Translations under genes and position numbers: made by a program
Source: Anaerolineae bacterium
Lineage (GTDB): Bacteria > Chloroflexota > Anaerolineae > Aggregatilineales > Phototrophicaceae
Length of the DNA: 64,000 nt
Direction of reading: 5' to 3'
Assembly (NCBI GenBank): GCA_022843745.1
Contig: JALHNB010000005.1
Coordinates: forward strand, 1 to 64,000
In this document: in pieces, positions 1 to 64,000 of the stretch
Position numbering within the stretch: the stretch's first letter is position 1
Layout: each line of letters begins with the position of its first letter
The notes under the pieces: model-generated
What the model saw: the letters and a program-made list of their open reading frames with translations, nothing else
Told to the model about the DNA's origin: nothing
The model's database searches: none

Positions 1-342
1 GATCTCCTCATCACTCAAACTCAATAAATCAGGAATCGGCATCACGATTTCCTGCATGTTGCCCGCGATTGGAACGGGTTGATATTGCCGCGAAAGATCA
101 GGGTCATAAATCGTGACATCTGATGTGGGATAGCGGGCGGGTTCAAGCGAACGGCGGATTTGCAGCGATTGTTCAATATCGGCTTCATATCCCAGCGGCG
201 CAAGCTGAATCTGCAAAGCCGTTGTCAGGTGGCTGATGTGAAGCGTATGAAAGCTGTCCCATCCGCCTTCAGTTTGCAGACGGCTGTGCAGGTGGGCATT
301 GATTCCACAATACTGGTTAGTGATAGAGCGAATAGATGCCAT
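1..342 (-). CDS. DUF4058-like protein, C-terminus cut by window edge
   Basis: An open frame of 114 codons runs from an ATG at 342 to the left edge with no stop, so only the N-terminal part is present. The translation holds WDSFHTLHI near residue 30 and PTSDVTIYDPD near residue 80. These resemble the DUF4058 pattern in which a Trp-x-x-Phe-His segment is followed by an Arg-Pro-Asp-Val-type segment, as in the Uma2/PD-(D/E)XK-like proteins of Chloroflexota and Cyanobacteria. The gene diverges from the PBP gene across a 171 bp gap in which I see no clear signal. That it is coding is fairly sure. The family assignment rests on my recall of the motif and is moderate. No biochemical role can be stated. 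Confidence 0.55.
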   Translation of the reverse strand, partial: MASIRSITNQYCGINAHLHSRLQTEGGWDSFHTLHISHLTTALQIQLAPLGYEADIEQSLQIRRSLEPARYPTSDVTIYDPDLSRQYQPVPIAGNMQEIVMPIPDLLSLSDEEI

Positions 343-513
343 GAGAATCGTTCTCTGTTTTCTGTCTGAATTAATTTTACCATTTTGTTGAGTTTAGAGT
401 GATAGAGGGGGCATAGAGTATTCGTGTAACATGCGTCAGGGAACAAGCATGGACGCTTGATGATTGTCGGCATACAATAAAATCAGCAAACTTTTCAGTG
501 GAGTTTTATCGGA

Positions 514-3500
514 ATGCCTGACGAATACAACTTGCCGGATGATGATACGGACGAAACCGAAGTCGTACCGCCTTCAGGCCGCCGTCCCAATGATGTCGAA
601 TTTACGCCTGCCGAACGCCGTCGCCCCGTAAACCCGGAAGACGATGTGCCGTTTCACTTGCCGAAGGATGGCGAGGAAGCCGCGCCATCCAAAGAGCGCA
701 AACGTGACGCACAAAATATGCCGACAATGCCGATCCCGCGTGAACCCGGCTCGGTGGATCATAAAAAGACTCTGGCTGGCAGTGGTGGACTCGATCCCAA
801 CCCAGATTTCGACCCGCCTGCGCGTCCCGGCGACACCGTTCAGCATCAGGCGGTTCCGCAGGACACGTTGACGAATATGCGTCCGGTTTCCAGCCAGCAG
901 ACCTATCAGCGTCCGGCGCAGTCAAACTATATCCCGCCCGCGCCGCCCCCCACTGCCGCCGCGCAAAATGTGCCGCTGCCTCGCCAAAAATCGCCGCCGC
1001 GCAAGCGTATTCTGGGCTGTTCGCCGGGATGCCTGATGATTCTCGCCGGTTTGTTCGTCACATTTTGCGGCGGGCTGACGCTCGTCACATTGGTGATTAG
1101 CGCGACATTGGGCGCACGGCTGGAAAATCAGCTTCAGGCGCAGGTCGCAGGATTCGATCAATACCAGAATTTTGAAAGCACGTTCATGTATGACCGCAAC
1201 GGTCAGCAGCTTTATGAGATTTTTAACGAAGGTCGGCGTACCAACGTCAACCTTAGTGATATTCCTCAAAGTCTGATTGATGCCACACTCGCGATTGAGG
1301 ATGACAATTTTTACGAGAATATTGGCATTGATGTTCCCGCCACGACGCGCGCCCTGATGCAATATGTTGGCCTCGCGGAAGGCTCAACAGGTGGCAGCAC
1401 CATCACACAGCAGCTTGTCCGTAACGTGCTTTTTGAGCCGGAATATCGCGCCGAGCGCAGTATCCAGCGTAAGATTGAGGAGATTTTGCTGGCGGTTTTG
1501 CTCACTCAGCGTACAGGCAAAGACGAAATCCTAGAGATGTATCTGAATGAGATTTACTACGGCAATCTCGCCTATGGTGCGCAGGCTGCTTCACAGGCTA
1601 TTTTCAGCAAAAATGTGAGCGAATTAACGCTGGGCGAATCGGCACTGCTGGCAGGGCTGCCGCAGTTGCCCGCTGAACTCGATCCACTCAATCCTGATCC
1701 AGAGGTGCAGGCTGCTGTTGATGTTCGCTGGCGCACGGTGTTGGATCGTATGGAAACAGAAGGCTTTATCACTGGAGATCAACGGGCAGAGGCACTGCGG
1801 CAGGGTTTGAATTTTAACGAGCCGGATGCGCCGTTCCTCGCGCCGCATTTTACGGTGTTTGCGCGGCAGGAACTCGAAAGCCTGATGACAGATTTAGGCT
1901 ACAGTCCACAGGACATCGCGCGTGGTGGCCTGCGAGTCTATACGACGCTTGACTTGCGCATTAACGATCTGGCACAACGTGCGGCGCAGGATCAGATTAC
2001 GCGGCTTTCCGCTAATAATGTCACCAACGCTGCGGTATTGGTTTTAAAACCTCTGACGGGCGAAATTTTGGGGATGGTTGGCAGCGTAGATTATAACAAC
2101 GACGCGATTGACGGGCGCGTGAATGTGTCGATTTCACCCCGGCAGCCCGGCAGTACGATGAAGCCCTTTACCTACTCGGCGGCTATCGAATTGGGCATGT
2201 CGTCTGCCGAAGTTGTGTGGGATACGCCGCTTACGGTGACTGGCCCTGGTGTGCCGCAGGGGTGGCCGCGCAATTATGACGGGCGTTTTCATGGCCCGAT
2301 GCGTATCCGCAATGCGCTTGCCAACAGCTATAACATTCCGGCAGTCGCGACTCTGCGACGTATCGGCGTTGATAACCTCTTGGCAATTATGCAGCGCCTC
2401 GGTGTGAGCAGCCTGGGGACGGATGGCAGCCTCTATGGTTTATCGCTGACGTTGGGTGGCGGTGAAATCACGCTGCTCGAACTGACCCGCGCCTACTCGG
2501 TATTTGCTAATCAGGGTGCGTTGGTCGATACCACAGCGATTCTATGTATCGTCAACAGCGATGATGAGATCATTTATCAATATGAAAATGGATGTCCGCG
2601 TGGAAACCCAAGCAATCGCACGGTGAATCAGGGCGGGTTTGGTCAGCAGGTGCTTGACCCGCGCATCGCTTTCGTCATCAGCGATATTCTGGCGGATAAC
2701 AATGCCCGCAGTCCGGCGATGGGCAACAACAGCCCTCTCAATACGGGCAGTCTGGGCGCGTCGGTCAAGACCGGGACGACAGATAATGTGAAGGATAACT
2801 GGACAGTCGGTTATACACACAATGTGGCTGTCGGTGTCTGGGTCGGCAATAGTAACGGTGATCCGATGGTCAATTCGTCAGGCCTCACGGGAGCAGCACC
2901 CATCTGGAATGCCGTCATCACGTCGATTTATGGCGACCAGACGATGCTATCGAATTTCGCGACCAACGGATTATTACAGAATGACCAGTTGCAGCCACCT
3001 TCAGGCCTCTCTCTGCGGCAGCTCTGCAATCCCGGCACGATGATCGACCCAGCGACTCAGTGTTCGTCAGCGACGAATGAATGGCTGCTGGATGGCCCGG
3101 CAGGTGTCCCGTCGCCCGATGGCGGCTTGCAATATCCGCCTGCTCCCGCGCCAACTCAATCGCAGCCCATTGCTTCCGGGCCAAATCTCGTCGAGGTCGA
3201 ACCGGGTATTTTTCGCGTACTTGCACAGCGAATCCCGCCCGAAATTGCGAATCAATTGACGCTGTATGTTGCGCCGGGGCAGACACCACCGCCCGCGCCG
3301 ATCTATTGCCAGGTGCCAATCGAACTTGCACCCAGCGCAGCCGGGAGTGGCGCACAGGAGCAGTTATTTATCGCTCCACCCTCCAGCCCGGAAGAAGCCG
3401 TCGCAGCAGAGCAGTATGCGCGTCAGAATAACCTCGCCTTTTTGCCGACGATTGCGTGCAGCCCTGAGCTATTGGTTGGTGGTGGAGGATTTGGCGGCAA

Positions 3501-3807
3501 TGTCGTAACGGCGGTCATCACCTCACCCGCGCCGGGGCAGGCACTCAGCGGTGAAACGCCCATTTTAGGAACGGTGCAGTTTACCGCCGATCAAGCATTG
3601 TTCTACAAAATTGAAGTGGTCGGCGGCGCATTCCCGGATTGGGTGACGATTGGCACGACTCATACGGAAAACGTCGTCAACGGCCAGCTAGAAAATCTCT
3701 ACGTGCCGGGAATGGCACCGGGGAATTACCGGATGCGGTTGGTGTTGGTCGATCATGGCGGTGGTTTCCTGCAAGCGCCCTATGAAGTGCCGTTCAGCGT
3801 CCAATAA
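514..3807 (+). CDS. Class A penicillin-binding protein (transglycosylase/transpeptidase)
   Basis: Bifunctional peptidoglycan synthase that polymerises lipid II glycan strands and cross-links their stem peptides outside the membrane. The 1097 residues begin with a long Pro/Asp-rich cytoplasmic tail (1-168), followed by one membrane anchor (about 170-195). The GT51 domain has its catalytic Glu262 in IEDDNFYENIG and the GGSTITQQL motif. The transpeptidase carries Ser547-x-x-Lys550 (STMK), Ser605-Tyr-Asn607 and Lys752-Thr-Gly. A tail of roughly 250 residues after the transpeptidase is Pro-rich and ends in an Ig-like stretch around residues 1000-1097. It makes the protein longer than the usual 700-850 residues, and such tails are common in Chloroflexota PBPs. 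All catalytic motifs are intact. The start ATG sits about 7 bases after a GGAG-like site. Confidence 0.95.
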   Translation: MPDEYNLPDDDTDETEVVPPSGRRPNDVEFTPAERRRPVNPEDDVPFHLPKDGEEAAPSKERKRDAQNMPTMPIPREPGSVDHKKTLAGSGGLDPNPDFDPPARPGDTVQHQAVPQDTLTNMRPVSSQQTYQRPAQSNYIPPAPPPTAAAQNVPLPRQKSPPRKRILGCSPGCLMILAGLFVTFCGGLTLVTLVISATLGARLENQLQAQVAGFDQYQNFESTFMYDRNGQQLYEIFNEGRRTNVNLSDIPQSLIDATLAIEDDNFYENIGIDVPATTRALMQYVGLAEGSTGGSTITQQLVRNVLFEPEYRAERSIQRKIEEILLAVLLTQRTGKDEILEMYLNEIYYGNLAYGAQAASQAIFSKNVSELTLGESALLAGLPQLPAELDPLNPDPEVQAAVDVRWRTVLDRMETEGFITGDQRAEALRQGLNFNEPDAPFLAPHFTVFARQELESLMTDLGYSPQDIARGGLRVYTTLDLRINDLAQRAAQDQITRLSANNVTNAAVLVLKPLTGEILGMVGSVDYNNDAIDGRVNVSISPRQPGSTMKPFTYSAAIELGMSSAEVVWDTPLTVTGPGVPQGWPRNYDGRFHGPMRIRNALANSYNIPAVATLRRIGVDNLLAIMQRLGVSSLGTDGSLYGLSLTLGGGEITLLELTRAYSVFANQGALVDTTAILCIVNSDDEIIYQYENGCPRGNPSNRTVNQGGFGQQVLDPRIAFVISDILADNNARSPAMGNNSPLNTGSLGASVKTGTTDNVKDNWTVGYTHNVAVGVWVGNSNGDPMVNSSGLTGAAPIWNAVITSIYGDQTMLSNFATNGLLQNDQLQPPSGLSLRQLCNPGTMIDPATQCSSATNEWLLDGPAGVPSPDGGLQYPPAPAPTQSQPIASGPNLVEVEPGIFRVLAQRIPPEIANQLTLYVAPGQTPPPAPIYCQVPIELAPSAAGSGAQEQLFIAPPSSPEEAVAAEQYARQNNLAFLPTIACSPELLVGGGGFGGNVVTAVITSPAPGQALSGETPILGTVQFTADQALFYKIEVVGGAFPDWVTIGTTHTENVVNGQLENLYVPGMAPGNYRMRLVLVDHGGGFLQAPYEVPFSVQ

Positions 3808-3821
3808 AATTGATGTTCGTA

Positions 3822-3844
3822 GGGGCGACCCGCCGGGTCGCCCC
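3822..3844. repeat. GGGGCGACCC palindrome between convergent genes
   Basis: A perfect 10-bp stem, GGGGCGACCC/GGGTCGCCCC, closes a three-base GCC loop in the 49 bp between the convergent PBP and beta-lactamase-like genes. It is preceded by GTA, giving the GTAGGGGCG opening shared with the elements at 27209, 37009, 46040 and 47669. It could work as a bidirectional terminator, although no T-run follows it. I read it as one copy of a dispersed palindromic repeat. Confidence 0.7.
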
Positions 3845-3856
3845 ACGTGGCACAAA

Positions 3857-5224
3857 TTAGGATTGCTTGCGCACTGCGTATTCGCCGCCTGTCCACAACC
3901 GCGTGACTTTACCCGAATCATCCAGCTCGAATCGTGCATTTTCCTGCGGATTGCCCACATCTTTCAGCCGGAAAATATTGGGTTGATCGGTTGGCTCAAG
4001 AACCGTTGGCGCTTCGTCTATGAATTGAATAGAAACGACCTGTAACTTCCCACCGCGCACAATGACTTCGCTATCTCCCCAGTCGGCGGTATAGGTACCC
4101 AAAAACTTCTCCCATTCCGGGTTCGCTTCAGACGTTTTAGGTGCAGTGATTTTCAAGACCTCTGGCAGCACCAGTTTATAGGCACGCTCGACAAATAGAT
4201 GAGGGTTGCTGCCAAAGCTGTTGGTCAGCGCGATTACCCCGAATTGATGTTCACGGCACATATTGAACTGTGTTAAATAGCCTTTGTATCCGCCGCTATG
4301 CCCACTGATGATCCATTCGTTAATCCGCATCACAAAAACGCCCAGGCCATAGCCGCCAGTCCAATCTTTATACAGCCAGTGCATGGTGTGCATCTCGCGC
4401 AGGGTGTGGAGCGAAAGCACTTCACCGTTCAGCAATCCCAGGTGAAAACGCCCGTATTTCACCAGATCATTGACCGAGGAGGCCATACTCGCGGATGCCG
4501 AGAAACCATTTGTGGCGGCAAATGGCGCGGATTGGCGCACGTATTGATCATCCAGTTTCATATAACCTGTCGCAAGATTTGGCTCGTCACCAGCAGGTGT
4601 CACAACGGTATCTGTCATGCCCAATGGATCGAGAATACGCTGCTGAATATAACCTGCCCAGGATTCGCCGCTGGCGGCTTCTACGATCCCACCCAGCAGT
4701 GAATAGCCCAGATTCGAATAACCAAAATCTTCCATTGGTGGGATAACGGGCTTGCGCTGCTGCGTTGTCGTGACTAATTCATCCCAGGATTGAAAAACGT
4801 TGTCCGTCCAATGCGGCGTGGTTGCATCACGGGGGAGGCCAGATGTGTGCGTCAGCAGGTGGCGAATTGTGATTTGTGGCGCACCTTCATAACGCAAATT
4901 GAACCAGCTCAGATAATCCGAAACAGGATCGTCCAGGCGCAGTTTACCCGCGTCGCGTAACTGCAAAATCGCCACAGCGGTAAATGTCTTGGTGATACTG
5001 GCGATACGAAAACGGGTATCGAGCGTAATCGGCACACCTTGCTCGATATTTGCCATTCCATAACCGCTACCCCAGATCAGATCACCTTTGTGAACGATGC
5101 CAATTGCCAGACCGGGCAGGTGACGGTCATGAATTTGTAAGGTGATCCATTTATCCAACAAAGATATGGCGGTGGCTAAATCGGCGTGCTGCTCGATGAA
5201 ATCGGTCTGTAATGGTTGGGACAT
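3857..5224 (-). CDS. Serine hydrolase of the beta-lactamase/PBP4-like family
   Basis: Member of the class C beta-lactamase-related family (PF00144), which includes esterases, D-aminopeptidases and carboxypeptidase-like enzymes. The three active-site motifs are visible: Ser76-x-x-Lys79 (SITK), Tyr169-Ser-Asn171 and His309-Ser-Gly311. A C-terminal beta domain (about 365-455), opening with GTYTADWGDSEVIV, matches the accessory domain frequent in this group. There is no signal peptide, so a cytoplasmic hydrolase is more likely than a secreted antibiotic-resistance enzyme. The start is supported by AAAGGAG seven bases upstream. The substrate cannot be told from sequence. Confidence 0.88.
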   Translation of the reverse strand: MSQPLQTDFIEQHADLATAISLLDKWITLQIHDRHLPGLAIGIVHKGDLIWGSGYGMANIEQGVPITLDTRFRIASITKTFTAVAILQLRDAGKLRLDDPVSDYLSWFNLRYEGAPQITIRHLLTHTSGLPRDATTPHWTDNVFQSWDELVTTTQQRKPVIPPMEDFGYSNLGYSLLGGIVEAASGESWAGYIQQRILDPLGMTDTVVTPAGDEPNLATGYMKLDDQYVRQSAPFAATNGFSASASMASSVNDLVKYGRFHLGLLNGEVLSLHTLREMHTMHWLYKDWTGGYGLGVFVMRINEWIISGHSGGYKGYLTQFNMCREHQFGVIALTNSFGSNPHLFVERAYKLVLPEVLKITAPKTSEANPEWEKFLGTYTADWGDSEVIVRGGKLQVVSIQFIDEAPTVLEPTDQPNIFRLKDVGNPQENARFELDDSGKVTRLWTGGEYAVRKQS

Positions 5225-5506
5225 GAGACGCTCCTTTGCGAATAAATAGATTTCAGGATTATAACGCGAACCTTTATTGCCCTTCCAAATCGTGCAATTG
5301 TTCGTGATCCAAACAATTTCTGAACATAGCTCTTGTTACAATATGTTATGATTGTCGAGATGTTATAAATGTGAAATTCGTGTTTTTTTCTAAATCGGCT
5401 TAAGATGAAAGTGCCATTCGTTCGTGCCTTTTATTTTGGCATGTTGGTCATTGGCTGTTATCGGTCTTGTAGTAAATATCCATTGACCGTTTAAAAAGGA
5501 CAGGCT

Positions 5507-8476
5507 ATGAGGTCTATCAAAAAACATTTTTTTCCTCTGATCGGCATCATGTTGTTGATTTTGATGCAGTTCAGTCGGTTAACTATTCCAGTAACTGTGG
5601 CACAGGCTTGTAATGCGACAGGTCTGGTTTATCGTGATTACGACCAGGACGGTACGCAAGACACGCTCGAACCCGCTGTCGCTGGTATTGAAGTGCGTGC
5701 CTATAACCAGGCCGGTACTGAAATAGGCTCTACGACGACGGGAACAAACGGGCAATATACACTGCCACTGAGTGATCCACAGGCGCGAATTGAGTTTGCG
5801 ATTCCAGCTTCATTATCTTATTTACGTTATGGGCGCGTTTGGAATGGCTCAACCTCGACTCAAAGTACCAGCGTCAATTTTGCAAATTGCTCTACTGGCG
5901 CTACCACCTTTAATATGGGTGTGAATAACCCAGGCCAATATTGCCAACCTGATCCTGCATTAGCCACAACCTGTTTTACGGTTGGTCCACAGGATAGCAC
6001 GGTAGATCCTGTACTGGTTTCATTTCCATCTTCATCGGGCAGCGGCAACTTCGGCGGTGCTTATACGGTTCCACCCCCAGCAACGGTTTTTGACCTTCCA
6101 GCTTATACCAGCCTCGCTAATGAGGTGAATATCGGTACAACCTGGGGATTGGCTTATCATCGGCCATCGGACACGATCTTAACCAGCGCGTTTATGAAAC
6201 GGCATGTTGGCTTGGGGCCGGGTGGCCCAGGCGCTATCTATGCCATCAGAGGTGGTGTGACCAGCACTTTGACGACATTAAGCGCTGGGGCAGATGCTCA
6301 TCCTCTGAATTCAGCACCACCGGATGATTGGTTCCGAGATGTCAATATGTGGGATGCCGTTGGAAAAGTTGGCCTTGGCGATATTGATATTTCTGACGAT
6401 ATGAGTACGCTGTGGGTTATCAACCTGGCTAACCGATCACTCTACAGTATTGCCTTAAATGGCAATCCACCTACCGCTGGCGCGACCAACTCTTTTGCTG
6501 TGCCAACCAATCAAGGCGATTGCCCTAGTGCTGGTGACATTCGCCCGTTTGCGGTGGCCTTCAATGACGGCCTGGTTTATGTCGGTGTGGTTTGCTCGGC
6601 AGAAAGCACGCCAGCTACGCCCGCGAATCTACGAGCTTACATCTATACGTTTAATCCTGGATCGTCAGCATGGACGCAAGTGCTGAATATTCCACTTAAT
6701 TATCCACGCCGCTGTCTCAACCAGGCAGCATCAGGGACATGTACGACTGATTATCCAGCCGGGTGGAGACCCTGGGTTAACACATTTACAGTGGACGGTG
6801 TTTTTTCAGGCCCTGCCGCCACTGTTGTTTACCCTCAACCCTGGTTGACCGATATTGAGTTTGATAATGGAAATCTGATTTTGGGCTTGCGTGATCGTTT
6901 CGGCGATCAAATCGGTAGCGGGGCGTACAGTACCGACCCGTTGGATCCACTGTTCTATATTGGTATAGCCGGGGGTGACCTGTTACGCGCTTGCTCTAAT
7001 GGTGCAGGCGGATGGATTCTGGAAGGTAATCCGGGTTGTGCTTCCAATGCAGCGAATTCCCAGGGGCCAGGTGGTGGGGAATATTATTATCAGGATGATC
7101 TGCCGACCAGACATGATGAATTATTCGTCGGTGGTCTGGTGCAAATCCCCGGCCAGAGTGATGTTGTAGCCTCTTTTGTAGACCCGATCCGAATTTCAAC
7201 TGAGACTGATGTCTTATATGATGCCGGCATACGCTGGATGAATAATGCCACAGGTGTTACCTCACGCGGCTACCGCCTGATAAATGGTGATCTCGCAATT
7301 CCACCCACCACGTTTGGTAAAGCGAATGGGTTAGGGGATATGGTTGCGTTGTGCGCCCCTGCGCCGATTGAGATCGGCAACCGCGTGTGGTATGACGTGA
7401 ATCAAAATGGTATTCAAGACCCCGATCTGGCTGCTGAAGCGCCTGTTGGCGGTGTTACTGTTCGTTTATATGACGACACAGGTACAACATTGATTGCTAC
7501 CACAACTACCGCTGGCGATGGAAGTTATTATTTTAACGAAACCAACGTGCCGAGCGGTGGGTTGCAAGTCGGTGTCTTTTATAATGTTCGGCTTGATAAT
7601 CCAGGCGATTATGCGGGTGCAGGTGCGCTCACAGGATGGACACTGACATCGAACGATCTGGGAACAGATGTCAACGATTCGGATGGCACAATCGTTGGCG
7701 GATTTCCCAATATCCGCGTCCAGATAGGCACATTCGGCGAAAATAATCATACGCTGGATTTTGGTTTCTCCCAGGAACCAACACCTACACCAGGGCCGCC
7801 GACTGCGACAGCGACGAATACACCCTCTGCGCCAACGGCTACCAATACTCCATCGGGAGCCACTAATACACCATCTGGAGTGACCAATACACCAGCGGTA
7901 GTAACAGGCACGCCGGGAACGCCAGTGGTGATTATTTCCGGTACACCAGCGACGCTCACAGGCACACCGCCTACCGCAACAGCAACGTTAGGTACGCAGA
8001 TCTTTGCAAAAGATGTAGACCCACCGTTCGCCCAACCGGGTGACATTGTGACCTGGATTATCACGATCTTTAATTCTACGAATCAGGCTGTCGCTGATGT
8101 CAGCGTCACAGATAACATACCGGACGGACTGGAAATTGTAGATGTGAGCGCGACATCCGGCTCGGCATCCTGGAGTGGTCAAACGGTAACATTTACACAG
8201 GCATCCCTGGGGCCGCAGCAGACAGTGGTTATCACCATTACCACGCGCGTGCGTCCAGGTGCGCCGTTTATCATCGAAAATGTGGCACTTCTGCGCAGCA
8301 TCAACTGGGGTGATGTAGGTGCGGACGGTATCACAGCGAAAGCGCGTCTGGTTCTCGCCAGCGAACAGCCTGGAACAGGCCAGACACCCTGGTGGCGTTT
8401 GCCGCTGCTTGTGGCAGGTATCGCGCTGGGGTTGGCGGCATTACGGTTGACACTGAACCGCCGAACCCAAAGCTAA
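5507..8476 (+). CDS. Large surface protein with SdrD-B and DUF11 domains
   Basis: A 989-residue exported protein with a hydrophobic signal segment (about 10-34, ending near TVAQ). An SdrD-B-like module (36-110) shows YRDYDQDGTQDTLEP. A long middle region (about 150-620) reads like a repeated-strand beta-propeller. A second SdrD-B module (about 625-720) contains WYDVNQNGIQD. A Thr/Pro/Asn-rich linker (about 760-830) leads to a DUF11 domain (about 832-935) and a C-terminal membrane helix with a basic tail. The Asp-rich loops of SdrD-B modules normally bind calcium. The design suggests a protein standing off the cell surface and held by its C-terminal helix; no LPXTG signal is seen. It follows a 282 bp gap and ends at a terminator at 8501. 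The DNA of the linker is low complexity. The function is unknown. Confidence 0.85.
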   Translation: MRSIKKHFFPLIGIMLLILMQFSRLTIPVTVAQACNATGLVYRDYDQDGTQDTLEPAVAGIEVRAYNQAGTEIGSTTTGTNGQYTLPLSDPQARIEFAIPASLSYLRYGRVWNGSTSTQSTSVNFANCSTGATTFNMGVNNPGQYCQPDPALATTCFTVGPQDSTVDPVLVSFPSSSGSGNFGGAYTVPPPATVFDLPAYTSLANEVNIGTTWGLAYHRPSDTILTSAFMKRHVGLGPGGPGAIYAIRGGVTSTLTTLSAGADAHPLNSAPPDDWFRDVNMWDAVGKVGLGDIDISDDMSTLWVINLANRSLYSIALNGNPPTAGATNSFAVPTNQGDCPSAGDIRPFAVAFNDGLVYVGVVCSAESTPATPANLRAYIYTFNPGSSAWTQVLNIPLNYPRRCLNQAASGTCTTDYPAGWRPWVNTFTVDGVFSGPAATVVYPQPWLTDIEFDNGNLILGLRDRFGDQIGSGAYSTDPLDPLFYIGIAGGDLLRACSNGAGGWILEGNPGCASNAANSQGPGGGEYYYQDDLPTRHDELFVGGLVQIPGQSDVVASFVDPIRISTETDVLYDAGIRWMNNATGVTSRGYRLINGDLAIPPTTFGKANGLGDMVALCAPAPIEIGNRVWYDVNQNGIQDPDLAAEAPVGGVTVRLYDDTGTTLIATTTTAGDGSYYFNETNVPSGGLQVGVFYNVRLDNPGDYAGAGALTGWTLTSNDLGTDVNDSDGTIVGGFPNIRVQIGTFGENNHTLDFGFSQEPTPTPGPPTATATNTPSAPTATNTPSGATNTPSGVTNTPAVVTGTPGTPVVIISGTPATLTGTPPTATATLGTQIFAKDVDPPFAQPGDIVTWIITIFNSTNQAVADVSVTDNIPDGLEIVDVSATSGSASWSGQTVTFTQASLGPQQTVVITITTRVRPGAPFIIENVALLRSINWGDVGADGITAKARLVLASEQPGTGQTPWWRLPLLVAGIALGLAALRLTLNRRTQS

Positions 8477-8500
8477 TTCGCAGGACTGACTGACAAAAAA

Positions 8501-8539
8501 CGGCAGGTGGAAATTTAAAACTTCCATCTGCTGTTTTTA
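8501..8539 (+). terminator. Rho-independent terminator after the SdrD-B/DUF11 gene
   Basis: CGGCAGGTGGAA and TTCCATCTGCTG form a 12-bp stem (two G-T pairs) around a nine-base loop. A TTTTTATT tract follows directly. Confidence 0.85.
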
Positions 8540-8579
8540 TTCCCTAATATACGGGGGTTTAGAGCCTAAAAAGCCTTCA

Positions 8580-8618
8580 TTTGACAGTCTCTTAACCTGA
8601 GTATTTTACACTGTCAAA
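8580..8618. promoter_or_regulatory. Inverted repeat TTTGACAGT/ACTGTCAAA upstream of the VWA lipoprotein
   Basis: A perfect 9-bp inverted repeat (8580-8588 and 8610-8618) with a 21-base centre ends against the AGGAGAGG ribosome site. The left arm also contains TTGACA, and TATTTT lies 15 bases further on, so the left arm may double as a -35 element. It could be an operator, or an RNA hairpin controlling access to the ribosome site. The regulator is unknown. Confidence 0.45.
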
Positions 8619-8629
8619 AAGGAGAGGTT

Positions 8630-10462
8630 ATGAGACAGAATCATACTTTGATGGTGATCTTGTTGATTGTCTTGTTATTAGGTGCTTGTGATAGCGAAGC
8701 TTCTCAGCCGAATATTGACAATAACGGCGCACAAGCAGCCCCAGGATTTGAAATTTATACCCACAATGGCGGAGTCACTCGACCATCTAACGCCATTGAC
8801 ATCTATATCGCTTATTCGCCTGAATCTGAACAGTACATGCCGGAACTTATCAGGCGTTTTAACCAGGCCTATGCGGATGGCAAAAATCCCGTTACCGGCC
8901 AAGCAGTGGGCCAAGGTGAAAAACCGATTTATGTGTGGGGTACAGACCCGATTACAGGTTCGTCTGGCACTGTTGCGCAGGGCGTTGTGAACGCCGTTAT
9001 TGCTCCGAATAATGCCAACGTGTACAAGCCGACAATTTTTCAACCATCCGTCAGCCATTGGTTAACCTGGGTAAATAGCAATACCAATCGCCCAATTTTT
9101 AATCTGAGCGAGGCGCGGGCAACGGCCCTTTCTCCGGTCATCATTGGTGTTTGGGAGGATCGTCTCAATCAGTTGATCCAGGCGACAGGCAAACAACGCG
9201 AGGAAATCGGCTGGGCGGATTTGCTCCGTGTTTTGGAAAACGGTTGGCCGGAAGGACGTCGTGCGGTTTATTATGGTCACACTGATCCGCGCATTAGCTC
9301 GACAGGGCTTTCCACCACAATTATCGAATTTTACGCCTGTGCGCGTCAAAATGGGTTTACCGGACGGCGGCTGACGACAGATGAAGTTGAAAATCCAGAT
9401 ATCCAGAATTGTATGCGTGAGATTCAAAGTCTCGTTCGCCATTACTCTCGGCGCACAGAAGATTTCCTTGAATATTTTGGGCAAGGGCCGGATTATCTCG
9501 ATATGTTGGCACTGGAAGAAACAGACCTCATCTGCATTAACCTGGGTGCAAGGCAAGGTGATGAACAATGTTTGCAGCCTCAAGGCGGACGCTTGATGGC
9601 GCTGTACCCGGCGGAAGGTACGTTCTGGCATGAGCATCCATTTGGTATCGTTCAGTTGGATGAAGCCCAGGGGGGGTGGACAACGGCTGAACAACGCGAG
9701 GCGGCGCGTATTTTTGCTGATTTCGTGTTGATACCAGAATCACAGCGTTATATTATGACGTTCGGCTTTCGTCCAGCTAATTCGAATGTGCCTGTGGAGT
9801 ATCCCTTTGTGATAGAGAATGGTGTCTTGCCCGAAGGCCCTACAACTATTCTGGATGTGCCGGATACATCTGTTATTAGCGCTATTCAACAGAGTTGGAC
9901 GCTCGTCAAAAAACAAGCTGACGTGATGATTGTCATTGATGTATCGGGTTCAATGGAAGATAACAACAAAATCGGTGAAGCCAAAGAAGCCGCGCAAGTT
10001 TTCCTCAATGGAATGCAACCGGGCAATCGCGTTGGGCTGACAATTTTTAGCGATACTGTTGATGTGCGCGTTCCGTTGGGCAATCTGGAGAGTGTCAGAA
10101 ACCAGATACAATCCAATATTCAAGGATTGCGTACCGAGGGTGGTACTGAACTGTATCAGGCGCTCACCGAAGTTACGAACCTCATGAATGCCGAAACAGA
10201 TACGGAACGTGTGCGCGCTATAGTGTTGTTAAGCGATGGTGCGGACACAGGTGACAGCGGTGTTACATTGAATGATGTAGTTCGGGCGGTCAGTGCCAGC
10301 AGGGACTCGTTGAATCCGGTGATTGTCGTGCCGCTGGCTTATGGCGCAGATGCCGATGTGCAAGCCCTCAATTCAATTGCACAAGCTAGCCGGACGCGCA
10401 TCCAATCGGGCGATGTCGAAAATATCAGCGCTCTGCTCGATCTCTTGAGCAGCTTTTTCTAG
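8630..10462 (+). CDS. Lipoprotein with solute-binding and von Willebrand A domains
   Basis: A 610-residue protein with a lipoprotein signal peptide; the lipobox LLLGAC puts the lipidated Cys near residue 20. Residues about 45-410 resemble a periplasmic-type extracellular solute-binding domain. Residues about 430-610 are a VWA domain with an intact MIDAS, Asp437-x-Ser-x-Ser in VIDVSGSMEDNN, followed by the later Thr and LLSDGADTGD. VWA domains bind a metal and partner proteins. This two-domain arrangement is known in Chloroflexota and other Gram-positive-like groups, but its job is not established. The start is well supported by AGGAGAGG. No ABC permease genes lie beside it, which argues against a simple uptake role. 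Confidence 0.85.
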   Translation: MRQNHTLMVILLIVLLLGACDSEASQPNIDNNGAQAAPGFEIYTHNGGVTRPSNAIDIYIAYSPESEQYMPELIRRFNQAYADGKNPVTGQAVGQGEKPIYVWGTDPITGSSGTVAQGVVNAVIAPNNANVYKPTIFQPSVSHWLTWVNSNTNRPIFNLSEARATALSPVIIGVWEDRLNQLIQATGKQREEIGWADLLRVLENGWPEGRRAVYYGHTDPRISSTGLSTTIIEFYACARQNGFTGRRLTTDEVENPDIQNCMREIQSLVRHYSRRTEDFLEYFGQGPDYLDMLALEETDLICINLGARQGDEQCLQPQGGRLMALYPAEGTFWHEHPFGIVQLDEAQGGWTTAEQREAARIFADFVLIPESQRYIMTFGFRPANSNVPVEYPFVIENGVLPEGPTTILDVPDTSVISAIQQSWTLVKKQADVMIVIDVSGSMEDNNKIGEAKEAAQVFLNGMQPGNRVGLTIFSDTVDVRVPLGNLESVRNQIQSNIQGLRTEGGTELYQALTEVTNLMNAETDTERVRAIVLLSDGADTGDSGVTLNDVVRAVSASRDSLNPVIVVPLAYGADADVQALNSIAQASRTRIQSGDVENISALLDLLSSFF

Positions 10463-10499
10463 GCGAATGATATTGGCGCTTTGCCCTAACTGCATTTAC

Positions 10500-10529
10500 T
10501 TGACATATCCTTAAGCGTCAACATAGAAT
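10500..10529 (+). promoter_or_regulatory. Sigma-70-type promoter for the ArsR/SRPBCC pair
   Basis: TTGACA (10500-10505) and TAGAAT (10524-10529) are 18 bases apart, giving a predicted transcript start near 10536, just ahead of the regulator gene. Confidence 0.6.
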
Positions 10530-10549
10530 TTGTAAGACATCGCTAACGT

Positions 10550-10927
10550 ATGTTGAGTATAAAATCAATGCCATCGACTCGCAAAACAACCAATAATGCC
10601 GCAGGGGATGTCTTTACCGCTGTCGCGCATCCGGTGCGCCGACAAATTCTTGATCGTCTGGCGTTGGGCGAAATGACAGTCTCGATGCTGGCGGAACCAT
10701 TTGAAATCACACGCCCTGCTATCAGCCAGCACCTCAGCATTTTGCTGGAAAGCGGTCTTGTTGCTATCGAAAAACGCGGACGCGAACACTACTACCAGAT
10801 TCGCCCGGATAATTTGAACGAGATCTATCGCTGGATCAGTCATTTTGAGCGTTTGTGGCCGGAAAAGCTTGATGACCTGGGAGATTATCTGGATAAGTTG
10901 AAAGCTGAGGAGGATGCGGAAGGATGA
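10550..10927 (+). CDS. ArsR-family winged-helix transcriptional regulator
   Basis: A 125-residue winged-helix protein. The core from about residue 20 to 100 shows the ArsR pattern: FTAVAHPVRRQILDRL, then the recognition helix ITRPAISQHLSILLESGLV and the wing KRGREHYYQI. No cysteine metal site is visible, so it is probably of the metal-independent subgroup paired with SRPBCC proteins. It overlaps the next gene by four bases (ATGA), so the two are translated together. An ATG at 10568 is also possible. Neither start has a convincing ribosome site, and the predicted transcript start near 10536 leaves only a short leader. Confidence 0.88.
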   Translation: MLSIKSMPSTRKTTNNAAGDVFTAVAHPVRRQILDRLALGEMTVSMLAEPFEITRPAISQHLSILLESGLVAIEKRGREHYYQIRPDNLNEIYRWISHFERLWPEKLDDLGDYLDKLKAEEDAEG

Positions 10928-11352
10928 AACGTGATCTTAAATTTGAACGTTTTTATCCGCATCCCCCGGAGCGTGTGTGGAAGGCGCTTACAAATCCAAA
11001 GGCGCTGGCAGAGTGGTATATGGAAAATGATTTTCAGCCTGTGGTTGGGCATAAATTTACCTTTCACACTGACCCCGGCCCTGGCTTTGACGGTAAATTG
11101 ACCTGCGAAGTGACACTCGTTGATGAACCGCGACAGCTTGCCTACACTTTCATTGGTGGCTATATGAAGCGCCAAACACTCGTAACCTGGACGCTGGTTC
11201 CCCACAATGGCGGCACGCTGCTCACCCTAGAGCATACAGGTTTTACCGGGCTAACCGATGTGGCAATCAGTTTCATTTTTGGCTATGGCTGGCAAAAATT
11301 TCTACGAGGTCTTCCGCATGTGCTGGATAGATGGGTCGGATCGAAGTTTTGA
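10924..11352 (+). CDS. SRPBCC (AHSA1-like) domain protein
   Basis: A 142-residue protein of the START/Bet v 1-like superfamily, AHSA1 group (PF08327). The typical N-terminal strand FERFYPHPPERVWKALT is followed by PKALAEWYM. These proteins bind hydrophobic ligands in a cavity, and in many bacteria they follow an ArsR-type gene exactly as here (four-base overlap, AAGG site inside the upstream gene). By analogy the pair is an autoregulated unit responding to a small molecule. The ligand is unknown. A terminator starts on the stop codon. Confidence 0.88.
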   Translation: MKRDLKFERFYPHPPERVWKALTNPKALAEWYMENDFQPVVGHKFTFHTDPGPGFDGKLTCEVTLVDEPRQLAYTFIGGYMKRQTLVTWTLVPHNGGTLLTLEHTGFTGLTDVAISFIFGYGWQKFLRGLPHVLDRWVGSKF

Positions 11353-11380
11353 ACCGGCGTGACACCGCGCCGGTTCTTCT
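11351..11380 (+). terminator. Terminator between the SRPBCC and ABM genes
   Basis: GAACCGGCG and CGCCGGTTC form a perfect 9-bp stem with an eight-base loop. The left arm begins inside the SRPBCC stop codon and TTCT follows. The symmetry would let it serve the convergent gene as well. Confidence 0.6.
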
Positions 11381-11386
11381 AGCATC

Positions 11387-11704
11387 TTATGATGTAATGA
11401 CACCTTTTGTGAAAACAGGATTCGCCATCATGACTTCCGGCTGACCATCGAGCATCGCACCAGCGGCCTTCATGTAGTCCCAGAACCAGGGTGCTTTTGA
11501 TGAGGCCTCAAATGCCTGCTGGCTCGAATAAATTTCAAAGAGATAAAATGTGTTTTCGTCTTGCAAATCATAGCTGTAAACAATCACTTCCTGGTCGGTG
11601 TTCGTGAGCGCACGGGGTTTGAGATACTCATCCCATAAGCGGCGTACTTCGTCGCGTTTCCCTGGTTGGCATTTTGTTTTAATTATGAGCGCAAGCTGAC
11701 TCAT
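11387..11704 (-). CDS. Antibiotic biosynthesis monooxygenase (ABM) domain protein
   Basis: A 105-residue single-domain protein with the dimeric alpha+beta barrel pattern of PF03992. The first strand ALIIKTKCQPGKRDEV, the middle FYLFEIYSSQQAFEAS and the C-terminal FWDYMKAAGAML fit the family. Members include cofactor-free quinone-forming monooxygenases and many proteins of unknown reaction. It stands alone, convergent to the ArsR/SRPBCC pair. The 190 bp upstream are AT-rich and hold imperfect repeats of a TTACNTGTAG/TAGGTTA kind that may be its promoter region. Confidence 0.82.
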   Translation of the reverse strand: MSQLALIIKTKCQPGKRDEVRRLWDEYLKPRALTNTDQEVIVYSYDLQDENTFYLFEIYSSQQAFEASSKAPWFWDYMKAAGAMLDGQPEVMMANPVFTKGVITS

Positions 11705-11837
11705 CTGGCTAATTCCTTTCGCAATGGATAGAGAAATAATGATTTTCGTGGCGGCAAAATGCGTAAGCTATAGGTTACATGTAGATTATAGGTTAGTTAT
11801 GGCTTACGTGTCAAGGGCGTGTGTGTAGTAGAAATGA

Positions 11838-11869
11838 AAGCGGACGCAAGGGAAAACTTGCGCCCGCTT
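11838..11869 (-). terminator. Terminator of the radical SAM/glycan transcript
   Basis: AAGCGGACGCAAG and CTTGCGCCCGCTT pair over 13 bases with one mismatch around a six-base loop. On the minus strand the hairpin is followed by TTTCATTTCT, about 20 bases after the stop of the radical SAM gene. Confidence 0.75.
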
Positions 11870-11889
11870 CAAAAGGAGGGTGAAAAACT

Positions 11890-13641
11890 TTAGTGGGCTG
11901 TATTGGGGAACAACGCCCAGCGAAGCTGCTGGAAGCCCACATCGACAGCCGAGCGGAACGAAGCGAAGTTGGTGATGGACTTGGCGAACGTCCACATTGG
12001 GCCGGGTCGGAACATCCATTCGCGCATAGCCCGCTTCGCTTCACGCTCCAGGTCTTCGGCACTCAAGTTGTCATATTGTAAGACTGTCGATTTATCCATA
12101 TCGACCTGCTCCCAGCGTGTGCCTGGTTTGAACCAGTTATTCTCCATGACCTGGAAGAAGAACGGCGTACCGGGATAGGGCGCAGCGATGTGGAAAATCG
12201 CCAGATCGAGAGGTAGCTCTTTACTGAAATCAATCGTTTCCTGAATGGTTTCAGGGGTTTCACCGGGCAAGCCGATGATGAAGTAACCGAGATTACGGAT
12301 GCCAGCTTTGTGTGACCAGGCCAAACTCTGGCGAGCGCGGGCGGGGATAGTCCCCTTACGCGCATTTTTCAGAATCTGCTCACTGGCGCTCTCGATACCC
12401 CATGAGATCACATCGCAGCCTGCTTTGCCCATCATCATGAGCATTTCTTCATCAACGTAATCCACGCGGCTGTTGCAGGTGAAAGTGACACCCAGATTGG
12501 CTTTAATCAGTTCTTCGCAGATTCCCATCACCTGATCGCGGTTGGCAGTGAACAGGTCGGCGTACATATGGATGTTTTTCACACCCAATTCAGCCAGCAT
12601 CTTGATTTCAGCGATGATGTTTTGCGGACTGCGCAGTCGCAAAGCGTGCTGGTAGCTCACATGCTTGATGCAATAACTGCAACCGGCTGTACAGCCTCGG
12701 CTGGTGACAATAAACTGGTATGAACCCTGAATGGCTGGGCTGCGATATTTGTCCAGCGGCAGCAGGTGGTGCATCGGGATTGGCATGTCATCCAGATTCG
12801 GGATGAATGGGCGATCCGGGTTACGGACGATTTCGCCTTTGTGCCGCCAGACCAGACCCTTGACGTGACTCATGTCAAAATGTCCGGTGGCGGGGTCACG
12901 CTGGGCGACGACAGGCTGCCATGTCGGGTCAGTCGTGCGATAGAGACGTTCGATATTTTCGCTGAACTCTGTGCGACCCATCTGGGTATCGACGATTTCG
13001 CGCAGCGTCAGGTCTGGTTCACCGCGCAGGCAGTAATCCAGCGCGGGGTGAGGCCGCAGGGTCTCGACAGCCAGCGGTGTCGCGTGGGTACCGAATGCCA
13101 TCGTCACTGCGCCAATGGTTTTCGCCAGGAAGCAGCCATACATATCGTTGGTCAGCGTCGGCGCGGTCAACTGTGTGATATAAAAGCGCGGTTTGAGTTC
13201 GCGCAGTTTGGCTTCAAAATCCGGCCAGCTCATGCGCTCGGCAATCGCATCAATGATCTCGATTTTGTAATCCGGGTAGAGGATCGCGGCCATCTGCGCC
13301 AGTGATACCTGTCCCCAAATCATATTTTCGCGGCTGCGGCGGCCTACACGGTGCTGGCTGCGAATCCAGATGCCACCATCCGGCGAAGGCGGGTTAACCA
13401 AAAGCACGTCCGTATTGTAGGTTTCGTTATCCGCAGCAAATTTCGCCACAATCGGGTCTGCATCAGGGAAGCGTACATTCGAGAATTTGGGTACGCGCCG
13501 GGTGCCAAAATTTTCTTTCAGCGTTTCCGATATATCTTTCTTGCCAGACATTTCGCCGCCAATATAGGGCGTTTCATTCTGATGTGCGCCATTGCGAATG
13601 ACATCGTATTTTTTGTTATCAAAATTGCTTGTGTTTGCCAT
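11890..13641 (-). CDS. B12-binding-domain radical SAM protein
   Basis: A 583-residue enzyme with an N-terminal cobalamin-binding-type Rossmann region (about 75-270) and a radical SAM barrel. The barrel carries Cys317-x3-Cys321-x2-Cys324 in GCTAGCSYC for the 4Fe-4S cluster that cleaves S-adenosylmethionine. A C-terminal segment after about 500 is typical of the BchE/P-methylase class. The reactions of this class range from methylation of unactivated carbons to ring formation, so the substrate cannot be inferred. It lies 28 bases downstream of the GT2 gene and seems to be the last gene of the glycan block. A glycan- or lipid-modifying step is therefore a reasonable guess only. Confidence 0.9.
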   Translation of the reverse strand: MANTSNFDNKKYDVIRNGAHQNETPYIGGEMSGKKDISETLKENFGTRRVPKFSNVRFPDADPIVAKFAADNETYNTDVLLVNPPSPDGGIWIRSQHRVGRRSRENMIWGQVSLAQMAAILYPDYKIEIIDAIAERMSWPDFEAKLRELKPRFYITQLTAPTLTNDMYGCFLAKTIGAVTMAFGTHATPLAVETLRPHPALDYCLRGEPDLTLREIVDTQMGRTEFSENIERLYRTTDPTWQPVVAQRDPATGHFDMSHVKGLVWRHKGEIVRNPDRPFIPNLDDMPIPMHHLLPLDKYRSPAIQGSYQFIVTSRGCTAGCSYCIKHVSYQHALRLRSPQNIIAEIKMLAELGVKNIHMYADLFTANRDQVMGICEELIKANLGVTFTCNSRVDYVDEEMLMMMGKAGCDVISWGIESASEQILKNARKGTIPARARQSLAWSHKAGIRNLGYFIIGLPGETPETIQETIDFSKELPLDLAIFHIAAPYPGTPFFFQVMENNWFKPGTRWEQVDMDKSTVLQYDNLSAEDLEREAKRAMREWMFRPGPMWTFAKSITNFASFRSAVDVGFQQLRWALFPNTAH

Positions 13642-13669
13642 GATCGTCCTCGTTCTACTGCGCAGCCGT

Positions 13670-14911
13670 TTAGACCAGCGCCTTGTCTAGTACCACAGAT
13701 TCTTCTTCGATGATGTTGTTATTCGGGCTGAGGTCAGCTTCAACTTTCAAGTCGCGCTTGCTCAATTCTGTGAGCAGATATACCAGCAGCCAGCTTGTAC
13801 CGAGTTGGATGCCCGTCATTACGAACATCGCACTTGGTACGAGCAGGAACCACGCTGGTTCAGACCTGCCGGGCATAAAAAGTGTCGCAGCAAACAGCAG
13901 CACACCGACAACGAATAAACCAATACCAATCGTGCCGAAACGCTGCTCCAGCGGCTTGCGGAATACTGGACGCCCGAACAATCCCTGACGGATGGGGCGA
14001 TGGTGGAACAGGGACACAATGTAGTTAAAGACTGTGCCTGTACTAAACAGATTCACGGCAACAATTGCCAGTGTCATTGCCACAAATAACAGGTTGGCGT
14101 AAGCGCTGCGATCTTCTACGCCGTTGTTGAGCGCGATGACCCAGGGCAGCAGCGCCAAGACTGCTAATATAACTGCGCCTAATGACAGCGCACCCAGAAT
14201 GCGAACCGGATTATAAACGGCGGCTGTTCCCAGAATGCTGAACAGGAAACGCAGGCCGTCACGCACGACGCTGAGTTTGCTTTCGCCTGCGCGTTCCTCA
14301 TACTTGATCGGCACTTCGATCATTTTTATGTCTTCGTGCAAACCGCGTGTACTCATCACGGGTGTGAAATTCAGACCATCTGGAAGCGGATACAGTTTTT
14401 CCAATGCTTCACGCTTCAGAATACGCTGACCGCTGGCACTGTCGGTGATACGTGTGTGGGCGATCATGCTCACAAGTGCTGCGAAAAGAGTGTTTCCCAG
14501 ACGGCGCGTGAAAGGCATTTCACTTTCGATGCCTGCCATACGCGAACCGATCACGAGATCAGCATTCTGGGCAATCATAGCCTGAAACATTTTGGGATAA
14601 TATTCCGGCGGATAGGTGCCGTCGGCATCCATAAAGGCCAGATAATTACCTTTGGCATAGCGGAAGCCTGTTTTCAGCGCCCCGCCATAGTTGCGATTGA
14701 CTTTGTGTTGAAGCAGAACCACACCGCGATCTTTATAGCTCTTTACGATCTCGGCAGTGCGGTCTTTTGAACAGTCATCAACGATGATGAGTTCTAATTT
14801 ATCCAGACCGACTTTCTTTAGTTCGGGTTCAACAGCCAGCACGCGCTCGATAACGTCACCCACGCTATCTTCTTCGTTATAAGCTGGTATCACTACTGAC
14901 AAAATATTCAT
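13670..14911 (-). CDS. GT2 glycosyltransferase with C-terminal membrane segments
   Basis: A polyprenyl-phosphate-type sugar transferase of family GT2. The N-terminal domain (1-235) has VVIPAYNEEDSVGDVI, DDCSKDRTAEIV and the metal-binding FMDADGTYPPEY. About four hydrophobic segments follow between residues 240 and 395. This is the layout of dolichyl/undecaprenyl-phosphate mannosyl- or glucosyltransferases that load a lipid carrier for extracytoplasmic glycosylation. The start chosen is ATG 14911, with GAGGGGT about 8 bases upstream. A longer reading to 14932 adds only seven residues and has no ribosome site. Protein length is 413 residues. Confidence 0.9.
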   Translation of the reverse strand: MNILSVVIPAYNEEDSVGDVIERVLAVEPELKKVGLDKLELIIVDDCSKDRTAEIVKSYKDRGVVLLQHKVNRNYGGALKTGFRYAKGNYLAFMDADGTYPPEYYPKMFQAMIAQNADLVIGSRMAGIESEMPFTRRLGNTLFAALVSMIAHTRITDSASGQRILKREALEKLYPLPDGLNFTPVMSTRGLHEDIKMIEVPIKYEERAGESKLSVVRDGLRFLFSILGTAAVYNPVRILGALSLGAVILAVLALLPWVIALNNGVEDRSAYANLLFVAMTLAIVAVNLFSTGTVFNYIVSLFHHRPIRQGLFGRPVFRKPLEQRFGTIGIGLFVVGVLLFAATLFMPGRSEPAWFLLVPSAMFVMTGIQLGTSWLLVYLLTELSKRDLKVEADLSPNNNIIEEESVVLDKALV

Positions 14912-15040
14912 GTTCCGACCCCTCGTGAACAATGTTGCTTGAATTGACCCTACAATGTCATGATGACCTAACTAGCGCCTAACAGTGAAAAAGTGAATAT
15001 TGTTAGGCTAAATCTTCTTTATTCGCTTTTGTTAAGCGTA

Positions 15041-15814
15041 TCATTCACTTTTGTTACGCATATCTTCCAGTGCGCCGTAATGGACTTGCGCAGCCGTTGC
15101 CTTGCGAACCGCATCCGCATTGCGCCGATCCTTAATGACACGCGCCGGGATACCGACTGCCACGCTGTAAGGTGGCAAATTTTTATTGACGACTGCGCCC
15201 GCGCCGACAACGCTGCCTTTGCCAATCGTCACGCCATCAACCACGACCACATTTGATGCCAACCACACATCATCCTCAATTGTGATGCCCTCGGCGGTAA
15301 TGCCCTGATCTTTAATATACTTATCCGGGTCACTGTAGACATGATTCACGGCAGCAATCTGAACTTGTGTGCCCGTGTAAACGCCATCGCCAATATGAAC
15401 CCCGCCCTGACCGCGAATACAGGTATATTCGCCAAAAAAGCAGTTTTTACCGACGAAGATTCCTGCTTGTGGCAAGCCACGATAATTGAAAACGTGGAAA
15501 ATCGTGCCGTGCATCAGATTAGTGCCTTCACCAATCGTGATCCCGCCTGGGAGTGCGTGGAGATAAACCTGGCTGTCGAGATAAACCTGCTTGCCGAGCT
15601 TGATATTGGCAGGGCAGAGCAGGCGCACGTTATGTTCGATAATGGGCAGGCCATCAGCTTGCAAAATCACCTTATAAGCGATACCGCGCAGACCGACACC
15701 CACCAGACTGGGCAGCCCGCCGAGCAGCGTCATGATGCTTTGTTCGACCACATAGCGGGGAATGCTGGTCGATTGGCTTTTCAGATAGTAGTTAAGCTCT
15801 TGGAGAATGCCCAT
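15041..15814 (-). CDS. Left-handed beta-helix acyltransferase (hexapeptide repeat)
   Basis: A 257-residue protein whose region 75-235 is built from hexapeptide repeats, for example GVHIGDGVYTGTQVQIAA and GVTIGKGSVVGAGAVV. It ends in the coenzyme-A-side motif PPYSVAVGIPARVIK typical of sugar O- or N-acetyltransferases (NodL/LacA/WbbJ class). His in the loop AAVNHVYSD is a likely catalytic base. An N-terminal helical segment (1-45) is extra. Within the heptose/GT2 block, acetylation of a cell-surface sugar is the likely role. The nucleotides after the stop form small hairpins (15001-15038) that might end a transcript. Confidence 0.85.
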   Translation of the reverse strand: MGILQELNYYLKSQSTSIPRYVVEQSIMTLLGGLPSLVGVGLRGIAYKVILQADGLPIIEHNVRLLCPANIKLGKQVYLDSQVYLHALPGGITIGEGTNLMHGTIFHVFNYRGLPQAGIFVGKNCFFGEYTCIRGQGGVHIGDGVYTGTQVQIAAVNHVYSDPDKYIKDQGITAEGITIEDDVWLASNVVVVDGVTIGKGSVVGAGAVVNKNLPPYSVAVGIPARVIKDRRNADAVRKATAAQVHYGALEDMRNKSE

Positions 15815-15851
15815 TTATGATTTTCCTGGTGGTATTTTTGGGACTGTCAAC

Positions 15852-15986
15852 GGTCAGATTTCAACGGTCAGCTAAAGCATTTACAAAGGGCGGTGTAGTC
15901 AATGTTTGTCGTGAGGGCTAGGAAGGTTTGCTGCAATGCGAAACCCTATTGTGAAAAGGCTCATTGCTGACCGCTGAAATCTGATC
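15852..15986. repeat. Short element bounded by inverted GGTCAGATTTCA repeats
   Basis: The gap between the acyltransferase and gmhB holds GGTCAGATTTCAACGGTCAGC (15852-15872, without its last base in the 20-base limit) and, inverted, GCTGACCGCTGAAATCTGAT (15966-15985). They agree at about 19 of 21 positions. A further GTCAACGGTCAG copy overlaps the left end. Nothing between the arms looks coding. It resembles a small non-autonomous palindromic element, but no target-site duplication is evident. Confidence 0.5.
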
Positions 15987-15987
15987 G

Positions 15988-16635
15988 CTACAAAACAAGA
16001 AATTCCTGTGGGTGCAGCGCCATGTGGAAAGATCGCCGCAGGCGGGGAGTCGCGTAGATATAATCGCCTTGCAAAGCGCTCAGGACCAATGTGACTGCAT
16101 CTTCGAGATCGCAGGCCGCGCCCACGCGCACGGTGTATTCTAACAGCACATTGGCGACGAACTGTGGCCCGCGTCCCGTCATCACGAGGATACTGCGAGC
16201 GCCTGCCGTCAGCCCGGCTTCGACATCCGACCAGGCATCGCCAATAAAGAAGCTTTCAGCCAGATCAATGTCAAACTCTTTGGCAGCTTGCAGCAGCATT
16301 CCCGGTTCGGGTTTGCGGCAGGTGCATTTTTCATGTGTGTCGTGCGGGCAGTGATACACTTTGGTAATCTGCCCACCGGCTTTGTTGATCTCGGCGATCA
16401 TCTGCTTGTGGATGTCGTCAAGCGCTTCCGTTGTGATCAGTTTGCGGTTGACAATCGCTTGATTGGTAACGACGAAAATGGGCAGGCCAGTCTCAGTCAG
16501 GCGGCGGATACTGTCTAAAGCGCCCGGCAAAAATTCAAATTCGCTCCAGCATTTAACGTGATCGGCGCGGTTGATGTTGATAACGCCGTCACGATCCAGG
16601 AAGATCGCCCCTCTAGACGTAGCTACCGTCACCAT
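15988..16635 (-). CDS. gmhB: D-glycero-D-manno-heptose 1,7-bisphosphate phosphatase-like HAD enzyme
   Basis: HAD-IIIA phosphatase of the GmhB family, which removes one phosphate from heptose 1,7-bisphosphate. Motif I is FLDRDGVIN near the N-terminus, motif II lies in VVTNQ, and the family-specific zinc loop is YHCPHDTHEKCTCRKPEPGM. Motif III/IV is FIGDAWSDVEAG. The start at 16635 was chosen because the family alignment begins just after it and GGGCGGA lies upstream. An in-frame ATG at 16653 would overlap gmhA by 14 bases and cannot be excluded. It is directly downstream of gmhA, the classic gene order of nucleotide-heptose pathways. Confidence 0.9.
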   Translation of the reverse strand: MVTVATSRGAIFLDRDGVININRADHVKCWSEFEFLPGALDSIRRLTETGLPIFVVTNQAIVNRKLITTEALDDIHKQMIAEINKAGGQITKVYHCPHDTHEKCTCRKPEPGMLLQAAKEFDIDLAESFFIGDAWSDVEAGLTAGARSILVMTGRGPQFVANVLLEYTVRVGAACDLEDAVTLVLSALQGDYIYATPRLRRSFHMALHPQEFLVL

Positions 16636-16639
16636 GATA

Positions 16640-17227
16640 TTAGGTCCGCCCATTCATCGTTTCAAGGTTGGCGGATTGGTTGAGCGCCAGCAGTTTTTCA
16701 CAAATCGCATGTTCAAGCATCAGATGAACATCTTCGACCATCGCCATCGTGTTTGAAGGCACGTGTACGGGTACATCAACCATCGCTTTGAGTTTGCCGC
16801 CGTCATAGCCGCAAAAACCGATTGTCTTTGCGCCAGCTTCCCGCGCGACCTGAACGCCGTTCAGGACATTTTTGCTGTTACCGCTGCCGCTGATGCCGAT
16901 AACCACATCCCCAGGACGTACCAGTGGGATCAGTTGTTCAGAGAAAACCGCGTCGTAGCTGATGTCATTGCTGATCGCAGTCATGAGCGCATTGTTATCG
17001 GTGAGAGCGACCACGCGGAAACGCGGCTGCCCAGCCACATTGGGGCGTTTGGCGAGGTCACATCCAAAATGGGTTGCTGTCGAGGCGCTGCCGCCATTAC
17101 CAAAGATAAAAACGGTTTGCCCAGTGCGATTGGCCTCCATCAAAGCTTCGACAACCTGATCGACAGCTTCAAATGGAATCTCATCCAGAAGAGCCTGTAC
17201 GGTGCTAAAGTAGTTGCGAATGTTCAC
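16640..17227 (-). CDS. gmhA: Sedoheptulose 7-phosphate isomerase
   Basis: A 195-residue SIS-domain isomerase that converts sedoheptulose 7-phosphate to D-glycero-D-manno-heptopyranose 7-phosphate, the first step of nucleotide-heptose synthesis. The signature FGNGGSASTATHFGCDL is intact, as are GISGSGNSKNVLNG and the C-terminal helix with HLMLEH. Length matches the family. It lies 171 bp downstream of hddA and runs straight into gmhB, so the three form one pathway block. ACAGGAGCAA precedes the ATG as a ribosome site. Confidence 0.95.
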   Translation of the reverse strand: MNIRNYFSTVQALLDEIPFEAVDQVVEALMEANRTGQTVFIFGNGGSASTATHFGCDLAKRPNVAGQPRFRVVALTDNNALMTAISNDISYDAVFSEQLIPLVRPGDVVIGISGSGNSKNVLNGVQVAREAGAKTIGFCGYDGGKLKAMVDVPVHVPSNTMAMVEDVHLMLEHAICEKLLALNQSANLETMNGRT

Positions 17228-17398
17228 AAGTTGCTCCTGTTTGGGAAAACCATAACAATGACGCGGACGTTATGCTTATTACGATATAACTTATGCCTTG
17301 CGGAGTCCAAACACGCACCTAACAAGGCCGATTGATTCGATTTTAGGCATAGAAATTCACAAAAAATTGGGAAATTCCTGGATTTTGCAGGTTATCAC

Positions 17399-18409
17399 TT
17401 ACTTTTGACTCAGAAGTATCTGTGTACCCTCAAAATCAAAGCTAAAATCCATCCTGCTAAGGCCGAGTGCGTGAAGGGCGCTGGTGACAGCATCCTGCTT
17501 GTCTTCATGGCAGTAAATCATAAAGAAGCCGCCACCGCCTGCACCGTTAATCTTGCCACCGAGAGCGCCGTTGTTCCGTGCCGCTTCATAAGCCTGGTCG
17601 ATCAGGCTGTTGCTGATGTCACGAACGACTCCGCGTTTTTGCAGCCATGACAGGTGCAGCAAATCACCGAACGCATCCAAATCCTGCCGCTGCAAGACTT
17701 CCAGCATTTCCTGACCCAACGCTTTAATGCGGTGCATTCTTTCCAGCGTCGCCGGGTCTTGTTCCTGGCTAGCGGTAGATTGCTTTTTGAGGATATTGCC
17801 CGAATCGCGTGATTTTCCGGTATAAAATAACATGAGCCGCCGCTGTAAGGTCGCCATCGTATCGGGCATCAGCGGCACTGGGGTGATCGTCGTGGAGTCT
17901 TTCGTGAATACGATCTGGTTCAAGCCTCCAATGGCTGAACCATACTCGTCCTGTTTACCGCTAGGCAAATGCAGTTTGTTGATGCCGATATCGCACGCCA
18001 TTTCCGCGATTTCGGCTCTGGTCATCACGCGCCCCTGCCACGCAGCCAGCGCCGTGACCATTGATACGGCAACCGCGCCCGATGATCCCAGACCCGTGCC
18101 GGGCGGAACTTGTGAGGATAGAAAAATATCCAGCCCGTCATAATTGCCAAATTCGCGTAAGATGGCCTTCGCCAAGCCTAACTCGCCCTCGTTGGAAAGT
18201 TCAGCGTCGGTTTCGTGGCGATAAAAAACGCGAAAATCCGATGAAGTGATTTGCAGAGCAGAGCCTGCACCCTGCGAAATAACGGTATAGATATAACGAT
18301 TGATAGCTGTGTTGAGAACTGCGCCGCCAAACTGAGTATAATACGCAGGTAGGTCAGTGCCACCCCCGCCTAGACTAATTCGTACTGGCGCGCGTGCAAT
18401 AAGCAGCAA
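17399..18409 (-). CDS. hddA: D-glycero-D-manno-heptose 7-phosphate kinase-like GHMP kinase
   Basis: A 336-residue GHMP-superfamily kinase. The N-terminal substrate loop PVRISLGGGGTDLP and the ATP-binding PGTGLGSSGAVAVSM (around residue 97-111) are intact, as is the C-terminal motif GGKINGAGGGGFF. The GGGTDLP signature together with a neighbouring gmhA and gmhB points to HddA, which makes heptose 1,7-bisphosphate for GDP-D-glycero-alpha-D-manno-heptose. L-fucose or mannose-type kinases share the same fold and are the alternative. The nucleotidyltransferase (HddC) expected to finish the pathway is not in the window. It diverges from the LysM gene over 267 bp. Confidence 0.88.
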   Translation of the reverse strand: MLLIARAPVRISLGGGGTDLPAYYTQFGGAVLNTAINRYIYTVISQGAGSALQITSSDFRVFYRHETDAELSNEGELGLAKAILREFGNYDGLDIFLSSQVPPGTGLGSSGAVAVSMVTALAAWQGRVMTRAEIAEMACDIGINKLHLPSGKQDEYGSAIGGLNQIVFTKDSTTITPVPLMPDTMATLQRRLMLFYTGKSRDSGNILKKQSTASQEQDPATLERMHRIKALGQEMLEVLQRQDLDAFGDLLHLSWLQKRGVVRDISNSLIDQAYEAARNNGALGGKINGAGGGGFFMIYCHEDKQDAVTSALHALGLSRMDFSFDFEGTQILLSQK

Positions 18410-18446
18410 GATAAATGGCCTCCTGAATGATGTGCTCGGAAGTTGA

Positions 18447-18515
18447 AAAGTAAACGATACCGAGAATCCTGATATTTAAAGTGAACGATACCGAGAATCA
18501 CAGAGAATCCTGATA
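18447..18515. repeat. Direct repeats AACGATACCGAGAATC in the hddA/LysM divergent region
   Basis: AAAGTAAACGATACCGAGAATC (core AACGATACCGAGAATC) occurs at about 18447-18469 and again at 18478-18500, a 31-base period or three helical turns. A third partial copy, AGAGAATCCTGATA, lies at 18502-18515. The repeats sit just upstream of hddA. Further right are an 8-bp hairpin ATTCGAAA/TTTCGAAT (18584-18602) and TTGACA (18617-18622) with AACAAT 18 bases on, a possible promoter for the LysM gene. Phased copies in a divergent control region suggest binding sites. Confidence 0.5.
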
Positions 18516-18676
18516 GGTTGACCTTTACTAAAAATAATCATAGCTTACCAGTTGGGACAATAGTCACAAGAGGTTATAAAAATATTCGAAAAAATTTCGA
18601 ATTTGACTACCGCCAATTGACAAGTCAGGATATTACAGGTAACAATGTGAACGATCCTGTTATGCGGTGAGGGTGA

Positions 18677-19210
18677 ATGTATCGGCTTTTATTCTACTTA
18701 CGAATTTTGCTTATCCTTCTGGTCGTAGGTGCGATTATCGCTGCGATCTATTATGCGATTCTGCAAGATAACCGCAAACGAGTCATGGAAATGTATAACC
18801 GGCAGGTTACTGTTGCCGTAGAAACCGCCATTTCGAATGCTCTTTATGGCGCTACACGCACCATTGAAGCGCCCATGCGCCAGTATCGCCTGTTGACGAT
18901 CTCATCCGAAGAAACACTCGAAAGTGTGGCAGATCGTTATAACACCACTGTTGAGGCTATTCGCGAAGTAAATGGATTGTCAGCGGATGTCGAAAAAGGC
19001 GATGGCGGTCAGCTGATTGTGCCGGAGGGTGTCCGCGAAATGAACCCGCCGCGCCGTTTAAAAGCATATACAGCCCGCGAGGGTGATACGTTCGATTTGC
19101 TGGCTGTCCAAAATAATGTACCCATAGATATATTGCAAACCGACAATCCGATCCTGTCCGAGCGCGGAATCTCGCCAGGAGATATTGTTTTTATCGCGAC
19201 CTTAGTGTAA
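18677..19210 (+). CDS. Membrane-anchored protein with two LysM-like domains
   Basis: A 177-residue protein with one N-terminal membrane helix (about 8-30). A linker leads to two LysM-like units at about 72-115 (TISSEETLESVADRYNTTVE) and 128-172 (YTAREGDTFDLLAVQNNVP). LysM units bind N-acetylglucosamine polymers, mainly peptidoglycan. GGTGAGGGTGA precedes the ATG. The next gene starts within about 25 bases, so the gene heads a three-gene envelope operon. Confidence 0.85.
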   Translation: MYRLLFYLRILLILLVVGAIIAAIYYAILQDNRKRVMEMYNRQVTVAVETAISNALYGATRTIEAPMRQYRLLTISSEETLESVADRYNTTVEAIREVNGLSADVEKGDGGQLIVPEGVREMNPPRRLKAYTAREGDTFDLLAVQNNVPIDILQTDNPILSERGISPGDIVFIATLV

Positions 19211-19234
19211 ATACACTTGAACAGGAAACCTATC

Positions 19235-21427
19235 GTGAAACCTGTTTCTCAAAAACTATACCGGCTGATTTTTTTGCTGCTGGCAGTTCTGGTGGCAGGG
19301 ATCATTGTCTCCTGTGACGCAGAGATCCCTCCACCGCCACAAGTAACCGTCAATATCACGCTGGTATCTAACGAAAGCGCTCTGAACGATGCCGTTAGTG
19401 AAGCACTGGCCGCTACAGAGGCGCAGAATGTATTCGCTACCGAAACGGCGCTGGAGCGTGGCAACATTACGCTGACACCGACCTCCACATCGACTTATAC
19501 ACTCACACCCAGGCCACCGACGGCCACGCGCGTGCTTTCGCCCACACCAACAGTCACGCCAACCGTTACGCCCACGCCGACCTTCCTGCCATTCGTGCCA
19601 AATACGCCGTCCGGATTTGAAGCGCGTACCGAAGGTGGTCGCATCCGTGTCGTTAATGCGTGGCAGGGTCTGCAATATTCATCCGTAGACATTTTTGTTG
19701 AGGATTTATCTATAGGTCGGACGCTTGCTGTCGGTGAGGCCACCAATTATCAGCGTGTCCTGTCACCAACGGCACGTGTCAGTGTTTATGGCGTTAATGA
19801 AGGGATCGCACAAACATCCTTTGAGCCACTTGTGAGCCGGGTTGTCGAAATTCCCGACGGCGGTGGTGTTTCGGTGGTGTTAGCTGATCTTGGGGATGGC
19901 CCGACACTGCTTCCGGTTGTAGAAGATGTTACGCCGCTGGATACAGGATATGCCCGCGTGACGGTTGTGCAGGCCAATCCTCTGATGCTGCGCTCGAATC
20001 TCGAAGTTCCTTCTCTCCAACGTGCGCTGGCCTATAACCTGTCGTTAGGTCAGATAGCTGGCCCATTTGATATTCCATCGGGCGAATATCAGCTCGGAAT
20101 TTATGATGCTGATAATCCTTCTCTCCTCCTGGAAACGATCAACCCATATGGTTTTAATAACCGTTTGAATTATTTGCTGGTGTTCTATCCGCCAGTGCAG
20201 GACAACGATAACCCGGATACGATTGCGTATCAGATTTTTGACGGCAGCACATCGCGTACTTCCACCGATATAGCGGCCTATTTTGTCAATGCCGCCAGTG
20301 CTGCTGGCCCACTTACCATTAAGCTGGATGGTCAGGTGCAGGTAAACGCTTTGAGTGTTGGTGATATCCTGGGGCCTGTCCCCGTTTCGAAACTGGGCAA
20401 CAGCATCATTGTTGAAGGCCAGGATGGTCGGGCAGCTTATAGCGACGAAGTACCTCTATGGAGCGCGGAAGATCGCGAGACGGATAAAATCATCATCCTT
20501 TTTGACCGACCCTCCTCAGATACGGAGCCTGCTCTCGTCCAGCTTGGCGTTTTCTCGCGCAATCCTCGTCCATCCGTTGCTGGCTCGAATGTCCGGCTCA
20601 TTCATGGCCTGACGGGTACAACCGTAACGCTGGATTTGCAAATTCGCTCAACCAATCCGCTGATAATCAACAATCCATTTGGGGTCCCACTCAGCCAGCA
20701 AGGGAACACAGCCTGGTCGCCCATGATTCAGAATGTCACTTTTGGCACGGCATCCGATTATGTGAACCGAACGCCCAACGTTTTTGACGTGCGTCTGGTA
20801 CTCTCCGGTACAGAAAGTGTTCAGGCTTCGCTCGCTGGCTTACAGTTTTTGGCAGGTGGTGTTTACGATTTTGTCGCGCTGCCAGGAGATCGTGGCGGTG
20901 TCGCAAAACTGGTTTTGATCGAGCCGGATGTCCAGGTATCAACGCTGGGGATTAACCAGGCCGATCCGCAAGTGATCCAGCAGCAGGTTGAAGCCGCGCT
21001 CACGGCATCTGCCCCTGCGATCAGTGCCACTCCAACCGTAGCACGTACACCGACGCCGACTATTTCGCCTGTACCAACCAATACACCGCCAGCATCGAAT
21101 ACCCCTGGGGTTGCGATTCCCAGTCTGTTGGTTAATCCCGCACCGCCCAATGCGATTTTAGACACGTTTGTCGTGGTTGGGGAAAATTTTGCTCCAAACC
21201 GACGTTACAGCATCAATATTGATGGCGGGGCAGAAGCTCAGGCGGGTGATACGGACGCGCAAGGCGGATTCCAGACAACGATAAGCCTGCCGGGAGATGT
21301 TGACCCAGGCTTACATGTGGTGCGTGTGTGCGTGGATTGCAGGGTGAATGGCGCACAGCAGGAACAGCTTATCGCTATTAAAGTGGCGGATACTGATGTG
21401 ACGCCAACGGCTACCCCGCAACCTTGA
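19235..21427 (+). CDS. DUF4397-containing lipoprotein
   Basis: An exported lipoprotein of 730 residues. The lipobox GIIVSC puts the lipidated Cys near residue 26. A Thr/Pro linker (about 85-120) is followed by several DUF4397-like beta domains with the recurrent pattern RVVNAWQGLQYSSVDIFVED and VRLIHGLTGTTVTLDLQI. A second Thr/Pro linker (about 595-625) leads to a terminal Ig/IPT-like domain. I chose GTG 19235 because AGGAAA lies six bases before it and it gives a clean signal peptide. A TTG at 19217 is in frame and would add six residues. DUF4397 has no established activity. It is the middle gene of the LysM/DUF4397 operon. Confidence 0.85.
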   Translation: MKPVSQKLYRLIFLLLAVLVAGIIVSCDAEIPPPPQVTVNITLVSNESALNDAVSEALAATEAQNVFATETALERGNITLTPTSTSTYTLTPRPPTATRVLSPTPTVTPTVTPTPTFLPFVPNTPSGFEARTEGGRIRVVNAWQGLQYSSVDIFVEDLSIGRTLAVGEATNYQRVLSPTARVSVYGVNEGIAQTSFEPLVSRVVEIPDGGGVSVVLADLGDGPTLLPVVEDVTPLDTGYARVTVVQANPLMLRSNLEVPSLQRALAYNLSLGQIAGPFDIPSGEYQLGIYDADNPSLLLETINPYGFNNRLNYLLVFYPPVQDNDNPDTIAYQIFDGSTSRTSTDIAAYFVNAASAAGPLTIKLDGQVQVNALSVGDILGPVPVSKLGNSIIVEGQDGRAAYSDEVPLWSAEDRETDKIIILFDRPSSDTEPALVQLGVFSRNPRPSVAGSNVRLIHGLTGTTVTLDLQIRSTNPLIINNPFGVPLSQQGNTAWSPMIQNVTFGTASDYVNRTPNVFDVRLVLSGTESVQASLAGLQFLAGGVYDFVALPGDRGGVAKLVLIEPDVQVSTLGINQADPQVIQQQVEAALTASAPAISATPTVARTPTPTISPVPTNTPPASNTPGVAIPSLLVNPAPPNAILDTFVVVGENFAPNRRYSINIDGGAEAQAGDTDAQGGFQTTISLPGDVDPGLHVVRVCVDCRVNGAQQEQLIAIKVADTDVTPTATPQP

Positions 21428-21443
21428 TGGAAACAGGTGAATA

Positions 21444-23267
21444 ATGCTTAGGACGTTTAAAGCGCTGGTCGCGATTATTATCCTTATCACTGCTGCCGTT
21501 GCTCTCGCGCCGATCACCGTCGCGCAAGTCGATCAAACGGTTAACGTGGGTGAGATACGGATTGTCAACGGGCTGGTTGGGCTGGGGAATGTCGATGTCT
21601 ATCTGAACGGCAAGGCAATTTCTTTCGGATTGCAACCGACAACTGCAACGACCTATATGTTCGTTCCTGCGGGACAGCATAGTATCGCGGTGCGGATAGC
21701 AGGGGCAGATGCGCTTTCCGCTCCCGTAGCCGATATTTTATTTGATCTTGTACCCAACCAAAGCCGTACAGCCATCATTTATCAGAAGCAGTTTGCACAG
21801 GCCGATGGTTATGTTCCGCCGCTGGAACAATCCGGCGCGATCATGATGCTGGACGATAACCGCAGCCCGATTGAACTCGGCAGGACGCGGTTAACTGTTG
21901 CACACCTCGCCCCAGGATCGCCCAATCGTTTAAGCATCACCTACCCGGACCGTGCCTCGCTGCTGCATGAGGTTACGCTGGAGAAGCCCTACGGGACGAT
22001 TGATGTGGATGCGAAAGTCTATCCGCTGGCGATTGTTGATGCCACCAGCGCAGAATTAACACGCCTCGAATTGATTGGCGACATCAGTTTCTACGCCAAT
22101 ACGTTTTATACGCTGGTCATCGTGCCGGATATTGCGCCAAGTGCCAGTGGTCGGCTCCTGCCGGGATTATTATCGCCATCCATGCGCCTGTTTTTCGTCA
22201 GTGCGCCGATTGACCCGCCGCAAGATGGAATCCGCATGCGGGTGATCCACGCCGCGCATGATACCGCTGTCGTTGATCTGTATATTGATGAGCGTCTGGT
22301 CGCCTCACGTCTGAATTACAGCCGTTATACGGAATATTTGGGGCTGACGGGCTATACCCATACCCTTGCGCTCCGTAACCGCGATGCCGCGCCAGAGAGT
22401 GCGCCGCTGGCGACAGCCCGCTTCTCGATAACGGCTGATAACCAGAGTCAGAAAAACTGGACAATTCTGATGCTGAATGCCACCGAACAGAATGTTCAGG
22501 CATTACAGTTGATTGATACTGCTCTACAGGCATCCGACCCCAATAACCAACCGCAAATTATTAATACAGATGGTGGGCCGATGATTATGGCGCTTCTGCC
22601 GGATAATATCGCCCAGACCGAAAGCGGCGCTGCGCGTGTCCGTCTGCTACACGCAGTCAATGGTGCGCTCGATCTCAGCCTGTTTACGGATGCGCTGCCC
22701 ATCGAAGAAGGCATTATCCTGCCGACCCCCAGACCCGGCCCCACACCAACTCCATCACCGCCTCTTCAGTTGATTGAGCCGGTTGTTTTTGGCGCAGAGG
22801 CGAACGAGGGCGAAGTTCCAGCGGGTTTGTATAGCGAACTTGAATTCAGAGTCAGTGGTTCGAGCGTTGTGAGCAGCCTCCAGAATGTCCATCTTGTCGA
22901 TGGTGTGGTTTACACGTATGTGTTGATCGGTCAACCGGGTGGCGAACCGCCTGTTCAAGTGCTGCAACTACAAGATTATGGACGCGGCGTTCCCCAGGAA
23001 CGGCAGTATGAAGGTGTCATTATTTCGAATCAGGCCGTCAATGTTCGTGAGCGTGCCAATTCCGCTTCAGCCGCGTTGACCCAATTAGCGAACAATAGTG
23101 AAGTCGAGGTGTTGGGGCGCAATTTCGACGGCGCGTGGGTGATTATTCGCTTCGTTGATCCGACGACACGCGCTCGACGTGAAGGTTGGGTATCGTCGGG
23201 GTTGATACGGGTGACACGCCTGGGCGAACCGATCAATGTGCTGTCGCTGCCACAGGTGACACGTTAG
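21444..23267 (+). CDS. Secreted DUF4397 protein with C-terminal SH3b domain
   Basis: A 607-residue exported protein with a signal peptide (1-28, ending TVAQ). About four DUF4397-like units follow: IRIVNGLVGLGNVDVYLNG near 33, TVAHLAPGSPNRLSI near 153, MRVIHAAHDTAVVDLYIDE near 265 and VRLLHAVNGALDLSL near 396. A short Pro/Thr linker (about 430-440) precedes one further unit and a bacterial SH3 domain (about 530-595, VNVRERANSASAALTQL). SH3b domains usually bind cell-wall peptides. It starts 16 bases after the preceding DUF4397 gene, shares its architecture and is probably its paralogue. A terminator follows. Confidence 0.85.
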   Translation: MLRTFKALVAIIILITAAVALAPITVAQVDQTVNVGEIRIVNGLVGLGNVDVYLNGKAISFGLQPTTATTYMFVPAGQHSIAVRIAGADALSAPVADILFDLVPNQSRTAIIYQKQFAQADGYVPPLEQSGAIMMLDDNRSPIELGRTRLTVAHLAPGSPNRLSITYPDRASLLHEVTLEKPYGTIDVDAKVYPLAIVDATSAELTRLELIGDISFYANTFYTLVIVPDIAPSASGRLLPGLLSPSMRLFFVSAPIDPPQDGIRMRVIHAAHDTAVVDLYIDERLVASRLNYSRYTEYLGLTGYTHTLALRNRDAAPESAPLATARFSITADNQSQKNWTILMLNATEQNVQALQLIDTALQASDPNNQPQIINTDGGPMIMALLPDNIAQTESGAARVRLLHAVNGALDLSLFTDALPIEEGIILPTPRPGPTPTPSPPLQLIEPVVFGAEANEGEVPAGLYSELEFRVSGSSVVSSLQNVHLVDGVVYTYVLIGQPGGEPPVQVLQLQDYGRGVPQERQYEGVIISNQAVNVRERANSASAALTQLANNSEVEVLGRNFDGAWVIIRFVDPTTRARREGWVSSGLIRVTRLGEPINVLSLPQVTR

Positions 23268-23274
23268 GCAAAAT

Positions 23275-23304
23275 AAAAGGGGCGATATATTCGCCTCTTT
23301 TTAA
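23275..23304 (+). terminator. Terminator of the LysM/DUF4397 operon
   Basis: AAAAGGGGCGA and TCGCCTCTTTT form an 11-bp stem (one G-T pair) with a TATAT loop, and the T-run continues after it. It begins eight bases past the stop codon. Confidence 0.85.
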
Positions 23305-23359
23305 ATCTCATTCTGATGCCTGAAATCTATCAGTTCACAGGTACTGCAAAACTTCAAAA

Positions 23360-24145
23360 CTAGGTGTTCACAGGCACGGCAAAAATCGGTGTCGTGGTTG
23401 GCTGATCGTCAAACGGGCTGCCACCTGCTGGTTCAATCGAAACCGCAAAGGCCTGGTAGTTCTGAAGCGAGGTTTCCAGCGGCACAACGATATACGTTGT
23501 TTCCTCAGCTTGGGTGGCCTGGAACAATCCTCCGCTTTGAATACTGCTCTGGTTATTGATAAGCCACAATTGAAATGTTTGGTCGGCTGGCAGGACAGGC
23601 AGATTGCTGACCTGAATCACCGCCTGGCTGCCGTCCGGCGCGGCTATGAGGGTACCCGAAATTTGTTCCTGCGCCGGGTCTGGAACCAAGGCAACACTGA
23701 CTGCGCCCTCCTGCGCAGAAAGGCTTGCATAAAGCTCCTGCGGGGATAACGCCTGCTGATTGCGCGATAAGAACCAGGCGACACCAAAAACGACGACTAA
23801 CATCGCTGCCAGTGCCAGTAATCCACCCAGTGCGCGATTGCGGCGGACGGGTTTGGGTTCAGGTAGGCTGGATTCCGACATCGGTATCGTTTTGATGGGT
23901 GCCGGGGGTGTTTCGGTTTTGCGCTGTGCAGCCAGCCGTTTACGCAGATCATCCTTCAGATGTGATGGAGCAGTTTGTGCAGGCGTTATCAAGATTAGCG
24001 AATCCGTCAACGCCTGATATTCCGCAAGCATCTTCTGTGCTTCGGCATCATTGGCTAGGAGCGTTTCAAATGCTTCTCGTTCTTCGGTATCGAGCGCACC
24101 CAGTGCATACGCGGGTATCAAGTCAAGGAATGTTTCTCTGTTCAT
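23360..24145 (-). CDS. Anti-sigma factor of the RskA type
   Basis: A 261-residue membrane protein. The cytoplasmic N-terminus (1-90) has the anti-sigma helix pattern LIPAYALGALDTEEREAFETLL. One membrane helix lies at about 105-127, and an extracytoplasmic RskA-like domain (about 135-261) shows QEQISGTLIAAPDG and FQLWLINNQSS. The N-terminal part lacks the His-x3-Cys-x2-Cys zinc motif, as in the non-ZAS anti-sigma group. It lies 80 bp downstream of the ECF sigma factor gene and should sequester that factor until an envelope signal releases it. Confidence 0.88.
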   Translation of the reverse strand: MNRETFLDLIPAYALGALDTEEREAFETLLANDAEAQKMLAEYQALTDSLILITPAQTAPSHLKDDLRKRLAAQRKTETPPAPIKTIPMSESSLPEPKPVRRNRALGGLLALAAMLVVVFGVAWFLSRNQQALSPQELYASLSAQEGAVSVALVPDPAQEQISGTLIAAPDGSQAVIQVSNLPVLPADQTFQLWLINNQSSIQSGGLFQATQAEETTYIVVPLETSLQNYQAFAVSIEPAGGSPFDDQPTTTPIFAVPVNT

Positions 24146-24225
24146 GTGTTTAAGACAACTGTCATCACTGCGCCATAGGGCCGCTAATAATCTTACAATG
24201 TTCCTCTGAATATTTGAATATACGC

Positions 24226-24822
24226 TCAGTTATCCAATGTCGGATTTATGGGCGTCTCAGTTAGCCACGCCGAACGCAACTTTTGCATCCCCTGACGTAT
24301 ACGGGTTTTTACCGTTCCTAATGGTAATTTCAAATATTCTGAAATATCGGAATGCGACATGCCGTAAAAATAGGTCAATCCGATTACGTCGCTTTGTTCC
24401 GGTGGAAGCTCTTTCATCACCATCACCAAGGTCCGGCGCAGTTCACCGTTGCCGGATGTTAAGATGCTCTCCCATAACTGTGGGTTTTCATCGATAAACA
24501 ACATTTCCTGCTTAGGTTCTTGCCGGGTGCGCTGACGTATGACATCAATCGCCAGTCGTCGGGTAATCGTCAACAGCCAAACAATAAACTGACCCTTCTG
24601 CGGGTCATAGGTGTGCGACTTGTCCCATAGACGCATAAAGGTGTCCTGCGTGACTTCTTCCGCCGCCATCTGGTCGTTGAGAATACGCTGTGCCACCGAA
24701 AAAACTAGATTGGCAAACTGAGCGTGCAAGGCTACCAAAGCTTCCTCGTCGCCTAGTTGAATACGTTGTAGTAACTCTAAAACGGGTGTCTGACTCATAA
24801 CATTTTGATCGGATTTATACAT
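24226..24822 (-). CDS. ECF-type RNA polymerase sigma factor
   Basis: A 198-residue extracytoplasmic-function sigma factor. Region 2 (about 30-100) shows AAEEVTQDTFMRLWDKS and FIVWLLTITRRLAIDVIRQR. Region 4 (about 135-185) shows QSDVIGLTYFYGMSHSDISEYLKLPLGTVKTRI. The SigK/RskA-type partner follows. A TATACT hexamer at 24832-24837 lies so close to the first ATG that the ATG at 24798 (MSQTP) may be the true start. Such factors usually drive their own operon, but I could not find a convincing matching -35 box. Confidence 0.9.
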   Translation of the reverse strand: MYKSDQNVMSQTPVLELLQRIQLGDEEALVALHAQFANLVFSVAQRILNDQMAAEEVTQDTFMRLWDKSHTYDPQKGQFIVWLLTITRRLAIDVIRQRTRQEPKQEMLFIDENPQLWESILTSGNGELRRTLVMVMKELPPEQSDVIGLTYFYGMSHSDISEYLKLPLGTVKTRIRQGMQKLRSAWLTETPINPTLDN

Positions 24823-25000
24823 AGATTGAATAGTATAACCATAAGCCTGACTTCATGAAACCGCCACTTCGCATGACAGGTGTGTTTTAGTTCCGTCTCA
24901 GCTTTGTACGTTACTGTTCATTGTAAGGCAATACAGATGAGCGTCCAGCTCAAAAAATGCTCACTTTTTGCTCAAAAATTAATAATTTCGCCTTAAAGAC

Positions 25001-25043
25001 ACAAGAGCGCAAAGAATTTTTGACCTTTTCTTTGCGCTTTGTG
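25001..25043. repeat. GCGCAAAGAA palindrome after the aminotransferase
   Basis: GCGCAAAGAA (25007-25016) and TTCTTTGCGC (25028-25037) form a perfect 10-bp stem with an 11-base loop, flanked by ACACAA and TTTGTG that extend the pairing imperfectly. It lies about 20 bases beyond the aminotransferase stop. It may act as its terminator, though the T-run on the minus strand is poor. The composition (CACAAAGCGCAAAG) is related to the element at 58119. Confidence 0.6.
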
Positions 25044-25058
25044 CCTGAGTTTTTTGCT

Positions 25059-26393
25059 TTAGCCTTCGTAGTAGCTGTCGATTTTACTTAAGGCGTGATC
25101 GACAATCTCTAGCCCATCTCTAATCTGCGCTTCGTTAATGATGAGTGGGGGGCAGTTGAAAACCATGCTCCAGCGCACGAACGTACTCATTCCTTCTTCC
25201 TTGAGCGTCTTGGTGACAATCGCCATCGGCTCGCTTGGTGCGCCCAGATAAGGGGTCATCGGTTCGCGCGTTTCGCGGTTTTTCACCAGTTCGATGACCT
25301 GATGCAGACCTGCGCCGCGAATCTCGCCAATCGTGGGATGTTTTTCAGCCAGATCGTTGAGTCCCTGTCGTAACACCTTGCCCATTTCGCGGGCATTTTC
25401 GATCAGGTTTTCGTTGCGGTAGACCTCGATATTGGCGACACCCGCCGCGCAAGCCAGCGGATGTGCGCTGTAGGTCAGACCCGTTGAAAGCACATGATCG
25501 TCAAAAAACGCGCCGACTTCTTCGCTGACAATCGTCGCGCCCATTGGCACATAGCCGCTGGTGATACCCTTCGCGACGGCGATAATGTCGGCCTGGACAT
25601 TGGGATAATGATCGACACCGAACCACTCACCCGTGCGCCCGAAACCGCTCATCACCTCGTCCACCAGCAGCAGCATGTTATATTTCTTGCAGATTTCGCC
25701 GAGTCGATCCCAGTAAACCGCGCTGGGCTGGATAATGCCGCTGGTGCCGCTGTAGCCTTCGATCAAAATCGCGGCGCAGTTCTGCGGGCCTTCCATCTGT
25801 ACGATTTCCTCGACCATATCCGCCATGATCGCGTCGCCCTCTTCCTGTGTGCGGCCTTTATAGACCGGGCTGCGATAGGCGTAAGGGTCGGGCAGACGCA
25901 CGATGTCCGGGATGCCAGCGTGTCCATGACGACGTGGGTCGCCGCCAGCGCTGGCCGCGCCAAAGGTCGCACCGTGATAGGAACGGTAGCGAGTGAGAAT
26001 TTTTTGTTTTCCCGTGAACAGCCGCGCCATCTTGATCGCATTTTCGATAGCGTCTGTGCCGCCGTTGGTGAAAAACGCCTTACTCAGATTTCCCGGTGTG
26101 ACTTCCGCCAGCAGTTCACCCAGGCGACCACGTGCTTCGGTAGCGATGCTCGGATAGGCAAAGCTGATACGCGCGACGTGATCCTGAATCGTTTTGACAA
26201 CGTGCGGGTGGCTGTGACCGACATTCACGTTAATCAACTGGGATGACCAGTCGAGATAGCGTTTGCCCTCGGTATCCCAAAAATACACGCCCTCGCCACG
26301 ATCCATGACAATCGGATTCCAGGCTTGCTGCGCTGTCCAGCTTGTCAGCGTGTAATCCTTATTAAGCTCGACAATTTCTGCCGTTGTAGACAT
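25059..26393 (-). CDS. Class III pyridoxal-phosphate aminotransferase
   Basis: A 444-residue fold-type I aminotransferase of the class III (omega-amino acid:pyruvate) group. The PLP Lys is Lys275 in IAVAKGITSGYVPMGA, preceded by the cofactor Asp in LLVDEVMSGFGRTGEW. The N-terminal WSSQLINVNVGHSHP and SYHGATFGAASAGGDPRR segments are typical of taurine-, beta-alanine- or putrescine-type enzymes. The amino donor cannot be decided and no pathway genes adjoin it. The gene is monocistronic by its spacing on both sides. Confidence 0.92.
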   Translation of the reverse strand: MSTTAEIVELNKDYTLTSWTAQQAWNPIVMDRGEGVYFWDTEGKRYLDWSSQLINVNVGHSHPHVVKTIQDHVARISFAYPSIATEARGRLGELLAEVTPGNLSKAFFTNGGTDAIENAIKMARLFTGKQKILTRYRSYHGATFGAASAGGDPRRHGHAGIPDIVRLPDPYAYRSPVYKGRTQEEGDAIMADMVEEIVQMEGPQNCAAILIEGYSGTSGIIQPSAVYWDRLGEICKKYNMLLLVDEVMSGFGRTGEWFGVDHYPNVQADIIAVAKGITSGYVPMGATIVSEEVGAFFDDHVLSTGLTYSAHPLACAAGVANIEVYRNENLIENAREMGKVLRQGLNDLAEKHPTIGEIRGAGLHQVIELVKNRETREPMTPYLGAPSEPMAIVTKTLKEEGMSTFVRWSMVFNCPPLIINEAQIRDGLEIVDHALSKIDSYYEG

Positions 26394-26540
26394 CAGAATG
26401 ACTCCTTAGATAGGCTGTTCGCGATGCGCTTTCAGCCGTCAGCCAGAACTTTTGCCTAATTGTAATCCAAAATGGCCTGAGAACCCAACACCTCAGATCA
26501 TAAATGACGGGATAACCCAACAGCGCGGACGATAAAAAAA

Positions 26541-26563
26541 AGAGGCATCGTCTGAATGCCTCT
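26541..26563 (-). terminator. Terminator of the arginine-rich mini-gene
   Basis: AGAGGCAT and ATGCCTCT form a perfect 8-bp stem with a seven-base loop. On the minus strand it is followed by an unbroken run of eight Ts (26533-26540). It lies 11 bases after the stop of the mini-gene at 26575. Confidence 0.88.
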
Positions 26564-26574
26564 CGCTATAATGC

Positions 26575-26667
26575 TTATCGGAGTCGCCGCCGCAAAATCC
26601 GTCGTGCCATGCGTCGCTCCTGTCGCCGATCTGCCCAGCGCAGCCTGCGGAAAAATCGTCTGAACAT
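26575..26667 (-). CDS. 30-residue arginine-rich peptide
   Basis: A very short frame of 30 codons starting at ATG 26667. It is backed by a strong ribosome site GGAGGGG (minus strand, 26675-26681) seven bases upstream, a TATAAT hexamer further up and a classic terminator just after the stop. Fifteen of the 30 residues are Arg, most of the rest are Phe, Leu, Trp, Ala and Met, and the N-terminus reads MFRRFFRRLRW. The pattern of paired Arg with hydrophobics suggests a strongly basic amphipathic helix, which could bind RNA, DNA, the ribosome or an acidic membrane. Arg codons are mixed CGN, AGA and AGG. I do not recognise a family. A regulatory leader peptide is an alternative reading, but the gene ends at its own terminator with nothing downstream. 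Confidence 0.7.
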   Translation of the reverse strand: MFRRFFRRLRWADRRQERRMARRILRRRLR

Positions 26668-26701
26668 GAGATTACCCCTCCATTCTATGCTTCTATTCGC
26701 G

Positions 26702-26707
26702 ATTATA
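26702..26707 (-). promoter_or_regulatory. -10 element for the arginine-rich mini-gene
   Basis: A perfect TATAAT on the minus strand lies about 35 bases before the mini-gene ATG, giving a leader of some 28 bases. The matching -35 (ATTTAG, 17 bases away) is weak. Confidence 0.5.
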
Positions 26708-26822
26708 GGACTGATTCACGGATTCTAAATTGACGTTTTCTTATGCACTGAGCATAGGTTGAGGATATTGGCGATGTGTTGTGAGGATGTAAAATAAGTG
26801 TAATCTATGAAAGTTGAAGATC

Positions 26823-27212
26823 ATGCAACAAACTCTACTATATCGTCTCCGCAAAATGTTTGTCGGCTTTATGCTGCGCTGCCCTAACTGTGAACAGGGC
26901 AAACTGTTCAGCGGTGGCTCGTTTGAGATGAACCAAACCTGCCCGAACTGCGGTGTACGTTTTGAGCGTCAATCCGGCGAGTCGCTCGGCGGCATGATGA
27001 TAAATCTCGTCACCGCAGAATTATTGACCATCGGCGGCTGGATTCTCACTGAAGTGCTGTTTGATTTCCCCTGGGTGCCAGTGCTTGCCTTCTGGGTCGC
27101 GTTCAATATCCTGTTTTGCATCGCGTTTTATCGCTCGGCGCGGGGAATATGGGTAAGCATTTCGTATATGGGCGGCGGGGTTTACGCGGACGCAGAAGGT
27201 AAGCCGAAGTAG
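26823..27212 (+). CDS. DUF983 family small membrane protein
   Basis: A protein of about 129 residues with an N-terminal zinc-ribbon pair, CPNCEQGKLF and CPNCGVRF (four Cys), and two membrane helices at about 60-80 and 85-105. This matches DUF983 (PF06170), whose role is not established. The ATG at 26823 is used here. An in-frame TTG at 26814 would add three residues, and neither has a strong ribosome site. The stop codon lies inside a palindromic GTAGGGG repeat. Confidence 0.88.
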   Translation: MQQTLLYRLRKMFVGFMLRCPNCEQGKLFSGGSFEMNQTCPNCGVRFERQSGESLGGMMINLVTAELLTIGGWILTEVLFDFPWVPVLAFWVAFNILFCIAFYRSARGIWVSISYMGGGVYADAEGKPK

Positions 27213-27240
27213 GGGAGCAGAGAGCGTGTTGCGCCCCTAC
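27209..27240. repeat. GTAGGGG...CCCCTAC palindromic repeat overlapping a stop codon
   Basis: GTAGGGG (27209-27215) and CCCCTAC (27234-27240) pair, and AGCA/TTGCG extends the stem with one bulge. The TAG within the left arm is the stop of the DUF983 gene. It belongs with the elements at 3822, 37009, 46040 and 47669. Confidence 0.65.
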
Positions 27241-27254
27241 AAATCATGTAGAAT

Positions 27255-27959
27255 TTATGACCGCCCGTAAATCTGCAAGCTGTCGCCGCTGATCGCACTG
27301 GCGCTGTCGGATGCGAGAAAGGCCATCGCATCGGCGATCTGCTCTGGTGTTACCCATTTGCTGAAATCGGCATTGGGCATGGATTGGCGGTTCGGCGGCG
27401 TGTCGATGGTGCTGGGGAGGACGGCGTTGACCGTGATTCCGTTGTTAAGCAGTTCAGACGCCATGCTCTCGATGACGCGCTGTGCAGCGGCTTTGCTGGC
27501 GGTGTAGGCGGCATGATTAGTCGTGCCTTTGAGCGCGGCGCGAGCCAATACGACTACGATTCGGCCTGTGACATTTTTTTCGACCATGTGCCGAGCGACG
27601 CTGCCGCAAGTCGCATAGACCGAACGCGCATTGAGATTCATCATTTTGTCCCACACATCGATCCCCGTTTCATGAACAGGTTTTCCCGCCGCGTAGCCGC
27701 CAACCGTATGAATCAGCACGTCAATCTGACCGAAATGTTCGACAATTTGCTGGACGGCTGCGTCCACGCTGGCGGGGTCGGTCACGTCCGCGCTGACGTT
27801 CAAACGCATATCGGTGGCTGGTGGAGCTTCCCCGCCTTTGCTGCGCTCGACCAGTGCCAACTTTGCCCCAGCGCCGCCAAAACGTTCCGCCGCCGCGCTG
27901 CCCAGGTTGCCCGCCGCGCCGGTAATCATGACCACTTTGCCTGCAAATTCGCCCATCAT
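27255..27959 (-). CDS. Short-chain dehydrogenase/reductase
   Basis: A 234-residue NAD(P)-dependent oxidoreductase of the classical SDR family. The cofactor loop is TGAAGNLGSAAAERF and the catalytic Tyr-x3-Lys is in YTASKAA. The usual active-site Ser position before it reads ALKG, so the Ser seems replaced or shifted. The C-terminus PSTIDTPPNRQSMP fits family usage. ATG 27959 is chosen because AAGGAG lies seven bases upstream; a reading from 27977 has no site. The substrate is unknown. Confidence 0.9.
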   Translation of the reverse strand: MMGEFAGKVVMITGAAGNLGSAAAERFGGAGAKLALVERSKGGEAPPATDMRLNVSADVTDPASVDAAVQQIVEHFGQIDVLIHTVGGYAAGKPVHETGIDVWDKMMNLNARSVYATCGSVARHMVEKNVTGRIVVVLARAALKGTTNHAAYTASKAAAQRVIESMASELLNNGITVNAVLPSTIDTPPNRQSMPNADFSKWVTPEQIADAMAFLASDSASAISGDSLQIYGRS

Positions 27960-28032
27960 AAAATTACTCCTTTTCAAAACAAGTCTCTATTGAGTCATTT
28001 GTCCGAGCAAAATATTACAGTGTAAAACGTCA

Positions 28033-28064
28033 AAAAGAGACTTTTTAGATTTTAAGTCTCTTTT
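28033..28064 (-). terminator. Terminator of the transglutaminase/alpha-E/ATP-grasp operon
   Basis: AAAAGAGACTT (28033-28043) and AAGTCTCTTTT (28054-28064) form a perfect 11-bp stem. On the minus strand the right half runs into TTTTTG. The sequence between it and the gene (28065-28092) carries a half copy of the CTCTGTG...CCTCTGTGGTT repeat also seen at 58119. Confidence 0.8.
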
Positions 28065-28104
28065 CTCTGTGTCCTTTGTGCCTCTGTGGTTCGAATGATT
28101 TATT

Positions 28105-29061
28105 TTATTGTTGCTGTTGCTGCTGCTGTTGAACCTGATCTTCCAGTTCGGCATCGTAGGATTGCCATTCCGGTTCGGGCAAATCAATATCCCCATGTGC
28201 CATTTCGTCGGCGGGGCGAACCTGAACGGAAACGCTCAACTCCGTCTCGGCAGTGCCTTTGAAAACGCCGCGCGAGGGAGGCACATCGGCATAATCGCGC
28301 CCGATAGCCACACGGATATGGCGATCTGCCACGATCAGATTGTTGGTCGGGTCGAGCCCCACCCAGCCAAGTCCTGGCAAATAGGCCTCGACCCAGGCGT
28401 GAGTTGCGCCTTCCACAGAGCGATCCTTATTACCTGCACCTGTATAGAGATAGCCACTGACGTAACGGCAGGGGATATTCAGGTTGCGTACCAACGCCGT
28501 CATAATGTGGGCGAAATCCTGGCAAACGCCTTTGCGATTTTCCAATGCCTGGTCGATGGGTGAATCAACATCGGTGCTTTCCTGGTCATAATCAAATATG
28601 GTGTAGATCGCCGTATTGAGTTCGCGCAGCAGGTTCAAGGGGTCATCGCGACGCTTTTCGACATCCAGTTCGTTCGCCAATTGATGAACCAGCGGTGTCA
28701 TCTGGATAAAGCGGCTGGGGATGAGCATATCCCAGAAATCCCCTTGTGCGACCTCGGTATCAAGCTGATTCCAGGAATCTAAACTGAGCGCTGATGGCAG
28801 TTCCGGTAGAGGGCGAATATCGACTAAAGCATCTGCTGTAATGGTCAGGCGAGTGTGAGGCCGGGGAATATCAAAATGATTGACGGTATTCCCCAGATAA
28901 TCGCGATGGCTGAAAACCTGTGCGCGTGGATTCACGGACAGGTTATAAGTCAGACAGCGCTGGTTGCCTTCAGTGCGTGGGTGCATATATACATCCATCA
29001 CGCTTTCGGTGATAGGCGCACTGTAATGAAAACGGGTGATATGGTGAACCGAATAATTCAT
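28105..29061 (-). CDS. Transglutaminase-like protein with poly-Gln tail
   Basis: A 318-residue cytoplasmic protein with the bacterial transglutaminase N-terminal beta domain (about 1-95, YSVHHITRFHYSAPITESVM). A papain-like transglutaminase core follows; its catalytic triad is Cys in RKGVCQDFAHIM, His in GATHAWVEAYLPG and Asp in GLDPTNN. Proteins of this type cleave or join peptide bonds. The last eight residues are all Gln, encoded by mixed CAA/CAG codons, which is unusual. It is third in an operon after the ATP-grasp and alpha-E genes (33 bp gap), an association repeated in many bacteria and taken to mean a shared peptide-ligation and peptide-processing pathway. Confidence 0.92.
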   Translation of the reverse strand: MNYSVHHITRFHYSAPITESVMDVYMHPRTEGNQRCLTYNLSVNPRAQVFSHRDYLGNTVNHFDIPRPHTRLTITADALVDIRPLPELPSALSLDSWNQLDTEVAQGDFWDMLIPSRFIQMTPLVHQLANELDVEKRRDDPLNLLRELNTAIYTIFDYDQESTDVDSPIDQALENRKGVCQDFAHIMTALVRNLNIPCRYVSGYLYTGAGNKDRSVEGATHAWVEAYLPGLGWVGLDPTNNLIVADRHIRVAIGRDYADVPPSRGVFKGTAETELSVSVQVRPADEMAHGDIDLPEPEWQSYDAELEDQVQQQQQQQQ

Positions 29062-29094
29062 ATGCCTAATCTGGCCTCTCTGATTCGTTCTTGA

Positions 29095-30063
29095 TTAAGA
29101 GGTTAACGCGGATTCAATCGGATAGGCAATATAGGTTTGGTGAATAGCGACGTGAATCTGCGCACACTGCCGCTGAATATCCGCCAGATAATCGCGCAGG
29201 CTGCTTGCCATAATCTCATCCACCTGGTCAAAACCCAGCGCCGCCCGCAGTCGCCCAACCAGGCGATTAGTCCGCACGACCTTGTGCTTCTCTGTCGCTT
29301 CGGCAATCGCGTTGAGCGCGACCTGGAGTTGGTCAATCGCGAAGCAGATGGAATGCGGGAACTGCGCATTGAGCATCAAAAATTCGGTGATGGTGGCAGG
29401 TTGGGGGTCGGCAGTGTAAATTTTGCAATAGGCTTCAAATGCCGTACAAAATTTGAGGATGCTCACCAATTCCAGATAATCATCTCCCACATGATCCTCG
29501 CTGCGTGTGTCCAGAAAACTACTGTGAACGTCGAGCAGCGTTGCCGTCATATTCGCGCGTTCGATACAGCGTCCAGCCTGGATGAAGTGCCAGCCTTCGC
29601 CGTGACTCATCGTTGAATCGGTGATGCCCTGGAACAGGTATGCACCATCGCGCACCATGCGTAGGAAACTATATGGCTCCTCGCCCCAGATGGTGTCGAT
29701 GTCCGTACTTCTGACCTGCAAATAGAGCAGATTCAATTGTTCCCACATCTCAGAGCTGATCTGTTCGCGCACATGACGCGCATTCTCGCGGGCGGATGCG
29801 ATGCAGGTGACAATCGAATTGGCGTTATCCGGCTCAAATGTCAAAAGCTGTGTGATCGCATAAGGATCATTTTCCACATCCGGCTGTGGAATCTGGAGAC
29901 ATTCAAACAGCCGCGCCCAGCTATGATCGGCACGTGCAGGTGAATAATCCAGCATTGTATTCAGATTTACCGCCAGCAAACGCGATATATGTTCCGCGCG
30001 TTCCAGATAGCGGCTCATCCAGTATAAATTGTCAGCTACTCGCGATAACATTGCCTCAGCCAT
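29095..30063 (-). CDS. Alpha-E domain protein (DUF403)
   Basis: A 322-residue, almost wholly helical protein. The N-terminal [20 protein letters not shown] is the hallmark of the alpha-E family (PF04168). Members are consistently encoded with circularly permuted ATP-grasp enzymes and transglutaminase-like proteins, and comparative genomics proposes that they form part of a peptide amidoligase system. Nothing catalytic is known for the domain itself. It overlaps the ATP-grasp gene by eight bases, so the two are translationally linked. Confidence 0.93.
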
Positions 30064-31513
30064 AAAGCACCCACGTATCTTTACTTCCGCCGCCCTGCGA
30101 CGAATTAACCACTAAAGACCCCCGCCGCAAGGCGACGCGCGTTAGCCCGCCAGGGACAATGGTGACGCGCGTCCCGTAGAGGATATAAGGCCGCAGATCG
30201 ACGTGGCGCGGCTCGACCTGCCCTTCGATATAACAAGGGGCGCGTGAGAGTGCCAGAGTCGGCTGGGCGATGTAATTGCGGGGATGTGCGATGATGCGTT
30301 CGCGAAATTCCTCACGCTCCTGGGCGGTGCTGTGTGGGCCGATCAACATGCTGTAGCCGCCGGACTCGCCGACGGCTTTCACCACTAGTTTATCGAGATT
30401 TTGCAGGACATAGCCGCGCTGTTTTTCATCTTCCAGCAAGTAAGTCTCGACATTTTGAAGGATCGGTTCTTCGCTTAGATAGTAGCGGATAATTTCGGGG
30501 ACATAGGCGTAAATGGCTTTGTCGTCAGCCACTCCCGTGCCGATAGCGTTGGCAAGTGCGACGTTACCCGCCCGATAAGCATTGAATAATCCCGCGACAC
30601 CCAAAGCGGAATCAGGCCGGAAAGCCATCGGATCAATAAAGTCGTCGTCAATACGCCTGTAGATCACGTCTACGCGCTGCAAACCAGCGGTGGTACGCAT
30701 ATAAACGACGTTATCATGTACCAGCAGGTCGCGCCCTTCCACGAGCTTGATTCCCATCTGACGCGCGAGGAAGGTATGCTCGAAGTAAGCTGAATTAAAA
30801 ACACCGGGCGTGAGCAGCACGATGGTGGGGTCAGCGCTGCGGTTGGGTGCAAGCGCACGGAGCGTCGCCAGAAGCGCCTGCCCATAATGGTCAATCGGAC
30901 GCACACCATAATCGCTGAAAAGGCGTGGAAAAATGCGCTTCATCACCTGCCGATTTGCCAGCATGTAGGAAACGCCGCTGGGAACGCGCAAATTATCTTC
31001 CAGAACGGCGAACTGTCCATCGGGGAGGCGCACAAGGTCTGTGCCGACGACGGAAACGTAAATATCACGCGGCACATGAACACCGCGCATCTCGCGCCGG
31101 AAATGGCGACAGGAGTAAATCAACTCACGCGGCACGATGCCATCCGCCATGATACGCCCGGCGTGATAGATATCCGTCAGGAACATATTGAGCGCGGTGA
31201 TGCGCTGCGTCAAACCTCGCTCGACGGTATCCCATTCCGAAGTGGTGATGACGCGCGGCAGCAGATCATAGGGAAAAATGCGCTCCGTGCCTTCTTCATC
31301 GCCATAAACGGTGAAGGTGATGCCCTGATTCAAAAATGAGGTGTCGGCTGCGGCCTGCCGACGCTGGAATTCTTCGGGGGGTAATTCGAGCAAACGTTTA
31401 TACAGCGCTTCGTATTGCGTCCGGGGAGTCAGCTTGGCTTCGAACATTTCATCGTAGCCAACATTCAGGTCATATTGTGCAAAAGCCGCACTTTGTTCAT
31501 TCATCATTGTCAT
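30056..31513 (-). CDS. Circularly permuted ATP-grasp enzyme
   Basis: A 485-residue protein of the circularly permuted ATP-grasp type 2 family (formerly DUF404/DUF407, PF14403). Typical segments include [19 protein letters not shown] at the N-terminus, [56 protein letters not shown] and [19 protein letters not shown]-grasp enzymes join a carboxylate to an amine using ATP, here probably making a small peptide or tagging a protein. It is first in the operon with the alpha-E and transglutaminase genes. The ATG at 31513 has no clear ribosome site, and an ATG three codons in is equally possible. Confidence 0.93.
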
Positions 31514-31659
31514 AGTTTGATACGTTTCATAAAAATATTACGAAATGGACTTAAGCATAACCAATCTGTCACCGAATCCCAAATAGGCAAAAGTGCTAAA
31601 TTTGTGACGTATTTCCCAAAACAATTCAACGAATTTGTGTTAGTTCAACAGCTTGAAGT

Positions 31660-31665
31660 TATAAT
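31660..31665 (+). promoter_or_regulatory. Candidate -10 element for the TPR gene
   Basis: TATAAT lies 40 bases before the TPR ATG in the 191 bp region divergent from the ATP-grasp gene. The -35 hexamer is poor (GTGTTA at 17 bases). Confidence 0.35.
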
Positions 31666-31704
31666 AGTCTTATCGTCCTCTCTCCAACACAATCTGGCAA
31701 ACTG

Positions 31705-32904
31705 ATGCGTATCCACCGTCAATCTTCACGGCTCACTTTTCGTAAACGCCGCCGTCGCTCAGGCTGCTTATCGTTCACGGTACTGCTCGGCCTGCTCACG
31801 GGCATCATCACCCTTTCGTGGAACTGGTTCGGTCAACGCTTTAATCCGTCTGCGTCCAGTCAACCGATTGGCGTGAATGCACGGGGCGTGCTGGAAGCCT
31901 TTGATCGCGGCGATCTGGATAGCACTGTCGAATTGGCGCAGCAAATACTGGCGGTTGATCCCAATAACGTGGATGCGCTGACTCTACTGGTTCGCGCACT
32001 CGTCTATCGTAGCTACAGCGATTATAACCGGGCTGTAGATCGCGACTCGGCTCTGCAAATCACCACTGAAGCCGTGACCCGTTCTCCTCGCAGCATGGAT
32101 CTGTTAGCCATTCACGCTTTTGCATTACAGGCTGTTGGTCAACCTGGCGCTGCGGCTGCGGCTGCACAGAAAGTGCTGGAGGATAACCCCGACAATACCA
32201 TCGCGCGGATTGCTCTGGGGCTGGCCTATGGCGGCGCGGGGAGTTACGAAGTCTCGCTGCGTGAAAATCTGCGGGCTGTTGAAGGCACAAGCTGGCAGCT
32301 CGATGCCCGCCGCGCCCTGGCGATCAGCTACAGCGATTTAGGCGATTATGACACGGCGATCAAAACGATTGAACGTGCGATCAGCCTCAACACGCATCTG
32401 ACAACCCTGTATTTTGAGCGTGCGCTCTATGCGCTGCAAATTGGCGATGCGGACGCGGCGACGGTGGCCTATTTTCAGATTATCGCCTATGACCCGGATA
32501 ATGTAAAAGCGCGTCTGCGGCTGTGCGAGCTTTCCAGCATGATGCGCGAACGGGATGCCGCGATTGATTATTGCCATCAGGTGACGGAACTCGCCCCAAC
32601 CTGGTCGGAGGGATGGTATCGGCTGGGGCGCGAGTATTTCCTGCAAGGCAATTTTCAACCCGCACAGGAATATCTGCACCATTGTTCGTCGCTTCAGGTG
32701 ATGCAGGATATTCCCACTGAAGAACGACGTTTTGAGTGCTGGTATTTGCAGGGGCAGGCGGCGGAAATGCTGGGTGATTGTCCGGCACTGCTCGCGACGT
32801 ATAATGAATATCTTGCGATGGCCGCTGACAGCGAACTTCGGCAAACATGGCTGTATCCGCCGGAAGGCCCACCCTCATGCGTTACGCCGCCGCCTGATAC
32901 CTGA
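31705..32904 (+). CDS. Membrane-anchored TPR-repeat protein
   Basis: A 399-residue protein with a very basic N-terminus (about 12 Arg/Lys in the first 21), one membrane helix (about 23-44) and then tetratricopeptide repeats from about 55 to 385. Examples are ARIALGLAYGGAGSYEVSL, ARRALAISYSDLGDYDTAI and WYRLGREYFLQGNFQPAQEY. Tetratricopeptide repeats form scaffolds for protein-protein contact. The DNA of residues 150-160 is Ala-rich. It is followed after 17 bases by the GNAT gene, so the two may be co-transcribed. Confidence 0.88.
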   Translation: MRIHRQSSRLTFRKRRRRSGCLSFTVLLGLLTGIITLSWNWFGQRFNPSASSQPIGVNARGVLEAFDRGDLDSTVELAQQILAVDPNNVDALTLLVRALVYRSYSDYNRAVDRDSALQITTEAVTRSPRSMDLLAIHAFALQAVGQPGAAAAAAQKVLEDNPDNTIARIALGLAYGGAGSYEVSLRENLRAVEGTSWQLDARRALAISYSDLGDYDTAIKTIERAISLNTHLTTLYFERALYALQIGDADAATVAYFQIIAYDPDNVKARLRLCELSSMMRERDAAIDYCHQVTELAPTWSEGWYRLGREYFLQGNFQPAQEYLHHCSSLQVMQDIPTEERRFECWYLQGQAAEMLGDCPALLATYNEYLAMAADSELRQTWLYPPEGPPSCVTPPPDT

Positions 32905-32921
32905 GTGGCTGAAAGGATGAA

Positions 32922-33719
32922 ATGCTCGTGCCGCAGGTCGTTACCATTCATGCTAAAGCTGAGATAGAGGCCTTTGCGCGGAAGAATCCCTTTCTGCATA
33001 TTTTTGAAATTGGCGATCTCGACGATTTTTTCTGGCCTTATACGCTGTGGTATGGCTGGCAGGAACACGGAGAGCTTCAGCAGTTAGCGCTGATTTACAC
33101 CCAGTTCGATACTCCCACACTGCTGGCTTTTGCCGATCCGCCGCATGAACAGATGCGTGACTTCCTGAAAGCACTCTTACCGCTTCTACCGCGACGTATT
33201 TTCGCCCAGATTGACTCGAACAGCGTCGAACTATTCGCGGATTCCTATCAGATTGAGCCGCATGGCTTATTGTGGAAAATGGCGCTGGTTGATTTCTCAA
33301 AGATAGCAAATATCGACACCACCGATGTCATCCAGTTTTCGGACAATGACCTCGAAACGCTGGAAGAATTTTATAGTGATGCTTATCCCACGAACGTATT
33401 TAGCGCACGAATGCTTCAAACCGGGCGTTATTACGGCGTTCGCCAGGGTAAAACGGTGATGAGCGCGGCGGGTGTGCATGTTTATTCGCTGGCTTATAGA
33501 GTCGCGGCGCTTGGGAATGTCAGTACGCAACATGAATTTCGGGGACGCGGACTGGCGGCAAAAGTATGCGCCAGATTGTGTCAGGTGTTATATGCTGAAG
33601 GGATCGAGCAAATTGGATTAAACGTGAAGGCTGATAACCCAACGGCTATCGCGCTTTACGAACGTCTCGGATTCGAAAAAGTCGCTGAGTTTGGTATGTA
33701 CGCGCTGGAAATGCGCTAA
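32922..33719 (+). CDS. GNAT-family N-acetyltransferase
   Basis: A 265-residue protein with an N-terminal GNAT-like half and a conserved C-terminal GNAT domain (about 130-265). The acetyl-CoA loop is EFRGRGLAAKVCARL, followed by GLNVKADNPTAIALYERLGF. The two-lobed build resembles the group that includes FR47-like and mycothiol-synthase-like acetyltransferases. The acceptor is unknown. AAAGGA five to six bases before the ATG supports the start. Confidence 0.88.
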   Translation: MLVPQVVTIHAKAEIEAFARKNPFLHIFEIGDLDDFFWPYTLWYGWQEHGELQQLALIYTQFDTPTLLAFADPPHEQMRDFLKALLPLLPRRIFAQIDSNSVELFADSYQIEPHGLLWKMALVDFSKIANIDTTDVIQFSDNDLETLEEFYSDAYPTNVFSARMLQTGRYYGVRQGKTVMSAAGVHVYSLAYRVAALGNVSTQHEFRGRGLAAKVCARLCQVLYAEGIEQIGLNVKADNPTAIALYERLGFEKVAEFGMYALEMR

Positions 33720-33767
33720 AAATATGTTTTTTGTACGACCTTTTTTCAAAACATTCATCCATAGAAA

Positions 33768-35717
33768 ATGAAAATTGCTCGTCTCCTGGCTTGGCTGGCG
33801 CTGCTTCTGACCATCGCCGCTGCCTATACGCTGCGCCCATTTGTGGATGTCGAATCCGTCAACCTGGGGCTGATTTTATGGCTGGCAGGTGGGCTGATTC
33901 TCGGCATCGCCTTTTGGTTGTGGCGTGGTGCGCTGCCTTCGGTGATAAGCAAGGCCGACATCGCGACGACTGCGCCGGAACAACCGCCCGTTTCTCGCCC
34001 ATTCGTGATTTTTGGTATAGCAGCGCTGCTGATTTTAGCGGAAATCAACGGTAGGGTGCTGAATATCCCCCCACTGATGAACGTCTCGTATCATGTCCAG
34101 TTCGGGTTGCTCGTCCTGGGGTGTGCGGCGTTAATTGTCGGTTTGGGCAGATTTCAATTTGATTTTTTTCGACAGATCAAAATAGATTGGTTGCTGCTGG
34201 CGATTACGCTGCTGGCATTGGTTGTCAATAGCTGGATGCTGGACAGCGCCGTTCATATCTGGATCGACGAGTTCCATTTTGCCGATGTGGTGGTTAAGCT
34301 CTGGAACAACCCGAACGCGCTTTTGCTGCCCTCGAATCCGGGGATCGCGGCCTTCACCTCCGTTTATGCCTATCTGCAATCCATCGCGATCAGTATCTTT
34401 GGCGCGGATTTAATAGGCTTGCGTGTACCGAGCGTCATTTTCGGTACGTTGACGATCCCGGCGGTCTATCTGCTGTCGCGCGAACTTTTTGATCGCAAAA
34501 CAGCGCTTCTAGCCGCCTTATTCTTAGCTGTCTTTCCGCCGCAGATTCATCTCAGTCGTTTGGGGTTAAACAATATCGCCGATCCGCTGTTCGGTGTGCT
34601 GGCGCTGGCATTTTTCATGCGTGGGCTAAAGCGAGGCAGGCGGATTGATTATGCTATCAGCGGCGTGATGCTAGGGCTGACTCAATATTTTTACGAGGGT
34701 GGCAAGCTGCTCTATCCGGCACTGTTCGTGATTTTTGGCGTATTGGTTCTCGTCATCTGGCGACCACAGCGGCGCGGCCCGCTGATTTTCGCGTTCACGG
34801 CGCTGATGGTAGCACTTCCGATTTATTACCTGCTGATCGGCAAGGATACGCCTGTGATGCCGCGCCTGGATCAAATGACCATCGCGCCTGTTTATTTTTC
34901 ACCGGAGCGCGTGGGGAATATTCTGGAATATTGGGAAAAAAGTATCAAACCGCCGCTGCTGCATTTTGTCCATAAACCGGACGACAGCCGTTTCTTCTAT
35001 GGCGGCGAGACACCGATGATTTTGAGTTATCTCGTGCCATTTTTTATGTTGGGGATATTTGTCGCGCTGTGGCGGCTGAGGATGGTCGGTGCGCTGCTGT
35101 TAATCTGGGTGATCGGGACGATTTTGGGTAACAGCCTGATCGTCCAAAGCACCTGGACGGCACGTTTCGTCGTCGTTTTCCCGGCGGTGGCGCTGTTGAT
35201 CACCGCGGGAATCCGGTTTACGCTGCCGATATTATGGCCGTTTGCTGCACCTCGGCGCGGCCTTCTCGTATTCGCCGCCTTGATCTTGATGCTTCCGCAG
35301 GCCGTCTATTATTTCGCTGTACATATCCCCGTATATAACGAAGAAATTCGACCATTTGACGATCATATTGACGTGATGTATCGCGCTCGCAGCCTCGCGC
35401 CGGATACGACCATTTATGTGATCTACAATAAAAATGTCGTTTACATGCCGCATTATGAAACGCTAAAAGCGTTCTGGAAATATTATCCGAATCTTTATGT
35501 GCGTCCTGCGGACAGGTTGACCTATCTGCTCATTCAAGAGCTGCCGCGCGACATGAATTATGCTTTTTTTGTCGAGCCGGACGACGCGACGACGATCTCA
35601 TGGCTGCACCAGAATTTCACACTCTCACAACCGCGCTACAGCCCATACAACATCCCCTGGGATAAGCAGTACGTGATGCTCTACGCTTCAGCGCTCTATA
35701 ACCCTCCGGCTTCTTAA
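33768..35717 (+). CDS. GT39/ArnT-like membrane glycosyltransferase
   Basis: A 649-residue polytopic protein of the PMT/GT-C superfamily with at least eleven hydrophobic segments. The first periplasmic loop holds the catalytic-type acidic pair in WIDEFHFADVVVKLW. The region LLSRELFDRKTALLAALFLAVFPPQIHLSRLG matches the dolichyl-phosphate mannosyltransferase-like PMT_2 pattern, and the C-terminal 130 residues form a soluble domain. It would transfer a sugar from a lipid-phosphate carrier to a lipid or protein outside the membrane. A functional link to the GT2 enzyme at 13670, which could load such a carrier, is possible but unproven. Confidence 0.9.
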   Translation: MKIARLLAWLALLLTIAAAYTLRPFVDVESVNLGLILWLAGGLILGIAFWLWRGALPSVISKADIATTAPEQPPVSRPFVIFGIAALLILAEINGRVLNIPPLMNVSYHVQFGLLVLGCAALIVGLGRFQFDFFRQIKIDWLLLAITLLALVVNSWMLDSAVHIWIDEFHFADVVVKLWNNPNALLLPSNPGIAAFTSVYAYLQSIAISIFGADLIGLRVPSVIFGTLTIPAVYLLSRELFDRKTALLAALFLAVFPPQIHLSRLGLNNIADPLFGVLALAFFMRGLKRGRRIDYAISGVMLGLTQYFYEGGKLLYPALFVIFGVLVLVIWRPQRRGPLIFAFTALMVALPIYYLLIGKDTPVMPRLDQMTIAPVYFSPERVGNILEYWEKSIKPPLLHFVHKPDDSRFFYGGETPMILSYLVPFFMLGIFVALWRLRMVGALLLIWVIGTILGNSLIVQSTWTARFVVVFPAVALLITAGIRFTLPILWPFAAPRRGLLVFAALILMLPQAVYYFAVHIPVYNEEIRPFDDHIDVMYRARSLAPDTTIYVIYNKNVVYMPHYETLKAFWKYYPNLYVRPADRLTYLLIQELPRDMNYAFFVEPDDATTISWLHQNFTLSQPRYSPYNIPWDKQYVMLYASALYNPPAS

Positions 35718-35817
35718 GTGCAGAAACCCGAATTTATGAGCTTCTACAACTTTTGTATATCGTATTGGGTACAGAATGTTGAATGTAATGCTTGATTTGA
35801 AATGATAAATTCGTTGT

Positions 35818-35854
35818 GATGATAAACATCATCCCCTTCTACTGATAAACATCG
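35818..35854. promoter_or_regulatory. Palindrome GATGATAAACATCATC with an adjacent half copy
   Basis: GATGATAAACATCATC (35818-35833) is a perfect palindrome with a four-base centre. The core GATAAACATC recurs at 35844-35853, 23 bases on. It sits 90 bp before the DUF5668 triplet, where an operator would be expected. Confidence 0.4.
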
Positions 35855-35941
35855 TTCCGACCACCATCGCTGAATTGTTAAACTTGTTATCTGGAGTGTC
35901 CAGATGGCAGGTACAGCTTTAACCTGCAAGGAGAAAGAATC

Positions 35942-36967
35942 ATGGGTGAAACAATTGTCAAAAGACATGGATACCGTTCGCTATTCTGGCCGATTGTCCT
36001 GATCGGCGTTGGCGTAATCTGGTTACTAGGTAATCTCAACATCATTTCTGCTGCCAATCTGGTCGTTTTATTTCGGCTGTGGCCGCTAATTCTGATTATC
36101 GTCGGTCTTGATCTCCTGTTTGGTCGCCAATCACCATTTCTCGGCGCGGTCATCGGCATTGGTACAGTCGCTTTGTTTATCGTCCTGATGCTGGTCGGCC
36201 CGTCGATTGGTCTGGCAGGGGTCGATATGGACATCAAAACTGCCGCATATAACGAACCGTTGGAAGACGCAACATCGGCACGTGTGAATTTGAATATGAC
36301 CGCCGGGGAAATGAATATCAAAGCGCTGTCCGATTCCAGCGATTTAATCGATGCTGATCTGAACTATATCGGCGAAGTTGAGTACCAGCACGAAGGCCAG
36401 ACGGATAAATTCGTCAGCATCAGCCAGAAAAGCGACAGCATCAATTTTGGGCTGGATTTCGCGGCTTTCCTGCTCAATCCAGAAAATAAACTGCGCTGGG
36501 ATGTGGGACTTAGCCCGAATGTGCCGATCCAACTGGACATCAACAGCGGAACGGGCGGCAGTACACTCGATCTGAGCGAATTGCAATTGACAGGTCTGTC
36601 CATTGATTCGGGTACAGGCGGCATGACGATCAACTTGCCTGTCATGGCGACGAGCTATGATGTTCAGGTTTCCAGCGGCACGGGTGGTGGCACGATCAAT
36701 TTACAGAATGGCACAATCGCGAATCTCGACATTAACAGCGGTACAGGCGGCTTTACGATTGATGTGCCGGACGAAGCAGCCGTTCGCGTTATTGCACGCA
36801 CGGGGGTAGGCGGTATTAATGTGCCATCCAACTACAGCCATGTTGACGGCAATGATGACAATTTTGTCGGCGAAAACGGAACCTGGGAAACGCCGGGTTT
36901 TGAAAACGCCGAAAATCAGATCATCATCAATTTTGAAGGCGGTACAGGCGGTCTGAGCATCCGATAG
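35942..36967 (+). CDS. DUF5668/toast-rack-like membrane protein, copy 1
   Basis: A 341-residue protein. The N-terminal third (about 12-95) has three to four hydrophobic segments with the LiaI/LiaF-like pattern SLFWPIVLIGVGVIWLLGNL and LWPLILIIVGLDLLFGR. The rest is a beta-strand-rich domain (about 100-341) of the LiaF C-terminal/toast-rack/DUF4097 kind. It contains four close repeats of the type INSGTGGSTLDLS, IDSGTGGMTINLP, VSSGTGGGTINLQ and INSGTGGFTIDVP, as in a regular beta-solenoid. LiaF-type proteins regulate envelope-stress kinases, but no kinase is next to this gene. AAGGAG supports the start. It is the first of three tandem paralogues. Confidence 0.88.
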   Translation: MGETIVKRHGYRSLFWPIVLIGVGVIWLLGNLNIISAANLVVLFRLWPLILIIVGLDLLFGRQSPFLGAVIGIGTVALFIVLMLVGPSIGLAGVDMDIKTAAYNEPLEDATSARVNLNMTAGEMNIKALSDSSDLIDADLNYIGEVEYQHEGQTDKFVSISQKSDSINFGLDFAAFLLNPENKLRWDVGLSPNVPIQLDINSGTGGSTLDLSELQLTGLSIDSGTGGMTINLPVMATSYDVQVSSGTGGGTINLQNGTIANLDINSGTGGFTIDVPDEAAVRVIARTGVGGINVPSNYSHVDGNDDNFVGENGTWETPGFENAENQIIINFEGGTGGLSIR

Positions 36968-37008
36968 CCTGATAGCCTGACAGCTTGTAAAAATCTGTGG
37001 GTAAATAA

Positions 37009-37041
37009 CCTGTAAGGGCGCATCGCATGCGCCCTTACAGG
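37009..37041. repeat. 15-bp perfect palindrome CCTGTAAGGGCGCAT
   Basis: CCTGTAAGGGCGCAT (37009-37023) and ATGCGCCCTTACAGG (37027-37041) pair perfectly around a CGC loop between DUF5668 copies 1 and 2, ending 22 bases before the next start codon. No T-run follows. It resembles the GTAGGGGCG repeat family and may stabilise or attenuate the polycistronic RNA. Confidence 0.75.
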
Positions 37042-37063
37042 TCAATTCCAAAAAGGGAAAATC

Positions 37064-37987
37064 ATGGAAAACGAAAAACCGAAACGCGGCGATCCGGACT
37101 CTAACCGGACAGCTGCTTATATCTTGATTGGCATCGGCATCCTTTTTTTGCTGGTGAATGTCTTTGACTTCAATTGGGGACGGTTGTGGCCGCTGGTGCT
37201 GGTGATTCTTGGTTTTTATCTGTTATTCGGACGCAACAACATCGGCAGCCCGGCGAAAACAGGCTACTTTAGCGCACCTCTAGGTGGCACAAAGTCGGCA
37301 CGTGTGAATTTACATCTCTCGGTTGGCGAGGCTATTGTGACACCGCTGACTGGCTCGGATAAACTGATCGACGCGGAAGTCCATTATGTTGGCGAGATTG
37401 ATTTCTCAGTTTCTGGCGAAGAAGGAAAAATCGTCACGCTGCGGCAAACGAGCGACTCCGGTCTGCAATGGCTGAACCCGGCGACCTGGTTTGCCAATTT
37501 CGATGGATTGCCCTGGCGCGTCGGCCTCAGCCCGGATGTGCCGCTGGATTTAAATATTTCCGGCGGTGCGGGGCGCTCTGAACTGAATCTGCGCGGACTG
37601 AATATCATGGGATTGCGGCTGCAAGGCGGAGTCGGTCAGATGAACCTGAGCCTTCCGACTTCGACAACAGGGTATGATGTTCAGATTCAGGGTGGAGTCG
37701 GCGAGACGCGACTGGATGTCCCTTTAAATACAACGAGTGTCATCAAAATTCAGGGCGGAGTCGGCCCGGTTGTTATCAACACGCCATCTGAGATTGCGAT
37801 GCAGGTGCGTGCGCGCGGTGGGATTGGCAGCGTCAATATGCCATCATGGTTTATCCGCACAGCAGGCGGCGACAGTGATTTTGAACTCGGAAAAACAGGC
37901 ACATGGGAAACATCGGGTTTTGCATCCGCAGCACACAAAATCGAAGTTGATTATGAGGGTGGCGTTGGCGCACTGCGCATTAGCTGA
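37064..37987 (+). CDS. DUF5668/toast-rack-like membrane protein, copy 2
   Basis: A 307-residue paralogue of the preceding protein. It has a shorter N-terminal membrane region (about 17-60, ILIGIGILFLLVNVF and LWPLVLVILGFYLLFGR) followed by the same beta-rich domain. The four solenoid repeats here read SGGAGRSELNLR, QGGVGQMNLSLP, QGGVGETRLDVP and QGGVGPVVINTP, with Gly-Gly-Val-Gly replacing Gly-Thr-Gly-Gly. The consistent within-protein motif suggests repeat homogenisation. AAAGGGA precedes the ATG. Confidence 0.87.
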   Translation: MENEKPKRGDPDSNRTAAYILIGIGILFLLVNVFDFNWGRLWPLVLVILGFYLLFGRNNIGSPAKTGYFSAPLGGTKSARVNLHLSVGEAIVTPLTGSDKLIDAEVHYVGEIDFSVSGEEGKIVTLRQTSDSGLQWLNPATWFANFDGLPWRVGLSPDVPLDLNISGGAGRSELNLRGLNIMGLRLQGGVGQMNLSLPTSTTGYDVQIQGGVGETRLDVPLNTTSVIKIQGGVGPVVINTPSEIAMQVRARGGIGSVNMPSWFIRTAGGDSDFELGKTGTWETSGFASAAHKIEVDYEGGVGALRIS

Positions 37988-38065
37988 CTATTTTGCAACA
38001 TTCTAACGGGATTTGACGTACTGTAAGTTAGAAGTACAGTGGTAAACGAACAAAGGAACGACATT

Positions 38066-38983
38066 ATGACTGAAGAAAAAAACAAGACCTACAAAACCGA
38101 ATGGTCTTTCTCATTTGAGAATATTGGCGACAGTGTCAGCAACCTTCTTGGTTCACTCGGCGCGGCTGAAGATGCTGAGATCAAAAACAGCGTGTTCAGC
38201 GAATTGATCGGCGATGCAAGCTCGGCGAAAGTCACGCTGGATTTGACGGTTGGCAACGCGACGATCAAGGATTTGCCGGACTCGGATAACCTGATTGAAG
38301 CAGAAGTAAGCTATATTGGCGAAATTGAGTTCGCCAGCAAAGCTGAAGAAGGCTATAAGTTTGTTCGCCTGGGGCAGACCCCGCCGCGCGAAGTGCTGAA
38401 GCCCATCAAGGATGCGTTGGGTGCATTCAGCCGCCGCGCCGACCTGCACTGGAATATCCACCTCACACCCAATATTCCGCTGGATTTGCAGATTAACAGC
38501 GGCATCACCAACAACGTTTTTGACCTGAGCAAGCTGCAACTGGACTCGCTGAAGATCAACGGCGGCACGGGCAAGACGGATCTGAAGCTGCCCACGATGG
38601 GCGATAATTACAAAGTTTCCGTCAACTGCGGCACAGGCCAGCTTGACGTGCAGGTGAACGAAGGCGCGAATATTGATCTGCGCGTGAACAATGGCACCGG
38701 CGCGACGAATGTCAACATTGGCGAGAATGCCATTATCGACGCGCATATTACGGGTGGCATTGGCAAATGCACGATCAATCTCCCAGCCGCAACAGCCGCG
38801 CGTATCAAGGCGACCACCGGGCTGGGCAAAGTCAGCGTTCCGAGCCATTTCAACCGCATCAAGGGCGGCGACGATTTCATCGCGACCAGCGGCACCTGGC
38901 AAACGCCGGACTATGACAGTGCGGAACATAAGGTCACGATCCGTTATGAGGGTGGCCTGGGTGGATTGAGCATTAATCAGTAG
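38066..38983 (+). CDS. Toast-rack-like protein, copy 3, without membrane segments
   Basis: A 305-residue third paralogue. It lacks the membrane region and any signal peptide; its short N-terminus contains WSFSFENIGDSVSNLLGSLG. It keeps the beta domain, including the opening ARSAKVTLDLTVGNATI-type strand (here SSAKVTLDLTVGNATI) and the closing RYEGGLGGLSIN. The repeats read INGGTGKTDLKLP, VNCGTGQLDVQV and VNNGTGATNVNI. ATG 38066 has AAAGGA upstream; an in-frame GTG at 38039 has none. A soluble partner for the two membrane-bound copies is an attractive inference. Confidence 0.86.
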   Translation: MTEEKNKTYKTEWSFSFENIGDSVSNLLGSLGAAEDAEIKNSVFSELIGDASSAKVTLDLTVGNATIKDLPDSDNLIEAEVSYIGEIEFASKAEEGYKFVRLGQTPPREVLKPIKDALGAFSRRADLHWNIHLTPNIPLDLQINSGITNNVFDLSKLQLDSLKINGGTGKTDLKLPTMGDNYKVSVNCGTGQLDVQVNEGANIDLRVNNGTGATNVNIGENAIIDAHITGGIGKCTINLPAATAARIKATTGLGKVSVPSHFNRIKGGDDFIATSGTWQTPDYDSAEHKVTIRYEGGLGGLSINQ

Positions 38984-39002
38984 CCAGAAATCAGCATCTA
39001 AG

Positions 39003-39044
39003 AGGCGCACATTTCTCGTAAATGTTGAGGAATGTGCGCCTTTT
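39003..39044 (+). terminator. Terminator after the DUF5668 triplet
   Basis: AGGCGCACATT (39003-39013) and AATGTGCGCCT (39031-39041) form a perfect 11-bp stem with a 17-base loop, followed by TTTTGATTCC. Confidence 0.8.
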
Positions 39045-39123
39045 GATTCCTTAACTCGGTGGTATTAACGGGCATTGAAATGCGAAAAAAATAGCATGAC
39101 AATTTAATAAGAAAGGAAAAATT

Positions 39124-40299
39124 ATGAACGCTTATTTTGATGTCGCTGTGATCGGTGCCGGACCTGCGGGTTCATCAACTGCCTATTTTCTTACCCGGCA
39201 GGGATTTAAAGTAGCCTTGCTGGATAAATCATCATTTCCGCGTGATAAAACGTGTGGGGACGGCTTGACACCCCGTGCATTAAGTGTTTTGGATGATATG
39301 GGCCTGCTGCCGTCGCTCGTGAAGGTCGGTCATCGGGTGAATGCTGTTGAGATTACCGTACCCAATGGGCGAGTTGCGATGATGCCGATCCCCAGAGAAC
39401 CTAAATTCCCGCCATTTTCGTTGGTTATCACTCGCAAAATTCTGGATGCAATTATCTGTGAACGCGCGATAGCGAGTGGTGCGCAATTCATAGGCGAGGC
39501 ACACATTCAGGGGATCGAAGAGGATGGACAAGGCGTAGTCATTCGCGGTGAGCAACAAGGGCATCCGGTAAACATTCGGGCCAGGGTTGCTGTTATCGCG
39601 ACGGGTGCCAACACGAAACTTCTGGTGAATATGAATCTCTTGAGGACTCCACCACATATGATGGTTGCGGCACGGACCTATTTTGAAAATGTCGAAGGTC
39701 TGCAAGATCATTTTTGTATGAGCTTTCAAAATGTGCCGCTGCCAGGTTATGGTTGGCTATTTCCCATGAATGAAGGTTTAGCAAATATCGGCATCGGTTT
39801 TTCGACACGTGAGGGACGGCCTTCAGTTCAGAGCGCACTGCGTTCATTTTTCCCAGTCATTCAGGATCTGCTAAAACACGCGCACCAGATTGAACCGATC
39901 AGGAGTTATCCGATCCGTACTGATTTTGCAACCGCGCCGACTTTTGGCAATCGCATTCTTTTGGTGGGCGAAGCGGCTGGCCTGGTGAATCCGCTGACTG
40001 GGGACGGCATCGACTATGCGCTGGAATCGGGCAAAATCGCGGCTGAGAATTTGGCAACTGCTTTCGATCTTGGCGATTTATCGTTAGGGCAGATGGCACG
40101 ATATGACCAGCGGCTGCGCGAACAATTTCAGGCTACATTTGTCTTTTGCGAACAACTCCGCAAAGGTCTGCTCAAGCCCTGGTTGCTCAATTTCTTAGCG
40201 CCATTTGCCCATCATCATCGGGTTTTGTGGGATTTGTGGGCGACTTTTAACAACGATATACAAACACCCATTTCATCTCGCAGACATGTGAGGGGTTGA
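39124..40299 (+). CDS. Geranylgeranyl-reductase-like FAD-dependent oxidoreductase
   Basis: A 391-residue flavoprotein. The N-terminal dinucleotide motif is DVAVIGAGPAGSSTAYFL. The reductase-family motif KTCGDGLTPRALSVLDDMGL follows, and the second FAD motif is GEAAGLVNPLTGDGIDYALE. This is the group of isoprenoid-chain reductases (ChlP/archaeal lipid reductases) that hydrogenate geranylgeranyl or menaquinone side chains, but halogenases and hydroxylases are close relatives. AGAAAGGAAAAA before the ATG is a good ribosome site. No chlorophyll or carotenoid genes adjoin it, so a quinone or lipid-chain substrate is more likely than chlorophyll. Confidence 0.88.
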   Translation: MNAYFDVAVIGAGPAGSSTAYFLTRQGFKVALLDKSSFPRDKTCGDGLTPRALSVLDDMGLLPSLVKVGHRVNAVEITVPNGRVAMMPIPREPKFPPFSLVITRKILDAIICERAIASGAQFIGEAHIQGIEEDGQGVVIRGEQQGHPVNIRARVAVIATGANTKLLVNMNLLRTPPHMMVAARTYFENVEGLQDHFCMSFQNVPLPGYGWLFPMNEGLANIGIGFSTREGRPSVQSALRSFFPVIQDLLKHAHQIEPIRSYPIRTDFATAPTFGNRILLVGEAAGLVNPLTGDGIDYALESGKIAAENLATAFDLGDLSLGQMARYDQRLREQFQATFVFCEQLRKGLLKPWLLNFLAPFAHHHRVLWDLWATFNNDIQTPISSRRHVRG

Positions 40300-40306
40300 T
40301 TTCGCG

Positions 40307-40588
40307 TTACAGGGTTGATTTATCTTCTGGTTTTTCGTTGAGCGTGTCGTTAGCAGGGATTTCGACTTCGTCTTCATCTTCCCAGCTAATAATCCACACA
40401 CACGCCCCGGCGACCAGCACACAGGCAGCAACGAGCGCCACCCATTGAGTCGCCAGCAGGCCGACATCACGTGCTTCGATGATGAGCAGAACGACCATAC
40501 CGACGGAGAGGACAATCCAGGCGGCTACGCGGGGATGGCGCATCGCCCATTTGATGCCGGGTAAATTTGCAATTTGGCTTGCGTTCAT
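40307..40588 (-). CDS. Small two-helix membrane protein
   Basis: A 93-residue protein with two membrane helices at about 20-38 and 45-66 and an acidic C-terminal tail (WEDEDEVEIPANDTLNEKPE). ATG 40588 is preceded by GGAAAAAG. A longer reading to 40621 would run through the terminator of the next gene upstream and is rejected. The family is not recognised. The tail overlaps nothing and the gene converges on the reductase gene with a gap of seven bases. Confidence 0.7.
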   Translation of the reverse strand: MNASQIANLPGIKWAMRHPRVAAWIVLSVGMVVLLIIEARDVGLLATQWVALVAACVLVAGACVWIISWEDEDEVEIPANDTLNEKPEDKSTL

Positions 40589-40608
40589 ACTTTTTCCAAC
40601 TAATAAAA

Positions 40609-40645
40609 AAGCCAGCGACAAGAATCATATCCTGCCCGCTGGCTT
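40609..40645 (-). terminator. Terminator of the coaE transcript
   Basis: AAGCCAGCG and CGCTGGCTT form a perfect 9-bp stem with a 19-base loop. On the minus strand TTTTATTAG follows. It lies 10 bases past the coaE stop. Confidence 0.8.
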
Positions 40646-40655
40646 GTGGCAAGCC

Positions 40656-41924
40656 TTAAAGCGGCTGCAATACGCGGTCTTCGCGCAGTTTCTTGGACAA
40701 AATCTGGTAGGCGGAGTTTTCGGAAATGACTTCCTGAACTGCTTCACGCCATGCCGGAATCTTGATCTGCTCGACGGTTGTTGTCTCATAACCGTTGGTC
40801 AGGAAAGGCTGAATGACATCCTGCCCTGTCCCCAGAGGCAAAAAGATAAAGCCGACTTCGCTCTGCAAGGCTTTGGAAGCATCTTCAATCGCATTGATGA
40901 GTGCGCCAATAACAGGGTCGCGCGGTGCAGTTGGCTCGATATAAAATTCGTCGGCGCGTGTAATCAGATTTTCGACCTGCCAACCCATCAGGCCGATAAC
41001 CTGTTCGCCGGGTGCTTCCGCCAGCAAGTAACTTTTCTGACCAAAAGCCAGCATAATGTCCATGCGGCTTATAGCGCTGCCAGTGACTTTGGTGATAAAT
41101 TTGGCGATCACCTCGGCATTACCCGGCATCCCGCGCCGAACTTCGACATGCACATCGGCAGGGATGACGGCGGCAGGTTTGGGCGCGAGTGGTGCGGTTG
41201 GCGCTTGCGATTTCGGCTGTGCCTGCGGTGCTGCTACAGGGGCAGCCTGTGGTGGCACGGCGGCTGGCTGCGGAGTCGCGGCAGACTGTGGTGGCGCAGC
41301 GGCGGGTGCTGCTCCTGTGAGTGTGTCACGGATTTTGTTCCAGGCGGCCTGCACTTGCTGCCAGGTTTCATCGACGTTGCCATCATTCTTGATGACGACG
41401 TTCGCTTTCGCGATTTTCGCAGCCTGTGGATTTTGCGTAGTAATGCGCTGGCGTGCCTCGGCCTCAGACATTTTGCGTTTCTGGATCAGACGGGCATATT
41501 GAATTTGCGGCGCAGCGTCAACGACCCAGATGGCGTCAACGGCATTTGCCAGGTCGCCTTCGACCAGCTTAATGGCTTCGATAACGACCACGCGCTGTTT
41601 GGAACGGCTGACCAGCGTATTGATGGCCTGGTTGATAACCGGGTGCGTAATCGCCTCGAGTTTGGCGAGGGCTTGTGGATTGGAAAAAACGATATTGCCC
41701 AGCATGGCGCGATTAATCTGCTTATCCTGATCCAGGATAAACTGCCCGAATGTCTCCACGATAGGTCGATAAGCGGGCGCGCCGGGCTGCATGGCCTGAT
41801 GAGCGAGGCCATCGGCATCAATCGTGTAGGCTCCCAGGTGTTGTAACATCTGCCGCACGACGCTTTTCCCGACAGCGATGTTTCCCGTGAGGCCGATCAC
41901 GTACTTATTTGCCCAACGACTCAC
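40656..41924 (-). CDS. coaE: Dephospho-CoA kinase with C-terminal GNAT-like domain
   Basis: A 422-residue protein about twice the family's usual 200 residues. Residues 1-200 are dephospho-CoA kinase, which catalyses the last step of coenzyme A synthesis. The P-loop is GLTGNIAVGKS (11-21), the substrate region is YTIDADGLAHQ, and the lid has RLIQKRKMSEAEARQRITTQ. A linker of Ala, Pro and Gln (about 201-258) leads to a 160-residue C-terminal domain. Its VEVRRGMPGNAEVIAKFI start, AEAPGEQVIGLMGWQ and ADEFYIEPTAPRDPVIGAL resemble the acetyl-CoA-binding GNAT fold. A coenzyme A producer fused to a coenzyme A user would be logical, but the second domain is inferred from pattern only. Confidence 0.9.
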   Translation of the reverse strand: MSRWANKYVIGLTGNIAVGKSVVRQMLQHLGAYTIDADGLAHQAMQPGAPAYRPIVETFGQFILDQDKQINRAMLGNIVFSNPQALAKLEAITHPVINQAINTLVSRSKQRVVVIEAIKLVEGDLANAVDAIWVVDAAPQIQYARLIQKRKMSEAEARQRITTQNPQAAKIAKANVVIKNDGNVDETWQQVQAAWNKIRDTLTGAAPAAAPPQSAATPQPAAVPPQAAPVAAPQAQPKSQAPTAPLAPKPAAVIPADVHVEVRRGMPGNAEVIAKFITKVTGSAISRMDIMLAFGQKSYLLAEAPGEQVIGLMGWQVENLITRADEFYIEPTAPRDPVIGALINAIEDASKALQSEVGFIFLPLGTGQDVIQPFLTNGYETTTVEQIKIPAWREAVQEVISENSAYQILSKKLREDRVLQPL

Positions 41925-42045
41925 GGCTGCACCTCCAAAAATGATGGCTCATAAAAGCATATGATTGCGTATGTTCTTATTGTAACGTGAATTTATTTGA
42001 AACGGCAAACCCAAACAAGCGTTAAAAATTAATTGTCCTGTACCT

Positions 42046-43332
42046 TTAAGCGCGTGTTGGCATCGCTTCAACATTTTCAGGTTGATTTTCGATCATGTTT
42101 GACCGTCCCACTGCCGGAAGGAGGAGCGCCAACAAACTGGCGATAACAATAGCGACTGCAACCAGTTGGAAAACTGCTTCCAGCCCAATTGACTCCGACA
42201 GTGCGCCGATCAGGAAACTGCCTATCGCGCCTGTGCCAAAGATCAAGCCCAAAATCATGCCGGAAGCGAAGGCTTTACTTCCCGGCAGCAGTTCCTGCGC
42301 GGAAAGGACAATCACGCTGTGTGAGCCGCCGCTGAGTCCACCAGCCAGAATCGCCAGCGCAAACGCGACGACACCGTTGGTAACGGGTAACAGGAAAAAT
42401 GCGGGTGCGGATAAAATCAGGCTGACAGCAATCACACGACGGCGATCAAAGCGATCCGCTAAAGTGCCACAAAGCACGCCTGCGAAACCGGATGCCAGCC
42501 AGAAGGAACTGGTGATGAGGCCATATTCCGCCGGACTCCAGCCTTTTTGCTGGAACAGCACCGGGATAAAGTTGACCGAGCCGGGTTGGGCAAGACTGCG
42601 CAGCGCGACCATTACGATCAAAATAGCAAACGCGCTGACCGGGAAGGCACTTTTTTGCTGCTGCACAACAGGTTTATCCACGCGGGTTTGTCGATGCGCA
42701 CCCTGGCTCGGAATCAACAGCGCCATCATCAATATGCCGGGGATGGCGAATACTGCCAGTGACAGAACGGGCGTTACGCTGCCATGTTCGATCAATGTTC
42801 TACCGAAAATATGGCTGAATGGGTCGGTAAAAATATGGTTATTGCTGGCAGCCTGATTCAATATGAGGCCTGCCAGCGCCGGGCCAAGTGCGAGGCCTAG
42901 CTGCCCCATCAGAAAAAAATAGGAGAGGTTGCTGGCGGCATATTTTTTGTCGCTGGCGGCGGCATACATTGAGCCAACAGGATGAAAAGCGCCGCTGCCG
43001 ATAGCGGGGATCACGAACGCCAAGACCATCAACCAGAAATAGCCGCCTTCCGCCGCCAGCACCGCCAGCAAAGTCAGCACAACTGTCCAGGCCACGCCAC
43101 CCGCGCCTAGCAGTCGTCCGCCGGTACGATCTGCCAGCCAGCCGAAAAGAGGTTGAGTCAACGCACCCAGTAGAGCCGTCACACTGAGAATCGCACCGAT
43201 GTGGACGGTACTCATGGGCAGCACATTGACGCTGATGAACGCCAGCAGCACCGAACTCATGCTGATAAAGGTGTCGTTCGTCATGTGACCGAGTGATACG
43301 GCCCAGAATAAGCGCTGGCGTGGAAGATTCAT
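42046..43332 (-). CDS. MFS transporter, fosmidomycin-resistance-like
   Basis: A 428-residue twelve-helix major facilitator. The start FWAVSLGHMTNDTFISMSSV and the loop PLFGWLADRTGGRLLGAGG resemble the FSR (fosmidomycin resistance) branch of the drug:H+ antiporters, as does the second-half loop LCGTLADRFDRRRVIAV. The gene lies upstream of coaE on the same strand across a 121 bp gap and diverges from the DUF3179 gene. The substrate is not deducible. Confidence 0.88.
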   Translation of the reverse strand: MNLPRQRLFWAVSLGHMTNDTFISMSSVLLAFISVNVLPMSTVHIGAILSVTALLGALTQPLFGWLADRTGGRLLGAGGVAWTVVLTLLAVLAAEGGYFWLMVLAFVIPAIGSGAFHPVGSMYAAASDKKYAASNLSYFFLMGQLGLALGPALAGLILNQAASNNHIFTDPFSHIFGRTLIEHGSVTPVLSLAVFAIPGILMMALLIPSQGAHRQTRVDKPVVQQQKSAFPVSAFAILIVMVALRSLAQPGSVNFIPVLFQQKGWSPAEYGLITSSFWLASGFAGVLCGTLADRFDRRRVIAVSLILSAPAFFLLPVTNGVVAFALAILAGGLSGGSHSVIVLSAQELLPGSKAFASGMILGLIFGTGAIGSFLIGALSESIGLEAVFQLVAVAIVIASLLALLLPAVGRSNMIENQPENVEAMPTRA

Positions 43333-43442
43333 CTGTGTTAGACCTGTGTAACAAATTCATGAGAATAATAGGAATGATGCAATTAGCTGGTGGGATTGTC
43401 AAATTTTCTGGTTCAATAAGGTCTGCTTTGGGGAGTATTTTG

Positions 43443-44588
43443 ATGGGGTTGTTACCAATATTTTTATTTGGGTTACTGACTATTCTGGCTTTTCCCGTCG
43501 CTGCACAATCCACATGTACGAATCCGTTTGAAGGTGAATCGCCACGTTTCTCTGTTGATTATTGGGAGAAAACGGATTTTTGCCACCACAGCGTTCCTTA
43601 TAGTGAAATTTTTTCCGGTGGGCCTCCACCCGATGGCATTCCCCCGATTGACAATCCGATTTTTGAGTCGATTGAAACGGCGACAGAATGGTTACAAGAC
43701 CCATCGCCCGTTATCGCGCTCGAAATCAATGGTGAAGCCCGTGCCTATCCACTGGCGATTCTCATCTGGCATGAGATCGCCAATGATGAGATTGGTGGTG
43801 TGCCTGTCGCCATAACTTTCTGTCCGTTGTGCAACAGTGCTGTCGTTTTTGATCGCCGGGGAGATGGTCAAAAGCTGCGGTTAGGCGTTTCAGGCAATTT
43901 GCGTAAAAGCGATTTGATTATGTGGGATGACGCTACGGAAAGTTGGTGGCAGCAGTTCACTGGGGAGGCGATTGTTGGTGCATACACCGGGACGCAACTT
44001 GAATTGCTACCCTCCCTAGTCGTTGGTTTTCGAGAGTTTGCCAATCAATATCCTGATGGACAAGTGCTTTCGCGTGAAACTTCTTTCCAGCGGGATTATG
44101 GCAGCAATCCCTATTCCGGTTACGATACCAATGAACGACCATTCCTGTTTTCAGGTGAACTGGATGATCGCTTGCTACCCACTGCGCGTGTGCTGGCGGG
44201 TGTTATCGGCGGCGAGGCAATTGCCTATCCTTTTGATATTCTGCGCGAAAAGCAGGTCATCAACGATACGATTGGCGAACAAAATGTAGTCGCTTTCTGG
44301 CAGCCAGGTGCGACCAGCGCCCTTGACCAACCCAGAATTGACGAATCGCTGGATGTAGGTATGGCAGCCCTCTACAGCCGCGATCTGGACGGTCAAATGC
44401 TGACATTCGCAATGAATGACGAAGGCGAGATTGTTGATGAACAGACAGGCAGCGTGTGGAATGTATTCGGAACTGCAATAGATGGCGAATTACAAGGCAG
44501 CCAGTTACAACAAATTCTGGCGTTCCCGCATTTCTGGTTCGCGTGGGCAGCCTTCCGCCCGGAAACAGCTATTTACGAAGCGGGTTAA
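43443..44588 (+). CDS. Secreted DUF3179 domain protein
   Basis: A 382-residue exported protein with a signal peptide MGLLPIFLFGLLTILAFPVA and then the DUF3179 domain (PF11376). Its conserved core shows ARAYPLAILIWHEIANDEIG, VAITFCPLCNSAVVFDR and the later PFLFSGELDDRLLPTARVL. The Cys-Pro-Leu-Cys pair suggests metal or redox binding, but no activity is established. ATG 43443 is used because GGGGAG lies six to seven bases before it and it yields a clean signal peptide. The open frame extends back into the MFS gene without a ribosome site. The last four bases overlap the convergent folC. Confidence 0.88.
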   Translation: MGLLPIFLFGLLTILAFPVAAQSTCTNPFEGESPRFSVDYWEKTDFCHHSVPYSEIFSGGPPPDGIPPIDNPIFESIETATEWLQDPSPVIALEINGEARAYPLAILIWHEIANDEIGGVPVAITFCPLCNSAVVFDRRGDGQKLRLGVSGNLRKSDLIMWDDATESWWQQFTGEAIVGAYTGTQLELLPSLVVGFREFANQYPDGQVLSRETSFQRDYGSNPYSGYDTNERPFLFSGELDDRLLPTARVLAGVIGGEAIAYPFDILREKQVINDTIGEQNVVAFWQPGATSALDQPRIDESLDVGMAALYSRDLDGQMLTFAMNDEGEIVDEQTGSVWNVFGTAIDGELQGSQLQQILAFPHFWFAWAAFRPETAIYEAG

Positions 44589-45946
44589 ATCACTTCGTAT
44601 GAATAACCCCACAGCGCCATCGCGTCGGCGAGAATCGACTGTGTACCCGCGATAATGATCGTGCCATCTTTTCCGGCGCGGATTTTGGCTTTTTCGACGG
44701 CTTCTGCCAGCGTTGCTTCGTAGCTCACATCCGCATTGTAGGTACGTGCGGCGTTGACGGCAGATTCGGAATCCAGAAAGTGCAGGCCAGGGTTGCGCGC
44801 GGTTTCGGTCAGAATCACGGATTGGCTGACCGGGCCGAGCGCGGCATAAACACCGACATAATCCTTATCGGATGGCACGGCGAGGATGCTGATGACTGGC
44901 GATTTCAGATAATCACGCAAACTTTCGACCAGCGAATTGGCGGATTCGGTGTGAATCGCGCCATCCAGCCACACGGCAGGCGAATCCTGCAATTTCTGGC
45001 AGCGCCCCGGCCAGGTGACATTGGCTAATCCAGTGCGAATCCGTTCAACATATTCCGGCGAACCGTGAGAGATGCCCCGCAGCCGTGCGTGCATGTTACC
45101 CGCGCCGATCACCGCCAGCGATGCGTTCATAATCTGATAGCGTCCCAGCAGCGAAAGAGTCACTTCGCCGTAGCGACCCAAATTTACGCGAAGTCCTTTT
45201 TCGCTTGTGCCAACGTACTGCCCCATATCCTGTGAGGCGATCCAATCGAATTGGGCATTCTGCGCTTCAGCCTCCGCCGAAAGTACGTTCATGACCTCTG
45301 GTGCTTGCGGCACGCTGTAGGCGCTGCTATAGGCCTTGATAATCCCCGCTTTGTGCCACGCGATACGATCCAGTGTTGGCCCCAACTGCTGGACGTGTTC
45401 CAATGTAATCGGCGTGAACAGCGACAATTTATTCGGTACGACGGCGATGTCGTCAAAACGTCCGCCGCGCCCGACTTCCAATACGGCGGCCTGGACATCC
45501 TGCTCATCGAACCATCGCAGCGCGACAGCGAGAAAAATCCCCTGCGGGCTAAAATATTGCGTGTCCGAAAGTGTGTCTTCGATTGCGTCGATCTGCGGCG
45601 AGAATTTTGAAAGAATACGCAAAAAATCCGGCTCAGGAATCGCTCGCCCGTTTACGCGAATCCGTTCGCGCCAGGTGACGAGGTGCGGGCTGGTGATGGT
45701 GCCGACGGTGTGACCGAGGTGCTGCAAAAGTTTGGCGGTAATGATCGTCGTCGAGCCTTTGCCTTTGCTCCCGGTGACGACGGCGTATTCGCGCGTGTTG
45801 GTCGGCAAATTCAATTCTTGCAGCAAGCGGCGCGTGGGACCAACGTCGCGGACGAGATCGTCCGTGCCGCGTTCCTGCCCACGCAGCTTACGCATAGACC
45901 GGAAAATATAAGTTACAGCGTCAGACTCGCTGGAAAAAGTCGTCAT
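44585..45946 (-). CDS. folC: Folylpolyglutamate synthase-like Mur ligase
   Basis: A 453-residue Mur-ligase-family enzyme that adds glutamate to folates (and dihydropteroate in FolC proper). The P-loop is VTGSKGKGSTTIITAKLL. Next come HTVGTITSPHLVTWRERIRVNG, AVLEVGRGGRFDD, ITLEHVQQLGPTLDRIAWHKAGIIK and WPGRCQKLQ, which together are the FolC signature. The C-terminal domain is intact. The N-terminus has about 40 extra residues rich in Arg. No other folate genes lie nearby. Confidence 0.93.
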   Translation of the reverse strand: MTTFSSESDAVTYIFRSMRKLRGQERGTDDLVRDVGPTRRLLQELNLPTNTREYAVVTGSKGKGSTTIITAKLLQHLGHTVGTITSPHLVTWRERIRVNGRAIPEPDFLRILSKFSPQIDAIEDTLSDTQYFSPQGIFLAVALRWFDEQDVQAAVLEVGRGGRFDDIAVVPNKLSLFTPITLEHVQQLGPTLDRIAWHKAGIIKAYSSAYSVPQAPEVMNVLSAEAEAQNAQFDWIASQDMGQYVGTSEKGLRVNLGRYGEVTLSLLGRYQIMNASLAVIGAGNMHARLRGISHGSPEYVERIRTGLANVTWPGRCQKLQDSPAVWLDGAIHTESANSLVESLRDYLKSPVISILAVPSDKDYVGVYAALGPVSQSVILTETARNPGLHFLDSESAVNAARTYNADVSYEATLAEAVEKAKIRAGKDGTIIIAGTQSILADAMALWGYSYEVI

Positions 45947-46039
45947 GTCTTATCTCGCGTATAATGATCGTGGGGATAAAGTTGATTTCAAAGAGCCGAG
46001 TATTGCTACACTGGAGACTATTATAAGAACCCTATTGCT

Positions 46040-46063
46040 GGGGACAAGGCACGCCTTCCCTAC
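46040..46063. repeat. Degenerate GTAGGG palindromic repeat
   Basis: Minus strand GTAGGGAAGGCGTGCCTTGTCCCC: the arms AAGGC/GCCTT and GGG/CCC pair, with the outer part decayed. It lies in the leader of the SH3b gene at 46087 and has the same opening as the elements at 3822, 27209 and 47669. Confidence 0.5.
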
Positions 46064-46086
46064 GCCAAATCAAATTTGAGATTTTT

Positions 46087-46512
46087 ATGCGGAACGTTTT
46101 CCTGATTCTCCTGATTTTTATGTTTTCTGCCAGCCCCAACGCGGTACGGGCTGATGAATGTTCAGATGCGCCGCTGCCCCGGCTGATCGTCGGTGAATCC
46201 GGGGAGGTCGCGTCGGGGATTGGTGGCCTGCGTTTGCGGGCGCTCCCGGCGATTGGCGCAGGGACAGTGAGAACACTCTATGACGGGAACGAATTTACCG
46301 TGCTGGCCGGGCCAAGCTGCAACAGCGGCTATAATTGGTGGCGGGTCGAGATGAAAAGTGGCGGGAACGGCAGCACGGGTTGGTTAGCAGAGGCGGAATG
46401 GTCACGCTACTATCTCGCACCGATCAGCGACGAGCCGAAAACACTTTGTAACAGCGGGGAAACCCCATGGTTATACGCCTTTTTATCGCAAGTCTGCTCC
46501 TTTTTGGATTAA
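46087..46512 (+). CDS. Secreted SH3b-domain protein
   Basis: A 141-residue exported protein with a signal peptide (1-22, ending AVRA). A bacterial SH3 domain (about 33-110) contains GGLRLRALPAIGAGTVRTLYDGNEFTV-like strands and WWRVEMKSG, and closes with TGWLAEAEW. Cys pairs at the N-terminus, middle and C-terminus could form disulphides. It overlaps the next gene by 46 bases, an unusually long overlap that links the two in translation. Confidence 0.78.
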   Translation: MRNVFLILLIFMFSASPNAVRADECSDAPLPRLIVGESGEVASGIGGLRLRALPAIGAGTVRTLYDGNEFTVLAGPSCNSGYNWWRVEMKSGGNGSTGWLAEAEWSRYYLAPISDEPKTLCNSGETPWLYAFLSQVCSFLD

Positions 46513-47672
46513 CCGCTTCTGCACATTCACAGGAAGCTTCTGATCTGGTTGTCACCTGGGTGACTGCCGACCAGCTTTTTGTCTGGCGAGAGGGTGATGA
46601 TGCGCCGCGCCGGATCGACACACCGACGAATATTTTTTATCCATCACCGGATGGCGGGCATATCGCGATTCCGCTGTGGGACGAAGACCGCGGCGGTATC
46701 CTATCAATTATCAACACCACGACAGGCGATCAGCAGCAAATCGTGATGGTCGAAAAACACGACGATGGCATCCCTGTTTACCCGAATGATGTCGCCTGGG
46801 CGGATGACTCGACGCTGTATGCGAACACGATTGCCAACCTCGATTATGGATCGAATGCCCGCGACGACCTGTACCGCGTGAATATCCAGACGATGCAATC
46901 TGAGCGCATTTTTCCACCGCGCGAGGGTGGGCGATTTACGATCAGTCCGAATGGTCAATGGATCGCGATCACTTATCCCGGTACATATGGCAATCGCGAT
47001 GGGCGCATCAGCGTTCTGAATGCCGCGACGCTCGACAAACGCGATATTTTTTCGTTCGTAGGTGTCAGCACAGGTTCGGAATATCGTTTTTATCCCACGA
47101 TCTATTGGCAGACAGATAGCGCGGCTTTCCGTGTCGCCATCCCGGACGCTGACCTGATTTACGATGAAATCAACAAGCAGACCGAACTGTGGCGCATGAC
47201 GATTGATGGTGTGACTCAGCAAATCGGCATTATTCCGGCAAGTTTTTTCGGTCAGCCGGGGTGGTCAAGCGATGCCAGTCAGATCACGTATCTGCGGCGG
47301 GTCGGAAATATTGAGGATAATCAGTTTGAGTTGATCGTTGCTAATGGGAACGGCGAAAATCCGATCACGTATCTCACCGCGCAAACGGGCTTATTCGAGC
47401 CACCGCAGTGGATACCCGGCACAACGCGCTTTGGTTACACATTTGGAGAACCCGGCACGTATTGGGTTGGCGAGCGCGGGCAGCCACCGCATCGCTTCCC
47501 GAACGAAACCGAAAGTGCCTTTAGCCCAATTTTTGCAAATGATTTTATGGTTTTTTCGACCACACCGTCTGATGGGGGTGTTGAACTGCGCTATATCCGT
47601 TTGGGGGAGACAGAATCCAACCTCATCGCTGATGTGGACGCGCCTTACCCGATTTTTAAAGCTGATTCGTAG
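46467..47672 (+). CDS. Secreted beta-propeller (TolB/WD40-like) protein
   Basis: A 401-residue exported protein with a signal peptide (1-21, SAHS-QE). Blades of a TolB-like propeller follow, with recurrent patterns such as IFYPSPDGGHIAIPLWD, FTISPNGQWIAITYPG and GWSSDASQITYLRR. GGGGAAA sits before the ATG inside the SH3b gene. The stop codon is the TAG inside a GTAGGGCGACCC repeat. Propellers of this class bind proteins or glycans; the target is unknown. Confidence 0.82.
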   Translation: MVIRLFIASLLLFGLTASAHSQEASDLVVTWVTADQLFVWREGDDAPRRIDTPTNIFYPSPDGGHIAIPLWDEDRGGILSIINTTTGDQQQIVMVEKHDDGIPVYPNDVAWADDSTLYANTIANLDYGSNARDDLYRVNIQTMQSERIFPPREGGRFTISPNGQWIAITYPGTYGNRDGRISVLNAATLDKRDIFSFVGVSTGSEYRFYPTIYWQTDSAAFRVAIPDADLIYDEINKQTELWRMTIDGVTQQIGIIPASFFGQPGWSSDASQITYLRRVGNIEDNQFELIVANGNGENPITYLTAQTGLFEPPQWIPGTTRFGYTFGEPGTYWVGERGQPPHRFPNETESAFSPIFANDFMVFSTTPSDGGVELRYIRLGETESNLIADVDAPYPIFKADS

Positions 47673-47695
47673 GGCGACCCACCAGAATCGCCCCT
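47669..47695. repeat. Decayed GTAGGGCGACCC repeat overlapping a stop codon
   Basis: GTAGGGCGACCC (47669-47680) faces AATCGCCCCT, pairing through GGGCGA/TCGCCC. The TAG inside it ends the propeller gene. The first ten bases are nearly those of the element at 3822. Confidence 0.6.
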
Positions 47696-47713
47696 GGAAT
47701 TGAGATCAGAACC

Positions 47714-48340
47714 TTAAACTTTCTTAACCTCGGCGGTGTCCGTTATTTTGACCGTAGGGATCGAGCCTGTGGTAGGTGTTCGTTCAGGCGCGGGTGCGGC
47801 GCGATTACGGAATCCGACGAGGTAGATGAAAACCCCAAGCACAATCATTCCTGCTACGACGAGCAATGTCCCCAACCCCGAAAGCACAATCCGTTGCAGC
47901 ATATCGCGCTGGTCGGCAGGCAAAATCTCGCTGCTGGATGGCGTGACGACTGGCTCAACAGTGCTGCGCTGCGCACCATACTCGACAACGGTTGGCAGTG
48001 TGCCTTCGCCAATCGAAGCTGTAAAGGTGTCGGGAGTCGTGGCGGTAAAATCGGCGCTGGTGACGGTCAGCGAATATTGACCCGTCGTTAAAAATTGGAA
48101 GCAGATAACGCCCTGGGCAGCGTTTGGCGAATCGTCCATCAGAGCGCTGGCGACGACGATGTTTTCGGCATTGAGCAGATTGGCGCTGATCCCGCGCGTG
48201 ATAAATGGCTCACCGCTGTCAAACTGGCTGTTTCCGTTGCGGTCTTCGTAGGCTCGCAGGCAAAATTGGCTACCTGTTTGTGCGGATACTGCGCTGGAAA
48301 AAGCGAACGCGATTATCAGGATGAATAGGACACGACGCAT
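47714..48340 (-). CDS. Secreted SdrD-B-like protein with C-terminal anchor
   Basis: A 208-residue protein with a signal peptide (1-20). One SdrD-B/CNA-B-like domain (about 25-120) has YEDRNGNSQFDSGEPFITRG. A C-terminal membrane helix (about 152-176) is followed by a cytoplasmic tail. The Asp/Asn-rich loop suggests calcium binding. It starts 12 bases downstream of the LysM/SdrD protein at 48353 and appears to be a reduced paralogue of that protein's C-terminal half. Confidence 0.8.
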   Translation of the reverse strand: MRRVLFILIIAFAFSSAVSAQTGSQFCLRAYEDRNGNSQFDSGEPFITRGISANLLNAENIVVASALMDDSPNAAQGVICFQFLTTGQYSLTVTSADFTATTPDTFTASIGEGTLPTVVEYGAQRSTVEPVVTPSSSEILPADQRDMLQRIVLSGLGTLLVVAGMIVLGVFIYLVGFRNRAAPAPERTPTTGSIPTVKITDTAEVKKV

Positions 48341-48352
48341 AATTTTTTGTCC

Positions 48353-50029
48353 TCATCTACGACGCATAAACAGCGTCAGGCCAAGTCCGGCGATCAACAC
48401 CACAGCCGCTAATCCAAAAACGACCAGACCGCTTACACTGAAAATCTGATTGACCGTCGCGTTTGTATCGGTCTCGCTTGCTGGCACATCGTTCACGATT
48501 CCGCCTGAGTCGGCTGGAGGAGGCGCAACCGGAGCGACACCCGCTGCCGCACCAAAAGCGACATCAATGGTTGTTCCAGGCAGCAAATCGAGGCGTAATT
48601 GGTCGGGCGAAGTCAGACCAAAATCAGCGGGTGGGCTGGCAGCGATGAGGTATGCACCAGCGGCTAAACCTTCGAAACACTGGGGTTCGGAGATGCCGTC
48701 AGTCTGTATGCTGTCCGTGACCTCAGCGCCGCCACTGAGATTGATACTTCCACCCGCTAATAATGCCTCTTCCTGCTCCTGAATGCGATTTTGATTTGCG
48801 TCGTCAAACAGCAACACGCAAACTGACGATGCCAATGTAGACGGATCGCTGGAGGGTAAAACGCTGCCGTTGGCGACTGATACGACGGGCGCGGGAGCGG
48901 ATGTATTGCTGAATTCTGATTCCGTTTGAGATGACTCACCTTCGGACGAATTACCTGAAGATGATTGACCGGGTGCTTGAATAGTGGGCAGCACAACGGT
49001 GGTTTGCCCATCGCTATTTTCAGCTTCCGGTGTGCTTTCGGGGCTGTTGGCTTCTTCAGTCGATTCGCTGTCTGCTTCTTCTGTCGCGTCCGGCACTTCT
49101 TCACTGAAAGATTCGCCGCTGGTAGGAAGAGGCTCTTTGATGATGATTTCCTGACCGAGCTGGATGATGCGCGGATCGCTGATGTTGTTCAAATCCATGA
49201 CTTGCTGGCGTGTCATGCCATAGGCAACGGCAATGCTGTCAATGGTATCGCCTGTCTGGACGACATGAACGATTGAACCATCCTCGCGCGTGTTCTGCGG
49301 GACGACAAACGCGACTTCCGGTGGTGCAGTTGGGATGGCTGTAGCCGCACCAGCAACCGCGCCACCGCTTCCGCCACCGGTTAGCGATGCCTGATCCCAA
49401 TAACTGCGGTTCAACTGTGCCGTCGAGGACTGTGTTGAATACAGAAAGAGCGTGACGGTTGTACCCGTCGTCGTCGCGCTCACCGACATCTGAAGCCACT
49501 GGTCATGCGGCTGCACCCAGCCGGACCAGACAATATCGCCATCTGTGGGGTCGGTTCCGCCGTTGGGATCGATGCCGATGCGCGTCTGCGAACCGGATTC
49601 AACTGCCGAGCCGCACGAGTCTGAGCCAGTCGCGATATTACAGGCTTTCACCTGCGCCCACGCACTAGCCTGGACATTGGAGCCTAGCTCAACACTGACC
49701 TGCTGGTAAATCGCCGCTGTACAGGTCACGAAGCCGCAATCGACATTGAGTGCTCGTGTGCCTTCTTTGGGGCTTGGGCCGGGGCCAGGGTGAGGATTAA
49801 CACTGGTGCGATCTGAGCGATTCGTAAATTCGCCCGTTGGCGATGCCAGCCAGATATTCCAGCCATTGGGTAAATAAATCGGAAATTCACCACCACGCCG
49901 GGTGGTATATGGTCCAGATGAACTTTCTTCGAGGCCGGGGTTGTTCAGCAGTTCGCTGGTTTGCGCGCTGACCAGTACCTCACCCACCAGGCCAATAATT
50001 AATACAAACAACAGCGTTATTCGCCGCAT
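48353..50029 (-). CDS. Cell-surface protein with jelly-roll, LysM and SdrD-B domains
   Basis: An exported protein of about 558 residues. It has a signal peptide (1-22), then a carbohydrate-binding-module-like jelly-roll (about 25-215, opening LLNNPGLEESSSGP). A LysM domain (about 250-300, HVVQTGDTIDSIAVAYGMT) is followed by a Ser/Glu-rich linker (about 310-400), an SdrD-B-like domain (about 405-500, LLFDDANQNRIQEQEEALLAGG) and a C-terminal membrane helix ending in Arg-Arg-Arg. The ATG at 50029 is used, with GGAG about ten bases upstream. A TTG at 50047 is in frame and would place that GGAG inside the gene. It probably bridges peptidoglycan and the outside. Confidence 0.83.
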   Translation of the reverse strand: MRRITLLFVLIIGLVGEVLVSAQTSELLNNPGLEESSSGPYTTRRGGEFPIYLPNGWNIWLASPTGEFTNRSDRTSVNPHPGPGPSPKEGTRALNVDCGFVTCTAAIYQQVSVELGSNVQASAWAQVKACNIATGSDSCGSAVESGSQTRIGIDPNGGTDPTDGDIVWSGWVQPHDQWLQMSVSATTTGTTVTLFLYSTQSSTAQLNRSYWDQASLTGGGSGGAVAGAATAIPTAPPEVAFVVPQNTREDGSIVHVVQTGDTIDSIAVAYGMTRQQVMDLNNISDPRIIQLGQEIIIKEPLPTSGESFSEEVPDATEEADSESTEEANSPESTPEAENSDGQTTVVLPTIQAPGQSSSGNSSEGESSQTESEFSNTSAPAPVVSVANGSVLPSSDPSTLASSVCVLLFDDANQNRIQEQEEALLAGGSINLSGGAEVTDSIQTDGISEPQCFEGLAAGAYLIAASPPADFGLTSPDQLRLDLLPGTTIDVAFGAAAGVAPVAPPPADSGGIVNDVPASETDTNATVNQIFSVSGLVVFGLAAVVLIAGLGLTLFMRRR

Positions 50030-50163
50030 ATTCGTCAGACTCCACAACTTGCAAGAGGTGACTCAAAAACGAATTTATCGCCCTTGAGCGCGGCGCGATT
50101 ATAACACGGTGGAGTCGAGAGTCAACCGTAGCAGGAGGCGCGTCAGGTGATCGTGGGGTTCGG

Positions 50164-51228
50164 TCAAACCGGAGAAAACTCACCACGCCGGAAGGGTAAA
50201 TAGGCTTTTATCCAGCTTTGATCGTGTTCGCGGATGAAGTTTTCGGCCTTTTCAACGAGGTCGCGATTGCCTACAAATAAGGGAATGCGCTGGTGCAGCA
50301 GCACAGGCTGAATATCCAGAATGCTGCCGATTCCGTCGGAGGCATAGCCGCCCGCTTGATTGGCGAGGAAGGCCATCGCTTGGGCTTCAAACATCAGGCG
50401 CATTTTGCCAAATGGTTCTTTGGCTTTTTTCATATCGCCCGGATAGATGAAAACGCCGCCTTGCAGCAGGTTGCGGTGAAAATCGGCTACCATTGAGCCG
50501 GTATAACGCAGGGCGAGTGGTTCGTGCCCCGCGCCATACATGCCTTGCAGCCATTTCACATAGGCGCGAACGCCCGCCGTCCAGTATTTCTCGTAACCCT
50601 GGTTGACACTGTAATATTTGGGCTTGGGGGGGATGCGGATGTTCTCGTGGCTGAGGAGAAATTCCCCGACACTGGGGTCGAGCGTAAAGCCGTGAACACC
50701 CTGTCCGGTACTGTAGACCATCATCGTACTGGAGCCATAGATGACGTATCCGGCGGCGACCAGTTTGCTGGCGGGCTGCAAGAGGTCTTCCAGCGCACCA
50801 CGCTCCGCTGCTGAAACTTTGCGATGAATCGAGAAAATTGTCCCTACCGAGACATTCACGTCGATATTTGATGAGCCATCCAGTGGGTCGTAGAGCAGGA
50901 CGTATTTGCCGACAGGGAAATGCTCAGGTATCGGAATCAGCTCATCCTGTTCTTCTGAGGCCATTGCGCACAGACGCCCTGTATGATCGTTCATCCTGAA
51001 GATGATGTCGTGAGCGAAAACATCCAGTTTTTGCTGGCGTTCTCCATAGATATTCTCGTTTTCGGCAGCGCCGAGAATATCGACCAGTCCGGCGCGGGTT
51101 GTTTCGCGGGCGATCAGTTTGGCGGCCAGGGCAATATCGTAGAGCAGCCCGGTAAATGCCCCGGTTGCGTGGGGATATAGCTGCTGCTGCTCAAAAATAT
51201 GTCGTTCAATCGTGACGACCTTCGCCAT
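50164..51228 (-). CDS. fbp: Fructose-1,6-bisphosphatase, class I
   Basis: A 354-residue enzyme that hydrolyses fructose 1,6-bisphosphate to fructose 6-phosphate in gluconeogenesis. The metal-binding motif [20 protein letters not shown] is intact, preceded by MASEEQDE, whose Glu residues coordinate metal. The C-terminal substrate region contains [20 protein letters not shown] and [20 protein letters not shown]. Length is normal for the bacterial class I group. GGGGAGAC lies upstream of the ATG. Confidence 0.97.
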
Positions 51229-51272
51229 GCCCGTCTCCCCTGACGTGTAAAAGTTATTTTAATAATCTTAAT

Positions 51273-51323
51273 ATAGCTCTGCGTGTAGAACAATGAATAT
51301 TCAGATCAATCACGCAGAGCTAT
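51273..51323 (-). terminator. Terminator of the HerA-like gene
   Basis: ATAGCTCTGCGTG (51273-51285) and CACGCAGAGCTAT (51311-51323) form a perfect 13-bp stem with a 25-base loop, 11 bases past the stop codon. On the minus strand the following bases are AT-rich (ATTAAGATTATT) rather than a pure T-run. Confidence 0.7.
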
Positions 51324-51334
51324 TCTCATTCCGA

Positions 51335-54019
51335 TCAATACGCTGGCAGCAGCAATGACTGGTTGTTGATCTCGACATACCAGTGTGGCAGCCAGCCGAT
51401 GCCGAATAATTCCGCCTGGATGTCCTTTTTGAGCGCAGGGATGAGATAGTCCTGAATATCCGTCGCGATCTTTGCCCATTTTTCGTTGGTCGCTCGAAGC
51501 TGTTCTTCAAGCTGTGCTTCCAGTTTATCCATTTGCCCTTGAAGTTCTTGAATGACCTCCTGGCTTTCGGTTAGGCTTTCCTCGGTCTGGCGCGTCTGGC
51601 GACCTGCACGGCTGGTACGCGAAAGGGTATAGGTGGTGCGCCCCTTGAGAAGACTCAGGAAGGCCTCGCCCTGTGTGAATAATTGTTCGCGCTTACGATC
51701 TGAAAGCTCTTTGTGTTCCGCTTGTAATTCGCGCTCTTTGCGGCGCAAACGATCTTCGAGTGTGTCCATTGCTTTTTCAAATTGTGCTGTCACCTTGTCG
51801 ATTTCGGCATCACGCTGTTCGCGGGCGACCTGGGCGCACTGGGCGGCAAATTCGCTGGGGTTCGCGTCGGGATTACCATAAACCTTGAGCGATGCGTTAA
51901 AGGGCACACTCAAACGGGCAGTGTTATACAGGTAGTCGATCATTTCGCGCTGGAGGGCTGTCAAACGTTTGGCATCGGTCAGGCCGGATGATAAATCACC
52001 GTAAATCGCGCCACCAAAAGGCTCGCTCGAAATGGTTTTTACATCAATAGGATGCGCTAAATACTCGTCCCAATGAACGATCCCCGTCTTTTCCAGACCC
52101 GGAATCTGATAGGCATACATGCGCAGTGTATAGATGCTCGATTTGCGATCCTGGTAACGAACACCCGCCTGCGCCAGCAAAATGGGTTTGTAGGCCAGTG
52201 CGAGATTACCAACCGACTGCGCCGAAAAATTCGTGCGGCGCTCCCAGGCAGCGATGGCTTGCTGTCCATTCATCAGATGGGGGAGGAAATATTGTACGCT
52301 CGTTGAAGGCAGCGGTGGTCGATTGGCCGAGAAACCGGGTGTGACACTCGGTGTGTTGGTAATGGGGGTAATCGGCTGCGAGTCCTGGCGAACCAGTCCT
52401 GTCACGCCTGTTTGCTCCACCATCGAACGCATGGGCGGTGGCGGCATCGGTACAACAGCGTTCTGCGCGGCAATAACACCGGGCAAATTCGTTGGTCGAG
52501 ATGCCTGACCGGGCAGTGTCATCGGCGGTGCATTGGGGGCGACCACAGGCTGGCGGGCAGGATAAGTATTGCCTTGGGCAGCGAGGATTGTTGCAAGCTG
52601 CTGGCGCTGCTGTGCCATCAACACACCGACCTGCTGGCGAGTCAGCGGCCCACGCAGATAACTCATCGCCCAGCGGGTATGCACGAGAATTGGCCCCCCA
52701 GTGTCGTGGACATTGTGCATGAGAAAAACGCGCGGCTCAATGTCAGAAATCAACTGCTCGACTTCTTTGATGTTCAGGCCATTGTCAGCGCTTGCCAGCG
52801 ATTCCAGCCCGATCATCACTTTTTTCTTGTCATTGTCCGATTGCAATCGCCCAATAAACCAAGTTCCGGCGTTGGTCAGACCTTTATAATCCAGATCGCC
52901 CGGATTCTGAGTCGCCAAAACCAGTCCGACGCCAAAGGCACGTGCTTGTTTGAGAAGGCGCAAAATTGGATCTTTAGTCGGCGGATTGCGCGGATAGGGC
53001 GGGAAATAGCCAAACATCTCGTCGATATAGAGCAGCGCCCGCAAGCTGGTCGTGCCGCTGAGGGTTCGCAGCCAGCCCAGCATATTTTCGGTGAGCAGCG
53101 TAATAATGAACTGCTTCTCCGGCTCGGAAAGATGCGCGATGTAAAAAATCGAAACGCGCGGACGACCATTCGGCTGGTAGAGCAAATTCTGAATATCGAG
53201 TGGTTCGCCCTGAATCCACGATTGGAACGAAGGCGCAGCGATAATGCTGTTGAGCGCCATCGCCAATTTCAAACGCTGCTTTTCGGGCATGTAGTCGTCA
53301 ATTGGGAAAACGCCGAGTTTTTCAAATGGCGGTCTTTGCACCTGGAGAATGACATCCTCCAGTGTGAGATCGATACCGCGCTGCCAGGCGTATTCAAAAA
53401 TATTGGCGACCAGGACATGTTCAGGGTCTTTGACTGGTTCGACGCTCAAGCCGATGAGCGCCAGGAGCGCCGTCACTGTACCGTTGATTTGCTCGCGGTT
53501 GGCTTCCTCGTTACCCGCCCAACCTTCACGCGGAGCGCGTAGCGAGGCTAGGATGCTGATGGGCAAGCCCGCGTCTGAGCCGGGGGTATAGATGCTGTAT
53601 TTGGCTGCTAATGACAACCAACGAACACGATCCGGCACGATGCCCCAGTTCCCCAGACCTTCACGCCAACGATGCGCCACATCCGCAGCGAATGAAGGCA
53701 CATCCAACCCGGCGCGGCGGGCTTCATCCACATTGATCCAGTTCTGGAAATCTTCAGGGCGCATATCCGGGAAAGTCAGAAGCAGGTTGGTGATGTCACC
53801 TTTGGGGTCGATGATAATGGCGGGAACATTGTCGAGAATGGCTTCTTCCAGCAGGGTAATACACAAGCCCGTTTTGCCGCTGCCCGTCATGCCGACGACG
53901 ACGGCGTGCGTGGTCAGATCGCGCGAGTCGTAATAGACAATATCGGGGGCTAAACGGTGATTGATTGGGTCATAACGCCGCCCCAGGTAAAAGGTCGTCG
54001 GTGCTTCAATAAAAGGCAT
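51335..54019 (-). CDS. HerA/DUF87-type ATPase with coiled coil
   Basis: An 894-residue P-loop ATPase of the HerA/FtsK clade. Walker A is VVGMTGSGKTGL (Lys49), Walker B with acidic residues is LLYIDEMFGYFPP (about 331), and LVLATQNPGDLD is the sensor segment. A Pro/Gln-rich linker (about 475-560) follows. The segment at about 700-850 is strongly charged and predicted coiled coil (EDRLRRKERELQAEHKELSD). HerA relatives pump or unwind DNA with NurA or SIR2-type partners. No nuclease is next to it, so a housekeeping DNA-translocation or segregation role, or a stand-alone form, is equally possible. GGAGACAGGT precedes the ATG. Confidence 0.88.
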   Translation of the reverse strand: MPFIEAPTTFYLGRRYDPINHRLAPDIVYYDSRDLTTHAVVVGMTGSGKTGLCITLLEEAILDNVPAIIIDPKGDITNLLLTFPDMRPEDFQNWINVDEARRAGLDVPSFAADVAHRWREGLGNWGIVPDRVRWLSLAAKYSIYTPGSDAGLPISILASLRAPREGWAGNEEANREQINGTVTALLALIGLSVEPVKDPEHVLVANIFEYAWQRGIDLTLEDVILQVQRPPFEKLGVFPIDDYMPEKQRLKLAMALNSIIAAPSFQSWIQGEPLDIQNLLYQPNGRPRVSIFYIAHLSEPEKQFIITLLTENMLGWLRTLSGTTSLRALLYIDEMFGYFPPYPRNPPTKDPILRLLKQARAFGVGLVLATQNPGDLDYKGLTNAGTWFIGRLQSDNDKKKVMIGLESLASADNGLNIKEVEQLISDIEPRVFLMHNVHDTGGPILVHTRWAMSYLRGPLTRQQVGVLMAQQRQQLATILAAQGNTYPARQPVVAPNAPPMTLPGQASRPTNLPGVIAAQNAVVPMPPPPMRSMVEQTGVTGLVRQDSQPITPITNTPSVTPGFSANRPPLPSTSVQYFLPHLMNGQQAIAAWERRTNFSAQSVGNLALAYKPILLAQAGVRYQDRKSSIYTLRMYAYQIPGLEKTGIVHWDEYLAHPIDVKTISSEPFGGAIYGDLSSGLTDAKRLTALQREMIDYLYNTARLSVPFNASLKVYGNPDANPSEFAAQCAQVAREQRDAEIDKVTAQFEKAMDTLEDRLRRKERELQAEHKELSDRKREQLFTQGEAFLSLLKGRTTYTLSRTSRAGRQTRQTEESLTESQEVIQELQGQMDKLEAQLEEQLRATNEKWAKIATDIQDYLIPALKKDIQAELFGIGWLPHWYVEINNQSLLLPAY

Positions 54020-54106
54020 AACACCTGTCTCCGTTAATGCTCAATACGCTAATTTGTTCTATTTTACCACACTCTACTTATTATACTCCCGATAGGCGCA
54101 AACAGC

Positions 54107-54134
54107 TTGACAGCAGGCTGCTAAACGGTATAAT
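54107..54134 (+). promoter_or_regulatory. Near-consensus sigma-70 promoter of the chromate operon
   Basis: TTGACA (54107-54112) and TATAAT (54129-54134) are both perfect hexamers, 16 bases apart. The predicted transcript start, about 54141, falls inside the first operator palindrome. Such a strong promoter is what one expects when a repressor keeps the operon off. Confidence 0.85.
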
Positions 54135-54164
54135 GTAACCATTGTTACTTGTAACGGATGTTAC
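54135..54164. promoter_or_regulatory. Two adjacent GTAAC-N4-GTTAC palindromes (operator)
   Basis: GTAACCATTGTTAC (54135-54148) and GTAACGGATGTTAC (54151-54164) are two copies of the same 14-base palindrome separated by TT. They directly abut the -10 element and cover the transcript start, a standard repressor-site position. The bound protein is unknown. The split ChrB proteins encoded downstream are the natural candidates. Confidence 0.8.
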
Positions 54165-54197
54165 ATTAGCTATGTGATAATCAAAGGCTCTAAACAG

Positions 54198-55400
54198 ATG
54201 TCTGACGCTCAACCACATGCCGTCAATCCTTCTCAAATATCTTATCTTCAATTATTCCTGCGGTTTTTGCGCTTTGGATTCATGGCCTGGGGCGGGCCTG
54301 TCGCGCAGATCGCGATGCTTCGGCAGGAACTTGTCGATGAGGAACATTGGATTTCGAATGAGCGCTTCAACCGCGTTCTGGCTGTTTATCAGGTATTGCC
54401 GGGGCCGGAAGCGACAGAATTGTGTGTTTATTTTGGGATGCTGGCACGGGGGCGTGTAGGCGGTTTGCTGGCAGGGTTAGGCTTTGTCGTGCCGGGGTTT
54501 ATCTTCATGCTGATGCTGTCGTGGTTTTATGTTCAATATGGAATGACTAGCGGAGTTTTCGCCGCTGTGTTTTATGGGATGCAGCCAGCCGTTATAGCGC
54601 TGATTGCCCGCGCTGTTCACCGCATTGGCACTCACGCGCTCGGCAATCGTTGGCTGCTCGGTATCGCTCTATTTGCCTGCGTTCTGCAATTGTTGAATAT
54701 CAACTTCATCATCATTTTGCCTTGCGCGGGGCTGGCCTATATTTTGATTCGTCGCGGTTGGCAAATTCCTGCGGCAGCGCTTGGCGTGGCACTCATCATT
54801 GGCGCACTGGTGGTTGCGCAGCGCCCCAGTGAGGTGATCAATCTCGTTCCAGAAGTGGCGGCAGGCACAGCATCACCCCTGTCGCTATTTGGCTCCGGAC
54901 TCAGCGCTGGTCTGCTGACTTTTGGTGGCGCATACACCGTCATCCCGTTTTTGCGGCATGACGCGGTAGAAATAAATGGCTGGATGACGGGTGCGCAGTT
55001 TTTAGATGGCATCGCTTTATCCGGCATTTTGCCTGCGCCGCTGGTAATTTTCGGCACGTTTATCGGCTATGTCACGGCTGGACTCGCGGGTGCGGTGGCG
55101 ATGACTGTCGGGATATTTGGCCCGGCTTTTGCCTTTACGCTCGTCGGTCATGACGCGCTCGAAAAAGCGATTGCGAATACTTCGTTACATAACTTTCTGG
55201 ATGGTGTGACCGCCGGAGTCGTGGGATTAATCGCGGCGGTGTCGATCACGCTGGCGATCACAACACTCACTGACCTCCCCAAACTGCTGATTTTCGCAGT
55301 AGCGCTGACCGTTCTCTTTCGCTGGAAAAGTAAGCTGAATGTGCCGGTAGTTGTACTGTGCGCGGGTCTGGTCGGGTTGCTCTTATTTCAGGGGGCATGA
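54198..55400 (+). CDS. chrA: Chromate transporter ChrA
   Basis: A 400-residue protein of the CHR family, the long two-domain form with about ten membrane helices. It exports chromate from the cytoplasm. The first half shows FLRFGFMAWGGPVAQIAML and the family motif VLPGPEATELCVYFGMLA. The second half repeats it as FLDGIALSGILPAPLVIFGTF, preceded by LLTFGGAYTVIPFLRH. ATG 54198 (MSDAQP) is used; a GTG at 54174 is in frame but has no ribosome site. It is the first gene after the promoter/operator, with a 60-base leader. Confidence 0.95.
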   Translation: MSDAQPHAVNPSQISYLQLFLRFLRFGFMAWGGPVAQIAMLRQELVDEEHWISNERFNRVLAVYQVLPGPEATELCVYFGMLARGRVGGLLAGLGFVVPGFIFMLMLSWFYVQYGMTSGVFAAVFYGMQPAVIALIARAVHRIGTHALGNRWLLGIALFACVLQLLNINFIIILPCAGLAYILIRRGWQIPAAALGVALIIGALVVAQRPSEVINLVPEVAAGTASPLSLFGSGLSAGLLTFGGAYTVIPFLRHDAVEINGWMTGAQFLDGIALSGILPAPLVIFGTFIGYVTAGLAGAVAMTVGIFGPAFAFTLVGHDALEKAIANTSLHNFLDGVTAGVVGLIAAVSITLAITTLTDLPKLLIFAVALTVLFRWKSKLNVPVVVLCAGLVGLLLFQGA

Positions 55401-55403
55401 AGG

Positions 55404-55838
55404 ATGGGGTCGTGGCTGCTGCTGGTCTACAACGTTCCATCCAACCCAAGCGCACACCGTGTTTATGCGTGGCGCAAGTTGAAAAGCCTGGGTGCAATCC
55501 TGCTGCATGATGCGGTGTGGGTGCTACCTGCAAATTCGCACACCCGCGAACAATTTCAATGGCTGGCTGTCGAAATTGCAGATCGCGGCGGGGAAGCGCA
55601 TCTGTGGGAAGCAGCGCTTTTACTCGACGGACAAGCGCAAAAGTTGATCGACCAGTTCAGCGATCAGGTCGAGAGTGCTTATCGTGAGATTCTCGAAGCG
55701 TTGGAAAAAGCGGATGCTGACCTTGCCGCATTGTCCCGGCGTTACCAGCAGGTGAAGGCTCAGGATTATTTTCAATCAGAATCCGGGCTGCGAGTGCGGG
55801 AAACGCTGCTCAAGGCAAGAGAGGATGGCGAGACATGA
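55404..55838 (+). CDS. chrB: ChrB N-terminal-domain protein (split ChrB, first half)
   Basis: A 144-residue protein equivalent to the N-terminal domain of the chromate regulator ChrB. It opens with WLLLVYNVPSNPSAHRVYAW, followed by KLKSLGAILLHDAVWVLP, the family's winged-helix-like start, and continues with helices rich in Glu/Arg to residue 144. In most bacteria this domain is fused to a C-terminal one in a protein of about 300 residues; here the second half is the next gene, overlapping by four bases (ATGA). It begins three bases after chrA. Its probable role is to sense chromate or to regulate the operon through the operator at 54135. Confidence 0.85.
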   Translation: MGSWLLLVYNVPSNPSAHRVYAWRKLKSLGAILLHDAVWVLPANSHTREQFQWLAVEIADRGGEAHLWEAALLLDGQAQKLIDQFSDQVESAYREILEALEKADADLAALSRRYQQVKAQDYFQSESGLRVRETLLKAREDGET

Positions 55839-56248
55839 AATGGGTGACATGGCAGACTGTCGGCGTAGATCGTATTGGCTGTGCGTGGCTGATTAAAAAA
55901 TTGATCGACCCACAGGCCGAGTTTTCATTTATTCCGGTAGGACAGACTGCGCCACCGGAAGGCTGGGAGCCATTTGACATTCCCGGTGTGCGTTTGACTC
56001 ATCGCCGGGGACACTGCACCTTTCATACCATGCTGCGGGAATATGACCTCAAAGACCCGGTGCTTCAACGCATCGCGCAGATCGTCGATGAGGCCGATAT
56101 TGTTCAGGAAGTGAATGTCGAACCTGCTGCACCAGGACTCGATCTAATTTGTGAGGGTATTCGCCGTATGAGTGCAGACGATCACGAAGCATTGGAACGC
56201 GGTTATTGGATTTATGAAGCGCTCTATGCGCAGTTGAGTGCGGAGTAG
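55835..56248 (+). CDS. chrB: ChrB C-terminal-domain protein (split ChrB, second half)
   Basis: A 137-residue protein matching the C-terminal ChrB domain (PF09828). It begins WVTWQTVGVDRIGCAWLIKK, followed by LIDPQAEFSFIPVG, and ends with an RMSADDHEALERG helix. Conserved Cys, His and Asp residues (GCAWL, THRRGHCTFHTML) could bind metal. GAGAGGATGG lies upstream of its ATG within the first-half gene. Both halves read as intact, separately translated proteins, so this is a genuine two-gene arrangement and not an obvious frameshift; the four-base overlap changes frame between them. Confidence 0.87.
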   Translation: MKWVTWQTVGVDRIGCAWLIKKLIDPQAEFSFIPVGQTAPPEGWEPFDIPGVRLTHRRGHCTFHTMLREYDLKDPVLQRIAQIVDEADIVQEVNVEPAAPGLDLICEGIRRMSADDHEALERGYWIYEALYAQLSAE

Positions 56249-56266
56249 GTTTATTGAGGAAAAATC

Positions 56267-56665
56267 ATGATGAAGCGAACTATTTTGTTTTTATGTCCAC
56301 ACAGCGCAGCGAAAAGTGTTATGGCAGCGGCCTATTTTCAACAACTCGCTGATCAACAGGGTCTTGATTTTCAGGCGGATGCCGCCGGAACAGACCCCGA
56401 CGCTCAGGTTGCCCCGGCAGTGGCAGCACTTTTGAAAGGCGAAGGAATTGATGTCAGCGGGCAGCGACCCCGGCGTGTAACCGATGCGGAATTGGCTGAA
56501 GCGGATACGATTGTTTCGCTCGGCTGCGCGTTGGCTGATTTGAATGTTCCAGAGTCGCGGGTAATCCGCTGGGATGATGTGCCGCCGCCGAGTCAGGATT
56601 TGTATCGTGCGCGTCAGATAATCCACGATCATGTCGAGGAATTTATCGCTTCATATTTCTCTTAA
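56267..56665 (+). CDS. Low-molecular-weight phosphatase/arsenate reductase-like protein
   Basis: A 132-residue protein of the LMW-PTPase fold (PF01451). The phosphate loop reads FLCPHSAAKSVMAAAYF: Cys10 is kept, but the invariant Arg at position +6 of the Cys-x5-Arg motif is Lys16. A later acidic loop, WDDVPPPSQD, sits where the general acid is expected. With Lys in place of Arg, normal tyrosine phosphatase activity is doubtful, and a specialised oxyanion-handling or thiol-redox role next to a chromate pump is plausible. It is the fourth gene of the operon, 18 bases after chrB's second half, with GAGGAAAAATC as ribosome site. Confidence 0.85.
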   Translation: MMKRTILFLCPHSAAKSVMAAAYFQQLADQQGLDFQADAAGTDPDAQVAPAVAALLKGEGIDVSGQRPRRVTDAELAEADTIVSLGCALADLNVPESRVIRWDDVPPPSQDLYRARQIIHDHVEEFIASYFS

Positions 56666-56756
56666 AACGTGCAAATTTGGTTTTTCTAACTTGTCAAATA
56701 TTTCAAATAGGATTAACGTTCTCAAACCGATATGTTCTTTTTGAGAGGAGTTTGAC

Positions 56757-58097
56757 ATGAATTCCGAACCAGTGAAGGACACCAAAGCCATTGAGCCAAT
56801 GGGCATCCCATGTTGTCCTGAGCTAGACCCGGACGGCGTGTGCGATGTGTTGGATTTTCACTATCGGCTCACGCACCCAACCAATGTCGTTCACAATAAC
56901 CAACGGATCGGCGTCGAGATCATCATTCACGCCCGCCTCGAACGCTGCCCCGGCCCAATGGCGCTGGGCGATCTGGTGTATTCCAATACGCTCTTGCCGG
57001 GTGAGCGAGTCAGCCTTTTTACATCGGATCGGCGGACACGTTTTACGTTTGATTCATCCAGCCAGATCAGCTATCGCAACGAGCAGACTTCCGAAGAACG
57101 CTTTTATATGTCGAGCATGAGCGATTTCATGTCCGATATTGAAACGCGCGACGAATCGCGGGGTGGCACGACATCCAAAGGTTCAGCCGAAGGGCATGGC
57201 AGCACCAGCGGCGCGATTGAGAGCTTCTTCGTTGGGCCATCCGTGAATGTCAGCGGATCGTATAATGCTTCATCGACCAGTGAATTTATACGTGAGGCCA
57301 GCCAGCACGCGCGAGCTTCTCATCATCGTTCGGAAGAAGCGACGCGGACAGCCAATTCCGTTTCGGTTGGCGAGGTGCAAACACGTACTCATGCTGAAGG
57401 AGAAACATCCGATCATTTCGAAGCCTCGTCGCGCACCTTTTCTAACCCCAATCACTGTCACGCAATCACCTTCTTTTTCTATCAGATCAATAAAACACAG
57501 ACCATCAGATTTTCCATCGAATCGATTCAGCGCCGCGTGATCGACCCGGCAGCCGATACGCGGGTCGTTAACCCGAATTTTGCGTCACGCGGACAGGTTG
57601 ATGTGATTCCCAACGCTGTGTTAGCTACCGATAAAGAACGCCTTGAAACCGAAGCACGAGGCCGCGCGAGCATCGCCGCAGAAAAGCAGTCCACGCCAAA
57701 TCGCGTAGCCCTTAACCAGGCAGCATCGTTTTCGCGGATTGGTGTGCAAACGATCCAGGCCGAACCGCTTCCTAGTGATGTGCGTCTCAAAGCGCTGCAA
57801 GAAGTGGATGCGCAGCTTGTCGCTGCAAAGCTTATCGCTCGACCCGGCAGTGACATCACGCCTGAAATCAAGAAAACTTTTTCGTTTGAGATTCAATCTT
57901 CGCTGCCGACACCGGGGATGTTTGTGCGGGGCTGCCTAGACGACTGCAATATCTGCGAAGAAGAAGTGCAGGAAGATATTCGGCTGGATTTGGATCACAA
58001 ACGGCTGAAAAATAAGCTGCTCGAACGCCAGATCGAACTGCTGGATAAGGCACAACAATATCGCTGCTGCCCCGACGATGAGGATGAAGAAGTCTAA
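56757..58097 (+). CDS. Unrecognised 446-residue Cys-containing protein
   Basis: I do not recognise this family. The protein has no signal peptide or membrane helix. It starts with a Cys-containing segment (Cys19, Cys20, Cys29). A beta-rich domain (about 35-115) holds GVEIIIHARLERCPG and LLPGERVSLFTSDRRTRFTFD. A long Ser/Thr/Glu/His-rich low-complexity region (about 120-235) is followed by a second ordered stretch, AITFFFYQINKTQTIRFSIESI, at about 240-265. A helical C-terminus (about 405-440) is framed by Cys clusters CLDDCNICEE and CCPDDEDEEV. The acidic end and multiple Cys suggest metal or disulphide chemistry. GAGAGGAG supports the start. It follows the chromate operon after 91 bp, without a clear terminator between them. 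Confidence 0.72.
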   Translation: MNSEPVKDTKAIEPMGIPCCPELDPDGVCDVLDFHYRLTHPTNVVHNNQRIGVEIIIHARLERCPGPMALGDLVYSNTLLPGERVSLFTSDRRTRFTFDSSSQISYRNEQTSEERFYMSSMSDFMSDIETRDESRGGTTSKGSAEGHGSTSGAIESFFVGPSVNVSGSYNASSTSEFIREASQHARASHHRSEEATRTANSVSVGEVQTRTHAEGETSDHFEASSRTFSNPNHCHAITFFFYQINKTQTIRFSIESIQRRVIDPAADTRVVNPNFASRGQVDVIPNAVLATDKERLETEARGRASIAAEKQSTPNRVALNQAASFSRIGVQTIQAEPLPSDVRLKALQEVDAQLVAAKLIARPGSDITPEIKKTFSFEIQSSLPTPGMFVRGCLDDCNICEEEVQEDIRLDLDHKRLKNKLLERQIELLDKAQQYRCCPDDEDEEV

Positions 58098-58118
58098 AAC
58101 TCTGAATTCTAAATTTTG

Positions 58119-58202
58119 AACCACAGCCTCACATTGAGGCTTCGCACAGGCACAGAGTTCACAGAGATTTTTATTCTCTGTGTTCTCTGTGCCTCTGTGG
58201 TT
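58119..58202. repeat. Long CACAGAG/CTCTGTG hairpin repeat
   Basis: The outer arms AACCACAG and CTGTGGTT and the inner arms GGCACAGAGTTCACAGAGA and TCTCTGTGTTCTCTGTGCC pair almost perfectly (two central mismatches in the inner arms) over an 84-base element. It lies between the 446-residue protein and the GT4 gene. It is made of stacked CACAGAG units. A half copy is at 28065-28092, and a relative at 25001. It may act as a terminator, but its form is that of a dispersed repeat. Confidence 0.7.
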
Positions 58203-58243
58203 TAATATTGAAGGATGTTTCGTGTTGACAAGCAAGGTTTTCA

Positions 58244-59413
58244 TTGAATATCCTCCACCTGACTCCTTATTATGCTCCGGCCTATGCGTTTGGCGGTGTC
58301 GTGCGCTCCGTTGAGGGGATGGCGCGGGCATTGGCACGGCGCGGGCATCGCGTCACCGTTTTGACAACGGACGCGCTCGACCAACATTCGCGCAGCAATA
58401 TTCCAACGGATGAAATAATCGACAGTGTGCGCGTGCTGCGCTTGCCCAATGTTTCGCCACGTTTGCGCGGACGCTTTAATTTATCGACACCGCAGGGCAT
58501 GAAAGCGCTTGCCCACGATCTCCTGCCGAATATATATATTGTTCACTGCCACGAATTCCGCACCGTCGAAAATCTGCTAGTCACACCAGAAGCCGCCGCG
58601 CTGAATAAGCCGCTGGTGCTTTCGCCGCACGGCACGTTGGCGCAATCCACAGGCCGCAGTACGCTCAAAATTACCTGGGATCGGCTGTTAAGTCCGGCTG
58701 TGGCGCAGCGCTTTGACCACATTATCGGCCTGACGGCGCAGGAAGTTGCGGACGCTCAGGCGCTATGGGCGAATTTTGGACGGCGGCAGATTCCGGCAAA
58801 ATTCAGCGTGATTCCTAATGGGATCGACCCGGACGAATACGCCGATTTGCCGGGACGAGAAGCCTTTCGCGAACGATATAAGCTAGGTGATGCGCGTGTT
58901 TGCTTATTTATGGGGCGGTTGCATCCACGCAAAGGTGCGCTCCTGCTGGCAAAGGCTTTTCGAGAGGCTAATATTTCGGATGCGCGATTGGTGATCGCAG
59001 GGCCAGATGAGGGCGAGTTGGCGCAAATTCAAGTCTTAGCCGACGAGCGAATCATTTTGACAGGCTACCTCGGCGGTGTGGATCGACTGGCGGCGTTCGC
59101 GGCGGCGGATATTTTCGCGCTGCCTGCGGTTGGCGAAGGGCTGCCGATGGTCGTTCTTGAGGCGATGGGCGCGGGATTGCCGGTGATCGTCTCGCCAGGG
59201 TGCAATCTGCCAGAAGTTGCGGAACACAGCGCGGGATTGGAAATCTTGCCGGAAATCGAACCATTGGCGGAGGCACTGCGAACGCTGTTGACCGATGCGG
59301 ATATGCGCACAAAAATGGGCGTAAAGGCACGGAAATTGGTGCGAGAACGCTTCACCTGGGATTCTATCGCGGTACAATTGGAGCAGGTGTATAAGGACAT
59401 TTTGAAGCGTTGA
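58244..59413 (+). CDS. GT4-family glycosyltransferase
   Basis: A 389-residue GT-B glycosyltransferase. The N-terminal domain starts NILHLTPYYAPAYAFGGVVRSVE. The C-terminal donor-binding domain shows NGIDPDEYADLPGR, FMGRLHPRKGALLLAKAF and the Glu-x7-Glu motif EGLPMVVLEAMGAGLPVIVS. The start is TTG 58244 with AAGG about six bases upstream; it gives the expected N-terminus, and no ATG lies nearby. The sugar and acceptor are unknown. It is followed within 10 bases by the thioredoxin-like gene. Confidence 0.9.
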   Translation: MNILHLTPYYAPAYAFGGVVRSVEGMARALARRGHRVTVLTTDALDQHSRSNIPTDEIIDSVRVLRLPNVSPRLRGRFNLSTPQGMKALAHDLLPNIYIVHCHEFRTVENLLVTPEAAALNKPLVLSPHGTLAQSTGRSTLKITWDRLLSPAVAQRFDHIIGLTAQEVADAQALWANFGRRQIPAKFSVIPNGIDPDEYADLPGREAFRERYKLGDARVCLFMGRLHPRKGALLLAKAFREANISDARLVIAGPDEGELAQIQVLADERIILTGYLGGVDRLAAFAAADIFALPAVGEGLPMVVLEAMGAGLPVIVSPGCNLPEVAEHSAGLEILPEIEPLAEALRTLLTDADMRTKMGVKARKLVRERFTWDSIAVQLEQVYKDILKR

Positions 59414-59423
59414 GGTTGCTGAG

Positions 59424-60440
59424 ATGGTTGAAGGAATACTCAAAACACGAATGATACGTGCGCCAGAATTTGGCGCTGGTGAATGGCTCAATGTCGAGCA
59501 TCCGCTGACGATGACGGGTCTGCGTGGGCAGGCGGTGTTGGTCGATATTTGGGATTATAGCTGTATCAACTGCCTGCGGACGCTGCCCTATCTGCGCCAA
59601 TGGCATGCACGTTATGCGAATAAAGGTCTGGTGACAGTCGGTGTTCATTCGCCAGAATTTCACTTTGGGCGCGAACGCCAGCAGATCGAGGCCGCCGTCC
59701 GTGAACTTGAAATTTCGTACCCGGTGCTGATGGATAATCGTTTCCAGACGTGGGATGCGTTTGCTACCCCCGCCTGGCCGTCAAAATATCTGATCGACCC
59801 GCAGGGCTACATTCGCTATCAGAGCCAGGGAGAAGGCGGATACGAAAAATTTGAACGCGCGATTCAGGCGGTGCTGCTCGATGCGAATCCCCATCTCGAT
59901 TTGCCGCTAGTGATGCTGCCGATGCGCGAGGAAGATAAGGAAGGCGCGGTTTGTTATCGCCCTACGCCGGAACTTTATGCGGGGTTGAATCGTGGTGCGC
60001 TGGGAAATCCTGAAGGTTATGCGCGAAATCTCACGGTTTTGTACCAGCTACCGCAGCAGCGACCCTACGGCTCATTTTTTGTCAGCGGGGCATGGCAGGC
60101 GGGCGAGGATTATCTGAGCTATCAGGGTCAAACCGAAGGCATCATTCAATTGCCCTATGAGGCGGTTGAGGTGAACGCCGTTCTGACACCGCACGTCGAA
60201 ACGGTTGAGCGAATGCTGCACCCGGAAACGATCAGCGTCGAAATCTGGCAGGATGATCTGCCGCTGACTGAAATCAATCGCGGCCTTGATGTAGCCGTTG
60301 AGGGGCGAATCCTGGTAGACCGCCCACGCATGTATAATCTCATCCGCAACCCCGGCTTTGAGCAGCACAATCTGACGCTGCGAGTCAAAAATCGCGGCTT
60401 TAGCTTTTACAGCTTCACTTTCACCGGTTGCGTGAAATAG
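59424..60440 (+). CDS. Thioredoxin-like protein with C-terminal DipZ-like domain
   Basis: A 338-residue protein. The N-terminal thioredoxin/AhpC-TSA-like domain (about 10-150) has the redox motif Cys-Ile-Asn-Cys in DIWDYSCINCLRTLPYL and the cis-Pro region ATPAWPSKYLID. The C-terminal half (about 190-338) shows GSFFVSGAWQAGEDYLSYQG and is like the domain found after thioredoxin in DipZ-type proteins. There is no signal peptide, so unlike DipZ it probably works in the cytoplasm. It reduces or exchanges disulphides; its partner is unknown. Confidence 0.87.
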   Translation: MVEGILKTRMIRAPEFGAGEWLNVEHPLTMTGLRGQAVLVDIWDYSCINCLRTLPYLRQWHARYANKGLVTVGVHSPEFHFGRERQQIEAAVRELEISYPVLMDNRFQTWDAFATPAWPSKYLIDPQGYIRYQSQGEGGYEKFERAIQAVLLDANPHLDLPLVMLPMREEDKEGAVCYRPTPELYAGLNRGALGNPEGYARNLTVLYQLPQQRPYGSFFVSGAWQAGEDYLSYQGQTEGIIQLPYEAVEVNAVLTPHVETVERMLHPETISVEIWQDDLPLTEINRGLDVAVEGRILVDRPRMYNLIRNPGFEQHNLTLRVKNRGFSFYSFTFTGCVK

Positions 60441-60478
60441 AAGGGCAAAGTGCTGAGTAAAAAGTGCTGATACAGGTG

Positions 60479-60706
60479 TTAAGCTTGCGGCGTGGTTTGC
60501 TCTGGCTTTTCTTCGGCTTTTTCAGCAGCTTCCTTGTCGCTGATCGTTTCAACAGCCCAGGTGTGGCCTTTTTCTTCAGATTTCTGCGCATCCGTCACAT
60601 AGGGATGTGATGAAGTATGCTGCTTCGGCTTTTCGTTCATAACGAAGTACATCACCATTCCCATCACGGCAACATCCAAGAGAATAAGCAGGATTAAAAC
60701 AGGCAT
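60479..60706 (-). CDS. Small single-helix membrane protein
   Basis: A 75-residue protein with one N-terminal membrane helix (about 2-24, LILLILLDVAVMGMVMYFVM) and a polar, Glu/Lys-rich tail that probably faces the cytoplasm. AAGGAG seven bases before the ATG makes it a well-supported gene. It lies 79 bp downstream of the GAF-TIR gene on the same strand and could belong to that operon. It has no recognisable family. Confidence 0.75.
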   Translation of the reverse strand: MPVLILLILLDVAVMGMVMYFVMNEKPKQHTSSHPYVTDAQKSEEKGHTWAVETISDKEAAEKAEEKPEQTTPQA

Positions 60707-60785
60707 GTGATTCTCCTTAAAAAATGGCTGTCAGAATAATCATCTCTCATTTTGCCGCAAGTCTGTGTTTTTCCCAATGCTGAAC

Positions 60786-62522
60786 TTATTTTTCCAGCCC
60801 CGGTTCGTAGGCGAAATGGATATGTGAGAGTTCCGGCGGTACAGATGGGATCGGCTTTACCCAATAGACTGGGCGAATAAAATTGGCTTTGTCACGATCT
60901 CGCTTGAGCGCATATTCCCATTCCATCCGCACATAATCCGATTCGGCGGCAGAGGGCGACCAGAAGAGTTGAAAAATATCGGCGCGATCAATCAGCGTGA
61001 GCAGTTCGTCACTCCAATGCTGACCGCTGCGGAGCGATTCGACATCGCGCAGATAATCCAGACCTAGCGCTTTGTAGGCCTTCTCGACGCGCTCGATGAT
61101 TGGCGTATCCTGACGGCTGTAGCTGCAAAAAATCGCTTCGTAAAGTTTGTTGCTGGCGCTAATTGTCGGCACATCGGCCTGGGATTTGTCGCTGACATAG
61201 ACCGACAGTGGAATATCGCCAACGATGATGCCCTCGACGCTGAACGTGATCCAGCCATTCGCGGCCTGATAGCGTGGTGCTTCTTTCGCCCGCAGTTTGA
61301 AATCGAAACGCTGCCAATCTTCGTAAAAAGCGATGGATACACTCGGCGGGTTAAATTGGAAACCGGGAAGCATGGGTGTTGCCGTAATCAATGCACCTTC
61401 CTGGATCAGATTTTTTGCCGTTTGTGTCAGGCGGCGCATCGCTGTGAGCAGTGGGCCAAGCTGTTTCCCGGCATCTTCATTGACTTTTGACTCGGCGAAG
61501 GCGCGATACACATAAGCGACGAGGGGTTTCCATTCGTTTTGCGGCACTTCGCGCGGGTGATAAGCCGCAAATTTGACCGCTTGTGTTTCCGTCCATATTT
61601 CCCCATCGGCATGGCGGCTGCGTGATGGTGCGGCTTCTGGCATCGGGGTAGAAGCGCTTCGTGATGCTCTTTCATCTTCTGTTTCTGCTTCTGCTGGCAT
61701 CACTTGGGGAGCACCGGGTGAAGCTGACGAAGCTGGCTGTGTGATAGGCTTTGATGGCTTGGGCGGCGCAGGCAGTGGTTCTGGTGCGAGTGGCTTTTCC
61801 TCGCGGGTTGAGTCTTGCGGTTTCGGTGCGCTCTCAGCCTCTTCTTTTTTGAGAACGTCATCCACCAGGCCGTCGAGGTCACGCGCTTCAGTGATTGGGA
61901 ATGCGGGTGAATTAGTGCTTGGCGGCGCCAGTGCCTCATCGGTTTCCAGATCGCCTCCTTCGCCTGATTGCTCCCCAACTTCAAGCGTGACTCCTTCGTC
62001 TGATTTCCCCCCTCGCAGTCCCATATCAGGCAGATTTTCAACCGCATCGGCGACCTGACCGACCAGATTCTCGATGAGGTCGAGTTCCGCCTGCTGGAAC
62101 AGACCGGAGATAATCCGATTATCACAGTAAATGACACCAACAGTTTCACCGTCAACTTTGAGCGGCAGGGCAGCCACGCTGCGCAGCGCAAACCCGGTTA
62201 TGCTGGCCTGTTCCTGAAAACGCGCGTCCGCCAGGGCATTGGTGGCGAGAAGCGGTTTAGCTGTCTCAACCACCTGCTTGATGATGGTCGCGTTAACCGT
62301 GTTTTCGGGATTGAGAATTTGCGCTGCGTCGATGCCATGCGCGGCCTGCACTTCCATCTCGCCCGTGATCGGATTTTTCCAGAGGATGAAGCCGCGTTCT
62401 GCGCCAAGAAGCTGGACAATGATTTCCATCAACTGGCGCAAGGCTTCGGCGCGGTCTCCGGATTCCGCGATTTTTGCAAGCGCCTGTTTGAGAATCGAAC
62501 TGAAATCGGGCGTGTCAGTCAT
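60786..62522 (-). CDS. GAF-TIR protein
   Basis: A 578-residue protein. An N-terminal GAF domain (about 20-165) reads LRQLMEIIVQLLGAERGFIL, with VAALPLKVDGETVGVIYCDN. A Pro/Glu/Ser-rich linker (about 170-300) leads to a region of 130 residues I cannot place (about 305-440, QPNEWKPLVAYVYRAFAESK-like, with VSIAFYEDWQRFDFKLRA). A C-terminal TIR domain (about 455-578) shows YEAIFCSYSRQD, DIFQLFWSPSAAESDYVRME and an acidic residue near 532 in the WEYAL segment, where NADase TIR domains carry their catalytic Glu. GAF domains sense small molecules. Prokaryotic TIR domains often cleave NAD+ or make signalling nucleotides in defence (for example Thoeris). It starts three bases after the receiver gene at 62526, so it is the effector-like end of the cluster. 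Confidence 0.87.
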   Translation of the reverse strand: MTDTPDFSSILKQALAKIAESGDRAEALRQLMEIIVQLLGAERGFILWKNPITGEMEVQAAHGIDAAQILNPENTVNATIIKQVVETAKPLLATNALADARFQEQASITGFALRSVAALPLKVDGETVGVIYCDNRIISGLFQQAELDLIENLVGQVADAVENLPDMGLRGGKSDEGVTLEVGEQSGEGGDLETDEALAPPSTNSPAFPITEARDLDGLVDDVLKKEEAESAPKPQDSTREEKPLAPEPLPAPPKPSKPITQPASSASPGAPQVMPAEAETEDERASRSASTPMPEAAPSRSRHADGEIWTETQAVKFAAYHPREVPQNEWKPLVAYVYRAFAESKVNEDAGKQLGPLLTAMRRLTQTAKNLIQEGALITATPMLPGFQFNPPSVSIAFYEDWQRFDFKLRAKEAPRYQAANGWITFSVEGIIVGDIPLSVYVSDKSQADVPTISASNKLYEAIFCSYSRQDTPIIERVEKAYKALGLDYLRDVESLRSGQHWSDELLTLIDRADIFQLFWSPSAAESDYVRMEWEYALKRDRDKANFIRPVYWVKPIPSVPPELSHIHFAYEPGLEK

Positions 62523-62525
62523 GGC

Positions 62526-62897
62526 TTAATCCATTTGCTTATTGGTTGCCAGTATATCTTGAACATGCTTTATCAACTCGTGAATGTCAAGCGGTGCGAC
62601 AGCTATATAAGAAAACGCTGCCATGTCATCAACGCCAATTTCCAATTCACGAATTGATAATCCAATTATGGGGATTTGCCGATCAGAGCGCAACTGGTGT
62701 GCCAGTTCGATACCTGACACATCCGGAAGCAAAAGATTCAACAGGATGAGGTCGATAGGCTGTGTCCGCGCGATATGTCGCCCGCTTGTGGCATCATGAG
62801 CAACGATGACCTCATAACCTAGCCGATCAAAGATACGCTCAAATAGTTTCACCGTATATTTGTCGTGATCGATGACCAGGGTTTTGATGTCGCTCAT
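62526..62897 (-). CDS. Degenerate receiver-domain protein (copy C)
   Basis: A 123-residue stand-alone CheY-like receiver. The fold is clear: LVIDHDKYTVKLFERIFDRL, IDLILLNLLLPDVSGIELA and IPIIGLS. The phospho-accepting Asp after LILL is Asn, the second residue of the acidic pair is His, and the Lys before the final strand is Ala (VAPLD). It cannot be phosphorylated in the usual way, so it is probably a phosphorylation-independent adaptor or pseudo-receiver. It lies between copy B (five-base gap) and the GAF-TIR gene (three-base gap). Confidence 0.85.
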   Translation of the reverse strand: MSDIKTLVIDHDKYTVKLFERIFDRLGYEVIVAHDATSGRHIARTQPIDLILLNLLLPDVSGIELAHQLRSDRQIPIIGLSIRELEIGVDDMAAFSYIAVAPLDIHELIKHVQDILATNKQMD

Positions 62898-62902
62898 GGC
62901 AA

Positions 62903-63295
62903 TCAGTTCGACTCCCGCATGAGAAGAGTTTCGACAGATGTCATCATTTTACGCAGATCAAGAGGCATATTGAAAAGGGCATCAATACCCATCTTCAGAG
63001 TCTCGGCTTCGTCTATTTTTGTTGAAGCAGTGTAGAAGATTATAGGAATCTGACTTATCAACGCATCAGTGCGCAGATTTTTAATAAAGTCTTTATAGGT
63101 ATCATTAACCGAAATATCGTCAATTATGATCACCAAGTCAGGAGGGGTAGTCTCGACGAATATCAGTCCTTCCGCCTCATCGTTTGCAACCAGCGTAACA
63201 TAGCCTTTGCTACGAAAGGCAAGCGCAAGAATCTGATGAGTGACATCAAGCCCATCTTTACGTCCAATGATCAGAATGGTTTCATTCGCTATCAC
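62903..63295 (-). CDS. Degenerate receiver-like protein (copy B)
   Basis: A 130-residue receiver-like protein. It keeps a receiver-shaped frame (FRSKGYVTLVANDEAEG, PDLVIIIDDISVNDTYKDF and IPIIFYTAS), but the acidic pair near the N-terminus is missing, the phospho-acceptor is shifted (DLVIIIDD) and the conserved Lys is Met (NMPLD). GTG 63295 is the start; the same GGCTGGACG stretch precedes the start of copy A. It is closely related to copy A (shared ANETIL start, DLVxxIDD, FxMPxD) and must come from a tandem duplication. Confidence 0.85.
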   Translation of the reverse strand: MIANETILIIGRKDGLDVTHQILALAFRSKGYVTLVANDEAEGLIFVETTPPDLVIIIDDISVNDTYKDFIKNLRTDALISQIPIIFYTASTKIDEAETLKMGIDALFNMPLDLRKMMTSVETLLMRESN

Positions 63296-63315
63296 CGTCC
63301 AGCCTTACAACGCTA

Positions 63316-63354
63316 CTACTCTGTCGGGAAATATTCCAACTCTGTAGGTGAAAT
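63316..63354 (-). pseudogene. Duplicated remnant of the HEAT gene 3' end
   Basis: Within the 67-base gap between copies A and B, 63316-63354 matches the 3' end of the HEAT gene at 63792-63830 at about 30 of 39 positions, including the stop region CTACTCTGTCGG (plus strand). It is untranslated and shows that the duplicated unit carried the end of the HEAT gene together with a receiver gene. Confidence 0.7.
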
Positions 63355-63362
63355 CTTGCCTC

Positions 63363-63770
63363 TCACAGAAGCGATTTCCGCTTCCGCGCGATAACAGCTT
63401 CGACAATAGAAGGCACTTCGTGATAATCGACTGGCATCGTAAAATAGGCATCCACGCCAATTTCATGAGCATCAACCTCGCTGAGAGTAATTTTATACAG
63501 AATAATCGGAAGTTGATTCGTTGAAGGGTTTGCATGTAGAGTTTTGATCGTATTTCTGTAGTTAACGCGGTCTAAAGTGTCGTCAATGACAAAAACCAGA
63601 TCAATATGTTGTGCCTCTGCGAACTGCAAACCCTCTTTGATATTTTGGGCAACCAGTGTCGTGTATTCGTGGCCTTGACGGCGAAGGGGGACTTCGAACA
63701 TAAAGGGAATGGCTCTGGTGAAAATATCACCAGGACATAAAATGAACAGGATGGTTTCATTCGCCATCAT
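63363..63770 (-). CDS. Degenerate receiver-like protein (copy A)
   Basis: A 135-residue paralogue of copy B, with DLVFVIDDTLDRVNYRN in place of the phospho-acceptor strand, LPIILYKIT and FTMPVDYHE. As in copy B, the N-terminal acidic pair is absent (ILFILCPGD) and the conserved Lys is Met. The start ATG 63770 corresponds by alignment to the GTG of copy B (ANETI is shared). A longer reading from 63785 has no match in the paralogue. It follows the HEAT gene after 21 bases. Confidence 0.83.
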   Translation of the reverse strand: MMANETILFILCPGDIFTRAIPFMFEVPLRRQGHEYTTLVAQNIKEGLQFAEAQHIDLVFVIDDTLDRVNYRNTIKTLHANPSTNQLPIILYKITLSEVDAHEIGVDAYFTMPVDYHEVPSIVEAVIARKRKSLL

Positions 63771-63791
63771 CGTCCAGCCCCGCAAATCTTT

Positions 63792-64000
63792 CTACTCTGT
63801 CGGACGATATCCCAACTCTTTGAGCGAAAATACTGCCGTGATCGTCACGCTGGTATCAGGATCGTTGGTGGCTTCCAGCAGCGCCGGAATCGACGGCTCG
63901 CCGATTTTGACCAGCGCATTAGCCGCCGCCTGACGGACACGTTCATGTTCGTCGCGCATCGCCTGGGCCAAAACATTGATCGAGTCTTCGTCGCCAATAC
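63792..64000 (-). CDS. HEAT-repeat protein, N-terminus outside the window
   Basis: The last 69 codons of a gene that begins beyond the right edge. The sequence NVLAQAMRDEHERVRQAAAN is followed by ALVKIGEPSIPALLEATNDP, and the gene ends LKELGYRPTE. This is the PBS-lyase-type HEAT repeat pattern, a helical scaffold for protein contacts. It appears to be the first visible gene of the receiver/GAF-TIR cluster. The total length is unknown. Confidence 0.8.
   Translation of the reverse strand, partial: IGDEDSINVLAQAMRDEHERVRQAAANALVKIGEPSIPALLEATNDPDTSVTITAVFSLKELGYRPTE

Follow-up and report, generated by a model that had tools for sequence, protein, structure and literature searches.

A probable gene for an ultra-short, arginine-dense microprotein transcribed divergently from a DUF983 gene in Chloroflexota

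A 64,000-nucleotide stretch of an Anaerolineae genome (contig JALHNB010000005.1, positions 1 to 64,000; hereafter the window) was found to carry a 30-codon, arginine-rich reading frame. In our assessment the frame is probably a genuine monocistronic gene whose product is an ultra-short, arginine-dense protein; a DUF983 gene diverges from it on the other side of a common intergenic region. A preliminary description of this DNA had proposed a free-standing unit encoding a translated, arginine-rich microprotein, and this proposal is supported by ribosome-site-preceded frames and by purifying selection in three relatives. The features of the locus are as follows.

26575..26667, minus strand: arginine-rich microORF of 30 codons plus stop, MFRRFFRRLRWADRRQERRMARRILRRRLR, with 15 Arg, its ATG at 26667 and a TAA stop
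26675..26681, minus strand: ribosome-binding site (RBS) GGAGGGG, 7 nt upstream of the ATG, with a Shine-Dalgarno (SD)-like sequence at the equivalent place in four relatives
26702..26707, minus strand: -10 hexamer TATAAT, from the promoter scan
26724..26729, minus strand: -35-like hexamer TTTAGA with a spacer of 16 nt, from the promoter scan
26534..26564, minus strand: intrinsic terminator, a hairpin (26564-26540) followed by a run of 8 T, from the terminator scan
26777..26803, minus strand: triple ACA repeat TTACA-N6-TTACA-N6-CAACA in the divergent intergenic region, a possible shared operator
26814..27212, plus strand: DUF983 gene (PF06170, E 5.3e-12), the divergent neighbour and syntenic anchor
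25059..26393, minus strand: class III aminotransferase beyond the terminator, on the same strand as the microORF and not the next gene in the relatives

The TATAAT hexamer, the GGAGGGG site, the 30-codon frame with 15 Arg and the terminator that had been described earlier are all present in that order on the minus strand, and the position of GGAGGGG, 7 nt before the ATG, agrees with the favourable spacing attributed to it. The eight Ts and the 8-bp stem were also recovered, the hairpin being scored as 10 pairs, namely 8 Watson-Crick pairs flanked by two G-T pairs, ahead of a run of 8 T. The TTTAGA-16-TATAAT promoter matches the consensus at 10 of 12 positions and was the best of four promoter-like sites between 26000 and 27300, where 1.2 were expected. 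We then assessed the frame itself by counting the ATG frames, 20-60 codons long, that have an SD-like site and an Arg+Lys content of 38% or more. The window has one such frame, and twenty Markov-1 sequences of 64 kb simulated for comparison yielded a single one between them (0.05 per 64 kb); the count in the window rises to two when the SD condition is dropped. The ordered combination of promoter, RBS, frame and terminator is beyond chance, in agreement with the earlier judgement that such completeness is unlikely to be accidental; the terminator by itself is within chance (1 found against 1.4 expected in shuffles of the 1.3-kb neighbourhood). No tRNA was found in the window, and the window peptide, used as a query against its own genome (7.96 Mb), matched this place only.

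Searches by similarity did not lead to the relatives of this gene. BLAST with the window peptide gave matches in 6 of 41 genomes at E ≤ 1 and in 2 of the 154 genomes of the order at E ≤ 0.05, its own genome being included in both counts, and neither search found the microORFs of G043, G041 and G050 described below. Two peptide matches were rejected, that in G016 as an overlapping frame inside a 598-codon ORF and that in G009, by eye, as a frame opposite a long one. A DNA search with 306 bp against 98 genomes of the family returned at least 84 genomes at E ≤ 1, the best outside its own genome reaching 0.0069 among the matches listed; the matches listed outside its own genome were short partial stretches, and the true relatives were not among them. 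Two further loci, L010 and L011, were DNA matches over the RBS and first codons and were rejected as other genes whose starts appeared signal-peptide-like by eye. The DUF983 gene is present in 38 of the 98 family genomes (E ≤ 1e-10), and synteny upstream of it led to arginine-rich microORFs in three genomes, which belong to a single other genus within the family (Chloroflexota according to their record titles) and were tied to their accessions by exact 500-nt identity.

G043: microORF of 34 codons, MFWWRRFRERMLMRQVARRTARRTTRRIMRRRFF, with an SD-like site, divergent from DUF983; WGMX01000016.1
G041: microORF of 31 codons, MFWLWRFRERMMARRMARRMINRRMMRRRFW, with an SD-like site, divergent from DUF983; JACDGI010000422.1
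G050: microORF of 25 codons, MFWFRRFRERLLMRRVARRILRRRM, with an SD-like site (GGAAAGG), divergent from DUF983; JAIUNI010000002.1

It was noted that synteny can find relatives of ultra-short genes that are missed by peptide similarity search. In a uniform scan of 48 DUF983 places, an arginine-rich frame was found in 4, the window counted and L052 being scanned over 395 nt only (contig end), with a variant in G053 as an extra. A 56-codon frame with 36% Arg+Lys in G010 (L055) lies at least ~480 nt from DUF983, is without resemblance to the others and was counted as chance. When the frame criteria were applied to 352 kb of partly overlapping loci, all 11 matches were the window gene or its relatives in G043 and G041; the G050 frame was missed because its SD sequence, GGAAAGG, lies outside the SD pattern used. 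Profile A1, built from the G043, G041 and window peptides, reaches G050 at E 6.8e-4 and the window itself at 2.5e-7. At E ≤ 1, profile searching gave matches in 44 of 98 genomes; at E ≤ 0.02 it gave 5 of 396 and, in another search, 3 of 400; and a search of 154 genomes at E ≤ 0.1 gave 11 genomes, three of which are G041, G043 and G050. Other profile matches were weak and for the most part partial; the majority fell in frames that have at least 100 codons or contain a stop, and some fell in open frames of short length, such as that of G055 (E 0.042, 60 codons). A scan of viral contigs gave 65 pattern matches and no relatives. The microORF gene is rare and patchy in its distribution.

The three relatives allow the frame to be assessed as a coding sequence. 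Codon comparison of the G043/G041/G050 pairs gave pS values of 0.68, 0.64 and 0.55 against pN values of 0.24, 0.15 and 0.20, with dN/dS of about 0.17, 0.12 and 0.24 for the same pairs, so that the synonymous versus non-synonymous check suggested beforehand came out as an excess of synonymous change. Of the control frames in the three relatives, +1 gave pN > pS and +2 gave no consistent excess; the DUF983 genes of the same pairs showed pS of 0.63-0.71 and pN of 0.08-0.16. When the columns of the ungapped 23-codon block were permuted 3000 times, the protein similarity was at least as high as observed in 1 trial and the third-position excess at least as large in 27; residues other than arginine are also conserved in the relatives' peptides. 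The sequences in this test are few, short and of shared ancestry, and its direction is consistent. Because pS exceeds pN among the three relatives, the comparison indicates that the microORF of G043, G041 and G050 is a translated protein under purifying selection, rather than a small RNA.

The window gene is likely an orthologue of the relatives' microORFs, a reading that rests on position and composition, a 12-residue core and a shared repeat. Within the core, which was picked by eye after the alignment had been seen, 10 of 12 residues are identical between the window (RRMARRILRRRL) and G050 (RRVARRILRRRM), and 11 of 12 third positions differ. Shuffled versions of the window peptide reached the observed local score 7 (G050), 12 (G043) and 69 (G041) times in 2000 and the global score 2, 10 and 165 times in 2000, respectively. 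The window peptide is not retrieved by a profile made from the three relatives (E ≤ 0.1, 154 genomes), and profile A2, in which it is included, does not report it at E ≤ 0.02. In the DUF983 tree the copies from G043, G041, G050 and G053 form a clade with support of 0.945, and the window copy stands apart from these four with low support around it (0.127).

The shared repeat lies in the divergent intergenic region. The pattern TTACA-N6-YWACA-N5,6-YWACA has one match in the whole 7.96-Mb genome of the window, at 26777-26803; of the 48 DUF983 places, those that contain it are exactly the four with an arginine-rich frame, the pattern (spacing 10-11 bases) having been drawn up post hoc to fit those four loci. 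In the window, about 110 nt separate the repeat from the microORF and it lies near the start of DUF983; the relatives have it nearer to the microORF. We regard it as no more than suggestive of a shared, locus-specific feature. A 29-base intergenic element (L031, L034, L032, L033) was found in one copy each in G041, G043, G050 and G053 and not in the other 94 genomes, that of the window included (≤3 mismatches), and the pattern read backwards gave no match. It was noted that this element is kept although the synonymous sites of DUF983 are near saturation. The expectation that relatives would share the same terminator was borne out in G041, which has an equivalent one beyond the stop codon; on this strand G043 has a hairpin without a T run, and the scan of G050 and G053 found none. 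The terminator is not a fixed part of the unit.

Conservation of an arginine-rich frame, which the preliminary description had set as a further check, was found in three of four relatives. In the fourth, G053 (L033/L094; JAPUDW010000193.1), the promoter region, the RBS and the four codons ATG-TTC-TGG-TTT (MFWF) are kept without the arginines, and the frame continues as MHDHDWMHHPPYRVMHLSEVDARGMRG. The resulting peptide is His-rich, with 3 Arg in 31 residues and a net charge of -1. The leaders of G053 and G050 share 64 identities with 19 mismatches, whereas their frames, with 45 identities, 19 mismatches and long gaps, are much less alike. The local score of the G053 peptide was reached by 2 of 1000 shuffles against G050, 39 against G043 and 249 against G041, and local alignment gave no resemblance to the window peptide beyond shuffles. 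Several CGN to CAN codon changes were seen by eye in this frame. Either the peptide tolerates arginine loss, or it has changed role, or it is decaying in G053; the composition found there is not predicted by a strict model in which charge is the function. The title of JAPUDW010000193.1, "Bacteroidetes bacterium", is probably wrong, as 500 nt are identical to G053, which is placed in the family of the window.

The surroundings of the anchor were also examined. DUF983 genes are shown among COX operons and the protein is called COX4-like in the accessible text of PMC4013037. In the three microORF-bearing relatives (L092, L093, L095), DUF983 is followed by a 504-aa frame, assigned by Pfam to biotin carboxylase in L092 and L093, the two tested; unlike these, the window has DUF983 followed by a convergent short-chain dehydrogenase. 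Elsewhere on the minus strand of the window, a pair of genes for an ECF sigma factor and an RskA-type anti-sigma factor follows the aminotransferase downstream (23360-24822), and a transglutaminase-like protein ends in a glutamine run, QVQQQQQQQQ (28105-29061).

We next characterized the peptides themselves. Arginine makes up 15 of 30 residues in the window, 14 of 34 in G043, 12 of 31 in G041 and 11 of 25 in G050 (39-50%), with net charges of +13, +13, +11 and +10, respectively; Lys is absent from all four, and an MFW start is common to all four relatives, G053 included. Of the strongly basic amphipathic helix predicted at the outset, the basic character was confirmed and the amphipathic one was not, the hydrophobic moment at 100 degrees being ordinary for composition in all peptides. 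Over 60-180 degrees the best angles were 75-85 degrees, and the best-over-angle moment was reached by 55 (G043), 237 (G041), 74 (G050) and 428 (window) of 3000 shuffles; an amphipathic helix was rejected, as there is no single alpha-helical face. A low-confidence AlphaFold model made without an alignment placed helices at residues 5-8 and 16-29 (pLDDT 65, pTM 0.19). The window, G043, G041, G050 and G053 peptides matched no Pfam-A family (hmmscan, E ≤ 10), in a search whose filters can miss very short matches, and no NCBIfam family.

As a tentative reading of what the product does, we propose that it acts as a cytoplasmic polycation by docking on an anionic surface, for which the inner membrane or a partner protein in the membrane is the likeliest candidate. 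The product would stay in the cytoplasm, its aromatic N-terminus would act as a foot and its Arg repeats as the contact, and the partner would be tuned, much as YjiS-type DUF1127 proteins act on sensor kinases; the DUF983 product would be the first candidate, by linkage only. Since the peptides carry +10 to +13 in 25-34 residues, an anionic surface would be the natural target, and since the aromatic start is kept even in G053, a membrane or membrane partner would be slightly favoured over RNA.

A nucleic-acid- or ribosome-binding microprotein, in which the Arg repeats bind RNA or rRNA as part of a lineage-limited ribosome-associated or RNA-chaperone factor, is a possible but doubtful alternative. 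The same charge density would suit it, and the accessible text of PMC12501420 reports that the DUF1127 protein CcaF1 binds RNA. The only solved-structure profile matches at E ≤ 10 were two ribosomal L16 proteins (E 0.5 and 0.75), which is at chance level; against this reading, the peptides are without a family match, their rare and patchy occurrence is unlike that of a core ribosomal protein, and the aromatic start, rather than arginine, is what even G053 retains. Cationic short peptides rich in Trp, Phe and Arg can harm membranes, and a small toxin of a toxin-antitoxin pair or an antimicrobial peptide could likewise come from a stand-alone unit such as this one. We consider this improbable, as no neighbouring gene in the window looks like an antitoxin, immunity or export gene, the gene has a fixed place beside DUF983 in four genomes, and PHROGs was null for the window and G043 peptides and gave only E 0.56 for G041.

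The frame could also be an attenuator leader, at which a shortage of charged tRNA-Arg would stall ribosomes on the Arg codons and open the terminator, so that transcription would extend into the aminotransferase ~140 nt downstream. The short arginine-rich frame, the immediate terminator and the same-strand aminotransferase fit this idea, and a Sinorhizobium DUF1127 gene is controlled by upstream-ORF-dependent attenuation according to the accessible text of PMC12218461. Such a leader is nonetheless very improbable because each of the four relatives has a different next gene. In two of them this gene is convergent, encoding a Band_7/SPFH protein in G043 and a penicillin-binding protein in G053; in the other two it is co-directional, a glyoxalase-family gene in G050 and, in G041, a frame of 219 aa that matched nothing in Pfam. 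The conservation of residues other than arginine speaks against it as well, and the folding of the microORF transcript was no better than that of shuffles (z 0.54; minimum-energy and centroid folds, 196 nt).

There is only a slim probability that the frame of the window arose by chance, has its signals by accident and bears no relation to the genes of the relatives. The short, partial matches listed outside its own genome in the 306-bp search of 98 family genomes and the weak sequence-level homology to the three relatives would fit a chance frame, but the 0.05 expected per 64 kb was obtained under a looser description than what was observed, and the only such frame of the window sits where the relatives have theirs. 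A functional small RNA with an incidental reading frame is the least probable of these readings, for although the unit is short, bounded by promoter and terminator, and the G053 leader is conserved against G050 where frame content is lost, change in the three relatives is concentrated at third codon positions of an open frame with RBS and ATG, no Rfam match over the gathering score was found in the window and the transcript shows no excess fold.

In its fullest form, which we regard as speculative and rather unlikely to hold in every part, the proposal would be of an undescribed Chloroflexota microprotein family (25-34 residues, 39-50% arginine), co-controlled with the divergent DUF983 gene through the locus-specific repeat and acting as its polycationic regulator, with Arg to His turnover in G053 under a kept promoter and N-terminus. 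If true, these would be among the shortest and most arginine-dense bacterial proteins with evidence of purifying selection. In a phylum for which most knowledge comes from metagenomes, a frame under the usual annotation length limits is here indicated to be a gene under selection. It offers a compact test case for the role of very short polycationic proteins and for whether the DUF983 protein has a small partner. No description of this microprotein family was found among the titles listed in the literature searched, most subscription papers lying outside the search and novelty being provisional; the accessible text of the sORFdb paper (PMC11796252) does not mention Chloroflexi.

Several known systems invite comparison. 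Leader peptides of attenuators can be short frames of Arg codons just upstream of an intrinsic terminator, and the window frame is likewise short, arginine-rich and directly before a terminator; it differs in the varied next gene, convergent in two of four relatives, and in conservation at the protein level. The small ribosomal proteins bTHX, bS22 and bL36 have a few dozen residues and are strongly basic, and the microproteins share this small size and basicity but are without a Pfam or NCBIfam match, patchy, free of Lys in the four arginine-rich members and aromatic at the N-terminus. DUF1127, which we take to be PF06568, provides the closest parallel in kind: the window, G043, G041 and G050 peptides are likewise very short, basic and arginine-rich, the G053 peptide (3 of 31 Arg, net -1) departing from this. 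The accessible text of PMC12501420 gives named DUF1127 members of 47-102 residues, about 14% Arg on average and primarily alpha- and gammaproteobacterial, whereas the present peptides have 25-34 residues, 39-50% Arg and a Chloroflexota origin, without a profile match. According to the accessible portions of PMC12501420 and PMC11707872, DUF1127 proteins contact the sensor kinase PhoR in A. tumefaciens and E. coli and the Salmonella YjiS is found at the inner membrane, YjiS having 54 aa (PMC11707872). By profile outside that family, the product described here can be inferred to be a polycationic microprotein that is DUF1127-like in kind.
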